From: Saccharomycopsis phalli
Taxonomy: Eukaryota > Ascomycota > Saccharomycetes > Ascoideales > Saccharomycopsidaceae
DNA: 64,000 nt
Direction: 5' to 3'
NCBI GenBank assembly: GCA_020342235.1
Contig: CP073212.1
Location: forward strand, 186,001 to 250,000
Shown: one piece after another, positions 1 through 64,000 of the stretch
Numbering within the stretch: position 1 is the first letter of the stretch
Layout: every line of letters begins with the position of its first letter
Translations under genes and position numbers: made by a program
Notes under the pieces: generated by a model
What the model saw: only the letters and a program-made list of their open reading frames with translations
Database searches by the model: none
What the model was told of the DNA's origin: nothing

Positions 1-3000
1 TGCCAGCCGCATTGCACTTGAGTAATTATCCCAGAGTCGAGTCGAGTTCTGGATATCAGTAAACACAAGTGCAACAACACCCTCTGGCGGTCTAATCTCG
101 TTGTTAAGCCGGATCAAGTTCGTGTCGTACGTGTCATTGCGGCTACGTTTTTGCTTCAATGGCAACAAACTCTCCTCGGTAATACTTAACCGAGCGCCGT
201 TGGTGTTTTTGCGCGTATTCAAACTCACAACAATCACCGTCAACTTGTCCTTTGCCCCATATGAAATCGCAAGATCTCGAAGCCGCAGTGCAGCAATCAT
301 CGGATCTTTTCTGTGCTGCGACACAACGTCCATTGCAAATCCGTAGCTGATGTAGTCCCACAACTGGCTTGTGGCCACAATTAGCATTTCATAAGTAGAC
401 CCCAACTCCAACCGGCTAATAAATGGGCACGCGTGGATGTGCGGCAAAAGGTTCAAGAACCCTGCCAGACGACTCACGTTCACCACTCCGTCCAATTCGC
501 CTTTGGAATTAATGTACCCTCCGCTCAATCGGATCCGCTCAAACTCCAGGCGCGTCGTAGGACTGTGTTTCTCGGTTAGAAGCTGGTACTCACCGTCTGA
601 CCGGCTGATCAACCCCATACAATCACCAACATTCGCCAGATACAACACCAGTCCCCGGATATAACACACGGTGATGCAGCATCCAGAGTCCATGGTTTCT
701 CCCTCGCCACATACATTTTGGATTTCTCTGTTGAGCAGCAAAAAAGCGCGTCTGAGCGCATCTTCAATCTCGTCTCCACCAGAGAGTTTCTTCAACTCGT
801 TGACAAAACATCGCTTGAATTCTTCGTGAACAACGACACAGACACGATTGCTGTTCTTTGTCGGCCCGTCCTTTCCGTCAATCAAGAAAAAAAGTAATTC
901 ATCGTCCCGGTCGCTCACATCGCTCGTGATCATCTCCCGACTGCTAATCAGATCTGACTGGCCCAAGGAGTCGGCAATACCGTACCCATAGCTTCCAATT
1001 TCAGTAGCCGTTGTCCGAACACGTGTGTCGACGTTCTCGTCAGGCAATTCCCCGTTACCAATCGTAACGCCAATCAACCCCAAGATCCGCAAATGTTTCA
1101 AGTCAAACCCGTCAAGATCAACAGGTGCATTTTGCTGTCCCGCAAAGTTGTCATACCGATTGAACAACTCAAACCGGTTGTTGCCAGAGAAGTTCAAGTA
1201 TCGAAGTTCGATATTGAACTGCCAGTTCCACTCAAAACGGTAGTTTCTCACGTTGTATCGCAACTGATTCAGACCCATGTCGGCCACACATAATTGCCGC
1301 ATGTTTCGAATTTCACTAGGAAGCGAATTGAGCCGATTATTGTTAAGAAAGAGCACCTTTAGTGACCCCAATTGCCCTAGATCGTCCCGTGCAAAAGTCA
1401 TCAACTCGTTACCTGAAAGATACAACTCCACAAGGTTTCGCAACCGTCCAAACACACCTGGAGGAATCTCCACGAGCCTGTTATACGAAACATTCAATGC
1501 CTTCAAGCTCAGAAATGTCAGGATCGCCTCGAAACACTCATCGGTTAACAAGTTGTCTGCAATCGACAAAAACAGAAGTGACATGGCTAAATTGCAAGAG
1601 TCCTCGCTGGCAGTACTTAAACTGCTCGTGATACTTTCAGTTACTCCGCTTATACCCCGCAAACTGTCGTTCCGACTACCCCGGTGTCGCTCACTAACAC
1701 GAGATGACATCGAATTGTCACGTGACCCTCCTCTGGAGGGAACGCTTTTTATCGGGAAGAGCAGCACCAAGTTACTAGAAAGGTTTAATCGGATAAGCGA
1801 GCAGTTCCATATTGAAGAAGGAATTTCTTTGATGCTGTTGCGGTGCAAGTCGAGAAACTGGAGGTTATGGAGGTCTCCGATGCTTTCCGGAATGCTCTTA
1901 AGGTCGTTATCATATGCTGAGAAGTATATCAAGTTGGAAAGCGTGCCAATTTGTGAAGGAAGAAACGTCAACTGGTTCTTGTCGAGCACCAAAGTCTCGA
2001 GATTGTGGAGCCGCACCAAGTCGTCATTGGTGAACGACGTAAGTTTTGCCTTGGATAAGTTGAGAGTAGTTAGATTATCGAATAGCATGCTACTGTAAGG
2101 GATTTCCACAATAGGGTTACGGTCTAGAAGGAGGATCCGTAGTTTTGATGCCTGAAAACGAACTCTGGACACGTTATTTTTGCTGGCTTGGAGCACTTCT
2201 AGCCGAGGCATGAGGCCTAGACTATCGAGGTTTGTGATGCTATTGTACTGGACGTTGACGGATTTCATACGAGACAACTGGCCGAGAAACTGTGGGAGCA
2301 GGGCTGTGAGGCAGTTTGTTGCAAGATTGAGGTCCTCGAGGTTGGTCAAATTGGTGATGCATTCTGGGATCATGCTAATCTGGTTGAAACTAAGGTCCAA
2401 AATGACCAATTCAGGCAATTGTGAGATGACAGACGGAAACTCGCGGAACTTGTTGAGTGCCAAGCTTAAGATTTTGAGTCCTTTAAGGTTTCCAAAGCCC
2501 GGCGGAAGCATGTCGATGTCGTTATCATTCATGTACAATTTTGTGAGATACCGCAACGATCCCAACGCATCGGGGATGCGCTTGATGAAGTTGTTGCCAA
2601 TGTCAAGACGGGTAAGCTTCTTGGCTTCAAGGATGCTCGAAGGAAATTCTTGAGCGCGGTTGTGGAGAAAGTTCAACTTCTTGAGGGAGTTGCAGGCGGC
2701 CATAAAGTCGGCGGGGAGGGTGATTGAGGGGTTGTGAGACACGTCTAGTTCCTCAATGTCGTAGGTATGCTGGTAGAATTCAATGGGGATGACGTCCAAG
2801 TTCATTTTCCGGAGGTCGACGTTTGTGTAGCCCTTGAGGGTGATTTCCTCGGGTTTTTTGTTGATGTCGTTTGACTCTAGCACGAATTTGCACAAGTAGC
2901 TTAAATCTTCCCCTCCAATGAACCGGAGATTGTCTCTTTTTATATCGTAGCCAGCCAAGATGAGCATGTAATTCTGCACCTCCAACGGCCGCTCAGTGAC

Positions 3001-4161
3001 CTGTAGCACCTTGGAAATCCCTCCCATTTGGAGAGAGATCCTGTAGAAGTGAGGATTGTCAAGGAAGAATTTCTTGGCGCAGTTGTGGAGGATCTGGGTG
3101 ACGGTGGTTTGTATAGGAAGATTGAGCGTCGTGAAGGCGCCGTCTGTCTTGAAAACCTTCAAAATGTACCGCCCCTTGAGTCGTGCCACGGTATCCATGA
3201 TGCCCTGTTCAGTCACCGGCTGGTGGCTGAGAAACCGCGTCAGTTTCGCCTCTATACGGTAATCGGCAAACGAAATGACATTGGGCTGCCTCTGAGACTC
3301 TTCTGTTTTGAAAGGGCTTGCGGTTAGCGGATCGGTTGAGTCGTCGTACAACTCCTGGCGGCGGTTGGTAAACGCATAGTCCTTGGTGACTGCCCAACTC
3401 TCGGGCGGTTTCCAATTGGACGACAATCGACGCTTGTCGGTATCGTCCACCTGCGGAAACACGCGGCCGGTCTCGGAGTTCACCACCCCCACCAAGCTGT
3501 CGGTATTAATGTCAATGTCAAAAAGCGAGTTCTTGGCCGGTTGTCCGCTGATGCTCCCCTTTCCCCTGGCAGACGGATATACTAGGTTGAAGATCGTCTT
3601 GCGGTGCGCCTTGCCTGCGCTTCCTCTCCGGCGCCGTTCGTCGTCGGCATCATCGTCCTCCTTCTTGATGAACTTGTTGAGGAGCGATGGCCGCTTCCGG
3701 GACGCTTTTTTGAACGACGGCTGGATCGGCTGTTTCAACGGCGGAACATTGATGGGGGCGTTCATTCGCGTCGCGTGGAAGCCCTTGTAGGCATGCGGAA
3801 GTCCGGGGAAGGAGCCCGATGTCGGTGAGGAGAGCACGCTTTCCGTGTCACCATCCGGCCTCTGGTCCTCCTTTTTCGCCCGGAGGAAAAGACTCAGGGC
3901 AGTCTTCTTGAACAAGGCCTTTTTCTTCTTTTCAACGTCCTTGGTGACAATTGTGCTGGTGCTTTGCCCAACTATAGACAGCCGCCGGCTGCTGAGTGGC
4001 AGCAAATCCAGCTCCACCTCGCTATGGCTCGATTTCCGCGGCGTCGAAGCAGTGCTGAACGCCATATCGCCGCCTCGAGGTGAGCTCGGCTGCGATCCAG
4101 TCACGTCCCTATTCTCGGGGTCCGGTCGTGGGTCAATGCTGTTGGAATGCTCAAGGTTCAT
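1..4161 (-). CDS. CYR1: Adenylate cyclase, N-terminal 1387 codons (truncated by window edge)
   Basis: This is the large fungal adenylate cyclase that makes cAMP from ATP downstream of Ras and G-alpha. Reading leftward from the ATG at 4161-4159, the frame is open to base 1. Seen in order: a basic, serine-rich N-terminus; a Ras-association-like region at about residues 332-415; a long run of leucine-rich repeats at about 447-967; and a PP2C-like domain at about 1060-1310 with LYLANVGDC-type and DKLTVIVV-type motifs. The first strand of the class III cyclase domain (LVFTDIQNSTRLW, about residue 1365) ends at the window edge. The domain order is diagnostic for fungal Cyr1. The catalytic core and C-terminus lie outside the window. 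CTG codons are frequent and probably read as Ser. A TTACCCG site lies 44 bp before the ATG. Confidence 0.96.
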   Translation of the reverse strand, partial: MNLEHSNSIDPRPDPENRDVTGSQPSSPRGGDMAFSTASTPRKSSHSEVELDLLPLSSRRLSIVGQSTSTIVTKDVEKKKKALFKKTALSLFLRAKKEDQRPDGDTESVLSSPTSGSFPGLPHAYKGFHATRMNAPINVPPLKQPIQPSFKKASRKRPSLLNKFIKKEDDDADDERRRRGSAGKAHRKTIFNLVYPSARGKGSISGQPAKNSLFDIDINTDSLVGVVNSETGRVFPQVDDTDKRRLSSNWKPPESWAVTKDYAFTNRRQELYDDSTDPLTASPFKTEESQRQPNVISFADYRIEAKLTRFLSHQPVTEQGIMDTVARLKGRYILKVFKTDGAFTTLNLPIQTTVTQILHNCAKKFFLDNPHFYRISLQMGGISKVLQVTERPLEVQNYMLILAGYDIKRDNLRFIGGEDLSYLCKFVLESNDINKKPEEITLKGYTNVDLRKMNLDVIPIEFYQHTYDIEELDVSHNPSITLPADFMAACNSLKKLNFLHNRAQEFPSSILEAKKLTRLDIGNNFIKRIPDALGSLRYLTKLYMNDNDIDMLPPGFGNLKGLKILSLALNKFREFPSVISQLPELVILDLSFNQISMIPECITNLTNLEDLNLATNCLTALLPQFLGQLSRMKSVNVQYNSITNLDSLGLMPRLEVLQASKNNVSRVRFQASKLRILLLDRNPIVEIPYSSMLFDNLTTLNLSKAKLTSFTNDDLVRLHNLETLVLDKNQLTFLPSQIGTLSNLIYFSAYDNDLKSIPESIGDLHNLQFLDLHRNSIKEIPSSIWNCSLIRLNLSSNLVLLFPIKSVPSRGGSRDNSMSSRVSERHRGSRNDSLRGISGVTESITSSLSTASEDSCNLAMSLLFLSIADNLLTDECFEAILTFLSLKALNVSYNRLVEIPPGVFGRLRNLVELYLSGNELMTFARDDLGQLGSLKVLFLNNNRLNSLPSEIRNMRQLCVADMGLNQLRYNVRNYRFEWNWQFNIELRYLNFSGNNRFELFNRYDNFAGQQNAPVDLDGFDLKHLRILGLIGVTIGNGELPDENVDTRVRTTATEIGSYGYGIADSLGQSDLISSREMITSDVSDRDDELLFFLIDGKDGPTKNSNRVCVVVHEEFKRCFVNELKKLSGGDEIEDALRRAFLLLNREIQNVCGEGETMDSGCCITVCYIRGLVLYLANVGDCMGLISRSDGEYQLLTEKHSPTTRLEFERIRLSGGYINSKGELDGVVNVSRLAGFLNLLPHIHACPFISRLELGSTYEMLIVATSQLWDYISYGFAMDVVSQHRKDPMIAALRLRDLAISYGAKDKLTVIVVSLNTRKNTNGARLSITEESLLPLKQKRSRNDTYDTNLIRLNNEIRPPEGVVALVFTDIQNSTRLWDNYSSAMRLA

Positions 4162-4204
4162 GGCAGGGTGAAAGTAGCCGCTCCAATGTTTACCTAATAT
4201 GAAG

Positions 4205-4211
4205 TTACCCG
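4205..4211. promoter_or_regulatory. Reb1-like TTACCCG site upstream of CYR1
   Basis: An exact TTACCCG heptamer lies 44 bp before the CYR1 ATG. The same word recurs shortly before VPS1, DED1 (twice), ZDS1 (twice) and PRT1, so it looks like a general regulatory factor site. Binding by Reb1 is inferred from the budding-yeast consensus. Confidence 0.5.
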
Positions 4212-4778
4212 GGGGTGTTAAAATTTTCTGCGATCATGCATGTAGACAAACATCACAACCGACGGTAGGCAAGCCGGTGACAATTGTCAGTGGGATATAG
4301 CAAACTCATTGGCTGTGGTGGTTTTTTTTCAAAGAGCACCGTATTCCGTGCGCTTTCCGCTTCTCTTCTGCTGTCAAGGTGACGCTTTACGTAGATCTGC
4401 CTGAGTTGTCTCATTCTGAGTACCCCGCCGGGGCAATGAGTGGCTTTACGCTGGTGTTCCGCCTGGTTTTACAGTTGGGATTTTTCAGTGCCGCTTTCCT
4501 TGTAATTCCGTTTTATTATTCTCCTGTTTGCTCGTTCGGCCTATGTTGATTGACGTCCATTAGTTATTGGCTGCCAATGTCATGTGTCTCTTTATGCAAG
4601 CTCTGCTTATGTTATGCAAGTGCACTGTCAGTCCATGTCATTCTGCTAGCCTAAAATATACTGCCGAGTGTATCACCATTTAGTAATACGCAATCTGGAT
4701 ATGCTGGTAGTGACTGGGTTTTATCCGATTTACTTAGTATCATGCCAGTTGTTCATGTGCAATCAAGTATGACAGAGT

Positions 4779-4948
4779 GTCCATCAATGTCCATCAATGT
4801 TCATCACTGTTCATCACTGTTCATCAATGTTCATCCCATATCCATCAAATGTCCGTCGAGTGTCCATCAATGTTCATACAATATCCATCAAATGTCCGTC
4901 GAGCGTCCATCCAATATCCAAATGTACATACAATATCCATCAATATAA
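4779..4948. repeat. Imperfect tandem repeat of 10-bp TGT(C/T)CATCA(A/C)-type units
   Basis: Units such as TGTTCATCAC and TGTCCATCAA repeat directly. They are followed by a longer unit of about 50 bp, containing ATCCATCAAATGTCCGTCGA, that occurs twice. The units leave several frames open by chance, so the open frames here are not taken as genes. Confidence 0.85.
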
Positions 4949-6677
4949 ATACAGCCTCATCTAACCATGATAAACTTCAACACCATCCACTACACACAAT
5001 CTTAAAACCATACTCGCAATTATCCCATTTTGCATATATTACCTTATTTATCCATGTGCAAATTTCCAAAGTTATATATACTCACGGCCGTAATTCCCCC
5101 CCAGCCACTACATAGCATTAGTTCCTTTGGCACTAAATTCAATCAGCGTAAATCTCTCACATTCCTGCTACAAGGACAACTGGAATACTCGTCCGAATAT
5201 TAAGCTTCGGGCCACAGCTATTACATCGGATTGCACATTATAGCAGAAACAAATTTTAAATACATTCAGCCGCGATTTCACATGCCAAATCAAAGACATT
5301 GGTATTGAAAACTCGCAAGAGTTTTACATTCCTTTGCTCGGCTCATTTCTTTGGCTTTTGCAGTGCACATCTTCATCTGGTATTCAGATCATGCAACTAG
5401 TGATCTAAAATTCTGTTTAAGTCGCCCTACAGATGTCACTGAATTAGGAAGTGATTTTACCTCGACTAATATATCAGAGGTGGCCATGACCTCAATAGCT
5501 TAATAGCCCATTAGATAGACCACCAAATCGTAAAGTGAGCATATTTATTCATACTGGCTCGGAACTTCTCCTCCAATTTAAAAACCCAGCCGAATTATCT
5601 AATGTGAACTTCATGTCGTGGTTCTGTCCAAACCTAGCCTATCCATTAGTCATCACGGCACAAGGCTCAATTATCTTGCGCATCATGTAGCCTCAGAGAA
5701 TTCATAGGATGATATCTGTACAGTGTTGATTCGAGTGACTAGGCCCATTCATGCTGTTATCGAATATTAACGAAACGAAAAATTATATACATGGTGTATC
5801 TACACTACCCAATTACCATGAGTCAACACACAGGAAAAGATAAACTTAAATAGTCCGCAATATTCTAGGTATGAAATTGCATTATTATTGCTCTGACTCT
5901 TTTGAACTACATTTAAATTGCCGTCGAATTCTGTCCTCTGCTCAGAGTGGAGGATCATAAATTAGTACATAATCATGTAAGGTGACTGGCACAAAGTACT
6001 TGTATCTTTTAGAAACTATTTCAATATTATCGAATTCCGAGAATAGTAATAACCGGGGAAGCAATTGTCCAGTATGTGCAAAAGAGCTATTACCATGTAT
6101 GGAATAATATGCTGATAGTCCAGTACATTCTCTCTATTTACCAAAGGGGTAATCAAATTTACGCATAAGTCCTATGCTAGGATATTACATAATAAACAGC
6201 AGGCCTAATGATTACCCGATCGATGGTTCGTTCCAGCATGTGCGCATTTGTCTAATTGGGCTGGTTGTGATATCATGATTCTCAAACCCGAGCCTATAAT
6301 ACGAGTTACCCTGACTATATGCTACTATAGAATCCCCATGGTATACAAACTACAGTCTATCGTTTTCAATATACTTTGTATATTACCGCACAAGACAAGC
6401 ATGGATATATTGATATTGCACACTTTCAATTCCGCACTCTAAGTAGCAATATTCGTTGGCTGGTGGCTGACTTTGGCATTTTCGATTTTCTTCCTTGTGC
6501 ATTCATTACCCAGGGAAAAGTCACCCACTCCATCACTCATTCTCTTACCAAGAAACCCTCAAACACCTGTCTAGACAAGCTGCTCGTTGTGTTTGACTTT
6601 TTGGTTTTCTCTTTTTTTTTCCTTTTCATTCTCTTGTCCTTTATTTGTTTCCTTGCTCCAGCTTCACCTCCACTTTT

Positions 6678-7226
6678 TCAGTCTCGTCTCCGTTTATTAT
6701 TTTCATAACTCAAAAATGTGTTCCAGAAAATACTTACCATATTCACACTCAACAAACGCAACTCCACAGGTACCAACCAGAAATTAAACGCTTGAAATGC
6801 AGGCCACACTGCCCAGTTGCCTTTCAAGGTCACTAAGTACTTTTCTTGTAAACTGCTCTTGATTTCTCCAATGGCTCTTCCCTCCATGATGCCCATGGCA
6901 ATGTAGTAGACTGGAATGGCCACTGGTGCAAAAACTAGCTGGTCGATTCCCACGCGGAGAAGCAAATTCACCGCTTTAGTTCCCAAACTGAGCAGCTGTA
7001 AGAACTTGTACCACCTATCTCCGATGGGCGCAAAGATAACACCACCATAAACTGCAGCACGAAACGTCCGCTTAAAGTCGTACGGAGTCGGTTTTTTGTC
7101 GGCTTTGTTCTCCTCTGGAAACCATACTTGTGCGATTACATCACCCGAGGAAAAAAGAAGTGCAGTGGTCACACAATTGACTAGCAATGGTCGCTTGCGT
7201 ATCAGTTGCTGATAAGCTCTGAACAT
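6678..7226 (-). CDS. SYM1: Mpv17/PMP22-family inner mitochondrial membrane protein Sym1
   Basis: This 182-residue protein belongs to the Mpv17/PMP22 family; budding-yeast Sym1 sits in the mitochondrial inner membrane and supports growth under heat and ethanol stress. The start MFRAYQQLIRKRPLLVN is the usual family N-terminus (a Y-x-x-x-L-x-x-x-P pattern), so the ATG at 7226 is preferred over a longer frame beginning at 7301. Also seen are GDVIAQ, the family-typical GPIGDRWYKF-like stretch, and the signature NFWLVPVELRLLSVN followed by IFWNTFLSY near the C-terminus. Length is close to the yeast protein (about 197 residues). It is divergent from LSP1, with a 410-bp shared upstream region. Confidence 0.93.
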   Translation of the reverse strand: MFRAYQQLIRKRPLLVNCVTTALLFSSGDVIAQVWFPEENKADKKPTPYDFKRTFRAAVYGGVIFAPIGDRWYKFLQLLSLGTKAVNLLLRVGIDQLVFAPVAIPVYYIAMGIMEGRAIGEIKSSLQEKYLVTLKGNWAVWPAFQAFNFWLVPVELRLLSVNMVSIFWNTFLSYENNKRRRD

Positions 7227-7586
7227 TGTAGGGCACGTGGTATGGGGGAAGAGTGAAATCCCGCAAGACAAGTTGCACACATGACACATCGAAACCCCCA
7301 TTCACCCCCATGACGTAAGCAGAGAAGCAGATGGGATGGTAGCAACGGAGAGGTGTAGACGAGCAGTATATGAATGAAGAGAGTGGCAATGAATGAGACT
7401 GGATATTAAAGAATGCCAATCAGTAGCATTGGGAGAAATAGAATATTAGCAATGGAGAGACAAGCAAGTAGGGGTTGAACTTGTGGAAACGGACTGGCAA
7501 GTTGAATATGGTATTTACTTCCTACCGAATTCGGCCGCTTTGTGAATATGCACCTCTCTGCAAGCGCCTATTGATTGCTCGCAATG

Positions 7587-7594
7587 TATAAATA
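7587..7594 (+). promoter_or_regulatory. TATA box of LSP1/PIL1
   Basis: TATAAATA lies about 50 bp before the LSP1 ATG, in the 410-bp gap shared with divergent SYM1. This fits the strong expression expected of an eisosome core protein. Confidence 0.5.
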
Positions 7595-7636
7595 GCGTGA
7601 CAATTCCAGTTTGCTGGAGAACATTTCTTTTTCAAA

Positions 7637-8602
7637 ATGCATCGCACATACTCGTTGAGAAATTCTAGAGCGCCTACTGCCTCTCAGTTGCAATCGCCAG
7701 CGCCTCCTACGTCGACCACCAAAAAGCATTATTTTGGAAAAGGTGGGATTGCCTCCAGTTTGCGAAAGAACACCGCCGGGTCCTTTGGGCCAGAGCTTGC
7801 TAAGAAGCTTGCGCAATACGTAAAGATGGAGAAAAACGTAATGCGGGCTCTTGAGTTGGCTGCTAATGAGCGGAGAGCAGTGGCAAAGCAATTGTCCATT
7901 TGGGGTGAGGAGAATGACGACGACGTGTCGGATATCACCGATAAGTTGGGAGTGTTAATTTACGAGTTGGGTGAATTGGACGACTTGTTCATTGACCGTT
8001 ATGACCAATACAGATTGACCATCAAGTCTGTGAGAAACATTGAGGCCTCGGTACAGCCATCGCGGGACCGTAAGGCCAAGATTACCGACAAGATTGCTTA
8101 CCTCAAGTACAAGGACCCACAATCCCCAAAGATTATGATCCTCGAGCAGGAATTGGTCCGTGCCGAGGCCGAGTCCTTGGTTGCTGAGGCACAATTGTCT
8201 AATATTACCAGAGAGAAGTTGAAGCTTGCCTTCAATTACCAGTTTGACTCTGTTAGAGAGCACGCTGAAAAGATGGCCTTGATTGCCGGCTACGGAAAGG
8301 CTTTGTTGGAGTTGTTGGACGAGTCGCCAGTGACCCCAGGTGAGACCAGACCAGCATATGATGGCTACGAGGCTTCTAAGCAGATTATTGTCGATGCCGA
8401 GACTGCTTTGAGAAACTGGACATTGGACTCTGCTGCCGTGAAGCCAACCCTCAGTATCAGACATGAGGACGATGTTTACGATACCTCCGACGAAGAGGCC
8501 TTGGAGAACGAGCAATATCAAAAGCAGCAAGAGGAGTTGGATGAGGAGTTGAACGGGTTGACTGAGACCGAAAAGAACTTCAGTGAGAAGGTCGCTGCTT
8601 AA
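7637..8602 (+). CDS. LSP1: Eisosome core BAR-domain protein (Pil1/Lsp1 family)
   Basis: This 321-residue protein is an eisosome scaffold that self-assembles under plasma-membrane furrows. The N-terminus MHRTYSLRNSRAPTASQL is almost identical to Pil1/Lsp1. The BAR core is recognisable throughout, including QLSIWGEENDDDVSDITDKL, IDRYDQYRLT, SVQPSRDRK, YLKYKDPQSPK and GYGKALLELLD. The C-terminus is short and acidic, as in Lsp1, without the long extension seen in yeast Pil1; the family cannot be split with certainty, so Pil1 is the alternative name. Leucines are mostly TTG and I saw no CTG codon, as expected for an abundant protein in a CTG-reassigned yeast. Confidence 0.96.
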   Translation: MHRTYSLRNSRAPTASQLQSPAPPTSTTKKHYFGKGGIASSLRKNTAGSFGPELAKKLAQYVKMEKNVMRALELAANERRAVAKQLSIWGEENDDDVSDITDKLGVLIYELGELDDLFIDRYDQYRLTIKSVRNIEASVQPSRDRKAKITDKIAYLKYKDPQSPKIMILEQELVRAEAESLVAEAQLSNITREKLKLAFNYQFDSVREHAEKMALIAGYGKALLELLDESPVTPGETRPAYDGYEASKQIIVDAETALRNWTLDSAAVKPTLSIRHEDDVYDTSDEEALENEQYQKQQEELDEELNGLTETEKNFSEKVAA

Positions 8603-11600
8603 TCACATAGTTAATATACAGTGAGCGTTGAATATGTAGAAGGCTGATAAATGCCTAAATGTCGCTGTGCAATATTGAGATTGGGTACTATCAGTATATA
8701 AGTGCCTTTGGTATTATAGGATTGCACTGAAGACAATCTCAATACAGAAATAGAGTTGCCTATTTAGAGTCGATGGCCTCAAACGGAAGTTTAATTGATA
8801 GTATCCAGAATGTTAAGTCGATCTATGAATACCACCACAGAAGTGCCAGTTGACATGAAAGAAAATTGCCAATACTAATATTGAAGAGTTGATCCAAGGC
8901 CAGTATCAAAAGGTGAAATTTATAATTCCCGTCAAGGAACTCATTTCAAGACCAGCATGCTAATTTCGGAAGTATTAATATGGTGCCTCTGTCATGATTG
9001 TGAACTTTCCTGTTAGGACCCTCTTCCACAAGTTTAAACCAGCGCGACGTATTTTTACTGCCAATGACAAAATCTCTGTCCCAGTGACGCTGTTTATTGT
9101 CCATGGTTTGACCAGCCCATGAAAGATGTTGGAAAGTTGAGTAGCTTCAGTTGTAATGAAATTTACTGAATGTGAAATCCTACAAAACAACAATCGCATT
9201 AACCGAATAAATGGGTAGCTTTTTTTTGTTATTGCGACACTATTGAGGGAGGCCTTTGAGAAGTTGCGTCCCATTCGAATAAAGCCTTTCCAAACATGTT
9301 GAATGTACAATGTGCTATATCCTATGCTTCGATTCCCAAAGTTTTAATTTCCAAACTTTTCCTGGATTTAGTTGCTGTTTTCCTGCAAATATTTATTTAA
9401 TCCTATGGTTATGGTAAGATTCCAGAGGAGGTGGAAACTTTTGCCGTCTATGACAAAGGATGGCACCGCTATGTATATCTGTCAGAAGAAAACGTTTTGT
9501 CTAGGGACAAACATATTCCGGCTAGCTTCGGTGGTAATTAGGAGTATGGGAGAGACGATGAGCTTTTGCCTTAATCGCGAGTGGCCTGGGCTATTCCAAA
9601 TTTAAGGTACCAGCACGGTAGCTTTACTAACGTGCTGTAAAGAGGAAAATTCTACTATTATATTTTTAAAAAGTATGTAGTTTCTTTTTTTTTTTTTTTT
9701 AATAGTTTGTACTCATCCTTTGAATTCGCTCTACAAGAAATATTAATGTTGTTACTCAGACAATGTCTACATAAGCTAACGCTTCTAGTAACCTAAAATA
9801 AAGATGACTAAACATTGGTACGGAAATTATATATAAATAAATAAACTTGATGTTGCCTCATTTCAATACTGGAAATGATTTTTCCGCAAGAGGGCAAGCA
9901 CCAGTTGACATGAAGCCTTCGATTACATTCACATGGCTATAGACCATGAATAGATATTATTACAACTTCATTCTCATTTGGTTGCTCAATCATAGACAAA
10001 ACAAAAGTCTATACAATTGGCTGTAATTCATCTGCTATTTTGCTAAATATTCGTAAGGCATTATTAAAATTAATCACCCAAAATCAAACTTGAAACTGCA
10101 TTTTGGTCAGAATGCAGTAAATAATACAGTGAGCTACTTCTGGTGTAAATGCTGCTAGACTTAAATGTCAGGAGAATATACGCTGAGCATGAGCATAAAT
10201 TTAGAGAGCCTAGCATTAAGTACATTCGTGAGCTCTATGAATAAGGGTTTCGAGGCTGTCAAAGAACCAAAAGACAGAACCATTAAGACGAGAAGCATAT
10301 TCACAATATTGAACTGTACGTCTTTGGACTAGAATAATTTTGCAAAAGGAAACTCAGTGTGTGATTACAAATTAGCAACTGAACGGATTGCAAGTCACAC
10401 CAAACTTGACAATAATTCACGCCTCGATTTCCGGTAACTCGTAAACTGGCCAACCCTCGTAAACCTTTTTTTAATAATAGTAATAATATTTATTCTACGC
10501 TTAGCTATATATTGTCTCCGGAAATATGATGATGCGACAAATATATTTTCGGCTGGGAAAAACCCTAGGCATCATGCTAGTGAAGAAAACACTGAATTAG
10601 TACTTGCGTACCTGCCTGGGATTAAAAACTTTGACGTGAAATGTTTTTGTTCAAGCTTCATAGTATCTTATTAGGCTATGTAGGAAGCCTGTCCACATGT
10701 GCCATTCGCAATTGTGGCCGCTGAATCAATATCGTGTGATGGAAGCGTCATTCCTCATCACGTTCTGGTATAAGCCACTGTGTGTGTTATGTAAGCTTTT
10801 ACCGAAGGATTATCTACATCTTAGCGAATGCAAGAACTATTATGCTGCTACTGGACTTGCGCCGATGCAAATTTCAAGTAGGTCTTACGCTTGCAAGTAC
10901 GTTCTATTTTAAGACGAGAGTCTGGTGTATGGTGATGGAACAGTGAAAAACTTTGCATGAGCAATTTCTTGGCATTCTAGAAGAAATCTTCAAATAGCAT
11001 CACGTGCGTTATACAAAGTATCAAGCTGAAGAGATTTATTGCAAATTGCAAATTAGAAGCCCCGAAACCTTGATCCGTGTAAGCCGGGCTTGGTTTCTTG
11101 GAACAGTATAATTGTTTGTTGCTACAATTGGCAATCAAGGGAAGCGATCACGTGCGCAATATGGAAAATGTAAAACAAAATCAAAACAAATGGAGGAGAG
11201 TAAATGGAGAAGCGAAAAAAATAGTCGATAGCAATAGTAAATAGCAATATCAATATCCAACAACAATAGTAAATAGCAATATCCAATAGCAATAGCGGAT
11301 GGAATGAAATAAACAAAAGTTGTGGTTGGCAAGACTGAAAAATAGATAAACAGAAAAAGATCAACAAGAGATACCGAGAAAACATGTCCGAGAAAACCGG
11401 TAAAGGCACGCCTGCGAGAGAGCTTCCTGTAGTAAAACCATGTACCTAGGACCATTGGACTAGTATATTTTGTCGAAATTTTAACGTCTCGACACGGCCA
11501 AAGTTTATTGGCAGCGTAAGAGGAGGTGTGCGTTATGAGCCCCATACACGTGACCTCCACGTATTTGGGCATTTTTGCTGATCTCCTTTTACACAACTCG

Positions 11601-11609
11601 ATACATAAG
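8603..11609. other. Gene-free AT-rich interval between LSP1 and RTS1
   Basis: About 3 kb with no convincing gene, the longest such stretch in the window. It holds one copy of a dispersed repeat (9385-9660) and a T-run near 9687-9704. Open frames of 60-110 residues on both strands match nothing I know. AT-rich, CAATA-type simple repeats lie near 11220-11300. Confidence 0.55.
9385..9660 (+). repeat. Dispersed repeat R2, copy 1
   Basis: From ATATTTATTTAA to an ATTCTACTATTATATTTTTAA tail this segment aligns with 51608-51900. Shared blocks include CCAGAGGAG, TTTGCCGTCTA, a GAAAAC block, GAGCTTTTG and ACGTGCTGTA, in the same order and spacing. No protein family is recognisable. It could be a decayed mobile element or a structured non-coding sequence. 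Confidence 0.6.
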
Positions 11610-13403
11610 ATGATGGGAAAATTCAAGGACAGGTTCAAAAACAAGACGAAGCGTGACAAGGAGAGTGGGACGAGCGGGACGAGCGGACTTAAACGCTCAG
11701 GCACGAAACACGTCAAGGAGAAAAAGAAGGATGAGAAGAAGCAAAGCCCCGAGCCGGAGGACACTTCGCTGACGTCGAGCAGCAACTCGAAAAACGAGAT
11801 CCCAAGTGTGAATGTGACGCCGGTGGAGGCTGCAGACAATCTTCTTCTGAATAACTCCCTAATATACAATCATCATGACGATGAGGAGATGCAAATACCG
11901 CGGCTGTCGCACTCCTTTGAGCGGCTCCCCACGCCGGCACGGATAGACAACGACATTGATTTGATCAAGACCCCTAAACGGCATCTGTCATCGCGAGTCG
12001 AGCCAAGTGCCGTCAAAAGACCGTTTGAGAAGCTCCCGCTGTTTGACGAGGTGTTACCAGAGGAGCAAATTGAATTGTTTCTCAAGAAGATTCATCAGTG
12101 TAACATTATCTTTGACTTCAACGACACCAGTGACGATCTCAAGGGCAAGGAGTTGAAGCGCATTACCCTTCAGGAATTGATCGAGTTCATTTCCCTGAAC
12201 CGCTTTACGTACACCGACGAGATGTACAAGGCTGTGGTGGAGATGTTCAAAAAGAACCTTTTCCGGCCAATCCCACCGCCAGTGAATCCCGTGGGCGACA
12301 TTTACGATCCTGAGGAAGACGAGCCGGTTCTTGAAATTGCCTGGCCACACATGCAGGTGGTGTACGAGTTCTTTTTGCGGTTCGTCGAGTCGAACGACTT
12401 CAACCACCAGTTGGCCAAACAGTACATTGACCACGAATTTATCTTGAAGTTGCTCGAGTTGTTTGACTCGGAGGACATGCGCGAACGCGACTGCTTGAAG
12501 ACGACGTTACATAGAATCTACGGCAAGTTTCTCTCGTTGCGGTCGTTTATCCGGCGTTCCATCAACAATGTGTTCCTCCAGTTTGTGTACGAAACCGAGA
12601 GATTCAACGGTATTGCCGAGTTGCTTGAGATCCTCGGCTCCATCATCAATGGGTTTGCGCTTCCGCTCAAGGATGAGCACAAGATCTTCCTATGCCGCGT
12701 CTTAATCCCCTTGCACAAGGTCAAGTGCCTCTCGCTATACCATCCCCAACTAGCCTATTGTGTGGTGCAGTTTCTCGAAAAGGACCCACTTCTCACTGAG
12801 GAAGTCATCATGGGACTCTTGCGCTTCTGGCCGAAGATCAACTCGCCAAAGGAAATCATGTTCCTCAACGAGATTGAAGACATCTTCGAGGTCATTGAGC
12901 CGAGCGAGTTCCAGAAAATCCAGATTCCGCTCATTGTGCAGCTCTCCAAATGCATCACGTCTCCACACTTTCAGATCTCCGAGAAGGTCTTGTGTTTTTG
13001 GAGCAACGACTTCTTCTTGAACCTCATCACAGACAACGCGGAAACAATCTTGCCAATTGTGTTCCCGGCACTATACGAAATCAGCCAACTAGGTAACGTC
13101 ACCGACGGCAACTTGGAAAACCTCGACAGCGCATACGAGTACGGTTACAACTCCAGCAACTGGAACCGCACCATCACGTCGTTGGCGTATAATGCGCTCA
13201 AGATCTTCATGGACAACAACCCGGTGTTGTACGACCAATGCACGATGCTTTATCGCCAGTCGTTGAAGGACACGGAGAAGCGCGACAAGGTGAAGAAGGA
13301 GAACTGGAAGCGGCTCGAGGGGTTGGTGCAAGATTATAAGGACAACACGGATATCAGCAAAAACGTGAACGACTTGGAGTTGAATGATGTGGTGGCGAAT
13401 TAG
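11610..13403 (+). CDS. RTS1: PP2A regulatory subunit B56 (B'), Rts1
   Basis: This 597-residue protein is the B56-type regulatory subunit that directs PP2A in stress response, septin and cohesion control. After a low-complexity basic N-terminus (about residues 1-140), the B56 domain runs to near the end. It includes [82 protein letters not shown] and [16 protein letters not shown]. The ATG ATG at 11610 gives [10 protein letters not shown], like Rts1 N-termini in related yeasts, so it is preferred over an in-frame ATG at 11535. Codon 196 (12195-12197) is CTG in the stretch LIEFIS-CTG-NRFTY. Budding yeast has Thr there, which supports reading CTG as Ser. Confidence 0.96.
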
Positions 13404-13698
13404 ATGAGATGTGACGAGTAGGAGGTGGCACGAGACTTTGGACAGTGTCGTGGGTTAACAGTAATTGGCACAAAGCTTTAGACGGTGTCGTTGTTTGAGT
13501 TATGAGCATAAGATATGGCAGCAGGATGGCAGCCGGGTCAGAATTGGTAAGAGGTCTTTGAATCATGGAGCACCGCCGGTGTTCTTCCTTGCTTGTTTCT
13601 TGTTTTTATACTAATATTAATTGATTGCTTACCATGTAGCAAGACGAATTTTGTCAGAGTACCGCCTTGCCTGGTTGGTTTTGCTGTCGTGGATAGTG

Positions 13699-13848
13699 CT
13701 ACAATGGTACTACAATGGTACTACAATGGTACTACAATGGTACTACAATGGTACTACAATGGTACTACAATGGTACTACAATGGTACTACAATGGTACTA
13801 CAATGGTACTACAATGGTACTACAATGGTGCTACAATGGTGCTACAAA
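13699..13848 (+). repeat. 11-bp minisatellite (CTACAATGGTA)n, about 13 units
   Basis: Near-perfect head-to-tail copies of an 11-bp unit; the last two units carry G for A (GGTG). Since 11 is not a multiple of 3 and the unit lacks stops in this direction, all three forward frames stay open and encode the same 11-residue period. The apparent proteins are therefore artefacts. Confidence 0.95.
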
Positions 13849-14204
13849 TAGTGCTGGTACTACAAATAGTGCTAGAATTTGGTACGACAGATATAGTGCT
13901 GGAATATATGTTTGATTGCATCTTAGCAGAACAAAATGATTTACTGTATGATGCAATGGTGTCCTGGACTAGATAAAGATTACGTGGGGCGATTTGTGAT
14001 TATGGTCCAAACAGTGTGATGCCAGACAAGCCAAGAGGATAGTCATGTTGAGCCATGTTGTATTGTTGGTGCCAGATTGTATTTTCGGCACGGTTCCCAT
14101 TTTATGTGAAAAATGCCTACACCATGTAGCATGGTAAACATGGTTCCAAGGCTTGTGTTTAATATTTAGCCATAGATCTTACTGTTTGTGTATCCTCTGT
14201 CGCA

Positions 14205-14310
14205 CTTGTTCTGTTCTATTGTTCTATTGTTCTATTGTTCTATTGTTCTTGCTCTCTTTTCTCTTTTCTCTTTTCTCTTTTCTCTTTTCTCTTTTCTCTT
14301 TGCTCCCCTT
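14205..14310 (+). repeat. Pyrimidine microsatellite: TTCTATTG units then TTTTCTC units
   Basis: Several direct copies of an 8-bp TTCTATTG-like unit run into about eight copies of a 7-bp TTTTCTC unit. No function is evident. Confidence 0.85.
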
Positions 14311-14836
14311 TTCCTCTCCTCATACCAACCTGACCCTACATGTAGAAAACATTACCCATGGAGGTAGCTCAAGTCACCAATGACCTAGGAAAAGCACATT
14401 TCCCATTTAATGCCCATTAATTTATATATTCACAAGTTCAAGTCGAAAGTTTATCTCAGTCGCAGAGTTTCTTTCGACGACCACATGGCCATCCTTGGTC
14501 GTAGACGGCAAAGTATAAATCTCTTCAGCCTAGTATAGCTATAGCCTTGATAAATATTATTATATTATTATTATGTAGAATACATTCATCTCAGCCAGAA
14601 TATGCAATGCCAAACTGCTATAATGCAACCCAGTAGCACCAAGCACATTTACCAATTGTTTTACCATTGACCATCCGTTGGCTGTTCATTGACCGTCCGT
14701 GGCCATCCTCCATGACCATCTACAAAAAGAAGATGCATAATGATTAATGGCATGTGCCTATACACGCTTTGTATAATAGTAGCAGTAGAGTATTCAACAG
14801 AAAATGGATCATAAAGTCAACGTCAGAAGCAGCAAA

Positions 14837-16906
14837 TCACTCCAAGCTATCCAAGTACTCGCCCAACTTCCCGCTAATTCCCTTGCGGAACTCGCCAGCA
14901 CAACTCTCGTCATCAAAGTCCTCATCCTCATCTAGAAGATCGGCCTTCATCAAGTACTCGCTCAAGTGGTAGTTTTTCGCCGACGGCACAATTGTCTTGA
15001 AGTTCTCGTCGTGCTCCTCCTCGAGATCACTGGAATAGTCCTCGAACGAGGCGTTCAGCTGCTCCAAGTTGCTAAAGAAGTTGCGGAGCGGCTGGGCCTT
15101 GACCATTTCGTCGGAGGCCTCGCTGAGAACACTCGGGGTGTTGATCGAAGAGGTATCATGGAGGGTCTCGACGTTCTGGAACTGGGACAACAAGTTTTTG
15201 TTGCCCAGCGAGGGGACAACGACGTCCAGCTTCTTGTACTCCTCTGGGGTCATGAGCTTTGCGCTGTCGTCCACAAGGCGCACGGTGACCTTGTCCATGT
15301 GGGACTTTTCGTCCTTGTACTTGAACTTGATGGGCGACAGGAGCTCTTCAACGCTGTCGTTGAACCGCTTGGTCAGTTTGCCTAGTAGCTGTGAGGATTT
15401 CTTTTTGATTATGCGGGCGAAACTCGGCCGCGGCGGGGTTTCCTTTCTCTTGTCGTCGTCCTCGCCCGAAGGGAGTCTCTTTGACGACGACGACACGCGG
15501 GACGTGTCGGAGCCAAGCAACTTCAACTTGGAGAAGGTCTTGCGCAAGTTGCCGAAGCTCTTCTTTGACGCGTTGGACTTGCTGCTGGTGCCCGACAAGT
15601 TGGAGAGGAGCGAGGACGAGTTGGACATGATCTGGGCGGAGGTGACTTTGGGCGACCCGGACGCCTTTCTGGAGGAGTTGCTGGGGAGGATCTTGATGGA
15701 GGACGAGTTCAGGAGCGGGGGCTCGGTGTCGAGGCCCGTGGTCATGGTGTTTATTGTTTTTGAGCTGTCCAATCTGGAGTCGCCCAACAGGCGCTCGTCG
15801 AAGCGGGTGAGTCTGTCTTCTGTTCTAGAGGCAAGTCTGTCTTCTGTTCTGGAGGATGCCAACCAGCTCTGGCGGTCGTGCGGGGCAAATTCCTCGAAAA
15901 TATCGTGCCTCTGAATGTCTTCAATGGCAGGTCTGTCATGCGGGTGCTTGACGAGAATGGACTGGAGCAAGGCAAGCAAGCGGGGAAAGAGTGGATGGTC
16001 CTTGAGCGGAGAGTCGCGGTCGTAGGAGATGTCGTCGTGGGTGATTTTCGTAAAGAGCTCGAACTCATTGTCGGCTTTAAAGGGAAGGGAGTTGAACACG
16101 AGGCAGTACACGGAGATGCCAAAGGACCAAATGTCCAACTTGTAGTCCAAGAAGACCTTTGAGTCGGCCAGGGAGCTTGCCAAGCTGTAGGACTCGCTGA
16201 CGTTGACCAACAGGCCGTTGCTGGCGGAGTCGAGGGAGTCGAACAGGGCGTTTTGGCGGCGGATGTTGCACAACTCCGGGGGGAGGAACATCGGGGAGCC
16301 GACGGTCTTGTTCAATTCCTTTTGGACCAGGTCGTCGTCCAAGGGTTTTTCCACGAGGTAGCTGACGCCAAAGTCGCTGATCTTGGCGACGCCCTTGTGG
16401 TCGATGAGCAAGTTTGACGGCTTGATGTCGCGGTGGATGACCTTGGAACGTTTCAAGTGCGCCAAGCCGCTGACGACGTCTCTGACGATGCCGACGACCG
16501 AGGCCAAGTCCTTGGCTGATTTGTCGTGGGAGCTGGCCCACCTTACTTCGCCGCGGTAGCAGTACTCGAGGATCAAGTAGACGTTGGAGTACTTTGTGTC
16601 GTTGAGCACCGAGTACAACTGGATGATGTTGTTGCACTGGGAGCCGCACTGTTGCATGACCTTGACCTCATGGAGCACCTTGGACGGATACTCCTGCGGG
16701 GCCTTGTTGATCTTCAAGAGGCGGGGCTTGGAGTAGCGGGGCACCTCCTTGATGGCGACAAACCGCTTGTGGACGAGGTCCTTGCCAAGAATCACCTTGC
16801 CATACTGGCCCAGCCCGAGCTTGCGGATGATTTCAATGCCATTGAGAAGCTTGTGGCCAGTGAGCTGGTTGAACGATATGTCGACCTTGTCTATTTCCAG
16901 CGACAT
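14837..16906 (-). CDS. Ser/Thr kinase of the Sak1/Tos3/Elm1 (Snf1-activating, CaMKK-like) family
   Basis: 689 residues. The catalytic domain is N-terminal and all key elements are visible: the glycine loop GLGQYGKV (31-38), VAIK with Lys53, HRDIKPSNLL (158-167), DFG (178-180) and, after the activation loop, VGSPMFLPPELC near 203-213. The GxPxFxxPELC form of the activation segment is typical of the fungal Snf1-activating kinases Sak1, Tos3 and Elm1, which phosphorylate the Snf1 T-loop. A long Ser-rich, basic C-terminal tail (about 350-689) ends in an acidic segment. The loop between DFG and PPEL is longer than usual. I cannot decide between Sak1 and Elm1 orthology by eye, so no symbol is given. 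Confidence 0.85.
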   Translation of the reverse strand: MSLEIDKVDISFNQLTGHKLLNGIEIIRKLGLGQYGKVILGKDLVHKRFVAIKEVPRYSKPRLLKINKAPQEYPSKVLHEVKVMQQCGSQCNNIIQLYSVLNDTKYSNVYLILEYCYRGEVRWASSHDKSAKDLASVVGIVRDVVSGLAHLKRSKVIHRDIKPSNLLIDHKGVAKISDFGVSYLVEKPLDDDLVQKELNKTVGSPMFLPPELCNIRRQNALFDSLDSASNGLLVNVSESYSLASSLADSKVFLDYKLDIWSFGISVYCLVFNSLPFKADNEFELFTKITHDDISYDRDSPLKDHPLFPRLLALLQSILVKHPHDRPAIEDIQRHDIFEEFAPHDRQSWLASSRTEDRLASRTEDRLTRFDERLLGDSRLDSSKTINTMTTGLDTEPPLLNSSSIKILPSNSSRKASGSPKVTSAQIMSNSSSLLSNLSGTSSKSNASKKSFGNLRKTFSKLKLLGSDTSRVSSSSKRLPSGEDDDKRKETPPRPSFARIIKKKSSQLLGKLTKRFNDSVEELLSPIKFKYKDEKSHMDKVTVRLVDDSAKLMTPEEYKKLDVVVPSLGNKNLLSQFQNVETLHDTSSINTPSVLSEASDEMVKAQPLRNFFSNLEQLNASFEDYSSDLEEEHDENFKTIVPSAKNYHLSEYLMKADLLDEDEDFDDESCAGEFRKGISGKLGEYLDSLE

Positions 16907-17239
16907 CGAGATATGCTGGCCCTGGGTATTTTTGCGTGTGTGTTTTCGCCAGGCACCGTGGACGGTCTTGGGTTGTTGCTGTGTGTGTAATTTATTTGTT
17001 GATGAAAATGTCCAATGGCCGCATGAGACACGCGCTAAACAATGGCAGGGACGAGGAGGAACGTGACAAGCAAAGGAGGCGGAACTGTCAGGTGGACAAT
17101 GTCGCTGAGCTGGCCAAGGGATTTAACAGGATAATATCGTGGGATATCCCAGGATATTATGGTAGTGCAGTACGTGCGAATGTGGCCAAGGTCCAGGCAG
17201 TGTGACGTGATATGAGGTAGTGAAAAGGAGCCGGGCGAT

Positions 17240-17335
17240 GAAACCGGTGAAAAGTGGAAATGTGGAAATGTGAAATGTGAAATGTGGAAATGTGAAAAGT
17301 GAAATGTGGAAATGTGAAAAGTGAAAAGTGTAAAA
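17240..17335 (+). repeat. Short tandem repeat of (GTG)GAAATGTGAAA units
   Basis: Alternating GAAATGTG and GAAAAGTG octamers, about ten units. A similar GTGGAAATGTGAGTG theme occurs at 34983-35095. Confidence 0.8.
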
Positions 17336-18488
17336 CGGGCAAAAAAGCAGTGGAAATAATCACTTCAAGACAAATCCCCAATACAAAGGGATGAGCAGTA
17401 TGGAATACCCAGGCGCAACGTCATCCAATATGAGACACTTTTTTTTTTTGAGGACCGTGTCCGTGAATGACCTTGACATACTTACCACTAAATGTACCCC
17501 CAATGACACCTTGCCCTGGCCTAAAATCAGACAAATCGGCAGGCCGTATGCGAAAAAAATACTCGGCGAGATCGGGCCACTTTTCTCCACAAATCTACTC
17601 GTTGGCGTTTGCTACGGCTCTCGCTGCCCGTAGTGCCCGTCCCGTGACTAGTCCACACTACACTCTAGCAACGGCTCTCCACTCCAATTTCCACCGCTTG
17701 GCAATCACAACACTGCAGTACTCACTTAATATACCCCATTCCTCCCACTGTCTCGCAAGGCCTCCCAATACAATGGCAGTATTCACAATGTCCAGTCGCC
17801 TCCTTTTGCATTCTCCATTGGGATCCAGTGTCTCACCCAGCAGATCTTTCGGGAACAATCTCGCCCAAACTAAGACAATTGCGGTTCATACCTGATTGCA
17901 TGTGAATCGCGACTCACTGCCTTCCGTGATGAAATGCCCTTGGCCTGTTCACTCGTCTCGCTGACAATCTTCGCCTTCTCTGGATCTCCTCGGTCGACTG
18001 GGCTTTGATATTTACGCTGTTGCGCTATTACATCACTACTATGCATTACATCATCAATATGCCTTTATGTATTACTGTAGTGACACCGTCAATCACAGCA
18101 CCCTATACTATATTGCATGGAACAATATATAGCCTAGCAAAATATTCATTGGTCAACATTGTCATTGTATCGGGATGCTGCATCCACTCATCTATATCCA
18201 AACTGGCCACTATCCTCAGTTGGTAATCTACTCACATTCACAAACCCATGACAAGCTGCTGACAAATTAATCAACCATGCTAATGATTATACACTGCACT
18301 GCAAAAACAGAATATAATCAAGGCATGGCTCTGGTTTAATTCTAAACACTAACCACCCTTTTGGTGATGGCAGAATATAATTTGTTTATATTCAAGTGAT
18401 TATCAAGTGCTGGGTTTCAACCATGAGAATCGTTTCTTCACCTCTCACTCTTTCACACCTCTCACTCTTTCACACCCTCATTCTCTCT

Positions 18489-18508
18489 CCATTTCTCTCA
18501 CTCATTCT

Positions 18509-18575
<67 letters not shown>

Positions 18576-18630
18576 CTCTCACTCATTCTCACACCCTCTC
18601 TCTCTCCATTTCTCTCCTCTCCATCCCTCC
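18489..18630 (+). repeat. CT dinucleotide tract flanked by duplicated CATTTCTCTCACTCATTCTC
   Basis: An uninterrupted CT tract of roughly 50 bp is preceded by a C-run. It is bracketed by two copies of a 20-bp CATTTCTCTCACTCATTCTC segment. Confidence 0.9.
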
Positions 18631-19342
18631 CTCTCTCCTTAGACCCACGCTTCGTTCCTTGCATCAACAAGCATGCATACAGTCACCAAGCCTCTTTGAT
18701 CTTTGATCTACCATATGCTTATCCACCTTCCATTATATGACGTATCCAGGATTAGCCGTCGTATTTTTTACACCTCCGCAAAAGGGTTCATACACATCCA
18801 TAGTACCGGCTTATCATGCCACTCTGCTCATGACAAACTACCGTCAGGTGTGCTTGGCTTTATTAATTATTTTATTATTTACGCACTCCCCAATATAGTT
18901 GGCCAAATCGTACTTCATTGGCTAAATTCATTCTCATTGTAAGTTTCTTGTGCCGCTAATTTCAAGTTTCTCGTACCGCTAATTTCAAGTATCTGCTACT
19001 GCCAATTTCAAGTCCTTTGCATATCAGTAGCTAGCTTGTACCATTCCGCCGGGTCCATAGAACATGTGGTCTGTCGATTGATATTCTTGTATTACTGCCT
19101 TTTAATATAAATTTCATTTTCCACAATGTAAATTAATTCATATAGACCTTGTGTTTTCAATTATCATGTGTGTTGTGGTGTTTCCTTAGTGTCTTCACTT
19201 TAGTAGTGAAAATAGATTCAATCCTCCATTGATTCCAATACTACAACCCTTGTATTTCCATTGGTACTTTAAAAATACACATTTGACATACTGACCCCAG
19301 TCAATCTGCTTAGCTATAATTTCTAAAATCATTGAGAATTAC

Positions 19343-19402
19343 CCTAATATTCACAACTCTTGGATCACTGTTCCTAATATTCACAACTCTTGGATCACTG
19401 TT
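19343..19402 (+). repeat. Perfect 30-bp tandem duplication
   Basis: A 30-bp unit beginning CCTAATATTCACAACTCTTG occurs twice head-to-tail without a mismatch. This looks recent, and no gene is involved. Confidence 0.9.
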
Positions 19403-19748
19403 ATAACACTGCTCATGCCAATTATGATAACCAGAACCACTGTAATCACACAGTTACACCGAACCATGCTGCAAAACCCCCTCCTTCAACAAGTATCAAA
19501 TACTGAACTAGAATATAAACAGCATCACAATCCCACAGAATTCACGACATTGAATATGCCTAGAAAATCCCGCAAACTACAATTCCATTCAAGACAGAAA
19601 GTACCAAGGACCTGATCCTCGGCATGTAAACTTAAATTTTCAAATCACAGGAAAACCACAGGACATGAACAAAACCATCCCAATTAATTTAAAAGTGCCA
19701 GGGCTGGAATTTGCACAGACTATAGTGAAGTATGATTCTGCAGTCGCA

Positions 19749-21878
19749 CTACTTGTTCAATCCCTGATAGACAACCTTCCCTGTTATTATTTTATCGCTG
19801 CCAACATTCCGCAATAAATATTCTTTCTCAATATCCCCGACAACACCACCAACAGCATAACAAACACCATGCGATAAATTGAAACTTCCCGTGGTGACAA
19901 ACCCACAAAGATTGCCAATCGAAGCTTCCCGAGAATATATCCGCGCATTGTCGCGAACTTTTCCCAGATCAATTCTTAAAAACACCATCTGCAATTGCGG
20001 TTCGACATTCACTTCTATGTCCGTTTTAGCCTGCTGCATTTCCAATGTAGACTTCACAGCCGCCACCAAACTTTTCAAATCGGAATCTTGCGATTTTCTC
20101 AATTCCTCAAGCACGCTTAAAAATTGCCAATCACACTTCTCCCATTGGCAAACCTCTCCCTTGATCCCATGCCTCTGAAAATCAGTAGGCAACACAATAA
20201 GATTTTCATAGTCAACACGCTTTCCTTTTGGTCGCGCCTCCCATTTACGACGATTCTCAGTCCCAATCATATCGTTTTCCTCCTTCCCTTGCGCACAAAA
20301 CGGATAATCATTGGGGAAAAACAACCGTTGTCGCTCAAACTCAATTTGGTACTTTTGAAGAAGCCCGCCAGGAATAACTCGCGGTACAGAAACAAGTTTG
20401 TACCAAATAGGGCTCGTCCAGAACCAAGGACACACCAAACTAACACCCCATGAATCAATAAGCACCAAAACCGGAATGTTGTAATTCCCCGAGGAAATAT
20501 TCCCACGTGGGTCTTCCAACTTGCTGCGTTTGTTATTGATTTCCTTGATGCTCATTTGCCCTTTATAGCTTTTCTCCCTTCCTTCTGGCGTAAACAATTT
20601 CCCCAAGACATTATCCTCAATCGCTTCCCCACGATTGAGCATGATTATCAAATCTGCTGCACCATCGTCAGTTACCCGCAACTCTCTGCGTGGCTTGGTG
20701 TAGAACCGAGGGTCGTCCACCATAATGGAAACCACCCCCCGTGCCCCATTACTTAGAGACCCAACCTGCCGCCATATATCGTCACGTGACGAACGCAACA
20801 CTCTGGACAACGCGCCCAATGCAAACGGCCCAATCAAGTCAAGGGATCCAAGCGACGTGGTGCAGTCATGTACTTGGAGCGTCGTCTGCTTTAGGTACCG
20901 CCACAAATCCTGGAATCCCCCTGAGGTGATCTGCATATATGCACTGCATGGCTCATGTCCATAGATTATACCAGTGCCAATGACCTGGTCCTCCACAAAA
21001 AAATCGCCCCGGTAAAAACGGCTGCGGTTTGCCCCTCGATATTTCAGCCTGGTCAAGCCGGCCACGACCGACTGCACCTCCGGCACCGGGCCACTAACCA
21101 CCACCGCGCAGTTGTAACTCAGGTCAAACGCCATCACTCCGTCACGTGAAATGCTCCGGTGCGTAAGCCGGAAGCACTTTTGCGTCGGCTTGTATGGAAT
21201 ATTCCATCCGTATCGTTTGAGCATGTGAAACCGCTTTGCATGCCACACGTGTGTCAGGAGCCATTTATACGTCTTTTGTCGCTTCATGTACTTGACCTTG
21301 TTCATCAACGGTTCAGCGACAGAATCGACCCCAGTATTGTCGTACAGACCATAGCTATTGTTTAGCGTCCGCGTGGCGTGGCTGTTTTCCGCCAATTGCT
21401 GTCGTAGCGTCTTGATCATACCGCGAATATTCTTGTTCATTAGGTCTTCTGTGGGAATCATCTTACGAGCACTCAACTTGCCAACCAAGCGTAGCAAGTT
21501 CCGTGCCATTTTTAAACGGTACACTTGCCTACTGGACAACTTCCGCTTCTGGTTCACTTCCTGGCCCGACGATTTCATTTCTCGAATCGCACGGTTTCGA
21601 AGCCGTCTAGGTATTCGCTTGACATTATGAGAAGCCGCACGGCGCCTCAATTTACGGGGCAATGCCTGGAACACTCTTGTGCTGGAACCATGTTTTGATC
21701 CCAACTGGGCTTTTTCCAACTGCTGGATTTCATACTTTCGCGACTCCACAAACGCTGGCACGTCCAACACTCCGTCTTTGAAAGCGGGATCAGACAATTC
21801 CGACCGGATTTGCCGGGAATTGAATAAACGGGCTCTTTTGAGTTGCTTTTTGCTACTTTGTGCTGGTCTCTTTGACAT
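19749..21878 (-). CDS. POP1: RNase P / RNase MRP protein subunit Pop1
   Basis: This 709-residue protein is the largest shared protein of nuclear RNase P and RNase MRP, needed for tRNA 5' maturation and pre-rRNA cleavage. The N-terminal third carries the Pop1 signature: basic repeats with LPRKLRRRAASHNVKRIPRR and LRNRAIREM, then KRFHMLKRYGWNIPYKPTQK and WLLTHVWHAKRFHM. The C-terminal POPLD-like part includes IPVLVLIDSWG and GWGWDL-equivalent residues, and GFVTTGSFNLSHGVCYAVG close to the end. Start MSKRPAQSSKKQLKRARLFN is the only ATG that keeps the basic N-terminus. It is divergent from the TPR gene with about 145 bp between the chosen starts. Confidence 0.94.
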   Translation of the reverse strand: MSKRPAQSSKKQLKRARLFNSRQIRSELSDPAFKDGVLDVPAFVESRKYEIQQLEKAQLGSKHGSSTRVFQALPRKLRRRAASHNVKRIPRRLRNRAIREMKSSGQEVNQKRKLSSRQVYRLKMARNLLRLVGKLSARKMIPTEDLMNKNIRGMIKTLRQQLAENSHATRTLNNSYGLYDNTGVDSVAEPLMNKVKYMKRQKTYKWLLTHVWHAKRFHMLKRYGWNIPYKPTQKCFRLTHRSISRDGVMAFDLSYNCAVVVSGPVPEVQSVVAGLTRLKYRGANRSRFYRGDFFVEDQVIGTGIIYGHEPCSAYMQITSGGFQDLWRYLKQTTLQVHDCTTSLGSLDLIGPFALGALSRVLRSSRDDIWRQVGSLSNGARGVVSIMVDDPRFYTKPRRELRVTDDGAADLIIMLNRGEAIEDNVLGKLFTPEGREKSYKGQMSIKEINNKRSKLEDPRGNISSGNYNIPVLVLIDSWGVSLVCPWFWTSPIWYKLVSVPRVIPGGLLQKYQIEFERQRLFFPNDYPFCAQGKEENDMIGTENRRKWEARPKGKRVDYENLIVLPTDFQRHGIKGEVCQWEKCDWQFLSVLEELRKSQDSDLKSLVAAVKSTLEMQQAKTDIEVNVEPQLQMVFLRIDLGKVRDNARIYSREASIGNLCGFVTTGSFNLSHGVCYAVGGVVGDIEKEYLLRNVGSDKIITGKVVYQGLNK

Positions 21879-22023
21879 GAGAAATATTTATCACTGGACG
21901 TTGATTATCGCACCTGTGCTATGCGCACCTCCAATCAACCCACATCCACTCCAAGCAAATCTTCCATATACTCTGCTAAGTGCACTACCTCAATTATCGA
22001 GGCCTCCTTCTCTTGGACAGTTT

Positions 22024-23205
22024 ATGAGCCTACTCCGCAGCTTAAGAAACGTACCGCGACCCCATATCGGGGTTCGGTCTTTTGGATTCAAAAGAATCAC
22101 CGTCACAAACCGGTTTGGCGTTCAGATGGTGAAATTGTCCCGGATGCTTCTCAAGGGAATATTTATTTTCTATGGTGGTTTGGTAGTGGTTGGTGGTGTT
22201 AGCGGCGGAATCGTCAATTATTATCTCAACCAAAAGGAGTATATCCCCTTAATTGGCTCGAACATCTCAATTTCAGACGCATTTCTTCTCAAAGCAGCGT
22301 TGTATAATGAAACCATCACCCAACGTTACATTCTTGCCAATGAGTTTTACATGGTTTTTCTCCGGAGCATAAACGATGAATTTGGAGTTGCATTTGATAA
22401 GTCGTCAGATACTCTAGAATTTCCCTCCATGGATCAGTTGAACTCAAAGGGGAAGAAATGGGTGAAAAAGTACGCCAACATTTTGCTTCGCTGTGCAGTA
22501 TTAAAGGGCCAGTTGGGTCAATTGGATGCAGCAAAGGAGTTTGTGCAAAAGGCTGTAGAATTGAATCTGGCTGACAACAATTTGCTTAGTAATGGCTACA
22601 GGTTGTTGGCAAAAGTCGAGTCCACAGACCAGGAAAAACATCTTCAGCATGCAGTTGATCTTCTTGGAGATGTCGACTTGAGCAAGTCCAAGGAAGTTTC
22701 CAGAGACTTGTATAATGCTGTTGTGGATTTGGGCGTTTTTTATTCCCGCAACCACCAAGAACGTGCTGCTTTTCAGATTTTCTTGTCCAATCTCATGTTC
22801 TTGGAATCGTACAATTACCAGAAACCGGTTGTTCCTTCACTTTTGCTGCTCTTAGACGATTTCTTTGGTACAGTCTCTACAAAACAGTTGGTTCCTGACC
22901 ATGGTGATATCCCGTTGTTAAAGCTTTATCTCTCCGAGCTTCTTTGGGTCCAAGGCTCCACTGAGAAGGCTGTCAACTGGTGTAAATCGGCCTTGATTGA
23001 GTCGTTTAATTATTCGCGTCAGAACCAAAACTGTGCCGTGGTGGCGAAACTTGCGCTGGTCAATTTGATTCTGATGTACACAAAAATGAACAAGAATGGT
23101 ATATATGATGAGAAGATTCACAACTGCGAGGAATTGGCTGAAGATATATATATTCCTCAAGAGCCATTGACTGGTTGGGGGATTTTCTTTAGCGATATCA
23201 AGTAG
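22024..23205 (+). CDS. TPR-containing mitochondrial membrane protein, Mgr3-like
   Basis: 393 residues from the ATG at 22024. An in-frame ATG at 21877 exists but overlaps the POP1 start codon. The N-terminus (SLLRSLRNVPRPHIGVRSFG) is basic and resembles a mitochondrial presequence. A single membrane segment follows (GIFIFYGGLVVVGGVSGGIV). The rest is helical with TPR-like spacing (ANILLRCAVLKGQLGQLDAA and YNAVVDLGVFYSRNHQERAA). This layout matches Mgr3, an adaptor of the i-AAA protease Yme1 facing the intermembrane space. The match rests on architecture and a few motifs, so it could be another mitochondrial TPR protein. Confidence 0.6.
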   Translation: MSLLRSLRNVPRPHIGVRSFGFKRITVTNRFGVQMVKLSRMLLKGIFIFYGGLVVVGGVSGGIVNYYLNQKEYIPLIGSNISISDAFLLKAALYNETITQRYILANEFYMVFLRSINDEFGVAFDKSSDTLEFPSMDQLNSKGKKWVKKYANILLRCAVLKGQLGQLDAAKEFVQKAVELNLADNNLLSNGYRLLAKVESTDQEKHLQHAVDLLGDVDLSKSKEVSRDLYNAVVDLGVFYSRNHQERAAFQIFLSNLMFLESYNYQKPVVPSLLLLLDDFFGTVSTKQLVPDHGDIPLLKLYLSELLWVQGSTEKAVNWCKSALIESFNYSRQNQNCAVVAKLALVNLILMYTKMNKNGIYDEKIHNCEELAEDIYIPQEPLTGWGIFFSDIK

Positions 23206-23658
23206 ACAGATGATGTATGCCATGGATGAATGGTGTTTCACTAATTTCCTGTATATAAAATGATATTTAGTCTTATAGTTGCGTGTGTAATACATTGTTG
23301 GCGTCTGTTGGTGTTGTGAATAATATTCACATTCATATATTGCGCTAGTAACTTTTAGATATATTTGTAAGGAACTTGCCACAGCAAGAATAATCACTAT
23401 CTCTTGAACTGAAGGATATGTAGTTTTGGTTTGATAAAGTGAAACTTGGTCACGGCGAATTATTAGATAGACGGGTGTATTCAAAGCAAAAAGGAAGCGT
23501 AAATAAAATACGGTAGAATGTCTACTGAAACCTTGATTAGTATATCTTTAAATTATACCATTTAATATTTATGTGTATAAACCACTTGTAAGTTTCTACG
23601 TTTATAAATTTCCACTCAAATTTGATTTTACTTCTGCCATATTTCATTTCTGCCACAC

Positions 23659-25064
23659 TCACACTCTCCAAACTTCTGAATAACTACTTTTCCCCTTGGT
23701 TTCTGGAAAATAGCTCCGTGCCAACACCAGTAAAATTCCACAGAATACCGCAAATATTACAAAAACATATCCTCCAATTGCCTCAAGAGCCGCAGGAAAC
23801 ACCCATCCGATGATGATCGTCATAATCCAGTTCATTCCTGTTCCAAAGCTCTGAGCCACTGTTGTCGCTTGGAGCTGAGTCACTTCTGAAATGTACAAAT
23901 TCGGAATGGGACCCATACCAACGGCAAACGAACTGATAAATACAAAAACGGACCCCACAACAACATACGGATAGTCTCTTAGTATGCCTAAAGCTAGAAG
24001 TCCATTTGCAGCACACATTACTGTTCCAGACGCCATAAGAAGCAAGGTTCTTCCGACTTTATCAATATACATTCCCGACACCACCGTAAAACAGAGGTTC
24101 AAAACGGATAAGCCGCAATTGATTAGCATTGAGTATTTTGGTAAAATCAAACCAATCACACTCACACCATAAAACATGATTGCAGGAACCCCCGATAATT
24201 GTTGAAGTGCCATAATAGAAGCAGCTACATTCCGAGATCTGGAGTATTGGAAATCACGCAAATAGCTCAAAAAAGAAGGAGCCACTGCGCTTGTTTCTAA
24301 TAACCCATTTAGTTCTGCGATTTCGCTCTGCCATTGTGTGATTTCGGCGTCCAAATTGACACTGGTGCCTCGGAACATAGAAAGCGAATTTCTAGCCTTG
24401 GCTGCACCAAACTTTTTGTAAACCCACTTTGGCGATTCTACTGCTAGCCAGGCAAGAAAGATGTTCACTAGGGCCAAGAGAGCACCTACAAATAATAGCC
24501 AGCGCCATAAATCGCCATGTGCCAACCATAAGGACAAGACCTGGGTCAAAAGAATACCCAAAATAACAAAGACTTGGTTCATCACACCTATGGACCCTCT
24601 TATTTCTTCTGTAGAAACTTCGTTAAGCATCAAAGGACTGTTGACGAGTGACGCACCAGCCGCAACACCTGTCACGTGCCTTCCAGCCGTAAGCACAGCC
24701 ACACTTGGGGCCAAAGTCTCAAGAAGAGAGCCTATAAGAAATAGAAGACTGAATGAAATAAGCCCGTTACGGCGACCAAAGTGATCACTAATGATCCCGC
24801 CTACACAGGATCCAACAAATCCACCAACAGCAAACATAGCGGTGACTTTACCCTTGTCACCAGGGCCCATGTCCATACATTGAGGGAGACCGATTTGCAG
24901 CCACAAGGAAGGTGGGGCATGGTTAGGGCATGATATAACATCCAATGGGGCGTTTAGTTCGGCCTGAGTTAGCGGGCTTGATGGATCTGATGACTTACTA
25001 GATGATAACCGTATTGCAAACCTCCTAGGCAAGCTGCTGCGGTGTTGAGGATGAGCTGAAGCAT
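23659..25064 (-). CDS. MFS sugar transporter of the Ybr241c/Vps73 group, one 35-nt intron
   Basis: Exon 1 is 24999-25064 and exon 2 is 23659-24963; together they encode 456 residues. Exon 1 supplies the conserved first helix LGGLQYGYHL, and joining at the intron gives GYHLAELNAP, the usual sugar-porter motif. Without splicing the frame has no ATG and loses this motif. Further family marks are GGIISDHFGRRNGL, GRHVTGVAAG, SPKWVY, QQLSGVPAIMFYG, DKVGRTLLL and PETKGKS near the C-terminus. The fungal relatives Ybr241c and Vps73 are vacuole-associated sugar-porter-like proteins; substrate and location here are inferred. Confidence is high for the family and the intron, lower for the substrate. Confidence 0.88.
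24964..24998 (-). other. Ultrashort spliceosomal intron (35 nt) in the sugar transporter gene
   Basis: GTAAGT donor, a GCTAAC branch motif directly against the acceptor CTAACTCAG, length 35 nt (not a multiple of 3). Removing it restores a conserved transporter motif and an ATG start. Confidence 0.85.
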
Positions 25065-25477
25065 GCTAAATTGTGACTGGACGAAAAGATAACCTGGTTA
25101 CGTGCGATGGGAGATTAGATAAGAGTGAAGTGATTGTTGGAGAGCGTAATGAGTTGTTGGAGGAAGAGTATGTGAGAAATTATTTTGGAAGCGTATTGGA
25201 GAGTATTTTTAGATCTACCGTGGAGATTTGGGAAATTGTTATTTTGTTTGGTAAAGATCGTAGCGTCTAAAAAGAGATTAAATTAGACTTAAACCAAGTA
25301 TGCATATGGTAATCATTCACCAGAGTCACTCAACATAATGATACCAACACCGGGAAATCAACTAAATAAATTCAGTACACCACATTGGGATCTTTCCATA
25401 CTTTTCTTTTTTATATACACCTACGCCTCTTTATATTGCAATCCATACTTACCGGTTGCAACCAGCGTCTTGACACA

Positions 25478-25484
25478 TTACCCG
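25478..25484. promoter_or_regulatory. Reb1-like TTACCCG site upstream of VPS1
   Basis: Exact TTACCCG 50 bp before the VPS1 ATG; same word as before CYR1, DED1, ZDS1 and PRT1. Confidence 0.5.
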
Positions 25485-25533
25485 GCCCTAGACACCTGGC
25501 AAAATTGTTTTTGCCTCCCTGCTATAATCACAC

Positions 25534-27567
25534 ATGGACGAACATCTTATAAACACAATCAACAAGCTCCAGGATGCGTTGGCACCGCTTGGTGGCGGTT
25601 CCAGTTCACCTGTGGACCTTCCTCAGATCACTGTTGTCGGATCACAATCGTCCGGAAAGTCCTCTGTGCTCGAGAACATTGTCGGAAGAGACTTTCTTCC
25701 ACGAGGTACTGGGATTGTTACCAGACGGCCATTGGTGCTTCAGCTTATAAACCACCGGGGCGGATCTGGTAACGACTCGGCGCTTGTGGATCTTACAGGC
25801 GAGAACAACAAGGAGGAGTGGGGTGAGTTCTTGCACCTCCCAAAGAAGAAGTTTTTCAACTTTGACGACATCCGCAATGAGATTGTCGCAGAAACTGACC
25901 GGAAAACCGGACAGAATGCCGGTATTTCTCCGGTCCCTATAAACTTGCGGATCTACTCTCCGCACGTGCTCACTCTTACCCTCGTGGACTTGCCTGGTCT
26001 CACAAAAGTTCCTGTAGGCGACCAGCCAAAGGACATCGAGAAGCAGATCAAGGATATGATCTTGAAATTTATCAGCAAACCAAACGCAATTATTCTCTCA
26101 GTGAATGCGTCAAATACCGATTTGGCCAACTCCGACGGTCTCAAACTTGCACGTGAAGTTGATCCTGAAGGAACACGCACTATTGGTGTGCTCACAAAGG
26201 TTGATTTGATGGACAGGGGTACCGATGTGATTGACATCCTTGCAGGAAGGGTGATTCCGTTGCGTTATGGTTACGTGCCCGTGATCAACCGTGGGCAAAA
26301 AGACATTGAGCAGCGGAAGACGATCCGGTCAGCGTTGGAAGATGAAAAGAATTTCTTTGATACCCATCCGTCATACTCGTCAAAATCGCATTATTGCGGG
26401 ACACCATATCTTACCAAGAAGCTCAATTCGATTCTTTTGCACCACATCAAGGCCACTCTCCCAGAAATCAAGCTCCGTATTGAGACTGCATTGAAGAAGT
26501 ATCAGCAGGAATTATCAGCACTTGGGCCAGAAATTGTCGACAGTCCGTCGTCGATTGTCCTTAGTGTCATCACGAACTTCTGCAAAGACTACATTCTGAT
26601 TCTCGACGGTGAGAGTCGTGACATCTCATCCAACGAGCTCTCCGGTGGTGCGCGGATTTCGTTTGTATTCCATGAGGTATTTAAAAACGGTGTCGATGCA
26701 CTCGATCCATTTGATTATATTAAGGATGTTGACATCCGCACGATTATGTACAACTCTTCGGGTTCCAAACCATCGCTTTTTGTTGGTGCCCAGGCATTTG
26801 AAGTTCTTGTCAAGCAACAGATTTTGCGATTCGAGGATCCTGTCTTGCGGTGTGTGAACTTGATATTTGACGAACTCGTGCGTATTTTGACTCAGATCCT
26901 TGCGCACCCACAATACACCCGTTATCCGGGCTTAAAAGAGAGAGTGAGCCAAGTGTTTATTGCCTATTTGAAGGAACGCTTGATTCCAACTAATGACTTT
27001 GTCGTTGACATTGTCAAGGCTGAAGTTACTTATGTAAATACTGCCCACCCAGATTTGCTTAAAGGGTCGCAGGCCATGGCTATGGTGGAAGAAAAGCTCC
27101 ATCCAAACAAAAATGCTGGTGTTGACCCGAAAACAGGTAAACCTAATGGAAAGGCCACGCCAACGACAAATATCGAGGACAAGTCTGGTGGATTCTTTGG
27201 GGGATTTTTCAGTTCCAAGAATAAGAAGCGGTTGGCTGCAATGGAGGCGCCACCAGCAGTTCTCCGGGCCTCAGGCACGATGACTGAGCGTGAGACTTTA
27301 GAGACTGAGGTGATTAAGCTTTTGATCCAGAGTTACTTTAACATTGTGAAGAAGAACATCGCAGACATTGTGCCAAAGTCGGTTATGCTTAAGTTGATTA
27401 ACAAGTCCAAGGATGATATCCAGAAGATCTTGTTGGAGAAGTTGTATGGCGAGAATGACGTTGGTGATTTGATCAAGGAGAACGAGTTGACGGTCCAGCG
27501 GAGAAAGGAGTGCTTGAAGATGGTGGAAGTGTTGACTCACGCCAGCGAAATTGTTTCTAGCGTGTAA
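25534..27567 (+). CDS. VPS1: Dynamin-like GTPase Vps1
   Basis: This 677-residue large GTPase acts in vacuolar sorting, endocytosis and peroxisome fission. The dynamin P-loop [16 protein letters not shown] begins at residue 36. It is followed by [30 protein letters not shown] and [14 protein letters not shown]. The middle domain includes [14 protein letters not shown] and [10 protein letters not shown]. An insert with [21 protein letters not shown] and the GED ([15 protein letters not shown] onward) complete the fold. There is no PH or proline-rich domain, as in Vps1. Length and colinearity match the budding-yeast protein (704 residues). Codon use is biased and I found only one clear CTG codon. 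A TTACCCG site lies 50 bp upstream. Confidence 0.98.
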
Positions 27568-28017
27568 TCTATGCTGAATAATGTTGCACATGTAGCACGT
27601 TGTAGAAGTATATTACAAGACTCTGGCAACTCATGTCTGGTATTTGGTTTGATAATAGCAAAACGTAGACGTGTATGGTGATGAAATTGTCAAAAACCGT
27701 GATATTATTACCAGTATTGATGATATTACTAACAATGGCGATATTATTAGCATATCGGGAAAGTACTGACGATCAAAGATTTAACTGGTATTCAGCTGAA
27801 TGCAAAACGTCACCCGTTGCTCAAGTTTCCCATTTAGAATAGGCTCCTCTAAGGATTCTGTACGAAGTTTTTTTTTCCAGATGTACTTTATCAATGCCAG
27901 TATATTGAGCAGCGTAGATTGATACACATGTGACTTTTGTATACTTTGTACTGGATATTTTTGTTTGCTGGCGTTCCACAACATGCTGGAATATTCTTTA
28001 ATGATGGGTATTCTATC

Positions 28018-28370
28018 TGTAATGAAGAATATGAAAAGGCTGCCCTAAAATTCTATTTACCGTCTGTTTGTCTCTCAGGAAAAAGCCTAGCCAAATCCAT
28101 TTCCTCTACACAATAACACTACGTTTTTCTCATGATCTCTGATCATTGACAAGGTCATAATTCCTCTCTTTGAAACTTAGTTTTCTTTGTTCTTTGTCTT
28201 TGTGTTTTATACTTGCTTTTTGACCCAACCTCCTAGTCAACGGCAATGGACAAGTCAAGTTCTTTCCCCTCGACAAAAGAATGTGTCTTACCTACCTTTT
28301 CCAGATATAAATATTCAAGCGAATATATTTTAGTTATCTTACCAACTCGTATCCTAGTTACTATATTACA
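28018..28370 (-). mobile_element. Solo LTR (copy C), 353 bp, perfect 5-bp target duplication
   Basis: The element starts TGTAATG and ends CTATATTACA, so it has TG...CA termini with short inverted ends. It is flanked on both sides by CTATC. The right-hand 50 bp align with copies A, B, D and E. The perfect flanking repeat suggests it is the youngest of the five. Minus orientation is tentative, based on a TATA-like GTATAAAA in that reading. No internal retrotransposon sequence is attached. It is a fossil left by LTR recombination. Confidence 0.8.
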
Positions 28371-28767
28371 CTATCCAGTAGCGTTGTAAACACACTATAC
28401 AGGACCCCTGTACGTTAATATTTCATTACCGTATTTTATTATCTTGATTATGGTACCGCATCATTTATCATGGTATTGTCTCACTCATAATTAAATTGTC
28501 TCATTTTGCGTAGATTTTTTATTGTTTGCTTGCCCGTTTCTTGGCATGAATGAAACATTCGTTCGTTGGTAACAGACTCTCGGCATACATGCATGTTCGC
28601 TTACAGTAGATGCGAAATTATATCCAAGCGAGTGAACAAAAATTTCTGACCGAGGCATTTTGAGGAGAAGGCAAGCAGTAATGAAATTCGCAAGGTACCA
28701 TCAATGATTCGAGACATTTACCTGAAATTCGAGACGTTATCCCAATCATTTCCGTCTTTAGACAAAG

Positions 28768-28775
28768 TATATAAA
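28768..28775 (+). promoter_or_regulatory. TATA box of the secreted-protein gene
   Basis: TATATAAA, 72 bp before the ATG at 28840, followed by an A/C-rich leader typical of strongly expressed yeast genes. Confidence 0.6.
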
Positions 28776-28839
28776 CAGAGGAAAGCTAGGTTTATTCATC
28801 ATTAACATAATCATACAATCAAATCAATCAACAATTAAA

Positions 28840-29244
28840 ATGCAATTCCAAAACTCCATCGTTGCCTTGACTCTTGCCCTTTCTGTTGCTGCTGCTCCAG
28901 TTGCTCAACCTGACTTCCAGGCTCCAATCCCAGCTGTCAATTTGGCCAGTCCTTCAGCTGTTTCCGCCCCAGCTGCTGTTTCTTCTGATCCAGTTCCTTC
29001 TGCTGTTATTGATCCAGTTGCCTCTTCTGATCCTTCTGCTGCTATTGATCCATCTGCTATTCCTTCGCTTAGCCCAGAAGCTATTGCAGAGATCCAAAAA
29101 GCCTTTGCCGCATCTAAAAACAACGGTACAGGTACTATTGATGACGTGCAAGCAAAGTCATTCTTGGGAAAGTTGATCAAGTTTGGCCTTCGTATTTTTG
29201 GCCTTCTTCCATCTGGTAACAACAACAACAACAACAAGAACTAG
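28840..29244 (+). CDS. Small secreted protein with Ala/Pro/Ser-rich body and amphipathic C-terminal helix
   Basis: 134 residues, not recognised as a known family. A signal peptide is clear: MQFQNSIVALTLALSVAAA, with cleavage likely after the Ala run near residue 19. Residues 20-80 are Ala/Pro/Ser/Asp-rich with DPSA-like repeats. A short helical region follows and one N-glycosylation sequon (NGT, 95-97). Residues 107-124 (SFLGKLIKFGLRIFGLLP) alternate hydrophobic with Lys/Arg residues, as in amphipathic membrane-active helices. The tail is Asn-rich (six Asn in a row). No dibasic Kex2 site precedes the helix; the residues before it are QAK. A good TATA box and leader suggest high expression. 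Solo LTRs lie on both sides. Function unknown. Confidence 0.85.
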   Translation: MQFQNSIVALTLALSVAAAPVAQPDFQAPIPAVNLASPSAVSAPAAVSSDPVPSAVIDPVASSDPSAAIDPSAIPSLSPEAIAEIQKAFAASKNNGTGTIDDVQAKSFLGKLIKFGLRIFGLLPSGNNNNNNKN

Positions 29245-29421
29245 ACATAGATTAGGCTTTTATACATATTCTATATTGCTGGACAATATGAATATATACA
29301 TCAAATGATTATTATACAAGATAGTAGCAACTCAAGAGATTATAGAGATCCGTCCAAGCACTTGGCGATTAAACCTTGTATCATTTGCAACTTATTTACC
29401 AGTTGGATCTAATTTACTACA

Positions 29422-29669
29422 TGTAATAAAATCCGTACCTACCTTAATTTTTTCTAATACAAGACTCAAACTCCTACGATTACGATTAAATACTTACCCA
29501 AAACACATTCCCTAGACCATTTGATGCAACACTAAGCCAGCCGTGCCGCACGTCTAGGTCTCTCCGTTCCTGGCCGCTAGCCACTATATAGAGCCTACCC
29601 TGTTCCAAATAGGTCAAGGGAATATATTCTAACCATCTTTTCAACATGTATCTTAGTTGCTATATTACA
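29422..29669 (-). mobile_element. Solo LTR (copy A), 248 bp
   Basis: TGTAATAAAATCC at the left and GCTATATTACA at the right give TG...CA ends with an inverted TGTAATA/TATTACA terminus. The flanks are CTACA and CTACG, a 5-bp target duplication with one difference. It aligns over its length with copy B (55262-55466), sharing CCTTAATTTTT, CTCCTACGATTA, TTCCCTAGACCATTTGA and AAGCCAGCCGTGCCG. A decayed fossil of the same family as copies B-E. Confidence 0.8.
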
Positions 29670-30161
29670 CTACGGTTGTAGTCGTCAGACTTAAAACGAC
29701 ACAGCTTGGATCAGACGCATTGTACTATACCAATAATCCAGTACTAATAATAAATATTAATAACTGTAACAACAATAGACATATTAATACCCACTGCTAG
29801 TATTATTCAGCAAGTAATGAGTGGGCCCATGGGGAAAATGTATACCATTACCATGGGTCGTAAGTACCACGGGCCGCAAGTACCATGGGTTGGTCCTGCA
29901 GCATCCCAATTTGGAATGTGTCAATATAATATAGTCTGTGAGTGTAGAATATGTATATATTCTCCGCTGGTTTATATAAAATTTGTCGAAAATAGAAGCC
30001 AATTGTGGAAGCTGTATCCATTCTCATGCTAATCTGTTCTCATGTTAATCTGTTCTCATGCTATATCTTCCCTTGCTGATCTGTAATGTACCTATCGAGT
30101 CTACTCAAGTTCACCATCTCTTGAAAATAATATTCTGGCTACATTTGTCGTCAACAATATA
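29670..30161. other. Intergenic, nothing recognised
   Basis: About 490 bp of AT-rich sequence with a short duplicated theme (ACCATGGGTCGTAAGTACCA and ACGGGCCGCAAGTACCATGG, near 29850-29890) and CTGTTCTCATG repeats near 30028-30062. No gene is supported. Confidence 0.5.
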
Positions 30162-30404
30162 TTAAACATGGCCGTCACTAAAGTCTAAATCAAATGTCTT
30201 TCGAAGAAATATCCCCAACAACCCACACATTAGAAGCACAGCCACATACACTATATATTTGTTCCCATTGTTTACCCACCGGGGCACAAACATATTATAA
30301 CGAAGACCTCGTGAGTTGCCCACATCCGATCGGCTCAATTCGGCCTGGTTCTCAGAGTACCGTTCAAATAATGGAAGCTCGTGTTCTTCAATATTCTCTG
30401 GCAT
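30162..30404 (-). CDS. Small single-span membrane protein, unknown
   Basis: 80 residues from an ATG at 30404. Residues 1-48 are polar and charged. Residues 49-68 form one hydrophobic segment (KYIVYVAVLLMCGLLGIFLR), followed by a short acidic tail, so it resembles a tail-anchored or type II small membrane protein. It lies 60 bp downstream of SLX9 on the same strand, a spacing that fits a separate gene. No family is recognised. It could be a chance frame, but the segregation of charge and hydrophobicity favours a real gene. Confidence 0.5.
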   Translation of the reverse strand: MPENIEEHELPLFERYSENQAELSRSDVGNSRGLRYNMFVPRWVNNGNKYIVYVAVLLMCGLLGIFLRKTFDLDFSDGHV

Positions 30405-30464
30405 GGCTAAAAGGCACAGTACAATTTCTCCCGGATATCCCGTATTACCCGTTTGCCAGGGCTC

Positions 30465-30945
30465 TTAATGCAAGGTGCCTGAGATTTTCAGCCGAAGGGC
30501 AGCAAAAGGAGACTGTTTAAACTGGCCGTCGTTCATTACGTTTTGAAACGACTTTGTAGCCTGTAAGTCGACCTTTTGTTTCCCCTTGCGGTTGTGTGGG
30601 TTAGGCGTATGGTCGAGTTTCGCTGCCGGCTTCAGGGACTGGATTACTTCCAAGGAAGTGGCTATTTCCGTTAATTTTGGCTTCAAGGCATCCTTCAACT
30701 TTCTTTTGCGGCGGCGGACTGCGCTTTTGCTTAAATGATCAAACTCCTTGTAAGCTGGGTCGTTTGGATCAGGCGCCGCGATTTTGTTGGCGAATTCTAG
30801 AGACTTGGCGAGTTTCTTTTCGATCTTTGCCTTTACGTTGATGGTGCGAGGAACACTAGGCTTGAGGGATTTTGAGCTGAGCTTTTTTTTAAACGCTTTT
30901 GCAGGCTAAAGTTAGCATTGTTCTAGGGCTGGAGGTACTTACCAT
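30465..30945 (-). CDS. SLX9: Ribosome-biogenesis factor Slx9, with 37-nt intron after the ATG
   Basis: Exon 1 is only the ATG (30943-30945); exon 2 is 30465-30905. The spliced product has 147 residues, beginning MPAKAFKKKLSSKS. Slx9 is a nucleolar factor for small-subunit pre-rRNA processing and export. The C-terminal signature is seen: NRKGKQKV followed by ATKSFQNVMNDGQFKQSPFA, then ALRLKI, resembling the family F-x-x-V-x-x-x-x-x-F-x-x-x-PFxALR pattern. The middle carries a very basic RRRKRKLKDALKPKL helix. Without splicing, the frame from the ATG stops within 20 codons. Divergent from TOM20 with 273 bp between. Somewhat short compared with the yeast protein (about 179). Confidence 0.8.
30906..30942 (-). 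other. Ultrashort spliceosomal intron (37 nt) directly after the SLX9 start codon
   Basis: ATG is followed at once by GTAAGT. A TGCTAAC branch motif lies just before the acceptor TTTAG. Removal joins ATG to CCT GCA AAA in the frame of the conserved protein. Confidence 0.8.
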
Positions 30946-31218
30946 TTTGCACAAGAGTAAAAATATTTTTTTCCACGTGAACATACATGAATCAGACGGA
31001 AAGGATCGAGAAAGCATACAGGGCGAACATACACGGAAGACATTGATTGCGGATATTCAAATACTAAATGACCGAAATGGAATACAAGAGAGCCGAGCAA
31101 AATGCAAAATATGTATATATATATCAATATTAGCATCCTGGACCGCAGGTCACCATGCCCATCGGTAACCCGGCCATGGGATGGCGAGTAGAAATGAGTG
31201 AAAAAGTTTTTACACTTT

Positions 31219-31707
31219 ATGAGTAAGCTTGCCATTACTTTTGGGATCTTGGGTGCGGGAGCGCTTGGATATGCGATATATTTTGACTACGAGCGACGCC
31301 ACTCTGCGGAGTTCCGTCGGAAGATAAAAAAAAACAACAAGTCGTTTGAGGCGGGCAACAAAAAGCGCGAGGAGATTAACAAGCAAGAAAAGGTCGGGAT
31401 TGTGCGCGCAAAGTTGTTGGCCAGCTTGGAGTCTGAGCCGCTTCCTAGCGACATCAACGAGAAGCTGCAGTCGTTCCAGGAAAACATTGCCAGAGGAGAG
31501 CAATTGGCAGCTTCTCCAGGGAAGGAGATCGATGCGGCCATCTGCTTCTACCGCTCGATATGCATGTATCCAAACCCTACGGAGTTGTTGAGCATATATC
31601 TGAAGAGCTTGTCGCCTGCTGTGTATGATAATATCGTGATGATGGTTGCTATCATGCCACCACAGTCTGTGTTGAACATCTTGGGTGAGTCTGGGACTCT
31701 CGACTAG
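31219..31707 (+). CDS. TOM20: Mitochondrial import receptor subunit Tom20
   Basis: 162 residues. Tom20 is the outer-membrane receptor that binds presequences for the TOM complex. The ATG at 31219 gives MSKLAITFGILGAGALGYAI, an N-terminal membrane anchor, then FDYERRHSAEFRRKIKKNNK, the basic segment after the anchor. The cytosolic domain shows PLPSDINEK, ENIARGEQLAASPGKEIDAA and the TPR-like core FYRSICMYPNPTELLSIYLK, ending with MMVAIMPPQSV. All are close to the fungal family. A few in-frame codons upstream begin with GTG and are not used. The upstream region, shared with SLX9, contains a CACGTG motif near 30975. Confidence 0.95.
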   Translation: MSKLAITFGILGAGALGYAIYFDYERRHSAEFRRKIKKNNKSFEAGNKKREEINKQEKVGIVRAKLLASLESEPLPSDINEKLQSFQENIARGEQLAASPGKEIDAAICFYRSICMYPNPTELLSIYLKSLSPAVYDNIVMMVAIMPPQSVLNILGESGTLD

Positions 31708-32897
31708 GTGTGTGTTTATATTCCGTATCATGTTCATAGCAATGCACATTGTGTTAGTGTTGTATGGGGCTTTATGCCATTGGTGGATACTTCAATTGTG
31801 CAACTTGCTGGTTATCTTTGCTTGGGTAAGCGTAATTTCAAGTGGTCCTACCATGAATGTGTATTGTAAGTCACGTTCCAAATCTCCTGATCAGGTTCCA
31901 TGCCTTTATTTCAGTGGTATCGCATCGCCAAGATTCCCACTAGTCTGTTTTTTATTTTCCCATTTCCAGGTAGATTGTAGTCAGTTCTTTGGCTAATCAC
32001 ATACAGTCAAGTACAGTTGCGTAAACTGAAGATAATCATCCAATCACAGTTGCGTAAACTGACGACAATTTCAAGACCACAAGAGATACTATAATGTATG
32101 CAATGGAATTCACAAGAGGCATTGATTATTTTACTGTCCATTGGAGGTTCCAGCTATTGGAAAATTAATGCAGGTAAATCCATGTCAAACGTCTGCCAAA
32201 CTTACATACAGCATCATGACAACAGGATTACATGGTGCGGCCCAATCAAACATCGGATAAATTATAGCATCAGGACCATATCGTGTTGCTGAAATTAAGC
32301 AATTTTGTGTAGCCAAGTGGAAACTCCGCTTGGCTTCTGTACTGATTGTAAACTGTCAACTTGAGTAAAACGTGCGTCAGCCGTTTCTTCCGTCAATGAT
32401 CACCAAACCGAACATGTATTCTGATTCCATGTGATTAAGCACTCGTGCATAGTATATAACTTGTCCTGCGATATCTCACCAACCATTCAATGCTCTGACC
32501 ACAGATGGTTTGGCAAGAAATGGAATGTTTCTGTAAATAGGGTTTGCTACATCGCTTGTATTGGTGATTGGCTCTCCTGATTGATTATCAATCTGCATAT
32601 TTTAGAAACCTTACGTCAATCCCCAAGTTCTGAGACCATGTACCTTTGAGCATTCCTCCTTCAGGCATTTGGCTCGAAACCGACCGTTTGACTTGCTAAA
32701 TGCCAGATTTGTCTGGTACAAAATAAACAAAATTAATTGTTAGTGTTATCTAATTAATACATTGCGCCTGAGTCCATGTCCTAATCTCTGCCATTACACG
32801 GCACGAGATTGACTACACAACAGACTATCTAAAATATAAATGTGTCATTAAATTGACACAAGAGGCATCGTTTACAATGCCGGCACGAACAGTGACG
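31708..32897. other. Intergenic, no gene recognised
   Basis: About 1.2 kb. A 17-bp word ACAGTTGCGTAAACTGA occurs at 32013 and again at 32046. A hydrophobic open frame begins at 31731, immediately after TOM20, but resembles nothing known. The rest is unremarkable AT-rich sequence. Confidence 0.5.
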
Positions 32898-34523
32898 TCA
32901 TACCACAACATAAAACCCAAATACCAACAGCATCAACACCACCATTGGTGCAACCAAAGCGCCAGCACTGCTTTTCAAGACGGCAATGTTGCCTGGAACC
33001 ACAAACTCGGTGGCATCTGGCTCGGCACCATCGGAAGCAAGGTCGGTAGAATACATGTCATTTGGGTCGACCTTGACCGTTGTTCCTGGGATATCTCCGG
33101 TGATGGTGAGGATATCCTCGGTGGTTGAGTTTGGTGCGGCCTTTGCCAAGCCAATCTCGTGGCGCTCCAAGTCATAGGTGACGTAGAAGTAACGAAGAAA
33201 TGGAGTGCCAAGGATCAAGGGAGTGTCAGGCTGTGTCAGAATACCCAAGGTGCACAAGTCGGTCACATCCATTTCGAGATTGTAATCATCTGCCGGAAAG
33301 TCAACCAACCTCTGGCTGAAGAACAGAAGCGGGATCTCGTACTCTGCACCCGTGAAGTTAAATAAGAGGGTGTAGTTTGGAAGATTTTGGCATTGGAAGA
33401 CATACGACAGAAGGGCGTCGTCAAAGTAAAACTGTTCCAAGCCCATACGGGCGACTGAGTATGCCGGAAGGAACATCTCACTGGTTCCGCTGTCTAGGGT
33501 TGCGGAGTACTTTGCACTCAAGAGGCGGTTGACTGTGCCGTTTTGGTAGTTTAAGTATAGGCCGTTGAGAGTCAAGTCCAAACTGTCGTAGGCACTCAGC
33601 GTCTGCAGAATAGGAAAGAACTTCAACTCGCCCTGGAATTTTGTTTTGTCAATGGCACCAAAGAGGATGTTACCGTATGGAGCATGGGCGTCGTTGAGAT
33701 ACAACGAGTACATGAGCCTGGCGATTTTCTTTTGCTTGTATAGAGCCACCGGAAGGTTGTCGTAATGTTCCGTGGACTCGCCTGCCCAAAAGCCAACACC
33801 AACTAAAGAGGAAGAGGTTGCATTTCCCTTATCTACGACGTAGAAATTGTAGTCTTCAAGGGTGATGTTGCCGACTTGGAGGGTGTCTTGCGCAGCAGTG
33901 CCCTCGGTAAAGGATGTATCGACATATGAAATGTAGAACGGGCGCAGAAGATTGCGAAAGGAGGAGGAGTTGGACGGGTTGTATAGGCTCATCAGGGAGC
34001 AGTCAATGTGTGAACCAGGGTCGTCTGGAATCGCGACTGGAGTGACGGACACGACTGCATATGTGCCGCTAGGAGGAAGAAAATCGGTGGAAATCGAGGC
34101 CTCTAACGAGGAATTAGAGCCCAGTGGCTTTGGAGCAGTCAGAGAGACCGGCTTGGCGATCGGCGAGTCAGTTTCGCGTTTGTCCAAAGCACCTACCTGC
34201 CGCTTGTTGGTGTCCTTTTTGCAAAATGGGTTGTTCATGGCATACACCCAAGTGTCACTTGAGCCGGTGTCTAAGATTGAGTTGAACGTCTGGCCGCCCA
34301 ACTTGATTTCCATAAAGTACGAAAAATCGGGACCGTTGGCGAGTGGTATGGCGTCTCGCTTACTATAATAGGAAACATGGTCCTCAGCAAAGTCGTGGAC
34401 TCGAAACTGTCCATCTGGCTGTCGTTTGTGCAACACAACTGGCATTTTCACGTAGCCAGGATCGCTGGCAAAGGCTCCAAGAGCCAGGAGAAGCAAGGTC
34501 GAAAGGACGATTATTGCCGACAT
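32898..34523 (-). CDS. Secreted GPI-anchor-type aspartyl protease (yapsin/candidapepsin family)
   Basis: 541 residues. A signal peptide (MSAIIVLSTLLLLALGAFAS) precedes a propeptide that ends at a dibasic KR (residues 55-56, YYSKRDAIP), suited to Kex2. Two catalytic aspartates are visible: DTGSSDTWV at 85-93 and DSGTSEMF near 343. Between the first motif and the next strand is an insert containing two more KR pairs, a feature of yapsins, whose loop is cleaved on maturation. Several N-glycosylation sequons are present. The C-terminus is a small-residue stretch followed by a hydrophobic tail (APMVVLMLLVFGFYVVV), as expected for a GPI signal. It probably acts at the plasma membrane or cell wall. 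Substrate unknown; a Bar1-type role is less likely because of the GPI signal. Confidence 0.9.
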   Translation of the reverse strand: MSAIIVLSTLLLLALGAFASDPGYVKMPVVLHKRQPDGQFRVHDFAEDHVSYYSKRDAIPLANGPDFSYFMEIKLGGQTFNSILDTGSSDTWVYAMNNPFCKKDTNKRQVGALDKRETDSPIAKPVSLTAPKPLGSNSSLEASISTDFLPPSGTYAVVSVTPVAIPDDPGSHIDCSLMSLYNPSNSSSFRNLLRPFYISYVDTSFTEGTAAQDTLQVGNITLEDYNFYVVDKGNATSSSLVGVGFWAGESTEHYDNLPVALYKQKKIARLMYSLYLNDAHAPYGNILFGAIDKTKFQGELKFFPILQTLSAYDSLDLTLNGLYLNYQNGTVNRLLSAKYSATLDSGTSEMFLPAYSVARMGLEQFYFDDALLSYVFQCQNLPNYTLLFNFTGAEYEIPLLFFSQRLVDFPADDYNLEMDVTDLCTLGILTQPDTPLILGTPFLRYFYVTYDLERHEIGLAKAAPNSTTEDILTITGDIPGTTVKVDPNDMYSTDLASDGAEPDATEFVVPGNIAVLKSSAGALVAPMVVLMLLVFGFYVVV

Positions 34524-34982
34524 GCTGTTGTGCTGCGGACAATGTGGGTTTTATATGTTTTTGCAGAAGAAAGACATGCGTTGAGGCTCCAGCTCAGCAT
34601 CCAGCTGGCGCTCTTGAGAACTTGCAAAAGTGTCAATGGTGCTACACTTCCGGTCACTTGTTGCTGTCCAAAAGCTACGAGTTGCGTGATACGGGGTACT
34701 CTGCAGTACAGGCATTGCTCTACAAGGTCCAACCAGTATTGTTGCTATATATGGCCGACCTCAAGTGTTTGTGATTGTTGCTCTAGTCCGCCCTGACTAT
34801 CTGCATGTTTCAGAAATTTAGCATCCCAATTGGGAAGTGCATGGAACAGATAGGTGGTAAAGAACATTGGAAAAAGAAAAAGAAAAAAAGGTAAAACGCG
34901 CTCAGGGAATGGACATGTCAGACGAGCATAAATATGTATTAGGCAGGGGCTAAGAGACCTGAAATGAAATGAGGCTTAGATG

Positions 34983-35095
34983 TAGACCAAGTAGGAATGT
35001 GAGTGGACCAGGTGGAAATGTGTGTGGAAATGTGAGTGGATGTGAGTGGAAATGTGAGTGGACATGTGAGTGGACATGTGAGTTGATGTGGTTGG
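34983..35095 (+). repeat. Tandem GTGGA(A/C)ATGTGAGTG-type repeat
   Basis: About nine imperfect 12-15 bp units, including GTGGAAATGTGAGTG and GTGGACATGTGAGTG. Confidence 0.8.
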
Positions 35096-35304
35096 CGAGT
35101 ATATGAGTAGACAAGGATGAATAAAGATGAATAGTGGCAGATGGACAGACTGCAAAACAAAAGACCAAAATAGAAACGGAAAAACAAAACTGCCAGTGAA
35201 AATTAGCCTCTACCGAGATGGAACTAAAACAAGGTTTGAAAAAAGAAACAGCACACCAATTGGGCACATGATAAACGGCCAAGTAACCAAACAAATCACT
35301 ATGA

Positions 35305-35440
35305 AGCACCACTATTTTACGCATTACTTAAATCACCATAAACCACTACTATTTTAAGCATTATTTAAATCACTATACAGCACCACTATTTAAAACATCA
35401 CTTAAATCACCACTATTTAAACCATTACTTACACCACCAA
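35305..35440 (+). repeat. Imperfect tandem repeat, unit about 45 bp
   Basis: Three to four diverged units, each combining CACCACTATTTNA with a CATTACTTAAATCAC-like half. Confidence 0.75.
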
Positions 35441-35824
35441 CAACTACAACTCTAGTCATGTTCACATAACCCATAATATAAATACATATATAACATTAAG
35501 TTGGATGCCAAGGTAGAAATCGTAACAAATCTTGTTTTCTAATATACACCGATGAGTTATTACCTAATAATACAATAGGAAGAATAATGATAAAAGAGCT
35601 CTTGAGTATCAAGCAATAATAATGAATATGCAATTAGAAAAACCGTTGAAAAAGGAATTAACAGCTCCATGACGTGTGATGTGTAGTCTATAATTGTTCC
35701 CCCCCTTTTCCGAATATTAATTTCATATCTATGATCTCCAAAATCTGGCTGTGCAAACTTAACTGCGACAAATTCAGCAAAAACAAACGTAAAAAAAAAT
35801 CATCCCCTCCCCATTTCTCTCTCT

Positions 35825-37711
<1,887 letters not shown>

Positions 37712-37826
37712 TTATCAGTACTAGTAAATTTATATTTTGTAGGACACAAAAATGAATCGGTCTGTAGTTGTTGTAGAAGGTTAAAAAAGCATGCGAAAAA
37801 TTTTGCGCCTGGAAAAAGTTTTGCAC

Positions 37827-37858
37827 CGGGTAACTCATTGATAGCCAGGGGCGGGTAA
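37827..37858. promoter_or_regulatory. Pair of Reb1-like CGGGTAA sites upstream of DED1
   Basis: CGGGTAA at 37827-37833 and again at 37852-37858 (reverse complement of TTACCCG), 25 bp apart, upstream of the DED1 start at 37705. Confidence 0.55.
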
Positions 37859-38081
37859 ACATCCACGAAGATTGGCAGCTTCCATGCCTGATTCCTGGTC
37901 TTGAAAGATACAGTTGGGCTTGGTAATTATTTAAGGGCTAGTTATTTAGAGCAGACATTTTTCAAAGGTCAGGCATTTGCAGATTTTGTGATTTACGCGC
38001 TGGTTTACTTTTGTATTGGGTTTTATGGGCTGATTTGGGGCTTAGACTGCGTATATTTACAAACATTTTGATATATTGGCC

Positions 38082-40994
38082 ATGACGGTGTGGAAATTCA
38101 TAGCTAGGCTTAGAAGGTCAAAGTTGGCGCTTACGTTGCTCGCGCTTTTTGTTATTCATAACTTGATTATTACTTTGACGCGAACTCCTGAAGTTTCGGT
38201 AGTTGAACAAGGCCAAAACGGGCCAATCGGAAGTGGATCAGGACAAGCTGGAGCCACCCAAGAAAAGCACACTGTCCAGGGAAGTAAAGAATCAGCATCT
38301 GCCCAGGGAAATAAAGAATCAGTAACTGTCCAGGGAAATAAAGAATCAATAACTGACCAAGAAACTGAAATATCTATTGATGGCCAGGAAAGCATCTTCC
38401 AGGAACCTGAGGTGCCTGTGCTAATCAACTTTGACATCCACGATGTGCTAAACTTTCTCCTTTCGTTCTTCCAGAATAAAGAGACGCTTCTTCGAGACAA
38501 ACTTCGGAGCTACGCGCAATATCTTGGTCACCATTCGAAACCAATGGTAATCAACAAGTTTAGCGAGATTGAAATCGACCATTTCAAGCGCGAAGACTAT
38601 ACGGTGTCAGTACCAGAAATGTACGTTAACCGGTTCACCGATTTGGACCAGAGCCTCCCGTTGGTCACCAACTACGATATCCGGTTTACCCTCGCGGTGT
38701 ATTTACATTATATTCGAAAGAAATTAGACGAAATGCCCGTCACCGACATTGATCTTCCCTTCCATTGGTACGACTGGATCGATATTGGAGCAGTGAACAA
38801 ACACATTTTGTTTCAAAATGACCCGTATATCTCCGACGAGGACAAGCAGCGGTACAATTGCGAGTACATCAGCACGAATCTTGTGCGGAATTTTGGGGAT
38901 CACGGCGAAGATAAACTGACAAGATCGGAGATTAGATATGATCCACGGACTTTTTGTCGCGACCTTGCTGAAATCGGGGACCTCGCCTCAAACTATAATC
39001 AGAATAACGGGTCGTCTATCAATTTCAACGTTTTCAAGTGGACAAGAAAAAGCTCCATCAGAGCAAAGATGTTGCAGTCACGGTCATACCTCTATGCCGG
39101 GGCTCCTACTCCGGTGTCATTGGTGTTTATTATAGATAAGCCGGAAGGTGTTGGTGTGCAAGAGTTCCCGATCCAGCAGGGAGGAACGGTGGGTCATGCT
39201 AGAAAGATTCTTGAGAATTACGAGACCATGGTTAAGCCACTTATGGAAGAGCAGGGCGAATCAAATTGGGAAGTCAATGTATTGGATGAGTTGGATAAGT
39301 TGCTTGAGAAATTACCTGCTGACCGGCAAGAGAGTTCATTCAACTTGGATGAAGATACGTTGGAGTTGAAGCTTTCTACATCGAGTTTTGACTATGACTA
39401 TAAAGCTGCGATTGAAGAATATGAGACCGAGTTGAAGAATGACGTGTCTGGAGTTCTGGGTGATTTGCAATTCAAGAAGATGAAGAGCCACTTTGAGTCG
39501 CTCAAGTTTTCTATGCTCACCAAACCTGCAAACGTTAAAAAGTATTTTCACGAGGTTCCGATTGTGCCATCGGAAAACCAACAAGCCGAGCATCTTGAAA
39601 AGTCGGGGGGACATTATGACTGGCGTTTTTTTAACGGGATGATTGATTCCGAGACCGAAACCAGACGGACGCTTCATCATCTTCTTCGACTGTTTCTCAA
39701 GTTCACATATGCCCTGGGTATTCCTTCCTGGATGGCACATGGATCGTTACTTTCATGGTATTGGAACGGACTGAACTTCCCCTGGGACTATGATATTGAT
39801 GTGCAGATGCTGATCAAGGACTTGCAAGGCTTCTGTAAGCGATTCAACAACACATTGGTTGTGGAAAACTTGAAGGATGGGTTAGGGAAGTATTTTGTGG
39901 ACTGTGGGTCGTACTTGACGCACAGAAACAAGGAATATGGCCGAAATAACATTGATGCGCGATTCATTGACATTGATAAAGGGATTTATATAGATATCAC
40001 TGGGTTAGCTTTGACTTCGACCCAGGTTCCCAAGAAGTATGTCAGTCTAAGAAAAAGAGATCAAGGTATTCAGGAAAGTGATGAAAATGTCCAGGAAAAT
40101 GATGAAAATATTCAGAAAAGCAATGAAGAAATTCAGGAAAGAGAGCAAGATAATCAAGAAGAGGACCAGCTGGTTCCGACAGAAAACAATAATGGAGTAA
40201 TCACACGAAAAGGAAGCAAGTACCCTTTTGCCATTGCTGATGATGACGACGATGACGACGAGTTGATTGCCAAACCAAACCAGATTGTCCCTGTTCGTAC
40301 GGACACCACGTACAAAGACGGGCTCACTCCGGAACAAAGATTGACAAAAAATACTCGCTTGCAAATTTACAATTGCAAGAATGAGCACTTTGCGTTTTAC
40401 AATCACATCTCGCCGCTCAGAACAACCCTCATTGAAGGAACTCGAGGGTTTGTGCCGCACAATTACATTGAAGTCATCAAGGACGAATATCACGGTACAG
40501 CGCTTTCTACACAGTACTTTTCCCGTTACTTTTTCTTAAACCAGCTTCGTATTTGGGTGCCTACATACAAGTTCAAGAAATTCTTCAAGACCCTTATCAG
40601 TGACAACGGAGAACTGCGCTTTCGAAAGTCCTTGTCTAAGAATTTGTATGCCATTGATAAGAACGTCAATGATCTCTTGCGCTTTTTGGAGTTTGACGAA
40701 AGCGTACTAATGACGTATTATCTAACACAGCGGTATACCAAGCAGCATGCTCGTGAAATGGAACTCATCAATAGCCATGTTTCCACAAAGGACATTATTC
40801 TAGAGAATGGGGATCTCAAACCGATTCTCAAGGACTCGTTTCTCTACCAGCGGAACGATTTGGTCAAGGACCTTGACCAGTTTTCAGAAAGCATGTACAC
40901 CTCGGCCAAGAATACATTGGCGATGGACCAGATGACTGGTGATGAAGAGGAGAGTAATATCAACGGGGGTAGCGGCCAAGTTGAGGAGGAGTGA
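38082..40994 (+). CDS. Type II membrane LicD/fukutin-family protein, Mnn4-like mannosylphosphate factor
   Basis: 970 residues from the ATG at 38082. A short basic cytoplasmic end and one hydrophobic segment (LALTLLALFVIHNLIITL) indicate a Golgi type II protein. Residues about 45-100 are three copies of a QGNKESVTV-like octamer. The LicD domain carries HHLLRLFLKFTYALGIPSWM, AHGSLLSWYWNGLNFPWDYD and IDVQM; the D-x-D-type acidic motif lies near residue 567. A low-complexity acidic and Gln/Glu insert follows (about residues 660-730), including six consecutive Asp. Fungal Mnn4 proteins of this kind promote mannosylphosphate addition to cell-wall glycans. The family has several paralogues in Candida relatives, so the exact orthologue is uncertain. 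Confidence 0.85.
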   Translation: MTVWKFIARLRRSKLALTLLALFVIHNLIITLTRTPEVSVVEQGQNGPIGSGSGQAGATQEKHTVQGSKESASAQGNKESVTVQGNKESITDQETEISIDGQESIFQEPEVPVLINFDIHDVLNFLLSFFQNKETLLRDKLRSYAQYLGHHSKPMVINKFSEIEIDHFKREDYTVSVPEMYVNRFTDLDQSLPLVTNYDIRFTLAVYLHYIRKKLDEMPVTDIDLPFHWYDWIDIGAVNKHILFQNDPYISDEDKQRYNCEYISTNLVRNFGDHGEDKLTRSEIRYDPRTFCRDLAEIGDLASNYNQNNGSSINFNVFKWTRKSSIRAKMLQSRSYLYAGAPTPVSLVFIIDKPEGVGVQEFPIQQGGTVGHARKILENYETMVKPLMEEQGESNWEVNVLDELDKLLEKLPADRQESSFNLDEDTLELKLSTSSFDYDYKAAIEEYETELKNDVSGVLGDLQFKKMKSHFESLKFSMLTKPANVKKYFHEVPIVPSENQQAEHLEKSGGHYDWRFFNGMIDSETETRRTLHHLLRLFLKFTYALGIPSWMAHGSLLSWYWNGLNFPWDYDIDVQMLIKDLQGFCKRFNNTLVVENLKDGLGKYFVDCGSYLTHRNKEYGRNNIDARFIDIDKGIYIDITGLALTSTQVPKKYVSLRKRDQGIQESDENVQENDENIQKSNEEIQEREQDNQEEDQLVPTENNNGVITRKGSKYPFAIADDDDDDDELIAKPNQIVPVRTDTTYKDGLTPEQRLTKNTRLQIYNCKNEHFAFYNHISPLRTTLIEGTRGFVPHNYIEVIKDEYHGTALSTQYFSRYFFLNQLRIWVPTYKFKKFFKTLISDNGELRFRKSLSKNLYAIDKNVNDLLRFLEFDESVLMTYYLTQRYTKQHAREMELINSHVSTKDIILENGDLKPILKDSFLYQRNDLVKDLDQFSESMYTSAKNTLAMDQMTGDEEESNINGGSGQVEEE

Positions 40995-41417
40995 TTTTTG
41001 TATTTCTTTATATTTTGGTACCTTTTGTTTCAAGTGGTACCGTAGACATGGTTTAGATTTTGGCATATTTGCATATAAAATGTTTGGCAAAGATTGTGTA
41101 GGAGCTTGCATTGGAAGGTTCGTTTGGATTGATAGGTTCGCTTGGATTGAAATGTTTGCTTGGCTGTAGATATTTTAATATTGCAATTGAAACAATGTTT
41201 GGGTGTGATCAAGATACCAAGCTTCACTCAGTGGCTTTGACTGAGACTCATGGCCCAAGACAAAACCAGTGATTAGTCAGTACTAGGCGACAATTGATTT
41301 GACTCAAGAGACTAATACAGCAATTACACCTGCCTCGGAGCATTGATATTGGTTATAATGAATGTGATCAGGGTCTGATCCAGTGTCTTTACAGACTGTG
41401 TCAAAGCATGCACTGCA

Positions 41418-41524
41418 TTTTCCAATCCACGTCTTTCAAATCATATTCCAACACACTATATTTTCTCTACTTTTTCCAATCCACGTCTTTCAAAACATAT
41501 TCCAGCACACTATATTTTCTCTAC
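41418..41524 (+). repeat. Tandem duplication of a 54-bp unit upstream of STE14
   Basis: Two copies beginning TTTTCCAATCCACGTCTTTC and ending ACTATATTTTCTCTAC, with only two or three differences. Confidence 0.92.
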
Positions 41525-41600
41525 ATTTTTATTGCGCTACAGCGCACCACCTACGTATATTTGGTAATATTGTATCCCACCAATCTCCCCCAGGGCACTT

Positions 41601-41625
41601 CATTGTGCTGTACCGATTAGGAAAT
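41601..41625 (+). promoter_or_regulatory. Putative a2-Mcm1-type operator upstream of STE14
   Basis: CATTGTGCTGTACC followed by GATTAGGAAAT, 85 bp before the STE14 ATG. It matches the element before the a-factor-like gene (55832-55856) at 21 of 25 positions. CATTGT fits an HMG-domain (a2) half and TACCGATTAGG fits a Mcm1-like half. This is inference from consensus; binding is not shown. Confidence 0.6.
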
Positions 41626-41685
41626 TCACTTTTCACTCAAGCCATTGCGCATCAGCCTTTGCATCTTGATTTTTATCACCGATAC

Positions 41686-42408
41686 ATGGCAGAAAAAAAC
41701 CCACCGCAAGAAATCGCGGTTCAGGCAGCGCTTTTAGGAGCTATATTTGGCGCGGCTGTGATTCTCATCCCGCTGGTAAAGTTCTACAACCTTCCGTGCT
41801 ACATGGCTGCTTTGGCTGTGTTCCATTTCTTGGAGTACTGGATCACGGCCAAGTACAACCCCACACAGGTGACCTCGGACTCGTTTCTCATTAACCATAG
41901 CGGCTCATACACCATGGCACATGCAGCGTCGTTCACTGAGGCGTTGGTCGAGCTATTCCTAGTGCCAAGACTCAAACTCCGGTTCCAGTGGTGCTTCTGG
42001 ATCGGCTTATTGCTCATGGTAGCTGGCCAGACGCTTCGAAGCTTGGCGATGAAAACTGCAGGCGAGTCCTTTTCGCATATTATTGCTACCCGCAAGCAGT
42101 CGCGTCATCAGCTTGTCACTAGTGGGGTATATGCAGTATCTCGGCACCCATCGTACACTGGCTACTTTTGGTGGGCAATTGGCAGCCAGCTCTTGTTGTT
42201 GAACCCGGTTTGCCTCGTGGGGTTTTCGGTTGCACTTTACCGGTTTTTCAGCAAGCGCATTGCGTTTGAAGAGAGGTTCTTGGTCGAGTTCTATGGGCAG
42301 GACTACATTGACTACAAGCTGCAAAAACCAGTATACATTCCATTCATTTCCCCTGTAGATACGTCACGTGATATGCAGTATCACATGGCTAGTCGCTTTC
42401 TTCATTAG
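41686..42408 (+). CDS. STE14: Protein-S-isoprenylcysteine carboxyl methyltransferase Ste14
   Basis: This 240-residue ER membrane enzyme methylates the C-terminal prenylcysteine of Ras-type proteins and a-factor, using S-adenosylmethionine. The ATG at 41686 gives a length equal to budding-yeast Ste14 (239). Multiple membrane segments are present. The ICMT signature is clear: HLVTSGVYAVSRHPSYTGYF-like residues (here HQLVTSGVYAVSRHPSYTGY), then FEERFLVEFYGQDYIDYKL and VYIPFI. Its stop overlaps the SIZ1 3' coding end by 20 bp (convergent). A putative operator shared with the a-factor-like gene lies upstream, an unusual link between pheromone and processing enzyme. Confidence 0.96.
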   Translation: MAEKNPPQEIAVQAALLGAIFGAAVILIPLVKFYNLPCYMAALAVFHFLEYWITAKYNPTQVTSDSFLINHSGSYTMAHAASFTEALVELFLVPRLKLRFQWCFWIGLLLMVAGQTLRSLAMKTAGESFSHIIATRKQSRHQLVTSGVYAVSRHPSYTGYFWWAIGSQLLLLNPVCLVGFSVALYRFFSKRIAFEERFLVEFYGQDYIDYKLQKPVYIPFISPVDTSRDMQYHMASRFLH

Positions 42409-45400
42409 TCAAGTCTATAATCTCTGATCTCTTTCCCGAAGAGTACGACCCCTGGCACTCATTTCCATAATGTCCCTGGTTCGGCGTAGCCCTCATCTGA
42501 TACGGCTTCTGGCTATACAGATTGAGGTGTGGAGGTGGGGGTGGGGGCGGGTTGGGTGTGAAAGAGTTGCTGTTGTGACAAGGTGCAAACCTGCTTGGCG
42601 AAAAATTGACAGAGGTCACTCTTCCCATTCCCGGTTTCTGTGTGTTCCGAAGGTTGTTTGCACGCATGTTCCAGCTCGAAAAGCGGTATGGCCCATCCTG
42701 GTATGAGTACCGATTGCCTGGTACCCTAGGTATCTGGCTGTATGACTGTGCGGGCCCACGGGTTCCCTGGAAAAGGGGCATTTTGTCTGGGGCACTTTTT
42801 GAGAGTTCGTTACGAAAAAAGTCCTGTAGTTCGTTTGGGATTGTAGTGTTGGTGAAGGCACGTACCACTGGGTTGAGTCCCACATTTTGCCGATGAGGAT
42901 TTCCCATGGAGGCTCGGTTTTTGCCATTGATTATAGCTTGTGGAGCTTGCATATTGGGTGATATCTGTGGCCCCACGCCCAAACCTGTTTGCAATTGTAG
43001 GTCGCCTGCCAAGTTTTGTGCGATTTGCGGGTCGATGTTTTGTAAGTTTGTAGGCATTTGCAAATTGTTGAGGGCATGTTCTGAATTTTGCTGGACTGCC
43101 TGGTTATTCATTCTGATTACCTTTTCGTTGTATGGGTTTTTCAGAGTTTTTATATTTCCTTGATTTCCCTGGTAATTTTGTGCATCACCTTGGCCTTGAT
43201 TTGTTTGGTCTATTTCTTGATTTCTTTCTTGATTTCTTTCTTGATTTCTTTCTTGATTTCTTTCTTGATTTCTTTCTTGATTTCTTTCTTGATCTCTTTC
43301 TTGATCTCTTTCTTGATCTCTTTCTTGATCTCTTTCTTGATCTCTTTCTTGATCTCTTTCTTGACCTACTTCTTGATCTTCTTGATCTCTTTCTTGTCCT
43401 TCTTTTCCTTGTCCTTCTTTTCCCTGATTATCCTTTCCCTGATCTTCACTTCCTTGATCTTTATTTCCCTGCCCTTTTTCACCTTGTGCCTCTTTTTCTT
43501 GCCCTTCTTTACTCTGTCCTTCTCCCTGTCCTTTACTCTGTCCTTTTCCCTGGCCCTCCTGACCCTCCTGACACTCTTGATCCTCCTTTGTTTTGGAATT
43601 CTCAGGACTGGTTATCGGACTCACAGTGCTGCTGAGAATCCTATGCGGCGGAACTTCTGGGGGACCAGTGATGTTGGCTCTTTTCGTGGGCGTGCCTTCG
43701 TCGTTGAGTGTTCGTTTCCGCTGGTTCTTGCTGAGAATCGACTGACTCCACAGGGGACCATTGCTGAGGATGGCGTCGAGATTCGATGGTGTGTACAGTT
43801 GATCAAAGCGGGGTGGGTCGAGAAGAGCAAGGTCTTCCTCTGATGCTTCGAGGTTCATGAGCTCAAACAAGTCGTCATCGATACTTTGGTCGGTGCCGTC
43901 GGCCCGTTCGGCACTGCCGTTTATAGGCACGTGTTGGTTTGCGTTGACGCTTTGGTCCGCACCATCCAGTGGTATGCTTTGGGGTAGTATGCTTTCATTT
44001 CCTGGAATCACACTACTTTCATTTCCTGGAATCACACTATTTTCATTTCCTGGAATCACACTATTTTCATTTCCTGGAATCATACTATTTTCATCTCCTG
44101 GAATCACACTATTTTCATTTCCTGGAATCACACTATTTTCATTTCCTGGAATCACACTACTTTCATCTCCTGGAATCACACTACTTTCATTTCCTGGAGT
44201 CTGTATGCCTTCATTTCCTGGAGTCTGTATGCCTTCATTTCCTGGAGTCTGTATGCCTTCATTTCCTGGAGTCTGTATGCCTTCATTTCCTGGAGTCTGT
44301 ATGCCTTTTCCTGCAATTTGCCCATCCACTACACTCACATCGTCGTCACTATCACTGTCTAGACTAATGACCTCCACCTCGGGAGGAACCAGCTGCTCCT
44401 CCTTCTTAACCTCTCCCTTGTTAACTTCCCCCGCATCACTCTTCTTTGGCTCACTCTTTTGAGGCGGCTCCTCGTCCTCCAAAATCGCCTTCCACGAACC
44501 ATCGTGCAAAATCTCCACATTCTCCACGTCCTCACCAGTGTTGCTGAGGATATCAACCATGTAATTGCTGACCACCAAGTCCTTCAACTGCAAGGGAATG
44601 TTGCATATCGGACAGCTCCACGTCGTGACCTGCGACTGCGACTGGATAAAGCTCAAGCAGTCAAAACACTGCACATGTTGGCACTTTACCGACCGTGCGG
44701 GCACCTTCATACGCATATAACTGAGCGGGCACCGGAGACTGATCTGGGTGGTGAGCTCGACGATATCGTCGCCCAGCTGGCTCTCAAACTCGCGGCGCAA
44801 AGAGTCGATGGTGGACTGCTTCAGCACCCGAGGAGCGTCGCGCAGGACCTTGTCAAACACCGTCTCTGGCGGCACCGACTCGACAATGTAGCAGTACAAC
44901 AAGAAGGTTTTGTTCTGGAACGCGTACACGACCTCGACGACGTTGTTCATTGGCGGCTGGCGCACGAGCTTCGTCAAGTTTGCCGGCCGTGCGGTTCCCT
45001 CTCTGTTCTTGATGCCGCGGAAATTGAGGGTGATTTGCGTCTTGTTGAAGTACAACTCCATGGGCAGAGGGAACTGCACGTGGACGCTCTTTGTGTCCCT
45101 CAGCGAGTACACCCCGCTGAACAACATCATCTGGTACCCATCGGCCAACAACTGCTGTTCCTGGTGGTTGAGCACGAACTCAATCGTGCACGTGCCCCGG
45201 TGCTGCGACGCAGGAGCCACCTGTGGAGACCCGTGCACAAGTCGCTTGAGCCGGTAGAACGGGCTCTCTTGGAAATACACCCATGGCTTTGGGGTCGCCG
45301 ACCGGGGCATCTGGATGCTGTTCATGTATTTGCCCCAGTCGGACTCACGCCGCGCAGCATCGCTGCGGAAACCCTCCCGAAGCGTGTCAAACAGCGGGGG

Positions 45401-45663
45401 CTCCTGGTCATTGGATATCTTCATAATCACAGTGTGGCACGCCCTTATATCCGCCTCTGTGCTCCGGTACGACCCCAACCGGTCCTTGATTCGCGTCTGC
45501 AAGTCCTGCTTCTTGCCGCTCACAGGCAACCCCAAGGCCTTGCACACGCTCTTGAGTGATTGGACTTTGAGCCCGGTTATCACTGGCTGAAGCGACTGGT
45601 GTTAGTGTGTCGGTGATTGCGAATACTTACGCTGTGAAGTGAGTCTAAATACGCCTGGTCCAT
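42389..45663 (-). CDS. SIZ1: SUMO E3 ligase, Siz/PIAS family, with 44-nt intron
   Basis: Exon 1 is 45631-45663 (MDQAYLDSLHS) and exon 2 is 42389-45586, encoding 1076 residues. Domains: SAP (SLKSVCKALGLPVSGKKQDL, about 20-45), PINIT (ESPFYRLKRLV through NNVVEVVYAF), and SP-RING near 290-345 (CPLSYMRMKVPARSVKCQHV then WSCPICN). A SUMO-interacting acidic motif EVISLDSDSDDD follows. The middle carries about 13 eight-residue repeats (EGIQTPGN and NSVIPGNE types). Further on lie Gln/Glu/Lys-rich repeats and a long (ERDQ/ERNQ)n run. The protein joins SUMO to targets such as septins and PCNA in budding yeast. CTG codons probably encode Ser. Coding ends of SIZ1 and STE14 overlap by 20 bp. Confidence 0.93.
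43211..43385 (+). repeat. 12-bp tandem repeat coding (ERNQ/ERDQ)n in SIZ1
   Basis: About 14 copies of TTTCTTGATTTC or TTTCTTGATCTC on this strand. Read on the minus strand within SIZ1 they give a Glu-Arg-Asn/Asp-Gln run. Confidence 0.93.
43991..44306 (+). repeat. 24-bp minisatellite coding octapeptide repeats in SIZ1
   Basis: About eight units of the TTTCATTTCCTGGAATCACA type followed by five of the TTCATTTCCTGGAGTCTGTA type, 24 bp each. They keep the SIZ1 frame and give NSVIPGNE-like and EGIQTPGN-like octapeptides. Confidence 0.94.
45587..45630 (-). other. Short spliceosomal intron (44 nt) in SIZ1
   Basis: GTAAGT donor, CACTAAC branch motif, and acceptor CGCTTCAG. Removal links an ATG-initiated 11-codon exon to the SAP-domain frame, which otherwise lacks an ATG. 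Confidence 0.85.
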
Positions 45664-45766
45664 GAACGGGTTGTCAGCACGCTTGCAATTTTCGCCCTGG
45701 TGGTTGGGGGCACTGGCGCGGATCCTGGGATCCCATGCATGAGACGTGAGTCTTGACTTTGGCTGT

Positions 45767-46105
45767 GGTATTGTAGTGGGAAGGTAATTGATAAACATTG
45801 GTGAGTGGTGTATTGTAGTGGGAAGGTAATTGATAAACCTTGGTGAGTGATCTATTTTATTTGGGCAAGCAATTGACAAACTTTAATTGATTGATGTATA
45901 CTTGTAGTCAGGAAATTGGTAAACTTTTGAAACTTTTGGTGATTGTAATGTATAGTTGTAGTCAGGCAATTGACCAACTTTTTGTGATTGATGTATTGTA
46001 GTCAGGCAATTGACCACCTTTGGGTGATTAATGTATTGTAGTCGGGAAATTGACCAACTTTTGGTGAGTAATGTATTGTAGTTGGAAAATCGTCAACCCG
46101 ACAAT
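45767..46105 (+). repeat. Diverged tandem repeat, units about 40-50 bp
   Basis: About eight units carrying GTATTGTAGT(G/C)(G/A)GG, AATTGA(T/C)(A/C)AAC and TTGGTGA(G/T)T in order. The first two are nearly identical and later ones are decayed. The array starts about 100 bp upstream of the SIZ1 ATG. Confidence 0.85.
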
Positions 46106-47110
46106 TCTTAATATCGACAATTACCATCTTAGAAACAGCGTTCTTGGGCTCTCAATTCAACGTCTGATTATACTACACTCCGCAGAATTGTCATTCACCG
46201 TCTGCTGCAAACGGCACCGTCGTCGAGAAAACTCACACTAGTATTTGTCCAAGTGTAGTGGAAAAGTCGTGAACCTTTCCCAGCTCTTGAGACGTTGGCC
46301 GCCCCATGTATCACAGTAGCCTTTGCAGCATTCTACTAAGATAATCTACCACCCAGTACTGACAATCTGAATCCATGGACTCAATTCGCCTCACAGACGG
46401 ACTCAAAGAGCCAATGACTTGTAGATCTGTTCTTGGGCCGGATGGAGAGGACATGTGAAATCGTAACATCAATGGCGCAGGGTCCTCATATTGCACAATG
46501 AATTGGCGTTGCCAGAGCAAGGATTTGACTCTCTTTGGTCAATATTCTTGGTGTCCAGGCTGATATTCTTGGCATATAGGTCAACATTCTTGGTATCCAA
46601 TTTAATAATTCAACACACGTAGCCATGGTTTATTCTGTATTTTGCCACTGGCTACTCACACTGCCCATTGCCAATCATCCTTCAAGCTACACTTGTGCTG
46701 ACAACAGTATCTACAGCATCGGTATAGAACATTATAACAGCCATTTATCCTTGGATCTACGTTGGACATTCAGCCGTGATGCCCTTGTCAATATTGTAGT
46801 GAATCTAGAGCATACTTCTGCCAAGTGAAAATATTATTTGATTCAGATCGATGGCGTGATTGTCTAAGATCCATGCGACGGCTCGTAAGCGTCAATCTGG
46901 CATTTTCCCAGAGCAGCACCATATATACTGAAGCTGGTGAATATTTCTGGTTGCAATTACCGTGCATCTGGTAGGATACAACCTTGCTAAGCGACAGAAT
47001 GATCCTCACGATGACAGTATAAGACACTACGAGACAATATGCGGGGTCAATACGGGGTGAAATTTCAGTAGTTAGAATCATGGACATGTCGCCCTGGCTG
47101 GGTGCTAGTG

Positions 47111-47225
47111 TTGAGGGACGCCTAATATGGGTTATATCAGGAGAGCAATTGAGGGACACCTAATATGGATTATATCAGGAGAGCGATTGAGGGACGCCTA
47201 ACATGAGTTATCTCTTGGAGGGCGA
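47111..47225 (+). repeat. Three tandem 38-39-bp units
   Basis: Each unit begins TTGAGGGAC(G/A)CCTAA and contains GTTAT or ATTAT and GGAGAGC or GGAGGGC; the third is the most diverged. Confidence 0.9.
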
Positions 47226-47934
47226 TTTGGGTAGCAATACTGGTTTTTGCTGGCATTGAGACAAACGGTGCCAAAACCCAGGAAATAGCGGCTGATTGCG
47301 ACAGTTTTGCGTATTCGACGCCTAGTTTGTCATTTGTAGTATAAGTTGGATAGCCACTACACTTGAATTCCTGGTGGTGCGTAGTCATAATCGGTACAGA
47401 CAATCAGTTGATGCGTGTAATGTGTCTGCAGACCGACAATCCAACTACGCAATCAGATAGTTCCAAATTAGTTGATGAGCAAGCTAGCATCGTCGGTGAG
47501 CTGGAGGCTGTATTGTCCCGCATGTCTTAGACACGCAGCGTTCCGAAGGGAGAAGCGAAGGAAACAGGGGTCTAACGAGAGTGTGTGACTTTTGTATGGT
47601 TGTGGATCGACAATGATAAACTGTGACACTGTGCAATGAATGGCGGAGCACAACTGATTAACGGCATGTGCCCGCAGAGACGCTGGTAACGGTCTAAGAA
47701 GCCCGGGCAATTGCCGGAGATCAAGCCATGGCAAGAGAAAATAACGTCTGGCATTGGCCTACAATAACAATGCATCAGTACCAATGCACAATATGATTCT
47801 ACCAATAACAATGTACAACTAACCTGGTCCGCGAGCAAAAACAACACGAGTCCACTGGAAAAACCACGCCAGTCCGCGAGCAAAAATAACACCACTACAA
47901 CCACATACTATAGCCTCAATATATATAATACTGC

Positions 47935-47994
47935 TTACCCGCATCCAGGAAAATTTTCATCTTGACAACTAACCGTTCACCTTTGTCCGGGTAA
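47935..47994. promoter_or_regulatory. Two Reb1-like TTACCCG sites upstream of ZDS1
   Basis: TTACCCG at 47935-47941 and its reverse complement CGGGTAA at 47988-47994, 82-141 bp before the ZDS1 ATG. Confidence 0.5.
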
Positions 47995-48075
47995 CAGCAC
48001 CTCTAGAGCCAAGTATTTTTTGGAGCACAACGCTGATGGAACATACCTGGCCGTACACTCATTTGCAACACAAAC

Positions 48076-50598
48076 ATGAACTTGAACGCGAGTGGCGGCG
48101 CTAATTACAGCGGCCGGCGCAAGTCGAACGCCGAGCTTGCCGCCCAGGCTGTCGCAAACGAACGGGACATTCTTCGGAACCTCAAGCGGCTTTCCATCGG
48201 GGCACTGACCCTGGCGCTCGACCCAGACCTTCTGGGCGGCGATTCCAACTTTGAGAAGTTCGTCTCGAAGCAGCAAAGCAAACGTGTCAGCAAAGACGCG
48301 CCGAAAATCCAGCTAGACACCTCCAAGTTGCTCTGGGTCCCCGCGACATCGCATCCTGGCATCGCCCCTGAGAACTTCCGCAAGCACGTGCAGTCCACCA
48401 TCACCGAGATGACAGAGAACCTCAACAACGAGCCCAAGGATACCATGCCCTCGTTGAAGGATTTGACCACCGAGCTCGAGAAGTTGAGCAACATGGCTGG
48501 ACTTGCAGTCACAGACGCAGCCACTTTGGCCCGCACGCTTTCCACATCCTCTCTTTCCACATACTCAGACTCCCTGTCCATTGTCGGGTCTTTGGGGCTT
48601 CTCAGGCTGCACAGCGAGGAGACAGGCCGACTGCAGGACCTGCAGCCCGTGAAAACACGCTCGCTGAGTCTTGGCGAGAACTTGGACTCGCCGTTGTCGC
48701 TTCCAAACGGAGACATTAAGTTGAAGCGTCTGAAGTGGACGACATACCGCAAGAAAACCGTCAAGCGCGACGTGGTGCGGCATGGAAGCGACTTGACCAC
48801 GCGGCGAAAACGTTCCCAGGATTTGAGCAAGCACCCGCTTCCTAAGTTGCCAAATATGGACGAGTCCGAGCGTCTGGAGAAGGACCGGGCGCGGCGCCAG
48901 GCACGTGAGAAGTTGAAGCTCGAGAGCCGGAAAATTGCGCAGGAGCGGCTTGAGATTGAGCGGCAGCAGAAGGAGTTGGATCGGGAGCGTAATGAGCTTG
49001 AGCGGAATGAGAGAGAGCGAAGTGATTGGGAGCGAAGTGAGAGAGAACGTAATGAGAGAGAGCGAAATGAAAGAGAACGTAATGAGAGAGAGAAAAATGA
49101 AAGAGAGAGAAATGAAAGAGAACGTAATGAAAGACAGCGTAGTGAAAAAGAGCGCGAGCGTATCGAAAGAGACAGGGGAAGGGAGATGATGAGTCGGCAG
49201 CACCAGGAAAAGTATAGAGAAAAGTACAGAGAAAAGTACAGAGAGGAAAGACACCGGGAAGAAAAGCACCAGGAAAGATACCGAAACGAAATACACCAAG
49301 ACAAGTATAGGGAAGAAAAGTATGGCGAAAAACATCTGGACAAATACCCGGAAAAGAAGTTCCAAGAGAAAAAGCTACAGCCTGAGGCCAACATCATCCG
49401 CAAGGACCAGGGAATCGGCCTACACAAATTGCAGGACCCAGTGCACATCCAGTCCAAGGAGAGAATCCAATATGAGCGACAGAATCAGGAACATCACAAG
49501 GAATACCAACAATATCAATATCAACAACAACATAGCCAACACCACCAGCACCAACCACAGCAGCATGGACACCAGCCACATCATAATCAACAATTTGACC
49601 AGGATGACCCATCTTTCTCGCCTCGATCGCGGAGCAACACATTCCTGGATGACACAGACAAACACCTACTGGCCGCACCAGAAATTTCCAAGAAACCAAG
49701 CCACAAGAGCAAGTCGCAAACTTCTGGCGACGAGGTCCTGTCCAAGAAAAAGAAGGCGTTCGCCTGGGGTCGCTCCAAGGAAAAGAAGGCAGGCATAATA
49801 TCACCCCGAAAAAATAGCAGCGACTACGACTCAGAGCACAGAGAAGAGTCGCCAAGTCACCGCAAGCATGAAACCATTCACGAGAACGACTCCGAAGATA
49901 GCAGCAGGAAGGTGTTTGGGATTTTCAAGAAGAAGTCCAGCCGGAACTTGAAAGAAAAGGCGCCGGTGACTCCAGAACCAGCATTGCCAAACGGCATTAT
50001 GCGTGAGTACCAGGACCGTGCTGAGGAGCAAAAGCCAGTAGTCCAGGAGACTTTCCCAGAAGTGAGCTCGATCGACGGCAAGTATGGTCCACCAGATGAG
50101 CCAGTGGCCGAACCAGTGGAGCCAGAAGAGCCTCCAATAGCCATTCCGACGCTTGCTCCAGATGCTGATCTGATTGACATTCTCTCGTCGCTTGTATCGG
50201 CTGATATGACGACGTTGGAGAAGTTGCAGCGGTTCAAGCAGTTGAACGCCAGTTCTCAGAAACCTAACCAGCCAGTTCAGTATACCGACTCGGCCTTTGG
50301 CTTCCCGCTCCCACCGTTGACACATTCCACCATAATCATGTTGGACCACCGCTTTCCAATGAACGTGGAGCGTGCCATTTACAGATTGAGTCACTTAAAA
50401 CTAGCTAATCCGAAGCGTGAATTGCGGCAGCAAGTGTTGCTCAGTAATTTTATGTACGCTTACTTGAACTTGGTGAACCACACGTTGTTGCTCCAGAATA
50501 TTGAAGAAGGCACGGGCGGAAACCCGTTGGAGGAGGACTTGGACGAAGCTAAGGAAGAGTTTCCTATGAACAATGCCGAAGGAGTGGTGTATAACTAA
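48076..50598 (+). CDS. ZDS1: Zds1/Zds2-family polarity and PP2A-Cdc55 regulator
   Basis: 840 residues. Zds proteins bind PP2A-Cdc55 and act in polarity, mitotic entry and mRNA export. Two family blocks are seen: LLWVPATSHPGIAPENFRKHV near residues 85-105, and the C-terminal Zds domain with FGFPLPPLTHSTIIML, DHRFPMNVERAIYRLSHLKL, ANPKRELRQQVLLSNF and YAYLNLVNHTLL. Between them lies an extreme charged region (about 285-380) of ERNERERN repeats, then Lys/Tyr/Glu-rich and Gln/His-rich stretches, and Ser-rich basic segments with KRRSK-like kinase sites. Budding yeast has two Zds paralogues; a single gene here would represent the ancestor. CTG codons occur and probably encode Ser. Confidence 0.93.
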   Translation: MNLNASGGANYSGRRKSNAELAAQAVANERDILRNLKRLSIGALTLALDPDLLGGDSNFEKFVSKQQSKRVSKDAPKIQLDTSKLLWVPATSHPGIAPENFRKHVQSTITEMTENLNNEPKDTMPSLKDLTTELEKLSNMAGLAVTDAATLARTLSTSSLSTYSDSLSIVGSLGLLRLHSEETGRLQDLQPVKTRSLSLGENLDSPLSLPNGDIKLKRLKWTTYRKKTVKRDVVRHGSDLTTRRKRSQDLSKHPLPKLPNMDESERLEKDRARRQAREKLKLESRKIAQERLEIERQQKELDRERNELERNERERSDWERSERERNERERNERERNEREKNERERNERERNERQRSEKERERIERDRGREMMSRQHQEKYREKYREKYREERHREEKHQERYRNEIHQDKYREEKYGEKHLDKYPEKKFQEKKLQPEANIIRKDQGIGLHKLQDPVHIQSKERIQYERQNQEHHKEYQQYQYQQQHSQHHQHQPQQHGHQPHHNQQFDQDDPSFSPRSRSNTFLDDTDKHLLAAPEISKKPSHKSKSQTSGDEVLSKKKKAFAWGRSKEKKAGIISPRKNSSDYDSEHREESPSHRKHETIHENDSEDSSRKVFGIFKKKSSRNLKEKAPVTPEPALPNGIMREYQDRAEEQKPVVQETFPEVSSIDGKYGPPDEPVAEPVEPEEPPIAIPTLAPDADLIDILSSLVSADMTTLEKLQRFKQLNASSQKPNQPVQYTDSAFGFPLPPLTHSTIIMLDHRFPMNVERAIYRLSHLKLANPKRELRQQVLLSNFMYAYLNLVNHTLLLQNIEEGTGGNPLEEDLDEAKEEFPMNNAEGVVYN
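49000..49190 (+). repeat. Degenerate 12-bp repeats coding ERNE-type charged run in ZDS1
   Basis: Units such as GAGCGAAATGAA and GAACGTAATGAGAGA repeat in frame, giving alternating Glu-Arg-Asn residues likely to form a long charged helix. Confidence 0.85.
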
Positions 50599-51594
50599 CA
50601 CAAGACGTGATATATAACTGATTTGCATAGGGTAAGGTTATGATCGATAGACAGCGGTGTAGGTACACGCCAAGACCAGCTCAAACAATGTTTGGTTCTT
50701 GTTGACTAAATATTCATAAGCTTCCTCTGTGGGATGCCGCTGGAGGATTGCCAAATAGAACAATGTTGCGTGGCTAATAGTCGTATTGCAGCAATGATAG
50801 GTATTTGGTATCTGTTATTGGCTATTCACTGGATAGTATACCAGTTGGAAGCAGCTGCAATCAGGGAACATAGATGATCAGGTGTATTGTCATCGAATCA
50901 AGAATATTGGCGAAAGGCCTGTTAATCTATTGAGGAATGTCACATGAAGCATTATCAGCGTAATCAAGATGATGGCACGCGTTAAAGTATATTGAAGTTA
51001 ATATGCGGCTGCTGATTGATGTGACTACTATTTACGCTGGTAATTAAAACACAAGGAATTTCAATCATGACAAGAACACTATATGACCTTATTGACACAT
51101 TGGCTACGGAAAGTGGTGCAAATTCCAGAAAGATCATTTGGTTTAGAGAACATTTGCGAGAGTTGATGGTATAACTACAAAACGGTGCACAGTAACTACA
51201 ACGTGTGATGCGATAAAGCAATAGGGCTGTTCTGAGCTCATGACTTGTATTGTTGACAAAACTCAAGTACAATTTTTAATAAGAACAAGCGGCTTTTGGA
51301 ACAGAATTATTCTTGCATACATGATTACTCGGTATGACATGCTGTGTCTCACGTGATTGTCAACCCATGAAAATGTTACATGTAGCAATGTTCAATGGTC
51401 CAAGATAGAATACAGTGAGGAGTTGGAACAAAACAGAGTCGATATTATTCGATATTTAGTTGGTTGCGATTTACAATTGTAAAGATATCAAATTGAGAGA
51501 AAAAATCAATATAGAGACTGGGTTTGAGAAGTGCATTAAGCCGTCATAAATAGTTCATTAGTACAATCTGCGTTTACTGATCTTTGACAATGGC

Positions 51595-51900
51595 TGTAAT
51601 AATAATAATATTTATTTAAGGCTATATCTATACTAGGATCCCAGAGGAGATTTATACTTTGCCGTCTAAGACTAAGGACAGTGCTGCGATGTAGTCGTCG
51701 AGAGAAAACTCTGCGATAGAGATAAACTTTTGACTAGTACTAGTGAATATGCAGAAGTAATCGACATTGAAGGAGCGGCGAGCTTTTGTCTAGACTAATG
51801 GTGACTTGAGCCACCCCCTCATAACGTGCTGTAGCAACTAGGGAAACTACCAGTCCAGCACAGACGAGTAGAATCCTATTAGATTTTTAAGCTACACCTT
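51595..51900 (+). repeat. Dispersed repeat R2, copy 2
   Basis: Aligns with 9385-9660 from ATATTTATTTAA through CCAGAGGAG, TTTGCCGTCTA, GAGCTTTTG and ACGTGCTGTA to a TTAGATTTTTAA tail. The 12-mer ATGGCTGTAATA occurs at 51590-51601 and again at 52115-52126, bracketing a segment of about 520 bp that includes this copy. Confidence 0.6.
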
Positions 51901-52361
51901 ATCTGAGAAATACACACGAGCTTGATTAGCGGTGTTAGTTTCTTTGTGTGTCTGTTCTTGTGCTTGAAAGGCCAATAGTGCTGGGTAGGTAAAGTCGTGG
52001 AAGGTGGATGGCTCAGCATCCTCGTATCTATTGCATGATGGGATAGCCACTGTGTTGAATAAAGTCATTGTTTTGCGTGAAACTAAGCTTCGGACGCTGA
52101 GTATTGGCTAGGTCATGGCTGTAATATGTAATCTAGGCAGTGCGGAGGTGGTCGCTTACTCAATTTCAAAGGACACAACAGTGTACTAAGACTATATATC
52201 GTTATTTTACTCCATGAATGCTATCCGGAAAAGAAATTACGGTAAAAGCAGTTGCAATGACTAACATTTAAGCTACTTGGGAATTGGATTAAACCTTGCT
52301 GGACTGCAATACCACCACTTGTTGAGAATGCTAAATAACCCACAGTCGAACATACCATCAG

Positions 52362-52467
52362 GCTAGACACAAGACAGCGTGCTAAACTAAAGTACAGAGT
52401 GTGGATCTACCCAAGGCAGCTAGACACAAGACGGCATGCTAAACTAAAGTACAGGGTGAAGCTACCC
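52362..52467 (+). repeat. Direct duplication, period 57 bp
   Basis: Two copies begin GCTAGACACAAGAC and share GCTAAACTAAAGTACAG with few differences, just downstream of the PRT1 stop. Confidence 0.9.
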
Positions 52468-52508
52468 ATCACACCAGATTACACGTCTACAACAGTCAAT
52501 GTCATTGA

Positions 52509-54716
52509 TTACTCGACTATCTCCTCCTTCTCCTCTAAAATCTCCTCTTTAATCTCCTCAATCACGGTGCTACCTTCTTCCAGTACCTCCTCGACAATTC
52601 CCAACTTCTTCTTCTTCTCCTCGGTGGCCTTGGTGTATGCACGCCACTCCTCAAGCAAACGACGACGGTTCAAGATGAGTTCACGTGTGGCCTCGCTTGC
52701 CTCCATGGCGTCCTGCTCGTCAAACTGCGCGGAATACTCGCGCAAGTTCTTGCGCACCTTCTTGCGGTCGCTTCCTGAAAGCAACGACGGAGGACGTGGA
52801 CGCCAGAGCAACTGCTTGAAGTTGTCGATGCCCTGCAGGTACATCACGTCGCCTGCGAAGCTGAAGATCTTGTAGCCGTTGTCGATCTTGTGTCTCCAGG
52901 AAGAGGACCAGCCGGCCAAGTAGCGTCCAGACGGGTCCCAGTCGACGTTTGTCAAGCCAAAGTACTCGACGTCGCCAATCTGTTTCAACGAAGCTCTGAC
53001 GTTCTGGTTCTTTGCGGCCTCGTCGGAGGCCAACACTGTGTTTCCGTCATAGTCCAAGTCAAAGAACTCGATACGGGAGTTGGAGGCGCTGGTCACGTTC
53101 GAAATCGCGACAAAGCGTCCCTTTGGCGACCAGTTGATGTTCACGGAGTGCTTTTCTGCGATGGTCTTGAAGTTCTTGAACTTCTTCAAGTCTACACCGG
53201 CAGCCTTGCCCTTTTTCTCGATTTCCGGGGCGTAGAAGTTGATGTTGTTCTTTGGGATTGCCAAGTTGACTGGCCCCTGGTCGAGCCGCGAGATCGTCAC
53301 GAAACGGTCTCCCTTGGTTTCCCATGCAAAGTTGATGACCATCTCCTTCAACTCGATCTTCTCGACGGGAATCTCCTTCTCCCACAAGTTGAAGAACTCG
53401 AGGTTCAGGAACGTCGTCTTTTTGGATTTCGTGTGCCGGTCGACCTTCACACACAAGAACCGGCCCTCGTCCTGCCAATGGAATCGACACTCAGACACCT
53501 GGAACAAGTTCACTGTCCGGAGCACCTTCTTCAGCGGCACCTCGAGAAGCGTTACCCGGGCGGTCTGATTGGAGGTTTCTGGCGTCCAAAACGACACCAC
53601 GTGCGCAAGCTCTGGCCGTCCGGCAAGTTTGATTCCAGCAGGGGCAAACTCAAACTCCTGCAACCCAGCCAACTCGACCTCCTTCGAGTCGACCAATGTC
53701 ATTGTCTCAGACTCGTACACCGCCAAACCCTTTGGCACCTCTCTGGCAAAGTACTTGCCGTCATAACTCCACTTGATCAATGGCCAGTTGATCTTCTTGG
53801 ACTGCTCGATTGCCGGAGGAAGCTTGAGCGTCTTGACGACTATGCCGGTGGCCAACTCCCAGATGATAAGCTTGTTACCTTCGTCCTGCTTGCCAAACGG
53901 AAAGCTGACCCGTGCCGGATGGTCTTCTGGAGGAAGCTTGATTGGCTCGGGCGAAAGAGTCACCAAGTACTTTTCGTCAGGACTGAACGCCATCAAACGC
54001 ACCTCGGGGTGGAAAAACTTTTGGATCTTGTCAAAGTTTCTGCCTCCCCACGACTGTACTCCCTGTGGATGGATCGTAAGCAAATACGAGCCCTTTGGAG
54101 ACCACAGAGTGAACCCAGCAGTGAAGTTGACCCGCTCCATGACAACGTCCGGCGGACTCGTGTTCTTGTGCCACTTCACCGCCACAGTGTCGCCAAAATG
54201 CGTAATGTATTGGTCCCGTCCATGGGCATCCTGCAACCATGATTTGAGGTAGTCTGTCTGCTTAAACTCAGGCACTTTTACCTCCTTCGGCTTGTCCGAC
54301 ACCGCGCCGTCCGCACCGTACTTCTCAATGTCCGACAACTTGTTCACAAACAACCGGTGCTTCGCATCCAATCGCCGTCCGTGAAGACTCTTCACCGCCA
54401 ATTCCGCATGCTTCGCGTTCCGGAACCGCACAAAAAGGTATCCGGTCGTCTTGCCGCCCACCATCGGGAAAAAAAAAGGCTCGCTGCCGCTGGCTAGCTC
54501 CGCCTTGCTGTTGCTAAAGAGCTTCGTCAACACCTTTTGGAGCATAGGCACCTTGCTCTCGGGAGCAATCGGAGCCCCGTCTACAACAACATACTCTTCA
54601 ATGCCGCTATCGGGATTCACCTTGTACTTCTCTTCGAGCGCAGAAAAGTCAAGCTCGTTGACATCCACCTCGATATCTTCAAGCCTCATATCTCCCATAA
54701 TGTGCATTTTCTCCAT
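52509..54716 (-). CDS. PRT1: Translation initiation factor eIF3 subunit b, Prt1
   Basis: 735 residues; Prt1 is the scaffold of eIF3. An N-terminal RRM (about 40-125: KTTGYLFVRFRNAKHAELAV) precedes a WD-type propeller with FTLWSPKGSYLLTIHPQGVQ, SWGGRNFDKIQKFFHPEVRL, MAFSPDEKYLVTLSPEP, NWSPKGRFVAISN and VDWDPSGRYLAGWSSS. The C-terminal helices WRPRPPSLLSG, DRKKVRKNLREYSAQFDEQD and AMEASEATRELIL bind eIF3i/g in the family. Length is close to budding yeast (763). Codon 437 (53406-53408) is CTG in the stretch KKTTF-CTG-NLEFFNL, where relatives have Ser, as expected for CTG-Ser decoding. A TTACCCG site is only 25 bp upstream. Confidence 0.97.
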   Translation of the reverse strand: MEKMHIMGDMRLEDIEVDVNELDFSALEEKYKVNPDSGIEEYVVVDGAPIAPESKVPMLQKVLTKLFSNSKAELASGSEPFFFPMVGGKTTGYLFVRFRNAKHAELAVKSLHGRRLDAKHRLFVNKLSDIEKYGADGAVSDKPKEVKVPEFKQTDYLKSWLQDAHGRDQYITHFGDTVAVKWHKNTSPPDVVMERVNFTAGFTLWSPKGSYLLTIHPQGVQSWGGRNFDKIQKFFHPEVRLMAFSPDEKYLVTLSPEPIKLPPEDHPARVSFPFGKQDEGNKLIIWELATGIVVKTLKLPPAIEQSKKINWPLIKWSYDGKYFAREVPKGLAVYESETMTLVDSKEVELAGLQEFEFAPAGIKLAGRPELAHVVSFWTPETSNQTARVTLLEVPLKKVLRTVNLFQVSECRFHWQDEGRFLCVKVDRHTKSKKTTFLNLEFFNLWEKEIPVEKIELKEMVINFAWETKGDRFVTISRLDQGPVNLAIPKNNINFYAPEIEKKGKAAGVDLKKFKNFKTIAEKHSVNINWSPKGRFVAISNVTSASNSRIEFFDLDYDGNTVLASDEAAKNQNVRASLKQIGDVEYFGLTNVDWDPSGRYLAGWSSSWRHKIDNGYKIFSFAGDVMYLQGIDNFKQLLWRPRPPSLLSGSDRKKVRKNLREYSAQFDEQDAMEASEATRELILNRRRLLEEWRAYTKATEEKKKKLGIVEEVLEEGSTVIEEIKEEILEEKEEIVE

Positions 54717-54740
54717 GAAATTTTTTCACATCACCACGGG

Positions 54741-54747
54741 CGGGTAA
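54741..54747. promoter_or_regulatory. Reb1-like site upstream of PRT1
   Basis: CGGGTAA, the reverse complement of TTACCCG, 25 bp before the PRT1 ATG. Confidence 0.5.
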
Positions 54748-55261
54748 CTGACGCTGTCTGGGTTGCCAGGGTCGAGATTATCTTGATGGTGTTATTCTAC
54801 CGTCACAGAGGTAATGTTTTATTTTGTCTATTATAATCATTTTCGAGTAGTATTATTGGAGCCATGTTTCAATTGTCGTCATACAAATGTGCGTAGATGT
54901 AGTGGAGATGGCGTATCGATATTGAATTATGTAGTTTTGAATTAATCAAAAAGCACTATACATTGTTAATTAAATGGGTTAAATTATCTTACAAGAGCTG
55001 TATTTGGAATCTGATTCATTGTTGGATGATGTTCATTCATGTGTGCTCTATGACGATGGTTGTAGTTTGAAATATTCATAGCCAATGCAAAAATGTCGCC
55101 AGATATCTAACGTCACCAGATGTCCAAGAGGTCACAAGGATCATGGGAATAGTAAATTTTCCCGCTGTCAAGACTGCTACAATATCAGACTTGTAAATAG
55201 TGGAAGCATGTACAAGCTTTTCGTCACATTAGCCAGATCATTTACAAGAAAAGGTGATTAT

Positions 55262-55466
55262 TGTAACAATGTGCCCACCTTAATTTTTCCGATACAAGAC
55301 GCACTCCTACGATTAAGATTAGATATTTTCCCAAAACATATTCCCTAGACCATTTGACGCAAGACCAAGCCAGCCGTGCCGTATAGGTCTCTCCCTTGTT
55401 CACAAATAGGTCAAGTGAATATATTCCAACAATCTTATCAATACATATCTTAGCTATTATATTACA
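55262..55466 (-). mobile_element. Solo LTR (copy B), 205 bp
   Basis: Begins TGTAACAATG and ends TTATATTACA; flanks ATTAT and ATTCT make a 5-bp target duplication with one difference. Clearly homologous to copy A over its whole length, with the right-hand end shared by C, D and E. A decayed fossil, about 460 bp upstream of the a-factor-like gene. Confidence 0.8.
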
Positions 55467-55831
55467 ATTCTCCTGTAATCTGCATCGTCGTATGTAGTAT
55501 ATTAGGCCACCGTGATACATGGGCAAATGAACATGTTAGATTTATCCTTGAGAGTCCGTGTCAAATGGGTTATTGAATTTCGCACTCAACCCGACAGTCA
55601 CTTGAACATCTACCCAGTCAACTGACCAATACTCAAGTGAAATCTACTCATCCAACTATCCAATGATTAGTATATTCAACCACACTTTGTATGCTGTTCA
55701 TTTGCCCAGATCACACTGACATCCTTCTATAGATGCTACATATATCAATTCATTTTATATTAAACCCACCTATTCTATGGTTCCCAAAGTAGTATAATCG
55801 TGCTAGCCGGTCAAACATGTTGCTTGGTGCT

Positions 55832-55856
55832 CATTGTACTGTACCAATTCGGTAAT
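55832..55856 (+). promoter_or_regulatory. Putative a2-Mcm1-type operator upstream of the a-factor-like gene
   Basis: CATTGTACTGTACC followed by AATTCGGTAAT, 97 bp before the ATG. CATTGT resembles an HMG (a2) site and TACCAATTCGG resembles a Mcm1 site. The same composite precedes STE14 at nearly the same distance. Confidence 0.65.
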
Positions 55857-55887
55857 ACAGCCAAGCATCAATACCTGTAGATCTCAC

Positions 55888-55894
55888 TATAAAA
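55888..55894 (+). promoter_or_regulatory. TATA box of the a-factor-like gene
   Basis: TATAAAA, 41 bp before the ATG at 55929 and 32 bp after the putative operator. Confidence 0.6.
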
Positions 55895-55928
55895 TGGCAG
55901 ACAATTCTCCATTTCTTCATCAATCAAC

Positions 55929-56066
55929 ATGCAAACTTCAACTAGAACCAACAAGTCCAACACTGACAAGAAAACTGCCGCCAAGGATGAGCAAAAGGAT
56001 AATCTCTACATGACCGATAGCATCAGTCCTGGATCCAAAGCAATGGACGCTTGTGTCATTGCTTAA
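55929..56066 (+). CDS. MFA1: a-factor mating pheromone precursor
   Basis: 45 residues. The C-terminus is CVIA, the farnesylation (CaaX) box of budding-yeast a-factor. The N-terminus MQTST resembles the a-factor MQPST, followed by a Lys/Thr/Asp-rich leader (KSNTDKKTAAKDEQKDN) that ends in KDN, as in the S. cerevisiae precursor, where cleavage follows that Asn. The mature peptide would be about 17-18 residues (LYMTDSISPGSKAMDAC) with a prenylated, methylated Cys. Prenylation would need Ram1/Ram2, trimming Ste24/Rce1, methylation Ste14 (present at 41686) and export Ste6. A TATA box and an operator-like element precede it. The final codons and stop lie in the first of three 24-bp tandem repeats. 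Alternative: another small prenylated protein. Confidence 0.85.
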   Translation: MQTSTRTNKSNTDKKTAAKDEQKDNLYMTDSISPGSKAMDACVIA

Positions 56067-56125
56067 ATGACAATTACTGTCATTGCTTAAATGACAATTA
56101 CTGTCATTGCTTAAACAGCAATTAC
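56054..56125 (+). repeat. Three 24-bp tandem repeats starting inside the CaaX codons
   Basis: Unit TGTCATTGCTTAAATGAC followed by AATTAC, three copies, the last slightly changed. The first copy encodes the end of the CVIA box and the stop; the other two are in the 3' UTR. Each of the first two contains the inverted pair GTCATT/AATGAC able to form a small hairpin. Confidence 0.93.
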
Positions 56126-56511
56126 TTTTTATTTTTATTCGTTTAATATTTATTTAGGTGCACATCTTATAAATACAACCATGGAATCTGTAGTATGGTA
56201 GCGAATCACCCAGTTCAAAATTGACAAAAGAAACGAGTGAAACATGTTATAACCATATAATTTATACACGCACATGATAAGTCAACCGACGAAATAAACT
56301 TCAACAAGCCCTCATGATTTACAGGGTATATGTTATAGCCAAAAGACATACCCACGACCAACTGTCATTTCGCATGAGACCAAGACAACAGGGCATTCTA
56401 TTTTTACACACATTGCACATCATTTATTGCCATGCATACTACTCCATGGAAATACAAATCATCACCAATACCCAAGTCTCCCGCAAATAGTAGATTCAGC
56501 GAGCATTTCGA
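56126..56511. other. Intergenic, nothing recognised
   Basis: About 390 bp between the a-factor-like gene and the SEC65 stop, AT-rich, including an AATATTTATTTA word also seen in R2. Confidence 0.5.
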
Positions 56512-57321
56512 CTACCTTCTGACCTTGAGAAATTTCTTCTTAGGTACCTGAGGAACTGGGGCATCGCTGGTTGGAACCACGGCCTCAGGTTCGTAGACCG
56601 CCTTCAACTGAGGATGTGCCATTAGTAATGGAGAATGAAGCGGCACGATTTCATTGATTTTGAGTCCCTTTACCTTTGGAACTTTCTGTGGGGTGTATGC
56701 GTCTGACTGTAACTGCGGGTCAAAGTTTGGGAGCTTGAGCTCCTTGACCGTCTTGAGCGACGTCACATGATTCTTCAAATAGACTGACACTTTTTTCATC
56801 AAGACCCGCTTATCCTTGACGTGCTGGTTTATGCACGACCCATCACGTTTCAACAACACCCTTACCCGCCCTGGGTTGCCAAAGTCCTGTGGATGGGTCT
56901 TGTCGGGTTCTAAAATTGTCTTCAAGTCTAGCCGGATACAGGCATCTGAGATGGTTTTTGCAAGTGGGTTTGCAACCGCCATGTCCTTTGGCACTCGACG
57001 ACCCTCCGAGTGGCTTCGGTTCGCGTCAAAGTAGCATGGGTACAAAATCTGGAACAGTTTCATTTCTTCCTTGCTTGTCACCTTGTAGTTTGCATCTTGC
57101 ACTGGTTTGCCGTCCTGATCGACGAGCATCGGTACGCCTTCATCTGGAAGATCTGGCTGACTTGTTTCGGGAAAGAGCGGCGGCTCGTCATAGTTGTTGG
57201 ATTTCACGACCTTCGGGACGATCTTTGGCGCCACTGGAGTCTTTAGACTTGGATCGAACTGCGCCAAGTCCATGTCCATGTTGTCGATATCGTCATCATT
57301 CACTTCTTCTAGTTGAGGCAT
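56512..57321 (-). CDS. SEC65: Signal recognition particle subunit Sec65 (SRP19 homologue)
   Basis: This 269-residue protein binds SRP RNA for co-translational targeting to the ER. The ATG at 57321 gives MPQLEEVNDDDIDNMDMDLA, matching the acidic Sec65 N-terminus; an in-frame extension upstream is not conserved. The SRP19 core is plain: LYPCYFDANRSHSEGRRVPK, AVANPLAKTISDACIRLDL, DKTHPQDFGNPGRVRVLLK and LKINEIVPLHSPLLMAHPQ. A basic tail KKKFLKVRR ends the protein. It is divergent from the RRN9-like gene, with only 87 bp between start codons. Confidence 0.96.
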   Translation of the reverse strand: MPQLEEVNDDDIDNMDMDLAQFDPSLKTPVAPKIVPKVVKSNNYDEPPLFPETSQPDLPDEGVPMLVDQDGKPVQDANYKVTSKEEMKLFQILYPCYFDANRSHSEGRRVPKDMAVANPLAKTISDACIRLDLKTILEPDKTHPQDFGNPGRVRVLLKRDGSCINQHVKDKRVLMKKVSVYLKNHVTSLKTVKELKLPNFDPQLQSDAYTPQKVPKVKGLKINEIVPLHSPLLMAHPQLKAVYEPEAVVPTSDAPVPQVPKKKFLKVRR

Positions 57322-57408
57322 TGTCCAGAAATTGGCTGAAAAAAATCTAATGTCGACCTGAGTCACCCGGACACATGTATATTGAGGGAGGATGAGATTT
57401 GCAGGAGC

Positions 57409-58227
57409 ATGAGGAAAGAAATACGGGATGCTAGATCGGTGATTGAGACGTTGGACGAAGATTTCCGGCATGAGTTGGCGCTTCATTTGTACTCTGCACA
57501 CCTCTTGAAACAGCGGGACATTGTTCCGTACAAAAACTGGACTTCTTGGCCGTTGCCCCAGTCTTTAGTACCGGATCCCAACCCAGAGTGTACATATATT
57601 GATGTAGACCGGGTGAAACGGGATGAAAAGAGTGTAGATGTGGGGAATTCGCGGATTGAAGCCGTAAAAAATGACCAGGAGGCACTTAGCGATCCTGTGG
57701 ATACGCTCAAGTACGAGATTAACAGTGCGTTCCAGAGGAGAGTGTATGAGAAGATTCACAAGAGAGGCGGGGTACCTAATGTGGATTGTGAGATGCCTGA
57801 AAGTATGAGTAACGAGGTTGTAAGGCGGTTGGAAGTTTTGATGGCTAGACTAAAGTATTGTTTGGTGGAGGATCGGGGGAAGGTATTGGGCAAGCGAAAG
57901 TTGGACTGGATGGATGTGAATATGTTAATGGGGAACGAGAGGGTTTTGCATAAATGCGAGAGTATTTTTGGTGGACAAGAGGAACAGGGAGAGGAAGAGG
58001 AAGAGGAAGGAGATGAAGAAGAAGAAGAAGAGATTGATGTCGTTGTTCAAGAAGTTGACGACGAGGACGATGAGGAGGTTGAGTTTAAAGAAATTGACAG
58101 GAGAAACATGGTTGATGAAAGTATTCGGTTGAGTAAGATGGAAGTGATTCGACGAATGGCTCAGAGGGACGATTCAAAGGACGATTGTTTGCAAGATGAC
58201 GACTTGGAAAGTGTATACTGCCTTTAG
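57409..58227 (+). CDS. RRN9: RNA polymerase I upstream activation factor subunit, Rrn9-like
   Basis: 272 residues from the first in-frame ATG. The N-terminal motif DFRHELALHLYSAHLLKQ with NWTSWPLPQSLVPDP matches my recollection of the RRN9 domain (D-L-S-x-H-L-Y-x-x-x-L-L-K followed by W-x-x-WPLP). In yeast Rrn9 belongs to the UAF complex on the rDNA promoter. The middle is helical and the C-terminal 80 residues hold Glu/Asp runs, then a basic helix (RRNMVDESIRLSKMEVIRRM). Shorter than budding-yeast Rrn9 (365), but the family diverges fast. Stop is 30 bp before the first of two opposed solo LTRs. Confidence 0.65.
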   Translation: MRKEIRDARSVIETLDEDFRHELALHLYSAHLLKQRDIVPYKNWTSWPLPQSLVPDPNPECTYIDVDRVKRDEKSVDVGNSRIEAVKNDQEALSDPVDTLKYEINSAFQRRVYEKIHKRGGVPNVDCEMPESMSNEVVRRLEVLMARLKYCLVEDRGKVLGKRKLDWMDVNMLMGNERVLHKCESIFGGQEEQGEEEEEEGDEEEEEEIDVVVQEVDDEDDEEVEFKEIDRRNMVDESIRLSKMEVIRRMAQRDDSKDDCLQDDDLESVYCL

Positions 58228-58257
58228 TTGAATGATACAATGGATAGATGCAATATA

Positions 58258-58517
58258 TGTAATATAGTAGCTAGGATATGAGCTGGTACAGGAGCTAATA
58301 GAAAGCTAAGAAATGCGGAATAGGTATATGGTCTGCTTATGGATGAAAATAGATGAATGGCGGGCCTAGATAATTAACATAAACTGGAAGATGCAACTAA
58401 GCTGGATGCACCTCTATTAAAATGTTTCGCTAATATAATTCTTTATATTTGGTTAACGTTTCAAGTAATTGGTCCTTGACAGTTTTACTTTACCTTTTGA
58501 TGCCCTAATAGATTACA
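58258..58517 (+). mobile_element. Solo LTR (copy E), 260 bp, opposite orientation
   Basis: Begins TGTAATATAGTAGCTAGGAT, the reverse complement of the right-hand ends of copies A-D, and ends AGATTACA. Flanks ATATA and ATAAA agree at four of five positions. The right boundary is inferred from the terminal ACA and flanks. Fossil. Confidence 0.65.
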
Positions 58518-58523
58518 ATAAAC

Positions 58524-58779
58524 TGTATTATTTTAAAAAATGAATGCATAAACTGATTAAAACAACGCATGGCGTATTATATTGTATTACTTATAAATAC
58601 CATTTAATAGTTTTAATAATTAATGAAGAGGAAGGTTTACCCTAATATTTTTGTCTCTTTTCCTTGTCTTTTGCTATTTCCTGTCTTTTCTAATGCATAA
58701 ATAGTCAGACTTTTCTTTGAATTGTCAAGCAAATATATTTTAATTATTGACCAACTCTTATTCTGGTTACTATAGTACA
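58524..58779 (-). mobile_element. Solo LTR (copy D), 256 bp, adjacent to DIA4
   Basis: The right end GGTTACTATAGTACA matches the family end; the left end TGTATTATTTT is inferred from TG and from the flanks TAAAC/TAAAG. It ends 58 bp before the DIA4 ATG and lies 6 bp from copy E in the opposite direction. Fossil. Confidence 0.65.
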
Positions 58780-58837
58780 TAAAGTGTTAATTCTTAACCA
58801 TTAACCTTTATTATACTGTTTTCAAACAGCCAATACC

Positions 58838-60232
58838 ATGCAGTTGCATGATCGAGTAAATTTCGTCCATCCTAATCACACCATGTTGAAAAATTTCTGG
58901 TACAAGCCGTTTGTGCGGCATGCCAGCAATAAAAGTACGGTTACTATGAAGCGGCCGACGTTCAACTTCAAGGAGATTGTAGTTTCTATTGAAGAATACA
59001 AAAAGAGCATTGCACGAAGACAGGCCAACCATATACCGATGTTGGACGAATTGCCTGAGATGTACCAAAAGTACAAGAAATTGACGCAGGAAAACAACCA
59101 GGTTATCAGCAGCCGACGGCAGTTGCTGAATGAGATGCGAAAGGCCGAGGATAAGAGCGCAATCCGGCAGCAGCTCAGCGAATTGAAGGAGTCATCCAAA
59201 GGACTCCAGCAGCAGATTGACGTGTTGGAAGAGCAATTGTACGATGTGTGCGAGTCGTTGCCCAATTTCATTGACAAGAGTGTTCCCGATACCGAGCCTG
59301 AGGTTGTAGAGTACTTGAATATTAGCCGGGAGGATGCTTTGGCTCTTGTGCCGGATAGCAAGCAAGACCACAAGAAAATCGGCGAGGGTTTGGGGATATT
59401 GGAGTTTTCGCAGGCTGCGAAAGTTTCAGGGACTTCCTGGTACTATTTGATGAACGAGGGTGCGATGATGGAGCAGGCTCTTGTGCAGTATGCTTTGAAG
59501 TTGGCGCGGCAGCACGGGTTCAAGATGTGTATTCCGCCGTCAATTGTCAAGGGAGAGGTGAGCAATGCGTGTGGCTTCAAGCCCCGGGACCAAAACAACG
59601 AGCAGCAGACGTACAAAATCGCCGAGAGCGAGTTGGTGCTTACTGGTACTGCGGAGATTCCACTAGCGGGGTTGGGGATTGGACAGATGTTTGGACATAA
59701 GGAGTTGCCGAAGCGAGTGGTTGGAGTGAGCCGGAGTTTCCGGGCGGAAGCTGGGGCACGAGGAAAAGACACCAAGGGCTTGTACCGGGTGCACGAGTTT
59801 ACCAAGGTTGAATTGTTTGTATGGTGCAACGGTGAGTCGAGTGAGGATGAATTTGGGCGGATTGTGGCGTTCCAAAAGGAATTTATTAGTAGTCTTGGCT
59901 TGCAAGCGCGAGTGGTGAACATTCCGGCGAATGATTTGGGGGCGCCGGCATATAAAAAATACGACATTGAGGCGTGGATGCCGGGCCGTGGTGAGTGGGG
60001 CGAGTTGACTTCGACGTCTATATGTGGGGATTATCAGTCTGTGCGGTTCAACAGCAAGTATGTTGACGGAGAGAACAAGCTGAGGTTTGCGCATACGTTG
60101 AATGGGACTGCGGTTGCGGTTCCACGGGTGATTGTTGCTATTATTGAGAGTTTTTATGATGGGGAAACGGGGTGTGTGGTTATTCCGGAGGTGCTACGCG
60201 GGTATATGGATGGAATAGAGAGGATTGGATGA
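58838..60232 (+). CDS. DIA4: Mitochondrial seryl-tRNA synthetase
   Basis: 464 residues from the first ATG; an in-frame ATG at 58883 gives MLKNFWYKPFVRHASNKSTV, a good mitochondrial presequence, and may be the true start. The N-terminal coiled-coil arm for the long tRNA-Ser variable loop spans about 50-140. Class II motifs: motif 2 is SRSFRAEAGARGKDTKGLYR followed by VHEF; motif 3 is HTLNGTAVAVPRVIVAIIE, with the invariant Arg. TGTAEIPLAGL is the family serine-binding region. The divergence from cytosolic Ses1 (which has GKD-rich loops and a different C-terminus) and the presequence identify the organellar enzyme. Its whole upstream gap is occupied by two solo LTRs. Confidence 0.93.
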   Translation: MQLHDRVNFVHPNHTMLKNFWYKPFVRHASNKSTVTMKRPTFNFKEIVVSIEEYKKSIARRQANHIPMLDELPEMYQKYKKLTQENNQVISSRRQLLNEMRKAEDKSAIRQQLSELKESSKGLQQQIDVLEEQLYDVCESLPNFIDKSVPDTEPEVVEYLNISREDALALVPDSKQDHKKIGEGLGILEFSQAAKVSGTSWYYLMNEGAMMEQALVQYALKLARQHGFKMCIPPSIVKGEVSNACGFKPRDQNNEQQTYKIAESELVLTGTAEIPLAGLGIGQMFGHKELPKRVVGVSRSFRAEAGARGKDTKGLYRVHEFTKVELFVWCNGESSEDEFGRIVAFQKEFISSLGLQARVVNIPANDLGAPAYKKYDIEAWMPGRGEWGELTSTSICGDYQSVRFNSKYVDGENKLRFAHTLNGTAVAVPRVIVAIIESFYDGETGCVVIPEVLRGYMDGIERIG

Positions 60233-61264
60233 GATGGTGATGGAAGAGATATAGAAGAGGTGGAGGTAGAAGAGGTGGAGAAGTGATGGAAGAGATATAG
60301 AAGATGTGGAGGTAGAAGAGTTGTAAATAGAAGATGTCAAGTGGTAGGTGAGTAAATAAAAATGATAATAGACTGGAAATAAACGAATTTAGACAAATAG
60401 TAGATGATACTGGATGGGCAACGAAAATATTAGGCAAATGAGACGTATGAGCAATATTGAGTCCAGCTAAACAAATGCCATACATGAATTGGACGAATAT
60501 GACAGGTGAATTAGACGAATATGATGTATACAATGGATAAATACAGCAAGATAAGCAAGTGGTGAGACAAAGTGAGACAGTGAGAAGGAGTATGGTAATA
60601 ATAACAAGAGGTAAGACAAATGGGTTGAACAAGACGGCAGACAATAGATTAGGAGGTAGACAATGAACACGGTGGAAATAGACGGTGCAATGGGATGAAT
60701 AAATGGTGGAATAAATGATGGAGTATGATGGAGTATGATGGAATAATGATGGAATAAATGACGGAATAAATGATGGAATAATGATGGAATAATGATGGAA
60801 TAAATGACGCAATAATGATGGAATAAATGACGGAATAATGATGGAATAAATGACGGAAAGAAAAACTATCGTTCAATTGATGGATTAAACAAGAATAGGA
60901 CGAAATAGACAAACAAGGAAACTAGTCGGTACATTTCTCCACGGCACAACTGTACACTACACATTTACCATACCCAGATAATTACAGTGGGCAATAGTCA
61001 TGAATATCCAGGAGTATTTGACAATTCCTGAATATCCAGGTGCCATGTTAATATCCAAGAGCCATGTTAATATCCAAGAGTATTTGAATGCTCAATTGCC
61101 CTGTGTGGGGAGCTGCATGTGATGGTAAGGTGACCCGGGCTGCTTGGTTTTTCCTGTGCCCATTTTGAAACTCCTATTTGATTCCCTACAGGTGTAAACG
61201 CCTACAGATTTGATACCAGCTGGCCCACGACACATCTGGGCAAACTCTAGGCAATAACCACTAA
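60233..61264. other. Intergenic region with GATGGAATAA repeats
   Basis: About 1 kb between DIA4 and DMA1, with GATGTGGAGGTAGAAGAG-like repeats just after DIA4 (60236-60320) and a GATGGAATAA array at 60715-60860. No gene is recognised. Confidence 0.6.
60715..60860 (+). repeat. Tandem repeat of (A/T)GATGGAATAA-type units
   Basis: About a dozen imperfect 9-14 bp units with GATGGAATAA or GACGGAATAA cores; it leaves minus-strand frames open by chance. Confidence 0.85.
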
Positions 61265-62308
61265 ATGTCAGACGCCACGAACCAGAACTCGATATCCAGC
61301 CCAGAACTCCCGCTAGAGACGAGTATCAAGAAACGACCCTCACGCTCCAACTCCACTTCGTTTGGCGCGAACATCCTCCAGAGCTTCACAAACTCCATCC
61401 GGACCGGTCTCCTAGACGCGATGGGGAGCCACCAGGACACAGAAGCCCCGCTTCCGATTGACGTCGACGGCGCAAACGACCCCGGCTCGTTTTCGGACCC
61501 GAACTTGTCGACGCCGCATATTCCGAATATGATCATCGACGAGAGCGTGCCGCCGGCGACAGAGTCGTCTGGCGGCAAGCCCAGCAAAAGCGGCAGCTAC
61601 TCGATGCGGCTCACGCCGTACGTCGACAACAACTCGAGCAGCGCGGCACTCTACTTTGGCCCGATAATAAGGAAGGTGATGCCGGACACCGTGATCCAGA
61701 TTGGCCGGTACACCGAGAAAAACAAGGACGCGCTTAGCGCGGCACCCAGTTCGCTGGCGCCTGTGGTGTTCAAGTCCAAAGTGGTGAGCCGCACCCATGC
61801 GGAAATCACGGTGGATGCACAGGGCCACTGGTTCTTGAAGGATTTGGGTTCGTCGTCCGGCACGTTTTTGAACCACCGACGGTTGAGCCAGGCGAGCCAG
61901 GCAAGCGAGCGGTTCCAGGTGAAGGAGGGCGACTTGTTGCAGCTTGGAATGGACTTCCGGGGCGGCACCGAGGAGATTTACCGGTGCGTGAAGATGCGCG
62001 TGGAGTTGAACAAGTCGTGGATTCGCAAGACCAAGGCGTTCACGCAGCAGGCGCACTCGCGCATGAAGCAAATCAACCCCGAGTTTGACACGGGCGAAAA
62101 GATCCAGTGTGTCATTTGCTTGGAGGACTTGAAACCGTACCAGGCAATGTTCACGTCCCCGTGCTCCCACTCATACCACTACAAGTGCATCCGCCGGGTG
62201 ATACTACGCACTTACCCACAATTCTCGTGCCCAACGTGCCGGGCCTTGAGCGATTTGGAGGCCACTGAGGACACTGATAGCAGTGATGACGAGGACGATA
62301 ATGCATGA
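61265..62308 (+). CDS. DMA1: FHA-RING E3 ubiquitin ligase Dma1/Dma2
   Basis: 347 residues; the yeast relatives of CHFR/RNF8 act in the spindle position checkpoint and septin ring control. A Ser-rich N-terminus precedes an FHA domain (about 120-220) with IQIGRYTEKNKD, SKVVSRTHAEI, LKDLGSSSGTFLNHRRLS and LLQLGMDFRGGTEEIYRCVK. The C-terminal RING follows: CVICLEDLKPYQAMF, then CSHSYHYKCIRRVI and FSCPTCRALSDLE, with the Cys/His pattern intact. The C-terminus is acidic. Budding yeast has two paralogues, and a single pre-duplication gene is expected here. Confidence 0.95.
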   Translation: MSDATNQNSISSPELPLETSIKKRPSRSNSTSFGANILQSFTNSIRTGLLDAMGSHQDTEAPLPIDVDGANDPGSFSDPNLSTPHIPNMIIDESVPPATESSGGKPSKSGSYSMRLTPYVDNNSSSAALYFGPIIRKVMPDTVIQIGRYTEKNKDALSAAPSSLAPVVFKSKVVSRTHAEITVDAQGHWFLKDLGSSSGTFLNHRRLSQASQASERFQVKEGDLLQLGMDFRGGTEEIYRCVKMRVELNKSWIRKTKAFTQQAHSRMKQINPEFDTGEKIQCVICLEDLKPYQAMFTSPCSHSYHYKCIRRVILRTYPQFSCPTCRALSDLEATEDTDSSDDEDDNA

Positions 62309-63596
62309 TCACGTGAGAATCACGCCACATAATAATGTAAGGATCACTCGTGACACGTGACAACATGCTCCATGGTATACCAGTGGGTTGTCATGTGTTG
62401 GCGGTGTTGATATGGTGTATGAAATATATTAATCTACGTGCCTAGTCGGCCACTAGTTGAGTAGAGTTGGGTAGTTGAGTAGAGTAGAGTAGTAGAGACA
62501 AAAACTAGATACAAGAAACTAAAAACCAGGAACTATATACTAGATACCAGATACTAGATACTAGATACTAGATACTAGATACTAGATACTAGATACTAGA
62601 TACTAGATACTAGATACTAGATACTAGATACTAGAGACAAAAACTAGATACAAGAAACTAAAAACCAGGAACTAGATACTAGATACTAGATACTATATAC
62701 TAGATACTAGATACTATATACTATATACTATATACTATATACTATATACTATATACTATATACTAGATACAAGATACTCAACACTCAATACCCAACACTC
62801 AACACAACACTGAATCAAAGATGGCCAAAAGAAGCCAGATTTCAACTTCCCAAATCGTCGGCAACCATCGAACCAGTATTCTACTTGCATTGCCAAGACT
62901 ATTAGATGGCAAAAGACTACAATACTGGTCAAGCCTTGCAGACTCTAGGCACGTTGCTCCAATTGATGTAGTTTGACGCCAGTGTTGTTTTCCATTTGAG
63001 ACGACGTGCCATCAACCTTGGAGCCTAGTATAGCCTACGATATTATCAAGCAGTAATGTAAAGCAATGATGTAAGCAGTGTAAGTACTGGTGTAGTGAGT
63101 AAAGTCAAGAATATTCCAAAACAGTGCGCCTGCATACTCACAATGTCGCATAACTTATTGTAACAGAACGACCCATTGGTACAAGGTGAACATCCATTTG
63201 CCAGCAACAATAGAGCCGGCAATTATGCTGGTCTCATCTACTGTGGCATTGTCCCTTTAGGACTACACAAGCAAAATACACCAGCAAAATACAGTTCTCG
63301 CACTACTGCAGACTTGGGTGTACTAGAACGATTGGGCTACCTGCCCTAAAATTTTTCACACCAAAAGTACAGCTCGGGAAACTATTACAGACGAGCCAGA
63401 AACTATTACAGACGAGTCCAAAACCAATTACAGACAAACCCCGGACAATACTCCCCCTGCCAATACGAAAAACCCTCCATTGGAAAAAGACACTGCCCCA
63501 GGGCATTTAATAATGCGGCTGTGGCCACATGACACAGCGCGTCAGCACGTGACCAGTGTATGTAGTGTGGCTCCAGTGAATTCCACGTGAGTACCA
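62309..63596. other. Intergenic region with a heptamer minisatellite
   Basis: About 1.3 kb between DMA1 and SLX1. It contains the ACTAGAT array (62490-62775) and unremarkable sequence after it. The word CACGTG is absent, but CACGTGA or TCACGTG variants lie close to both genes. Confidence 0.5.
62490..62775 (+). repeat. Heptamer minisatellite (TAGATAC / TATATAC)n with internal duplication
   Basis: Runs of TAGATAC, then a 33-bp interruption (GAGACAAAAACTAGATACAA onward) that occurs twice, then more TAGATAC and a stretch of TATATAC. The TAGATAC-to-TATATAC switch looks like a single base change that spread through the array. Confidence 0.92.
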
Positions 63597-64000
63597 ATGG
63601 ACTTTTACTGTGTGTATCTTCTCCAGTCGCTCAAGACACGTGGATTTTATATTGGCTCGACGCCCGACCCGGAGCGGCGGCTACGACAGCACAACGGGCT
63701 TATTTCGCAAGGCGCGTTCCGCACGAAGCTGGAGCGCCATCGTCCGTGGGAAATGGTGCTTGTAGTGTATGGGTTCCCCAGTCGAGTGACGGCACTCCAG
63801 TTTGAGCATGCGCTCCAGCATCCGTTGCTGTCACGGTACTTTGTGATGTCACTCCAAAGGGGCCGATCTCCACGATACCATCTTGCCAATGTTCGTATGC
63901 TTGTTACAAGTAAATACTTTTCCCGGATGGACTTGCAGGTAGGATTGCTAAACCGGGACACCAGCAGGATATGGCAGGAAAACTATCATGAGATACCTGG
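63597..64000 (+). CDS. SLX1: Structure-specific endonuclease subunit Slx1, N-terminal part (cut by window edge)
   Basis: The 134 visible codons start at the ATG at 63597. Slx1 is the GIY-YIG nuclease of the Slx1-Slx4 complex that cuts branched DNA, for example in rDNA. Seen are [20 protein letters not shown], the GIY-YIG core with Tyr-Leu and Tyr-Ile-Gly, then [12 protein letters not shown] with the catalytic Arg region, [20 protein letters not shown] and FEHALQHP. The Cys-rich C-terminal domain lies beyond the window. Confidence 0.93.

Follow-up and report, generated by a model that had tools for sequence, protein, structure and literature searches.

An a2-Mcm1-like composite site common to STE14 and the a-factor genes suggests mating-type control of the a-factor methyltransferase in Saccharomycopsis phalli

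The operators of a-specific genes are a main model for the rewiring of gene circuits. In Saccharomyces cerevisiae, the alpha2-Mcm1 operators consist of an Mcm1 box before a-specific genes, with flanking homeodomain sites (CATGT). In Candida albicans, K. lactis and K. phaffii it is MATa2 that activates a-specific genes (PMC5748462), and Mcm1 acts together with MATa2 (PMC2253631). Fission yeast M-boxes, bound by the HMG protein Mat1-Mc, read ACAATG or ACAATA; the M-box of mam4 is ACAATA, and mam4, whose product methylates M-factor, is expressed in both cell types at a level 2–3-fold higher in M cells (PMC1693924). The a-specific set of Ogataea polymorpha is given as BAR1, AXL1, ASG7, RAM1, RAM2 and STE6 (PMC5720833). 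For the Podospora orthologue of STE14, no differential expression between mating types was reported (PMC3125171).

We analysed a 64,000-nucleotide stretch of the S. phalli genome (C1:186001-250000, hereafter the window; the genome is 14.15 Mb in 8 contigs) that contains both STE14 and an a-factor gene. STE14 (41686–42408, + strand) encodes an isoprenylcysteine carboxyl methyltransferase of 240 aa, with an ICMT domain (PF04140, E=5.4e-29) and 63% identity to its closest named match, the ICMT of Saccharomycopsis crataegensis; a further STE14 match is 76% identical. Its neighbours are a LicD-domain ORF upstream and, on the opposite strand downstream, a PINIT/MIZ-domain ORF. A 54-bp tandem duplication was noted in the STE14 upstream region (41418–41530). 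The a-factor precursor gene (55929–56066, + strand), flanked by eIF2A and SRP19, encodes 45 aa ending in CVIA; its last codons and stop belong to a 24-bp repeat, present three times in tandem and running downstream (56054–56126). Open frames were read with table 12. The 6 CTG codons in STE14 and STE2 did not settle the genetic code, and no conclusion depends on the choice of table.

Each of the two genes is preceded on its coding strand by a composite operator-like element. That of STE14, CATTGTGCTGTACCGATTAGGAAAT, occupies 41601–41625, or −85 to −61 from the ATG at 41686; that of the a-factor gene, CATTGTACTGTACCAATTCGGTAAT, occupies 55832–55856, or −97 to −73 from the ATG at 55929. The initial annotation had claimed that the two are nearly the same and that both lie, in the coding orientation, 85 and 97 bp before their start codons. 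Both points were borne out, with 21 of 25 positions identical. The Mcm1-like half is ACCGATTAGG at STE14 (41612–41621, + strand) and ACCAATTCGG at the a-factor gene (55843–55852, + strand), and this box is close to the Mcm1 consensus. The other half, CATTGT (41601–41606, + strand, at STE14), is HMG-type, or a2-like, by its sequence and its likeness to the a2 motif; the M-box strings of fission yeast agree with this assignment (PMC1693924). Alternatively, STE14 would bear an Mcm1 site that serves a purpose unrelated to mating type, such as cell-cycle regulation through a different cofactor, and its likeness to the a-factor sites would lie mainly in the Mcm1 half. Mcm1 does have several cofactor regulons in yeasts (PMC2253631), but CATTGT and the joining stretch TGTACC are also common to the STE14 and a-factor sites, at a fixed step, and we consider such a use improbable.

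When the a-factor precursor served as query in a protein search, six a-factor genes came up in the genome, the window copy included; a further homology search with the same query gave no candidate. The other five, on C1, C2, C5 and C7 (loci L041–L045), are 44-aa near-copies ending in CVIA; of all six, the window copy has diverged furthest. The C-terminal region reads MTDSISPG in four of the six and MTDHISPG in two; given this S/H difference, two pheromone forms may be made. Every one of the six promoters carries the element on the coding strand, in 1 to 5 copies (one at the window gene). A 24-mer with up to 4 mismatches allowed gave 15 copies, and there are four further distal copies in which the spacer between the halves is one base shorter; a 6-mismatch copy on C2, at −302, was excluded from the count. 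Copies lie 52–73 bp apart, mostly near 70. A matrix built solely from the a-factor copies scored at best 8.3 bits on the opposite strand of these promoters.

The genome-wide search used the 21-mer CATTGTNNNGTACCNATTNGG, which we composed from the STE14 and a-factor elements of the window; STE14 therefore matches it perfectly by design. At ≤2 mismatches the pattern occurs at 25 places at least, 6 of them perfect, 6 with one mismatch and 13 with two. Among the 25 places listed, 14 are before a-factor genes and one is before STE14. Seven of the remaining ten are inside open frames of ≥100 aa, among them C3:1644715, which is a repeat; another two are not followed by any frame of this size within 700 bp; and the last, with a mismatch in each half, has a 192-aa frame starting 299 bp downstream. 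When 3 mismatches were allowed the places rose to at least 145, nearing the 117 of a reversed control pattern. Occurrence at many unrelated promoters, which the initial annotation had named as evidence against its own reading, was thus not seen genome-wide at ≤2 mismatches; the element is common to several mating genes and rare elsewhere, as would be expected of an a-specific operator. A looser spacing expression matched 4 times in 144,112 bases of partly overlapping sequence: at STE14, at a-factor, at AXL1 and within the ORF of the STE6 candidate.

Three matches were rejected as operators. The one at C3:1644715 (24.8 bits) starts a repeat that recurs 1 kb on and has a weaker copy at window position 28350; in the one at window 29718–29741 (21.7 bits) the Mcm1 box lacks GG, and no recognisable gene follows; and the one at C4:1612749, a 1-mismatch match, is inside an 858-aa open frame. 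Separately, we noted a dispersed intergenic repeat, one end of which resembles part of the operator by eye, at window 28313–28375, 29600–29664 and 55401–55465 and in locus L047 at 2699–2722 and 3713–3736. One copy lies about 370–430 bp upstream of the window a-factor element. Beside repeat relics, at window 28840–29244, is a secreted-looking 134-aa ORF rich in Ala, Pro, Ser and Val.

Extent of chance likeness was estimated in several ways. With up to 3 mismatches allowed, the joint 25-mer written from both elements has no window match beyond these 2, and 100 shuffles gave 0.00 on average. After dinucleotide shuffling of the STE14 and a-factor promoters, the best 25-mer identity between them was 15–19 (150 trials), and 17 other window promoters reached identities of up to 19 with the STE14 promoter and up to 20 with the a-factor promoter. 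As a chance event, the bare pairwise match is only moderately striking. The STE14 element departs at 4 of 24 positions from a consensus taken solely from the a-factor genes. Sites of this grade are expected at about 1e-5 per given 500-bp promoter on one strand, at 0.0025 in the window and at 0.56 in the whole genome on both strands; given this last figure, the site would be no proof if its position were ignored. To meet such a match somewhere in the genome is no surprise; it is its place at −85 before the gene for the a-factor methyltransferase that is surprising. The 19–20 identities among other window promoters, the 0.56 sites per genome and the C4 match within an open frame are what one would cite for a functionless 25-bp likeness picked by eye in a 64-kb window, but the expectation of about 1e-5 for the STE14 promoter itself, together with a position, strand and gene function that all fit, makes chance quite improbable. 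A passive relic, copied from the a-factor promoter 14 kb away or carried by a dispersed repeat such as those with partly similar ends seen by eye in the window and at C3:1644715, is very improbable: the two promoters are alike over 29 bp only (apart from 13 bp that match at E=0.15), as suits a constrained site more than a copied stretch, and no repeat flank was seen by eye at 41601.

Eighteen promoters were compared: those of the six a-factor genes, STE14, STE2, AXL1, RAM1, RAM2, STE23, STE24, RCE1, CDC43, BET2, STE3 and a STE6 candidate. The names RAM1, RAM2, CDC43, BET2, STE23, AXL1, STE24, RCE1 and STE6 are presumptive, assigned from Pfam matches and with reference to the Saccharomyces proteins. 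The closest named match of the STE2 protein is from a Scheffersomyces (33%), and the STE24 start presumes an intron after a short first exon. A PPTA-family gene (C3:1341063, BET4 by elimination), whose start lay outside the sequence read, and other ABC and M16 genes were left out of the comparison. On 2 Mb of Markov sequence, both strands, the matrix gave 4.5 places per Mb at ≥14 bits and 1.0 per Mb at ≥16 bits. The a-factor promoters scored 31–36 bits and STE14 scored 25.4 bits at −85. STE2 scored 15.7 bits at −119 and AXL1 14.9 bits at −37 (counted from the first ATG of the frame), where 0.0005 and 0.001 such scores, respectively, are expected per 700-bp promoter on one strand; STE2 had a second match of 14.4 bits on the opposite strand at −77. 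The HMG half reads CATTGA at STE2 and AXL1. The step from CATTG to the Mcm1-like box is 11 bp at STE14, STE2 and AXL1, as it is at the a-factor genes. RAM1, RAM2, STE23, CDC43, BET2, STE24, RCE1 and STE3 did not exceed 5.1 bits on the coding strand or 8.0 bits on the other, and the promoter of the STE6 candidate, with no Mcm1-like box, scored 4.9 bits.

A composite expression, composed after sight of the STE2 and AXL1 sites, divided the 18 promoters in half (500 bp, coding strand): it was found at the six a-factor genes, STE14, STE2 and AXL1, and was absent from RAM1, RAM2, STE23, STE24, RCE1, CDC43, BET2, STE3 and the STE6 candidate. CATTG directly precedes 20 of the 21 Mcm1-like boxes in the first group and neither of the two (at STE23 and STE24) in the second. 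Lone half-sites were seen before RCE1 (CATTGT, −87), STE3 (CATTGT, −380) and STE24 (Mcm1-like box, −87). The composite is thus missing at STE3 and at seven processing or general genes, the absence expected for alpha-specific and general genes, and STE14 has an HMG-type site beside an Mcm1-type box at fixed spacing and orientation. A 28/57-bp tandem array in the promoter of the STE6 candidate (locus L065, 2598–2724) contains five copies of CATTGTC. The initial annotation had read the element as operator-like and named its presence before STE6, STE2, RAM1/RAM2, AXL1 and BAR1 as a check. It stands as a site of mating genes, in coding orientation, at the six a-factor genes and STE14 and in weaker form at STE2 and AXL1, but did not extend to RAM1, RAM2 or the STE6 candidate. 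Presence at any particular a-specific gene does not define such a site; the make-up of the regulon differs from yeast to yeast.

From these sequence comparisons we put at roughly three in four the probability that the element is an a2(HMG)-Mcm1 a-specific operator and that STE14 lies inside the a-specific regulon of this yeast. STE14 is preceded by a 25-base control element of the a-factor type and so is probably raised in one mating type along with the a-factor genes. CATTGT would be bound by a2, an HMG-box mating protein, and the neighbouring box (ACCGATTAGG at STE14) by an Mcm1 dimer alongside it; together they would activate the promoter in a cells. STE14 would have gained, or kept, one operator at −85, and the methyltransferase that finishes a-factor would be raised with its substrate. 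We infer a2 and Mcm1 as the binders, their activating role and the a-cell bias of STE14 from the M-box likeness, the literature on MATa2 and Mcm1, the near-Mcm1 box and the lack of flanking alpha2 sites. There are 7 HMG-box matches in the genome, including those at C7:795527 and C2:494077, spread over five open frames; none was assigned to MATa2, and the one HMG-box protein that we examined looked like an HMG protein of the general, chromatin type. Besides a-factor, STE14 acts on other prenylated proteins, and for this reason, and by analogy with mam4 of fission yeast, its expression likely takes the form of a basal level that would serve those proteins in all cells, with an a-cell boost added.

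This type of switch is already known, and its presence at STE14 is the new part. In the openly licensed PMC literature we found no paper that describes STE14 of a budding yeast as a-specific; because the search was limited to such papers, this is weak evidence for novelty. The proposal in the initial annotation that a general prenyl-protein enzyme was rewired into mating control is unproven. It is possible, though less likely than not, that in this lineage the a-specific control of maturation of the pheromone passed from RAM1/RAM2, the farnesyltransferase, to the last step, STE14; if true, this would be a swap, within the regulon, of the general prenyl-processing enzyme that is under mating control. 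On the main reading, STE14 is a general enzyme that would have joined, or stayed in, the a-specific circuit, and the a-factor pathway of this one genome divides clearly into genes with and without the element. That division makes it possible to test directly at which step the pathway limits pheromone output, and how mating control comes to include general enzymes.

The alpha2-Mcm1 operators of S. cerevisiae also place an Mcm1 box before a-specific genes; flanks of the Saccharomyces type (CATGT left, ACATG right, within 16 bp) were found at 0 of 23 S. phalli Mcm1-like boxes. The a2-Mcm1 operators of C. albicans and its relatives likewise have an HMG-type site beside an Mcm1 box, with positive regulation by MATa2 and Mcm1 (PMC2253631). 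Set against these, and speaking for the S. phalli side only, the site is found at STE14 and not at RAM1, RAM2 or the STE6 candidate, and six a-factor genes have up to five sites each. In O. polymorpha, genes for a-factor processing are likewise grouped as a-specific and induced together, and the main text of that report does not name STE14 (PMC5720833); RAM1 and RAM2 are a-specific there but lack the composite site in S. phalli. In fission yeast, ACAATG, the string of several M-boxes at M-specific promoters, is the reverse complement of the S. phalli CATTGT, and a site for an HMG mating protein stands before both the pheromone genes and the methyltransferase gene mam4 (PMC1693924), as we propose for S. 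phalli. The partner site differs, being a Ste11-box for the HMG protein Ste11 in fission yeast (PMC1693924) and an Mcm1-like box in S. phalli. With mam4, HMG mating-type input into the gene for this enzyme has a precedent in the literature (PMC1693924), and such input is therefore not unheard of.
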